Shown here piece after piece: positions 1 to 10,470 of a DNA stretch of 10,470 bases; positions within the stretch are counted from its first letter, which is position 1; each line of letters opens with the position of its first letter. The notes beneath the pieces were generated by a model. That model saw nothing but the letters and a program-made list of their open reading frames with translations, did no database searches and was not told the origin of the DNA. Source of the stretch: Candidatus Uhrbacteria bacterium RIFCSPLOWO2_02_FULL_49_11 (GTDB lineage Bacteria > Patescibacteriota > Patescibacteriia > 2-02-FULL-49-11); NCBI GenBank assembly GCA_001791465.1, contig MGER01000045.1, forward strand, positions 207 to 10,676, read 5' to 3'. The position numbers and the translations under genes were made by a program.

Positions 1-485
1 ACAGGGCATGCAATGCGCGCGGAACGCATGGGCAAAGGGAACAGGGACCCAAATTGCGAAAGGGATGAGAGCACCAGACGATTCGCCAAACCAATCTTAA
101 CATCAAGCTGTAATGCAAGTGTGGGGATTCGAAGAAACCACGCCGCCCATAAAAGAGGCACTGAAATAAAGCTTCCCGCGGAAACTATCGCCACCGGTTT
201 TGCGGACAAAAGAAGGAAAACAGATTGAAAAAATCCTAGCGCTATACACAGTAAATCAACGATCGTTTTCCAGGAAATATATCTGCGCCATTTACCGCCT
301 AACAACGGGATATAGCGGACGGGCAGCGAACGAAGCGCATTTCTTTCCGGCCCTTTATACGTGCCGCACCACCATATTTCATTTGCATAGCGCGTTCTGA
401 ATTGCTCGATGACGCTGACCAGCGGCATGACTGATCCAAGGGTTCCTCCTCCTGAAAAAACAATGGGACGCGATATTATACGCAT
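1..485 (-). CDS. murG: MurG, UDP-GlcNAc:lipid I N-acetylglucosaminyltransferase, N-terminal part (cut by window edge)
   Basis: The first 161 codons are present; the C-terminal UDP-GlcNAc-binding domain lies off the left edge. MurG adds GlcNAc to lipid I on the cytoplasmic face of the membrane to make lipid II. Visible signatures of the GT28 N-terminal domain are a glycine-rich loop at residues 11-21 (SGGGTLGSVMP), WWCGTYKGPE at 38-47 matching the usual W-x-GT-x-x-G-x-E, a hydrophobic segment at about 78-93, SAGSFISVP at 102-110 (equivalent of GGYVSxP), and LQLDVKIGLANR at 125-136 in place of HEQNxxxGxxNR. The usual His of GGTGGH and the HEQN motif are replaced, which I associate with CPR MurGs but which weakens a pure motif-based call. 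The position right after mraY and ftsW fixes the identity. The ATG at 485 has no clear ribosome binding site; translation may depend on the 101-base structured spacer from ftsW. Confidence 0.85.
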   Translation of the reverse strand, partial: MRIISRPIVFSGGGTLGSVMPLVSVIEQFRTRYANEIWWCGTYKGPERNALRSLPVRYIPLLGGKWRRYISWKTIVDLLCIALGFFQSVFLLLSAKPVAIVSAGSFISVPLLWAAWFLRIPTLALQLDVKIGLANRLVLSSLSQFGSLFPLPMRSARIACP

Positions 486-498
486 AATGGTATCAATT

Positions 499-570
499 GT
501 AGCGTGGCAGTTTATCTGCCACCGATTAGTCGGAGACAAGCCTGCCTGCGCAGACAGGCTCCGACGCTAC
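499..570. repeat. Structured ftsW-murG spacer element (predicted three-way junction)
   Basis: The outer arms GTAGC (499-503) and GCTAC (566-570) enclose two hairpins. Hairpin 1 is GTGGCAG (504-510) and CTGCCAC (516-522) with loop TTTAT. Hairpin 2 is GTCGG (529-533) with CCGAC (561-565) and, after a five-base bulge, AGCCTG (539-544) with CAGGCT (555-560). The element fills most of the spacer between the ftsW stop and the murG start, so it would be transcribed within the operon. No T-run follows on either strand, so an intrinsic terminator is unlikely. The GCCTGCC word also occurs at 3026. It looks like a small dispersed palindromic element, or an RNA structure affecting murG translation. Confidence 0.55.
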
Positions 571-586
571 GGGCGGCCGACTACAT

Positions 587-1693
587 TCATATTTTGGTAG
601 TGCGGGATATGCTTAAACAAACGCCCAACGCAGCAAGGATACTGAGTACCGCGGTGCCCCCGAAACTTACCAGAGGCAAAGGAAGACCGGTAAGCGGCAC
701 AAGCCCTATCATCGCGGCCATATTCACAAATGACTGCACCCCAATCCAAAAAATAACACCCAACACAAAGTAACGACTAAATTCATCCGGCACCCTTGAG
801 GCTATATCAAATAATCTATAAATCAATATCCCTAAAAGAATTATTAACCCTACAGACACTATAAATCCGCCTTCTTCGCCAATAACCGCAAAAATCGAAT
901 CGCCCGCAGATTCTGGCAAATAACTAAATTTTTGGCGCGATTTACCGAGCCCCAAACCCCGCCAGCCTCCAGAGCCGATTGCAATCATTGATTGATTGAT
1001 ATGATACCCGACTCCCATGGGGTCCTTTTCGGGACTTAAGAAAACCGCGATCCTATCTTTACGATAAGGTGAAATAAGGATGGCAGAACCAATAAGCATT
1101 ACTGCAATAACCGCCAATGAAATTATATGGGTATATTTGGCTCCTGCGCCATAAAACACTCCCAGCGACATTATGATGATTATGGCTACCGTGCCTGGAT
1201 CTGGTTGCAGGAATACCAATCCCGCAAGCAATCCCAAAAGGGTCAAAAAAGGCAAAAGGCCCCAGAGCGTGCTCGTAAGATGTGCTTTACGTTGTTTGAA
1301 CCATACACATATGTAGAGGAGAAATGTAAATTTAGCAATTTCTGACGGCTGTAAGGTGCTTACTCCCACATTGATCCAGCTTTTCGCGTTATTTATGGTG
1401 ATGCCAATGCCGGGGATGAACACTACTACGAGCAATACTAACGTCACCGCAAATGCGGGAAAGGCTATTTTTTGCCAAAGCGCAGGAGGAATTTTTACGC
1501 ATATCAACAGCGCGATCAGTCCCACGCCGACGTGAACAAGCTGCTGTTTGGTGAAATAGTAAGTGTCGCCAAATCGCTCAAAACCTAACACATTTGAAGC
1601 AGAGGCGAGCATCACGAGGCCAAAGGCTGTCAGTAATAATATGAGTCCTAAGAGTTTGTAATCAACGGCATGTACAGTCGGAGAGAGAGGCAT
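587..1693 (-). CDS. ftsW: FtsW/RodA-type SEDS peptidoglycan glycosyltransferase
   Basis: The protein has 368 residues, usual for the SEDS family of multi-spanning membrane proteins that polymerise lipid II during division (FtsW) or elongation (RodA). Family motifs seen are SWINVGVSTLQPSEIAKF at 105-122, LQPDPGTVAIIIIM at 162-175, the extracellular-loop stretch GSGGWRGLGLGKSRQK at 240-255, LPESAGDSIFAVIGEEGG at 259-276 containing the expected catalytic Asp (D265), and a C-terminal LVPLTGLPLPLVSFGGT at 331-347. About ten hydrophobic segments are evident. I prefer FtsW over RodA because the gene lies between mraY and murG. The ATG at 1693 (MPLSPTVHA) is chosen over an in-frame TTG at 1726, because the extra residues would be encoded by a repeat in the spacer. 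No ribosome binding site is obvious. Confidence 0.93.
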   Translation of the reverse strand: MPLSPTVHAVDYKLLGLILLLTAFGLVMLASASNVLGFERFGDTYYFTKQQLVHVGVGLIALLICVKIPPALWQKIAFPAFAVTLVLLVVVFIPGIGITINNAKSWINVGVSTLQPSEIAKFTFLLYICVWFKQRKAHLTSTLWGLLPFLTLLGLLAGLVFLQPDPGTVAIIIIMSLGVFYGAGAKYTHIISLAVIAVMLIGSAILISPYRKDRIAVFLSPEKDPMGVGYHINQSMIAIGSGGWRGLGLGKSRQKFSYLPESAGDSIFAVIGEEGGFIVSVGLIILLGILIYRLFDIASRVPDEFSRYFVLGVIFWIGVQSFVNMAAMIGLVPLTGLPLPLVSFGGTAVLSILAALGVCLSISRTTKI

Positions 1694-1701
1694 AACTAAT
1701 A

Positions 1702-1792
1702 AGTAAATCCCAATTTCAAAATCCAAATGTCAAATAATCAATTTTGGGAATTGGGACTTGGAGCTTTATTGGGATTTGGTCATTGGGGTTTT
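1702..1792. repeat. AT-rich spacer repeat between mraY and ftsW
   Basis: The spacer is made of the words AATCCCAATTTC, CCAAATGTCAAA and GGGATTTGG that recur in other spacers of this window. It holds a long imperfect inverted repeat: CCCAATTTCAAAAT (1709-1722) pairs with ATTTTGGGAATTGGG (1741-1755). The repeat is transcribed between mraY and ftsW. No T-run follows, so termination is not clearly indicated. Confidence 0.6.
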
Positions 1793-2911
1793 TCAATGCA
1801 ATGCAACCCATACCCCAATCATCACTGCGATGGCATTCAGCACCCAGGCGCGCATCACAATCTTTTCTTCGCTCCAGCCGCGTGCTTCAAAATGATGATG
1901 AAGAGGGGCAAGAATTAATATCCGTCTGTTAAGGATGTGCTTCCCAATTGATTGGATAATGACACTTGCGAGCTCTATAAAAAAAATAAATCCGAACAAT
2001 GGCAGCACCGCAATGCGGTTTTGCGCGATACTCATGACTGCCAACAACGCGCCCAGGCCCAAAGATCCCACGTCTCCCATCTGAAAACGTGCAGGTTTAA
2101 TATTAAAATAAGTATACGTAAAAAGACTTCCTATCACCATGGCGTTCAGAATGGCAAATGACACGTTCCCCTGTATCCATGAGAGCATAAGCAGGCCGCC
2201 AAACGCAGTGAGCAGCGTGCCTCCCGCCAAACCGTCAAGCCCGTCGGCAATATTAACCGCATTAGCCGTTGCCATAACTGTAAGTATGATAAGGGGAACA
2301 AGAAAAATCCCCAACGAAAGCTCTCCGCTCCATGGCAACCAAATAACTTTCCATTCAGGGCCAAGCTTTGCAAAAATCCACCATGCAGTAATTGTGCCTG
2401 CGATAAATTGAAACAGTATTTTTTCATGCGCTTGTATCCCCTTCCCCGGATACGAGCCCATATGAAAAAAGAAGCGCTTATAGGCAACCCATGGAATGGA
2501 AATGCGGTAATACCATCTCATCCACCAATCACGATGGACTCGCGCAAGAGTCATCGTGCGCTCAAGTGATCGCATAAGCCGCTTGCTTCCATAAATATTC
2601 AATATGTCATCTATGCCTCCCAGCGCGCTTGAGAGAAGCATCACGCCAATAGGAACCCACGTGAAGCGCTGATTCCAGTTAAATAAAAAACTTAACACCG
2701 CCACGGTAACTACCACGAGCAGCCCTCCCATGATAGGAGTCCCGTGTTTTTCCTGGCGTCCGGGAAGCGGTATGGTAAACCTGTGGTCGCCGGTACGCAA
2801 TATTTTCCCGCGATACAGGATCGTGGTGAGCATAGGCGCCCACGCAAACGCAACGACGCAAGCCAAGATTAAGAAACCCAAACTCGTCACGATGATAGAA
2901 AACGATACCAT
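1793..2911 (-). CDS. mraY: MraY, phospho-N-acetylmuramoyl-pentapeptide transferase
   Basis: This integral membrane enzyme transfers phospho-MurNAc-pentapeptide from UDP to undecaprenyl phosphate, giving lipid I. The protein has about 372 residues. It shows GTPIMGG at 57-63, the paired aspartates GGIDD at 98-102, NAVNIADGLDGLAGG at 217-231, the nucleotide-site MGDVGSLGLG at 277-286, and HHHFEARGWSEEKIVMRAW at 337-355. About ten hydrophobic segments are visible. Between the DD pair and the next conserved helix (GKGIQAHEKILFQ) lies an aromatic and basic stretch (about 106-155) that is much longer than in E. coli or Aquifex MraY. The Lys usual three residues after DD is Asn here. The ATG at 2911 starts a normal hydrophobic N-terminus; an upstream TTG at 2926 would add only five residues. 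No ribosome binding site is apparent. Confidence 0.95.
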   Translation of the reverse strand: MVSFSIIVTSLGFLILACVVAFAWAPMLTTILYRGKILRTGDHRFTIPLPGRQEKHGTPIMGGLLVVVTVAVLSFLFNWNQRFTWVPIGVMLLSSALGGIDDILNIYGSKRLMRSLERTMTLARVHRDWWMRWYYRISIPWVAYKRFFFHMGSYPGKGIQAHEKILFQFIAGTITAWWIFAKLGPEWKVIWLPWSGELSLGIFLVPLIILTVMATANAVNIADGLDGLAGGTLLTAFGGLLMLSWIQGNVSFAILNAMVIGSLFTYTYFNIKPARFQMGDVGSLGLGALLAVMSIAQNRIAVLPLFGFIFFIELASVIIQSIGKHILNRRILILAPLHHHFEARGWSEEKIVMRAWVLNAIAVMIGVWVALH

Positions 2912-2947
2912 AAAGTAACAATACAATCTATATCTAAGAAGTCTTCA

Positions 2948-3025
2948 AATCCAAATGTCAAAATCCAAATGTCAAATAAAATCTCAAGTTCAAATGCCCA
3001 ATATTACATTTGACATTGGGGTTTT
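2948..3025. repeat. 78-bp AT-rich repeat, copy A
   Basis: This stretch upstream of mraY aligns without gaps to 7888-7965, with 6 differences in 78 positions by my hand comparison. It starts with two copies of AATCCAAATGTCAAA and ends in TTTGACATTGGGG, so its ends are partly inverted (AATGTCAAA against TTTGACATT). The stretch is non-coding. In copy B the repeat runs straight into a second repeat half; here it is interrupted by the 3026-3127 insert. Confidence 0.8.
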
Positions 3026-3127
3026 GCCTGCCCGCCATATGCATTTCCATGGGAACGGTTTGTATGTTAAGAAAAATACGAACATGAAGTACGTTATCGT
3101 TCATTGTTGACAGGCTTTGGCAGGCGG
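3026..3127. mobile_element. 102-bp insert with short inverted ends (possible MITE-like or REP-like element)
   Basis: The insert begins GCCTGCCCGCC and ends GGCAGGCGG, giving GCCTGCC/GGCAGGC inverted ends. It separates two repeat halves (2948-3025 and 3128-3169) that are directly adjacent at 7888-8006, so that locus acts as an empty site for comparison. It contains no reading frame of note and no transposase. A target-site duplication is not obvious. The boundaries are approximate because the flanks are low-complexity. Confidence 0.45.
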
Positions 3128-3169
3128 GGATTTTTATTTGAACTTTGAACTTTGGATTTGGGATTTCTC
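3128..3169. repeat. Second repeat half overlapping the 3' end of the NlpC/P60-like gene
   Basis: This 42-base stretch matches 7966-8006 closely: GGATTTTTATTTGAACTTTG here against GGATTTTATTTGAGCTTTG there, then a shared TTTGGATTTGGGATTT. It encodes, on the minus strand, the C-terminal SQIQSSKFK and the TAA stop (3134-3136) of the NlpC/P60-like protein. Confidence 0.7.
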
Positions 3170-3916
3170 GTTAATTGCATTAAGCCTGAGTATTCCATTC
3201 TTTTCTCTTTCTTCAAGCCATCCTTCGTACGCAGGTTTTTGATCTGGCAACGATTCCTGCCAATGTTGCTCATAGAGGCTGGCTTCTGGTTTAAGAATAA
3301 CTACTCTCCCTCGCTGTACCCCTGAAGCGTTGCCAAAACGGTCGCTTGAATGGATAAATGAGAAAGAAATAAGATTTTCCATATCTTTTTCAACTTCATC
3401 TATAAGGAGCACATGTTTCCCCCCGCGCGTGCGTATTAAATCGCCAGGCTTAACGTCAGTAAGCATTACACTTTGTGCATTTTCCGGGGAGGTAAGCAGT
3501 GTAACATCAATATTCTGAAAGGGGCGAAAGCGCAATAATAATTTTCGTTTTAATGAACGTTGTGTGCGCAATAATGATCGTCCAAGAGCGCTATGGGATG
3601 TTTCCTTCACCCACGGATCAAGAATGTGGGAGACTAATCCCGAACAGTCTATGCCTATGCGTTCGTCAGTCATCAACTGCCGAATTTCCTCTCGTGAAAG
3701 TTTAGCCAAGTCAATTTTCTTAATCAGCGCGCGTAATTTCAATTCTTCTACGATCTCTTCCGGCGATCCCTTGCCTGATTCAACTGCAGATGCTGCGCGC
3801 TTCCGTTTGTCTGCATTCATGTAATATGGAGATACCACATGCCGCCCAAGACCGAAATCGAGAGATTCATACGCATTCATTACCTTTTGGCACAATTCTG
3901 GCAGGGCGGACATCAT
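3134..3916 (-). CDS. NlpC/P60-like cysteine peptidase or amidase
   Basis: The protein has 260 residues. The NlpC/P60 (C40) fold is suggested by GIDCSGLVSHIL at 88-99, with catalytic Cys91, and by VKPGDLIRTRGGKHVLLIDEV at 155-175, with candidate catalytic His168; a third polar residue may be His189 in FIHSSD. Such enzymes cut gamma-D-Glu-DAP and related peptide bonds. There is no signal peptide or membrane segment, so it is predicted to act in the cytoplasm, not on the mature wall. The N-terminal 85 residues are helical and charged and not recognised. The start ATG at 3916 overlaps the ATP-grasp stop as ATGA, implying translational coupling; a second ATG follows immediately. The last residues (EKSQIQSSKFK) are encoded by the spacer repeat and are unlikely to be part of the fold. 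The exact substrate is unknown. Confidence 0.75.
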   Translation of the reverse strand: MMSALPELCQKVMNAYESLDFGLGRHVVSPYYMNADKRKRAASAVESGKGSPEEIVEELKLRALIKKIDLAKLSREEIRQLMTDERIGIDCSGLVSHILDPWVKETSHSALGRSLLRTQRSLKRKLLLRFRPFQNIDVTLLTSPENAQSVMLTDVKPGDLIRTRGGKHVLLIDEVEKDMENLISFSFIHSSDRFGNASGVQRGRVVILKPEASLYEQHWQESLPDQKPAYEGWLEEREKNGILRLNAINEKSQIQSSKFK

Positions 3917-5238
3917 ATTTCAACGTACAATTGTCTGCGAATATTTTTCATAACGTCTTGGTAATTTTTACCAAACGTGTCAACTATACCTTGTTTCGAC
4001 TGTATTCTCAAGAGTTCTCCGCCTGGCTTTACCTTATCAGCCTGAGAAATAGAAAATGCAAAGAATTCGCCCTTTTGTGTTTCAGCCACACTTGTCGCCT
4101 TCTCAATAAATTCAACCCCTTTTTCGCTTACTTTGTAGCGACCCGGCATAAATTCATTTTTTAACTGCACCGGACGATTCTCGATATTGCGGAAGAATAG
4201 TTGAATTCCATTATATTGTTCCGCAGGAACTCCTTCATTTTGAATTTTGAATTTTGAATTTTGATTAATTGCCGTGAGCGCCTTCATATGCCATTCCATC
4301 GTACTCACTTCTTTTTTCTCATTTTGTATTTGCGACTCCAGGCTCGCCGAAGCCGGTTGCCGTGCGTTGATTTCAATGAGGTATCCTGGATGGGCATCAT
4401 CATCTGCTGGCATGACAACATCAATGCCAAATAATCCTCTCCATCCGTCCTCTTTCATATAATAGCCAATCTCGGTAGCTATTTTTTTAACCTTGTTATG
4501 TATTCCATCGCTCACATTGCTCCAATCGTTACCAACTGTAGCAAACGGATTATTAGTAAGTTCGGGCTTTCCTGTGATCTGTTCGCTTGTCCGTCCACAG
4601 ATCACTTCATTCCCTATCACGCATGCATTAATCGTATACGCCTTCCCTGCTATATACCTTGAAATCTTTACTACTCGCCTTGGGAATCTCTCGACCTCAT
4701 TTTTCCATTCATACTCGTGGTAAATGCGTTTCGTTCCAGATCCCGTATGTCCAGTGTTGTATTGTAAAATAAAACCTTCCCCAAACTGATCTATTAATGT
4801 TCCAAAATCACATTGACACAGCTCACCAATAGTACTCATGGGAGTCGCTACTTCTATTAAAGCACTCTTTTCCTCCCTTAACCAAGCATATTGAGACATC
4901 TTGTTCTCAATCTTTCTAGATAATTCTACAGAAGGATTTAGAAGTCGCAGATCTAGCCTTTTACATTCTTCTTCAATCTGCCGAGAATTTTTAAATACGA
5001 CAATATGTGAAGGATTGTCTTTTGATAACTGCGTAATTACGTCCTGTACTTCTTTATTGCGCATTAAAGCAAGTGTTGATAATTTTTCTTGTCTACTTAT
5101 CACTACTAACCGATCGTTATGCTTATCCCTTACCGCTTCTGCCAATGGACTTGAGTTGGTAATAATATAATAATCGTCGATTGCCCCGAGCAGTCCGACC
5201 GCGCGTTCAACATCGCGTGTAATGTAGAAAAGCGTCAT
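3913..5238 (-). CDS. ATP-grasp ligase (carboxylate-amine/amide-forming type), substrate unknown
   Basis: The protein has 441 residues. A pre-ATP-grasp domain occupies about 1-105. The ATP-grasp domain runs from about 106 to 300, with the glycine-rich ATP loop FILQYNTGHTGSGTKRIY at 156-173, the adenine/strand region KISRYIAGKAYTINACVIGN at 191-210, and the metal-binding GIDVVM (Asp273) and GYLIEINARQPAS (Glu289, Asn291). A C-terminal domain of about 115 residues follows. These enzymes activate a carboxylate as an acyl phosphate and join it to an amine or similar nucleophile. The motifs are closer to the general carboxylate-amine ligase group than to a canonical D-Ala-D-Ala ligase. The start ATG at 5238 is one base after the upstream TAG, with AGGGA about six bases before it. 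The gene is coupled to the downstream hydrolase by ATGA. A heptamer repeat at 4238-4264 encodes QNSKFKIQN between the two domains. Confidence 0.8.
   Translation of the reverse strand: MTLFYITRDVERAVGLLGAIDDYYIITNSSPLAEAVRDKHNDRLVVISRQEKLSTLALMRNKEVQDVITQLSKDNPSHIVVFKNSRQIEEECKRLDLRLLNPSVELSRKIENKMSQYAWLREEKSALIEVATPMSTIGELCQCDFGTLIDQFGEGFILQYNTGHTGSGTKRIYHEYEWKNEVERFPRRVVKISRYIAGKAYTINACVIGNEVICGRTSEQITGKPELTNNPFATVGNDWSNVSDGIHNKVKKIATEIGYYMKEDGWRGLFGIDVVMPADDDAHPGYLIEINARQPASASLESQIQNEKKEVSTMEWHMKALTAINQNSKFKIQNEGVPAEQYNGIQLFFRNIENRPVQLKNEFMPGRYKVSEKGVEFIEKATSVAETQKGEFFAFSISQADKVKPGGELLRIQSKQGIVDTFGKNYQDVMKNIRRQLYVEI
4238..4264. repeat. Heptanucleotide tandem repeat inside the ATP-grasp gene
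   Basis: The unit TTTTGAA (AAAATTC-type on the coding strand) occurs 3.9 times. It encodes residues around 325-334 (NQNSKFKIQN). The unit length is not a multiple of three, so gain or loss of one copy would shift the frame before the C-terminal domain. It shares its word content with the spacer repeats. Confidence 0.75.
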
Positions 5239-5239
5239 A

Positions 5240-6151
5240 CTATTTCCCTGTAAAAATCAATGCAATCGGTTCCTTTGCGCGAAAGCCCTTTGCACAAGCT
5301 TTGTGTAAACCCGCGAGTGACATAGCGCTTTCCGGGCTCACGTTTTCATGCAGAACTTCGGCCAACTTTTTCATCGCAGATGTAATTTCTTCATCAGACA
5401 CAATCCATCCTGACCCATGACTTTCTTTAACCGCTTTCACCACCTGATCTTTACGATTTGCGACGCGATCCACAATGGCGGAAGCAATGGATACTTTCGA
5501 CGGCGTGAAATCTTGATCAAACTCTCTCGCGATAGGATAAACTTTTGTGGTTTGCACAATGTGCAATGACGGCAGGGACGGGTCGCGACCTGTCCCTACA
5601 ATATTTCTAAATCCTTCCCATAATCCCGCCAACATTGTCCCAGAAGATACAGCCATAAATACACTCCCTCCTTTGCCTTCAGTCTGTTCTACTAATTCCC
5701 TTGCTAACTCATCATATCCTTCAAGCAAGTAATCGTCCTTCGACCCTCGCAGTAAACGTATATGAGCCTTGCGGCTAAATTGACTAGCCTCGCTTCTTGC
5801 CAATTTTGACCAATGAATGATTACATTGTCCGTCTTATATTCGTTTAATCTGTCTTTTTTTTCTTGGGAAATCGTCGGAGGGGAAAAAAGATGGAATTGA
5901 ACCTGTGGATGGTGGCGGGCATAATACGCCGCAGATATTGCAAAGTTACCCGAAGAACTCAAGCAAAACGCCTTCTCCCCTTTCATCACTAATTTATCGA
6001 CATAGGGAAAAAGCGCCCTGTCTTTATGGGAACCGGAAGGGTTCAAATCTTCTCGTTTTATATAAATATCCAAACCAACTCCTTCGACGATAGGCGATGG
6101 CGCTCGTATAACTGGGGTTTGCATATGACTAAGTTGCATAACAGCGTACAT
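5240..6151 (-). CDS. Threonine synthase-like PLP enzyme (fold type II)
   Basis: The protein has 303 residues and belongs to the tryptophan synthase beta superfamily (threonine synthase, cysteine synthase, threonine/DAP ammonia-lyase). It shows IKREDLNPSGSHKDR at 31-45, with Lys43 as the Schiff-base lysine, SSSGNFAISAAYYA at 65-78 (the substrate/PLP Asn loop), a phosphate-binding loop SSGTMLAG at 169-176, VSPESAMSLAG at 271-281, and a terminal FTGK. It is shorter than typical threonine synthases and stops directly after the TG motif. Residues about 185-195 (VGTGRDPSLPS) are encoded by a 28-bp palindrome. Direct coupling to an ATP-grasp ligase and a peptidase suggests that it makes or modifies the amino acid used by them. 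The catalysed reaction cannot be told from motifs. The ATG at 6151 is taken; Met5 and Met10 are alternatives. Confidence 0.8.
   Translation of the reverse strand: MYAVMQLSHMQTPVIRAPSPIVEGVGLDIYIKREDLNPSGSHKDRALFPYVDKLVMKGEKAFCLSSSGNFAISAAYYARHHPQVQFHLFSPPTISQEKKDRLNEYKTDNVIIHWSKLARSEASQFSRKAHIRLLRGSKDDYLLEGYDELARELVEQTEGKGGSVFMAVSSGTMLAGLWEGFRNIVGTGRDPSLPSLHIVQTTKVYPIAREFDQDFTPSKVSIASAIVDRVANRKDQVVKAVKESHGSGWIVSDEEITSAMKKLAEVLHENVSPESAMSLAGLHKACAKGFRAKEPIALIFTGK
5572..5599. repeat. 28-bp near-perfect palindrome within the PLP enzyme gene
   Basis: The palindrome is centred on GGTCGCGACC (5581-5590) and has outer arms GCAGGGAC and GTCCCTAC. Only two of the 14 pairs are non-Watson-Crick (a G-T pair and a C-A mismatch). 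It is unlike the AT-richer surroundings and keeps the reading frame, encoding VGTGRDPSLP. It resembles short dispersed palindromic repeats (GTAGGGACAGGT-type) that I associate with several bacterial groups. Confidence 0.7.
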
Positions 6152-6163
6152 TCAGGATATACT
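6134..6163 (+). promoter_or_regulatory. Candidate promoter for the LysW-like gene
   Basis: TTGCAT (6134-6139) and TATACT (6158-6163) are separated by 18 bases, giving a start near 6170 and a leader of about 30 bases before the ATG at 6199. The -35 box lies inside the start of the divergent PLP gene, so the two genes would share this short region. Inferred by eye only. Confidence 0.35.
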
Positions 6164-6198
6164 TATAAAAAGTAATTACACATTATCTTATTATCTAT

Positions 6199-6369
6199 AT
6201 GGATTACCATACCATGTGTCCTGAATGTAAAAATGAGCTTAACCTCGAGCGCGATGCTTTAGTAAAAGGCGATGTGGTTGAATGCGAACAGTGCGGCATG
6301 ACGCTTGAAGTGACCGAAATTGACGCGCAAGGAAATTTTAATACGGTCATCGTGGAAGAGGAGAAATAG
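6199..6369 (+). CDS. LysW-like zinc-ribbon mini-protein without the usual Glu tail
   Basis: The protein has 56 residues. It contains CPEC (Cys7, Cys10) and CEQC (Cys29, Cys32), which would bind one zinc ion, with spacing and surrounding sequence (NELNLERDALVKGDVVEC, then LEV) very like the LysW/ArgW amino-group carrier proteins. In those carriers a C-terminal EDWGE tail is joined through its terminal Glu to the substrate amino acid by an ATP-grasp ligase (LysX/ArgX). Here the protein instead ends VIVEEEK, so it is either an unusual carrier or a zinc-ribbon protein of other function. It is the only plus-strand gene within the cell-wall cluster, divergent from the PLP/ATP-grasp operon and convergent to the Mur ligase. 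An in-frame ATG at 6214 would give the start MCPEC and is a fair alternative. No clear ribosome binding site precedes either start. Confidence 0.8.
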   Translation: MDYHTMCPECKNELNLERDALVKGDVVECEQCGMTLEVTEIDAQGNFNTVIVEEEK

Positions 6370-6380
6370 CCCCTACGGGG

Positions 6381-6436
6381 AATGTCAAAATCCAAATGTC
6401 AAATGTCAATTTGAAATTGGAAATTTGAACTTTGGC
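6381..6436. repeat. Spacer repeat with inverted arms between convergent genes (possible bidirectional terminator)
   Basis: The stretch is built from the same words as the other spacers (GTCAAAATCCAAATGTCAAA). CCAAATGTCAAAT (6392-6404) pairs imperfectly with ATTTGAACTTTGG (6423-6435) around an inner CAATTTGAAATTG. A short CCCC-TAC-GGGG hairpin lies just before it (6370-6380). Its place between the convergent ends of the LysW-like and Mur ligase genes makes a terminator role plausible, but there is no clean T-run. Confidence 0.45.
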
Positions 6437-6437
6437 A

Positions 6438-7847
6438 TTACAGACACTTAAGTGTCTGTTCGATCATCCCTCTGAATCCATGCGAACCAAGAAAAAGTAT
6501 GCAGTCGCCCGGTTGGGCGCTTTTTTGTAACTTTTGGATAACTTGGATATCATCATCGATATAAAGCACTTCCTTTATATCAGGATTCGATGAATCGATA
6601 ATTTGCGCAAGCTGTGCGCCATCCAGCCTTACCTCTGTATATTCATTATGTTTTGTTGCTGATAAATGCGGCACGATAACGATATTCGCGGAGTTAAACG
6701 CATCTCTATACGACGGCGCTGACGAACGAAGCCGATTCCCCACATTCGGCTCAAAAACGACTATGACGCGCCCGAGAGAGAAAATTTGCTTCACCGCATC
6801 AATAGTGGATTTTGCCTTGCTCGGTGAGTGGGCGAAGTCATCTATAACGCTCACCTCATTCACCACGCCCCTTATTTCAAGCCGCCTGCGCACTCCCTGA
6901 AACGAGGCGAGCGCTTGCATGATGGCAGCTTGATCAATGCCGGTGGCGCGAGCAAGCGCAACTGCGCCGGCAAAGTGATCGAACGCGATACTGCCCAAGA
7001 GAGGCACATCCACCGGACCTATTGTTTCATTTGAAGGCCCGTAAAATGTCATTCTGGTGGCATTTTTTTGATACGTTACCTCTGTGCTCCAATCGGCTCC
7101 GCTCCCCATCCTCCCGTACCATGCCACCGGTGCAGATGCCTTTTTGAGAACATCGCGCACATGAGGGCGATCCAAGGCCGCGCAGATAAGGCCGTCAAGG
7201 GGCACTGATTTAACTAACTGGGCAAACACGTCAATGTACGATTCTTCCGTCGTATAGATATCTGCGTGATCCCACTGCACGCCGGTTAAAAGCAAAAATC
7301 GTGGTTTATAAAATGAAAATTTAGGAACAGGATTCCATCGGCATGCCGGATACTCGTCACCTTCTACAATACTCCATGATGAATCATTCGACCGCACGCT
7401 GTCCGGGAAATTGCGCACAATGCCGCCTGCCATGAAGGATGGGCATCTTCCCGCGCATTCCCAAATCCATGCCAGGAGGGCGGTCGTTATGGTTTTTCCA
7501 TAACTTCCCGCAACCACGATAGAATGAGATTTTATTACGTATTCTCGTAATGCCTCGGGGTAAGACTGATAAGGCACGCCGCGTTCCCTTATCGCGCAAA
7601 ATTCAGGATTGAGAAGACTAATATAATTCCCTACGACTGCCGTATCGGGATTCCCTATCCGCTCAGGGTGAAATCCTACATAATAATCAATCTTATTCTG
7701 TTTCAAATAATCTGATAGTGGAGGGTAAATACCTTTGTCAGAACCTGTCACGCGCCATCCCCTATCCTTAAACATTTTCGCGACTGGCGCCATGGCAGTG
7801 CCGCATATTCCTATAAAATGAATGTGTCTTTTTGCGATCATAAGCAT
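6438..7847 (-). CDS. mpl: Mpl/MurC-type Mur ligase (UDP-MurNAc-L-alanine or UDP-MurNAc-tripeptide ligase)
   Basis: The protein has 469 residues and the three-domain layout of Mur ligases. The N-terminal nucleotide-sugar domain starts HIHFIGICGTAMAPVAKMF (8-26) and has VTGSDKGIYPPLSDYL (33-48), closest to Mpl. The ATP loop is AGSYGKTITT (113-122), with Tyr in place of the usual His. The central domain shows VEGDEYPACRW (161-171) and VQWDHADIY (190-198). The C-terminal domain has RRRLEIRGVVNEVSVIDDFAHSPSK (320-344), VVFEPN (363-368) and GSHGFRGM (454-461). Mpl normally joins recycled L-Ala-D-Glu-DAP to UDP-MurNAc, while MurC adds L-Ala. In a reduced genome this protein could fill the MurC role; the motifs favour the Mpl subfamily. 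The ATG at 7847 is supported by AGAGGA (7856-7861) eight bases upstream, one of the few clear ribosome binding sites here. Confidence 0.85.
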   Translation of the reverse strand: MLMIAKRHIHFIGICGTAMAPVAKMFKDRGWRVTGSDKGIYPPLSDYLKQNKIDYYVGFHPERIGNPDTAVVGNYISLLNPEFCAIRERGVPYQSYPEALREYVIKSHSIVVAGSYGKTITTALLAWIWECAGRCPSFMAGGIVRNFPDSVRSNDSSWSIVEGDEYPACRWNPVPKFSFYKPRFLLLTGVQWDHADIYTTEESYIDVFAQLVKSVPLDGLICAALDRPHVRDVLKKASAPVAWYGRMGSGADWSTEVTYQKNATRMTFYGPSNETIGPVDVPLLGSIAFDHFAGAVALARATGIDQAAIMQALASFQGVRRRLEIRGVVNEVSVIDDFAHSPSKAKSTIDAVKQIFSLGRVIVVFEPNVGNRLRSSAPSYRDAFNSANIVIVPHLSATKHNEYTEVRLDGAQLAQIIDSSNPDIKEVLYIDDDIQVIQKLQKSAQPGDCILFLGSHGFRGMIEQTLKCL

Positions 7848-7855
7848 GAAAACTA

Positions 7856-7861
7856 TCCTCT
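7856..7861 (-). promoter_or_regulatory. Ribosome binding site of the Mpl-like gene
   Basis: AGAGGA on the minus strand lies eight bases before the ATG at 7847. It decides that start over the in-frame ATG two codons later, and stands out because most neighbours lack such a site. Confidence 0.6.
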
Positions 7862-7887
7862 CGAAAATTCTCTACATTATTTGCTTA

Positions 7888-7965
7888 AATCCCAATGTCA
7901 AAATCCAAATATCAAATAAAATCTCAAGTTCAAATGTCCAATATCAAATTTGACATTGGGATTTT
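7888..7965. repeat. 78-bp AT-rich repeat, copy B
   Basis: This is the partner of 2948-3025, with 6 differences in 78 by hand alignment. Its ends form a perfect 16-base inverted repeat, AAATCCCAATGTCAAA (7887-7902) and TTTGACATTGGGATTT (7949-7964), around a 46-base centre. It lies in the spacer between the transferase-like gene and the Mur ligase gene and runs directly into the second half at 7966-8006. Confidence 0.8.
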
Positions 7966-8006
7966 GGATTTTATTTGAGCTTTGAAATTTGGATTTGGGA
8001 TTTTTC
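7966..8006. repeat. Second repeat half overlapping the 3' end of the transferase-like gene
   Basis: This is homologous to 3128-3169. On the minus strand it encodes SQIQISKLK and the TAA stop (7971-7973) of the upstream protein, at the same place in the repeat where the NlpC/P60-like protein also stops. Confidence 0.7.
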
Positions 8007-8660
8007 AGGTTTCCCCTGCTGCCATTTTTTACCATTAAACCACTCCACCCCCTTAAACTGAAACTTATAGAGTGAGCGTTTATCTTGGATACTTCCCAGA
8101 TACACATAGTCCATGTTTTTTTCTTGCGCCCAAAGGATCGCCCTGAGCATCATCGCCATTCCCAAAGAGGGAAGCGCCAACGCGCGTGCGCGTAATAAGT
8201 GGTAAAAGGGATACGCATAATGGAGCATGTGCGCCGATGAAAAAAGAAGACAATAACCTAGAGGACGCTCTTCTTGCTCCCATTGATAGATAAAAACGCC
8301 ATTCATGCTCTCATGGGGCGAGACGAACAGGGTCTTTATTTTCTGGGCGCTCATGGCGCGCGCGCCAGCTTTCGCTTTGTAAAAATCAACTGCAATTTTT
8401 CCAATTGTCCAATGATAATTTGCGTAAGGCAAGGCTTTATAATGAACAGCAAGGGAAGAATAATTTTTCAAAATTCGACGATTCTCGCTTGATAACTTAA
8501 AGGAACCAATGGGAACTCTCACCGAGCGCACCTGTCGCATACTATGCGGCCCCAGCCTCGTAAACACATAACCTTCGTCATATTTCTGTTCAAGGGAATC
8601 GCTCAATGTAGGATCAAGAGCAATTTCGTTAAAAAAATGATATGGCGCGTGGTTGCTCAT
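7971..8660 (-). CDS. Aminoacyl-tRNA-protein transferase-like protein (ATE/Bpt family, GNAT fold)
   Basis: The protein has 229 residues. The C-terminal part reads like arginyl/leucyl-tRNA-protein transferases: LGMAMMLRAILWAQEKNMDY, then VYLGSIQDKRSLYKFQFKG and VEWFNGKKW (about 167-213), matching the family's YLGYWI...KMxYKxxFxPxExxxxGxW. The N-terminal part also aligns by eye: LEQKYDEGYVF, PHSMRQVRS, VRVPIGSF, then RRILKN (23-66), where the family has PHCxxCxxC followed by VRVPV. The cysteines of that metal or cluster site are absent. Family members transfer an amino acid from tRNA to a protein N-terminus; the GNAT fold is shared with FemX-type peptidoglycan transferases. Its place before a Mur ligase gene leaves a cell-wall role open. 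The ATG at 8660 is fixed by an ATGA overlap with the upstream gene; a GTG at 8696 is less likely. The C-terminal tail comes from a spacer repeat. Confidence 0.65.
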   Translation of the reverse strand: MSNHAPYHFFNEIALDPTLSDSLEQKYDEGYVFTRLGPHSMRQVRSVRVPIGSFKLSSENRRILKNYSSLAVHYKALPYANYHWTIGKIAVDFYKAKAGARAMSAQKIKTLFVSPHESMNGVFIYQWEQEERPLGYCLLFSSAHMLHYAYPFYHLLRARALALPSLGMAMMLRAILWAQEKNMDYVYLGSIQDKRSLYKFQFKGVEWFNGKKWQQGKPEKSQIQISKLK

Positions 8661-9022
8661 AATACGAACATTGAGAGATAAATAGTTATGGCGCACAAAA
8701 ACGCGTTCAATACCGACGTGAGCGTAAGCAGAGCCGCCGCAAGCCTTGGTTCATTGCGATAGAGCATTCTTCCCACACCGCCATTGAATACGGTCATGAG
8801 AGTGCCTGATGCCGCAAGCACGTAAAAATACCAAAAAGGACCTACAAAATCTATTCCGAAATACACGGTGACATGCAACGGGATCGGATTTAAAGAAGGC
8901 TCAATAGTAAAATACACATAAATCCACGTTGCCGCATTCAAAACAAACGAAATCGCCACATTCCATATAACCCACGGAAGCCGGTGGTATAAATCCTTTC
9001 GTAACGAGGGGAAAGGCATCAT
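8657..9022 (-). CDS. Small three-helix membrane protein, function unknown
   Basis: The protein has 121 residues. Hydrophobic segments at about 17-40, 57-79 and 94-119 predict three membrane helices, with a basic N-terminus (SLRKDLYHR) and a short basic loop between helices 2 and 3 (GRMLYRNEPR). The loop before helix 2 carries IPLHVTVYFGIDFVGPFWYF (47-66); a similar LHYNIYFGIDLxGP pattern is one I recall in uncharacterised CPR membrane proteins, which is recollection and not a search result. It overlaps the next gene by ATGA, so the two are probably co-translated. The start ATG at 9022 is followed at once by another ATG; no ribosome binding site is visible. No function is assigned. Confidence 0.75.
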   Translation of the reverse strand: MMPFPSLRKDLYHRLPWVIWNVAISFVLNAATWIYVYFTIEPSLNPIPLHVTVYFGIDFVGPFWYFYVLAASGTLMTVFNGGVGRMLYRNEPRLAAALLTLTSVLNAFLCAITIYLSMFVL

Positions 9023-9065
9023 AAATAGGAGGTTTTAATAGTATCTCATGCGCAACGTCATATTC

Positions 9066-9086
9066 TATGGTATAATATATACCATA
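9066..9086. promoter_or_regulatory. Palindromic divergent promoter/operator
   Basis: TATGGTATA (9066-9074) and TATACCATA (9078-9086) form a perfect inverted repeat around ATA. On the plus strand it contains a full extended -10, TGGTATAAT (9068-9076), giving a start near 9083 and a leader of about 23 bases for the GspE/PilB gene. On the minus strand it offers TGGTATATATT, giving a leader of roughly 45 bases for the membrane-protein gene. There is no good -35 box at the expected distance on the plus strand, consistent with an extended -10 promoter. Confidence 0.6.
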
Positions 9087-9105
9087 TAACGTCCATACCA
9101 AACCC

Positions 9106-10470
9106 ATGCCCCTCTCTCAATCTAAAAATTTCTCTGAAGCGATAATAAAGGCAAAAATTGCTTCAAAAAAAGAATTGGATGCGGCATTGAAGGAAGCGGA
9201 ATCATCCCATAAGCAGATAGAGCAGGTTTTGCTTGAAAAGAAATTGATCACCGAGGATCAGCTGGCTGAAATTCAGGCAGAACTTTTAGGGTACCCGTAT
9301 GTGAAGCTCAACGCCCTTACTATCCGTAAAGACATTCTTAACCTCATCCCCGAGCCGATTGCCTCTTCTCACCTCATGGTCGCGTTCAACCGCACGGATA
9401 CCTCGTTGAAGGTGGCAACCCTCGATCCCGACGACCTTCAAACTTTCGAATTTATAAAAAAACGTACAGGGTTAGATATTGAAATATATATCGCCACGCC
9501 TACCGACATACACGAAATACTGAAACAATACCATAAATCGCTAAAGGCTGAATTTGAAGAAATCACCAAAGCTGAAGTCGTAAGCGATGAAGATCATGAA
9601 AAACTCAAAGAACTCGCGCAGGACCTTCCTATCATTCGCATCGTGGACACCCTGCTTGAATACGCCATCTTTGAAGGCGCGTCTGATATCCATATTGAAC
9701 CCACAGAAAAAGAAGTGGTGGTCAGATATCGCGTAGACGGCATTTTGCGCGATGTCATGACATTGCCAAAAAAAACTCAATCAGGCATAGTTGCACGCAT
9801 AAAAATCCTTGCAAATCTAAAACTCGACGAACACCGAATGCCGCAGGATGGCCGGTTTAAAATAAGCACCAACGAATATCATATTTCATTTCGTGTCTCG
9901 GTCATTCCTGTGTTTGACGGCGAAAAAATAGTCTTGAGACTCTTAAACGAATCTGCGCAGATACTCACGCTTGAACAACTGGGATTTTACGGTAAATCTC
10001 TTGAAAAAATCAAATTCAACATCACCAAGCCCCATGGGATGATCCTGATAACCGGCCCTACCGGTTCCGGAAAAACTACGACGCTCTACACCATACTCAA
10101 CATCATCAATACGCCAAACGTCAACATCACCACGATTGAAGATCCTATAGAATATCGGATGCCGCGGGTGAACCAGAGCCAGGTAAATCCGAGGATCGGT
10201 TATACTTTTGCCGCCGGATTAAGAGCATTCTTGCGCCAGGACCCGAATGTCATCATGGTCGGCGAAATACGCGATTCAGAAACCGCGGATATCGCGGTAA
10301 ACGCGGCAATGACGGGGCATCTCGTGCTCTCCACGCTGCATACGAACGACGCCGCAACCGCATTTCCAAGGCTGCAAGACATGCAAGTCGCATCATTCCT
10401 TATTTCCTCAACAGTCAATCTGGTAATCGCACAGCGGCTCACGCGGAAAATTTGTCAAAATTGCAAACAA
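9106..10470 (+). CDS. pilB: GspE/PilB-type secretion or type IV pilus assembly ATPase (cut by window edge)
   Basis: The first 455 residues are present; the end lies off the right edge. An N-terminal MshEN/GspE-N-like domain (about 1-150) is followed by the ATPase. Residues about 190-210 have FEGASDIHIEP and RYRVDGILRD, an Asp-box-type region. The Walker A motif GPTGSGKTTTLY starts at 317, and Walker B VIMVGEIRD is at 382-390. AAMTGHLVLSTLHTNDA follows, with the His-box. CQNC at 450-453 is the first half of the tetracysteine zinc motif typical of GspE/PilB. The enzyme is a cytoplasmic hexameric motor that drives pilin or pseudopilin polymerisation; in CPR bacteria type IV pili are the usual system, so PilB is the more likely name. 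The ATG at 9106 has no ribosome binding site but sits about 23 bases after an extended -10 promoter. Confidence 0.93.
   Translation, partial: MPLSQSKNFSEAIIKAKIASKKELDAALKEAESSHKQIEQVLLEKKLITEDQLAEIQAELLGYPYVKLNALTIRKDILNLIPEPIASSHLMVAFNRTDTSLKVATLDPDDLQTFEFIKKRTGLDIEIYIATPTDIHEILKQYHKSLKAEFEEITKAEVVSDEDHEKLKELAQDLPIIRIVDTLLEYAIFEGASDIHIEPTEKEVVVRYRVDGILRDVMTLPKKTQSGIVARIKILANLKLDEHRMPQDGRFKISTNEYHISFRVSVIPVFDGEKIVLRLLNESAQILTLEQLGFYGKSLEKIKFNITKPHGMILITGPTGSGKTTTLYTILNIINTPNVNITTIEDPIEYRMPRVNQSQVNPRIGYTFAAGLRAFLRQDPNVIMVGEIRDSETADIAVNAAMTGHLVLSTLHTNDAATAFPRLQDMQVASFLISSTVNLVIAQRLTRKICQNCKQ

Follow-up and report, generated by a model that had tools for sequence, protein, structure and literature searches.

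The window analysed here is a stretch of 10,470 nucleotides from a contig of Candidatus Uhrbacteria bacterium RIFCSPLOWO2_02_FULL_49_11. It carries a group of cell-wall genes (Table 1) in which a Mur ligase is followed by a set encoding a mini-protein, a PLP enzyme, an ATP-grasp ligase and an NlpC/P60-like peptidase, and then by mraY, with ftsW next. A single base (5239) separates the PLP and ATP-grasp genes, the ATP-grasp and NlpC genes share an ATGA overlap (3913-3916), and the divergent gap upstream of the PLP gene presumably holds both promoters. The mini-protein is read from 6199, though translation could also begin at the in-frame ATG at 6214. The motifs, the one-base spacing, the ATGA overlap and the location between a Mur ligase and mraY are all as given in a preliminary description of this DNA.

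Table 1. Features of the window, with the basis of each assignment.
Feature	Position	Strand	Basis or remark
FtsW	587-1726	-	TIGR02614 355 bits, above 337.5 cut-off
MraY	1793-2926	-	TIGR00445 168 bits, under 192 cut-off; conserved neighbour
NlpC/P60-like cysteine peptidase	3134-3916	-	Family PF00877 matches and fold
ATP-grasp carboxylate-amine ligase	3913-5238	-	PF02655 28.2 bits, cut-off 23.2
PLP enzyme	5240-6151	-	Fold-type II, threonine-synthase-like; PALP 159 bits
47-bp gap between mini-protein start and PLP start	6152-6198	none	Mini-protein and PLP genes head-to-head in 49/51 loci
LysW-like zinc-ribbon mini-protein, 56 aa	6199-6369	+	PF21344 39.1 bits, cut-off 27
Mpl-like Mur ligase (predicted peptide loader)	6438-7847	-	Scores, tree, EPN motif
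ATE/Aat-like aminoacyl-tRNA transferase (GNAT)	7971-8696	-	Arginyltransferase models 46 bits, far under cut-offs
Small membrane protein (membrane nature by eye)	8657-9022	-	Present in 2/112 sources

The preliminary description had proposed a neighbourhood search for co-occurrence of the four families, and these do recur together across loci. An ATP-grasp open reading frame is present in 79 of 80 named loci; at L095 the gene was matched in the collection search, yet no frame was called, and this genome is still among the 42 scanned for MurD below. An NlpC gene lies directly downstream of the ATP-grasp gene in 68 loci, on the same strand in 64, and is missing from that position in 11/79. No mini-protein was found in eight of the 59 loci that hold a PLP gene. 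The gene order seen in the window does not hold everywhere: the PLP gene stands directly upstream of the ATP-grasp gene on the same strand in only 5/79 named loci, and anywhere in the locus in 38/79; in other classes it is directly upstream in most module loci. Recurrence of the grouping is beyond chance, and the four genes are confirmed as a conserved module of Patescibacteria. The ATE/Aat-like family is a recurrent neighbour of the module, being found in 47 of 81 loci, window included.

MurC and MurD are normally regarded as essential steps in bacterial cell-wall synthesis. Among 60 genomes of the class to which the window belongs, a protein over the cut-off (211.95) of the MurD model TIGR01087 was found in 0/36 genomes with the ATP-grasp ligase and in 24/24 without it. 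The 24 controls were chosen by hand, and eight weak in-class ATP-grasp matches (81 bits or less) were kept out of the 36. The PLP enzyme (match of at least 243 bits) follows the same division, with 35 of the 36 ATP-grasp genomes (the exception is G343) and none of the 24 MurD genomes having it. MurD over the cut-off was likewise found in none of 42 named ATP-grasp genomes of unstated completeness, Dojka-, Colwell- and Wolfebacteria included, at least seven of which are the same genomes as in the set of 36. The best TIGR01087 match in the window's own genome, which is 73% complete, is the Mpl-like ligase, at 79.8 bits. Mur-ligase regions read in 13 module genomes yielded MurE, MurF and the Mpl-like ligase, with FolC also in five, and contained no MurC and no MurD. 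Comparative genomics shows that the ATP-grasp ligase and MurD exclude each other. The module genomes are related, however, so these counts are not independent; moreover, ATP-grasp and MraY distances are correlated (0.91), the ATP-grasp ligase descending with MraY, and thus the loss of MurD may reflect few events.

Other gene differences between the two groups are less sharp. D-Glu supply genes do not separate them (15/36 module versus 16/24 MurD genomes, p 0.07), and as these counts do not discriminate they are no proof that the PLP enzyme is a glutamate racemase. Fewer module genomes than MurD genomes have a MurI-family match (5/36 versus 15/24), and candidate D-amino-acid transaminases occur in 11/36 of the former. 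The specificity segment of MurE gives no clear message: all three non-module genomes (3/3) have DPY, as do seven of the 12 other module genomes, while five have a VN-type segment and the window genome has DPR.

Of 36 ATP-grasp matches taken up from outside the class, 20 have the module in their neighbourhood and 12 lack it there; the remaining four (G538, G592 and G494, with MurD; G434, without) are placed by MurD status alone. The G422-G453 controls were counted as lacking the ATP-grasp ligase, being absent among the 58 matches listed. In other classes, too, most genomes with the module show the exclusion of MurD; a MurD-like protein over the cut-off adjoins the module in five of the 20 context-confirmed genomes. 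The 12 genomes with no adjacent PLP enzyme, NlpC or mini-protein (G424, G442, G443, G477, G543, G711, G539, G561, G579, G465, G611 and G702) comprise seven that retain MurD and five that do not; thus it is the module, rather than an ATP-grasp relative alone, that predicts MurD loss. At L178, L180 and L184 the order is mraY, PLP, ATP-grasp, ftsW, murG, with the mini-protein between mraY and the PLP gene in L178 and L180, while the comparison MurD genome G030 has mraY, murD, ftsW, murG, murC: at these loci the murD slot within the dcw cluster is taken by the PLP and ATP-grasp genes. Six genomes carry the module next to a MurD-like protein whose P-loop is intact, and 11 loci retain a MurD-like protein without catalytic segments of the middle domain. 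The position of Ser415, in the glutamate site, is Y, W or G in six MurD-like proteins encoded beside PLP and ATP-grasp genes and S in five MurDs from MurD-type genomes.

The Mur ligase of the window scores 210 bits against E. coli Mpl and 144 bits against E. coli MurC. All 42 module ligases compared score higher to Mpl, and all 19 non-module MurCs higher to MurC. On a tree, the 27 module ligases sampled (27/27) and the Mpl of E. coli fall into one clade, with an SH-aLRT support of 100, the Mpl branch being long and its placement flagged as unsure. EPN stands in 42/42 module ligases where MurC has QPH, a segment retained as QPH or HPH in 17 of 19 CPR MurCs. EPN does not extend to all classes: five Mpl-like ligases from outside the class all lack QPH, but only one (L198) has EPN, L192 has EPG, and L178, L180 and L184 have neither. 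These counts leave out MurE and MurF of L058, which clustered with Mur ligases, and L171, where the fetched MurC region contained no MurC. The best PDB match of the window ligase is 3hn7 (175 bits), the Mpl of P. arcticus, followed by a MurC at 155.6; it reaches neither the curated MurC score (TIGR01082, 278 of 335 bits) nor that of Mpl (TIGR01081, 258 of 388.7 bits), and is the only MurC/Mpl-type ligase found in the 73% complete genome. An identity as MurC was rejected on scores, tree and motif together. Comparative genomics shows instead an Mpl-like enzyme, a type that attaches a ready-made peptide.

Mpl is known as a recycling enzyme, and the solved enzyme turns over L-Ala-D-Glu slowly (1.4 per min at 0.25 mM), its kcat for the tripeptide being 260 per min (PMC3060825). 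Module ligases share its clade, have in common with it the Ala-His and Glu-Pro found in the segments specific to Mpl, and would, like the Mpl family, put a peptide on UDP-MurNAc. They differ from the solved enzyme in having EPN for EPRSNT (PMC3060825); in the window ligase EP is shared and RSNT is not. Since the module ligase is apparently an entry route upstream of MurE, the peptide it loads is expected to have two residues, unlike the recycled tripeptide of Mpl.

The remaining enzymes of the set are assigned at family level. In the PLP enzyme K43 is present in 56/56 sequences and the SSSGN loop is conserved; its nearest PDB sequences are threonine synthase (118 bits) and aspartate racemase (76 bits), and it falls under the curated ThrC scores (TIGR00260, 79.6 of 167.1 bits; PRK08329, 118 of 358 bits). 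The modelled ATP-grasp ligase has the full fold (pLDDT 91.7), with matches to PurK, PurT, L-amino-acid ligase and PylC, and D273, E289 and N291, which we take to be Mg ligands, are invariant in 33 sequences. PRK06524 is its only NCBIfam match at E 0.01, its profile matches no PDB sequence at 0.01, and no LysX model matches it in Pfam and NCBIfam searches. An identity with LysX/ArgX was rejected on this ground and because the tail of the mini-protein differs; replacement of Ddl was rejected as well, as 10 of 25 module genomes retain a PF07478 match above 160 bits. The preliminary description had allowed that the ligase might belong to a known unrelated pathway, and in the libraries searched no named pathway claims it. 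The NlpC copy of the window has no Pfam match; in its family (34 members with the window copy), 23 match PF00877 at E 0.01 or better. The family profile matched PDB sequences over the catalytic motif only, at E 0.15 or worse. The assignment was settled by fold comparison, which matched gamma-D-glutamyl-diamino acid endopeptidases, together with the catalytic Cys and His residues. No obvious signal peptide was seen by eye, so the peptidase is probably cytoplasmic.

As a single mini-protein query gave only three homologues, an alignment was used instead. Only C7, C10, C29, C32, G33 and K56 are invariant in its 40 members, the last residue being the sole invariant position outside the zinc ribbon (40/40). 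The window copy ends in EEEK, and a C-terminal Lys is found in 53/53 neighbourhood copies (one antisense frame dropped); it is shared by 73 of the 75 relatives from the database, whose tails otherwise vary. The ribbon is of LysW type: in addition to the PF21344 match, NF041070, the model of LysW/ArgW carriers, picks up 38 of the 40 members at E 0.001, the window copy itself lying under the LysW cut-offs (TIGR01206, 27 of 53.2 bits; NF041070, 36.4 of 75 bits). Further matches, each to between one and six of the 40, come from ten other families in NCBIfam, most of them zinc ribbons. In the passages of the LysW/ArgW report drawn on here, the carriers end in a Glu within an EDWGE motif (PMC10433800), in place of which the mini-protein has Lys. 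The zinc ribbon, the small size (about 54 aa) and a conserved charged C-terminus are common to both (PMC10433800), and each has genes for an ATP-grasp ligase, a PLP enzyme and a peptidase-type hydrolase alongside. The module differs in that its ATP-grasp ligase is from another family and its neighbours are cell-wall genes. The mini-protein is a candidate carrier with a C-terminal Lys. The usual LysW partners are an aminotransferase and a LysK-type hydrolase, as against the fold-type II PLP enzyme and NlpC/P60 peptidase of the module.

Taken together, it is probable that the module makes and loads the first two stem-peptide residues in Patescibacteria that lack MurC and MurD. The canonical pair was not found in the module genomes read and has apparently been replaced at the same position of the pathway, between MurB and MurE; the genomic data support this replacement well, and the chemistry is predicted. 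The PLP enzyme and ATP-grasp ligase would produce a short peptide, in the simplest case Ala-Glu or a near analogue, which the Mpl-like ligase would place on UDP-MurNAc; MurE and MurF would complete the stem before MraY takes it over. This reading draws on the exclusion of MurD, the ligase type, the murD slot, the altered MurD remnants, the C-terminal Lys, the folds and an Mpl-NlpC fusion. Against it count the relatedness of the genomes, the slow turnover of L-Ala-D-Glu by the solved Mpl, the long E. coli Mpl branch, the scarcity of EPN and the MurD-like proteins over the cut-off in other classes, the D-Glu supply counts, and the genomes or loci in which the PLP enzyme, the mini-protein or a directly downstream NlpC gene was not found. 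The preliminary description had guessed that the set makes an amino acid, joins it to a carrier or peptide and trims it, perhaps for the stem: the grouping and the cell-wall role fit, whereas the chemistry stays conjectural. Having only the letters to go on, it included neither the absence of MurD, nor the Mpl-like identity of the Mur ligase, nor the C-terminal Lys in place of the Glu of LysW.

We regard as possible, without favouring it, that much of the Patescibacteria builds stem residues 1 and 2 on a Lys-tethered carrier, with the ATP-grasp ligase loading, the PLP enzyme setting the identity or configuration of residue 2, NlpC/P60 releasing and the Mpl-like enzyme ligating. A specific chemistry for this is rather doubtful: the ATP-grasp ligase would couple glutamate, through its side-chain carboxyl, to the last lysine of the mini-protein, the tethered residue would be epimerised or rebuilt through its free amine by the PLP enzyme, alanine would then be added, and NlpC/P60 would free the dipeptide for the Mpl-like ligase. 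The last role is proposed because structural relatives of the peptidase cleave gamma-D-Glu to diamino-acid bonds. It is possible, again without our favouring it, that the mini-protein is no carrier but a regulator or scaffold of zinc-ribbon type and that the intermediates are free, the other parts acting as above. Its divergence from the PLP gene, the matches to other zinc-ribbon families and the low LysW scores of the window copy would suit such a role, but neither the invariant final residue, conserved amid variable tails, nor the match of nearly all members to the carrier model is what a regulator would suggest.

Three further readings bear on the enzymes. The ATP-grasp ligase might stand in directly for MurD, adding glutamate to UDP-MurNAc-L-Ala, with the Mpl-like ligase adding L-Ala as MurC does and the PLP enzyme supplying D-Glu in place of MurI. 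Mutual exclusion with MurD, occupation of the murD slot and the scarcity of MurI-family matches all agree with this; we nevertheless hold it to be improbable, as the ligases lack the MurC motif throughout and group with Mpl, D-amino-acid transaminase candidates are present in some module genomes, and no role is left for the mini-protein and NlpC. Salvage is a little less probable again. Here NlpC/P60 would free L-Ala-D-Glu from imported muropeptides of a host (these cells being probable epibionts) and the Mpl-like ligase would reload it, the PLP enzyme and ATP-grasp ligase having a side task such as modification. The recycling function of Mpl (PMC3060825), the endopeptidase-like fold of NlpC and a 695-aa Mpl-NlpC fusion in one genome speak for it, but it is the PLP enzyme and ATP-grasp ligase themselves that track the absence of MurD, and they form the tightest pair in other classes. 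It is very improbable that the module decorates the stem, for example with a residue on the Glu alpha-carboxyl or a cross-bridge, and that the absence of MurD is a coincidence of descent. Relatedness of the genomes, descent with MraY, the six MurD-like neighbours with an intact P-loop and the nearby ATE-like transferase would allow it; against it, the 13 genomes read have no other MurD-type ligase, the exclusion recurs in most module genomes from other classes, and remnants of MurD that accompany the module are altered.

Many tiny, uncultured Patescibacteria thus appear to have swapped two textbook cell-wall enzymes for this gene set, of which no earlier description was found in the open-licence literature, preprints being outside its scope. 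If so, a lineage-wide swap to non-homologous enzymes would alter what is concluded about cell-wall capacity from the genomes of Patescibacteria, in which a missing MurD could be misread as a defective or borrowed wall. It would also imply an unusual making of stem residues 1 and 2, possibly with an unusual residue 2. LysW relatives ending in Lys would represent a second chemistry for protein-tethered amino acids; both such a carrier and carrier-protein synthesis of a cell-wall precursor peptide would be new within the literature searched.

The nearest known parallels differ in their parts. In the MurD2/MurL route of Xanthomonas and others, as set out in the passages drawn on (PMC8788868), the MurI and MurD pair is replaced by another ligase and an epimerase, likewise an alternative early stem-peptide route. 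MurD2, however, is a MurD homologue adding Glu to UDP-MurNAc-L-Ala (PMC8788868), whereas the module ligase is a non-homologous ATP-grasp enzyme, no ATP-grasp genome of the class (0/36) having a MurD over the model cut-off. MurC, too, was missing from the module genomes read, and the module has an Mpl-like ligase and a mini-protein. The pseudomurein cluster is archaeal and has four Mur ligases, and the passages of its description drawn on here mention no PLP, LysW-like or NlpC partners; like the module locus, it co-encodes Mur ligases, an ATP-grasp enzyme and an MraY-like enzyme (PMC11915815).

The gene set occupies the place of MurC, which adds L-Ala, and MurD, which adds Glu. The preliminary description had put a PLP enzyme, an ATP-grasp ligase, an NlpC/P60-like hydrolase and a LysW-like mini-protein between a Mur ligase and mraY, and annotation of the window bears out this layout. 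The minus-strand genes, in order of decreasing coordinate, code first for a small membrane-like protein, an ATE-like aminoacyl-tRNA transferase, the Mur ligase and then the PLP enzyme (fold-type II); between the last two, the plus strand encodes the LysW-like protein (56 aa). The ATP-grasp gene lies one base past the PLP gene and is overlapped through ATGA by the NlpC/P60-like gene, 3' of which are mraY and then ftsW. The genome itself is 73% complete, its 0.97 Mb spread over 78 contigs; relatives with lineage labels belong to Patescibacteria lineages.

An ATP-grasp profile recovered 80 named loci, mostly from Magasanikbacteria and Taylorbacteria, with others in Dojka-, Colwell-, Wolfe- and Nomurabacteria. 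The ATP-grasp ORF was seen in 79 of these, with NlpC directly downstream in 68 (on the same strand in 64) and the PLP enzyme somewhere in 38, although directly upstream in 5. With the window included, the 81 loci, many of which end at contig breaks, contain ATP-grasp (80), NlpC (71), MraY (58), ATE-like protein (47), Mur ligase (44, counting L058, a locus whose ligase genes are MurE/MurF), PLP (39) and MurB (38). The usual Magasanikbacteria order is divergent MurB, ATP-grasp, NlpC, MraY, ATE-like, Mur ligase, mini-protein and PLP; in classes other than Patescibacteriia, that of the window, PLP is mostly immediately 5' of ATP-grasp. Because pairwise distances correlate at 0.80 to 0.91 over five gene pairs, against at most 0.36 in shuffles, the genes have been inherited jointly, and they belong together. 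Some ATP-grasp relatives (P0061, P0062, P0096, P0114, P0120) also carry a PF00293 (NUDIX) domain.

Within the class, the NCBIfam murD model scored over its cut-off in none of 36 ATP-grasp genomes versus all 24 genomes without the ligase (Fisher p 2.8e-17, a value inflated by kinship of the genomes). The former, the stronger part of 44 matches among 380 genomes, fall in seven families, and the latter, chosen by hand and each at least 96% complete, in 24 others. MurD was likewise below cut-off in all 42 named genomes reached via ATP-grasp loci, which come without completeness figures and at least seven of which, by identical coordinates, are among the 36. A PLP-enzyme match of at least 243 bits occurs in 35 of the 36 genomes (G343 being the exception) and in none of the 24 MurD genomes, where the best match reaches 123 bits. 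Among the matches listed for 13 module genomes, the Mur ligases are MurE, MurF and the Mpl-like ligase, with FolC in five; G199, G227 and G310 each have one further weak match outside that list. The MurD-type genomes G030 and G021 have MurC, MurD, MurE and MurF.

The module's Mur ligase is predicted to be a peptide loader of the Mpl type. All 42 ligases of the module (those of the window, of 40 named loci and of genome G038) score closer to E. coli Mpl than to MurC, whereas 19 of 19 MurCs of MurD-type genomes show the opposite preference. Phylogenetically, a branch with SH-aLRT 100 separates the MurCs from a group made up of the 27 module ligases sampled and of E. coli Mpl, which itself has a long branch. 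The best solved relative of the window ligase is P. arcticus Mpl (3hn7, 175 bits), followed by MurC chains (155.6). A QPH segment, found in 16 of 19 CPR MurCs (HPH in one), is replaced by EPN in 42 of 42 module ligases; five Mpl-like ligases of other classes have EPN in L198, EPG in L192, neither in three and QPH in none. In solved structures H. influenzae MurC contacts its amino acid via His376 and Arg377, Glu402-Pro403 is Mpl-specific, and known Mpl attaches tri- to pentapeptides and is slow with L-Ala-D-Glu (PMC3060825); on our reading these residues would be the QPHR and EP of the alignment. With MurE retained, the module ligase would be expected to load a dipeptide. In some Mpl-like ligases a DDxAHSP segment is altered to D(C/A/T)HAPT(P/A), a possible specificity shift.

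In some genomes of other classes, gene order places PLP and ATP-grasp at the murD slot. The MurD-type genome G030 has mraY, a small ORF, murD, ftsW, murG and murC; three genomes (G455, G472, G540; loci L178, L180, L184) have Mpl-like, NlpC, mraY, PLP, ATP-grasp, ftsW and murG; L178 and L180 also have the mini-protein, placed after mraY and before PLP, and in L184 the frame search near module genes detected none. G717 has Mpl-like, PLP, ATP-grasp, NlpC, mraY, a small ORF, ftsW and murG, and in G455 one 695-aa protein combines the Mpl-like ligase (2-444) with NlpC (455-693). A MurD-like protein over cut-off adjoins PLP and ATP-grasp in G440, G441, G504, G728 and G758, as does one of 200.7 bits in G476. 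All six have an intact P-loop and Y, W or G at the Ser415 position of the glutamate site, where five MurDs from MurD-type genomes have Ser; alignment index 416 is, by our own reading, probably Ser415. Ala414 and Leu416 are described as near D-Glu in PMC8788868. MurD relics near the module in 11 loci, assigned to Taylorbacteria where the lineage name is that specific, keep the outer domains but miss catalytic segments of the middle domain, and are perhaps retained as a binding subunit.

Across the phylum the profile matched 58 of 379 genomes, and 36 matching and 24 non-matching genomes outside the class were tested. MurD was over cut-off in 19 of the non-matching genomes, and G429 scored 169.5. 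G426, G427, G439 and G449, also non-matching, have one to three MurD-model matches each, none over cut-off; their peptidoglycan synthesis is perhaps reduced or absent. When a module was assigned wherever PLP or NlpC adjoins ATP-grasp, 20 matching genomes had it, 12 had no partners and four were left out of the split. MurD fell below cut-off in 15 of the 20, the other five being G440, G441, G504, G728 and G758; the 12 with a partnerless ATP-grasp kept MurD in seven and not in five; in one of these five (G611, locus L187) an Mpl-like ligase lies several genes away.

Small reading frames with a CxxC...CxxCG pattern were sought up to 1.5 kb from module genes, whatever their tail; this recovered the mini-protein in 51 of the 59 PLP-bearing loci, head-to-head with the PLP gene in 49. 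Lysine is C-terminal in 53 of 54 frames, the odd one being antisense, and the 52 tails with a clear start are EGK (34), EEK (12), TEK (2), DEK (2), VQK (1) and VEK (1). Across 40 aligned sequences, invariance is limited to the four cysteines, one glycine and the lysine at the C-terminus. Database relatives end in lysine in 73 of 75 cases, the others being a classic LysW (...EDWGE) and one D-ending protein. LysW substrates are borne on the gamma-carboxyl of the C-terminal Glu in EDWGE, according to PMC10433800. LysW has a Glu carboxyl at its tip, whereas the mini-protein has a Lys amine and would resemble a carrier with reversed chemistry.

Among known systems, the MurD2/MurL route and the LysW system come closest. 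Defining features of each were looked for in the module and found absent, and the module is classed with neither; no paper describing the gene set was found in the open-licence literature, preprints lying outside that coverage. It is classed instead as an alternative route for the early steps of peptidoglycan synthesis, operating perhaps in the manner of a LysW carrier system. The PLP enzyme and ATP-grasp ligase would build the stem start, perhaps on the mini-protein, NlpC would free the product and the Mpl-like ligase would then load it. MurI-family or D-amino-acid-transaminase-family matches occur in 15 of 36 module versus 16 of 24 other genomes (p 0.07); these counts are compatible with the PLP enzyme as source of the D-centre, and also with a residue 2 other than D-Glu.

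Positions of the window repeat, and loci (L) and genomes (G) with particular features
Feature	Positions or members	Remark
AT-rich repeat copies, window	1704-1737, 2946-3026, 3132-3169, 4234-4271, 6373-6442, 7886-8006	
Mpl-like ligases, altered DDxAHSP	L035, L056, L057, L067, L103, L104, L106	
Module genomes, weak or no PF07478 match	G106, G129, G199, G213, G219, G227, G270, G281, G299, G304, G038	
Partnerless ATP-grasp, no MurD over cut-off	G424, G711, G465, G611, G702	no PLP, NlpC or mini-protein adjoining
MurD relics	L035, L042, L050, L057, L068, L071, L079, L096, L109, L110, L111	

The match to PF07478 (Ddl) is weak or absent in 11 of 25 module genomes and 4 of 13 non-module genomes tested; MurF is present in all five genomes read among the 11. 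At its specificity segment the MurE of the window genome (L112) reads DPR, against DPY (10) or a VN-type sequence (5) in 15 other Patescibacteria MurEs. The window also contains a dispersed, partly palindromic AT-rich repeat of 34-80 nt per copy. Where copies reach into the NlpC and ATE-like genes at the 3' end, the tails of the two become nearly identical; a weaker copy (66%) within the ATP-grasp gene coincides with a low-confidence loop of that protein's model.
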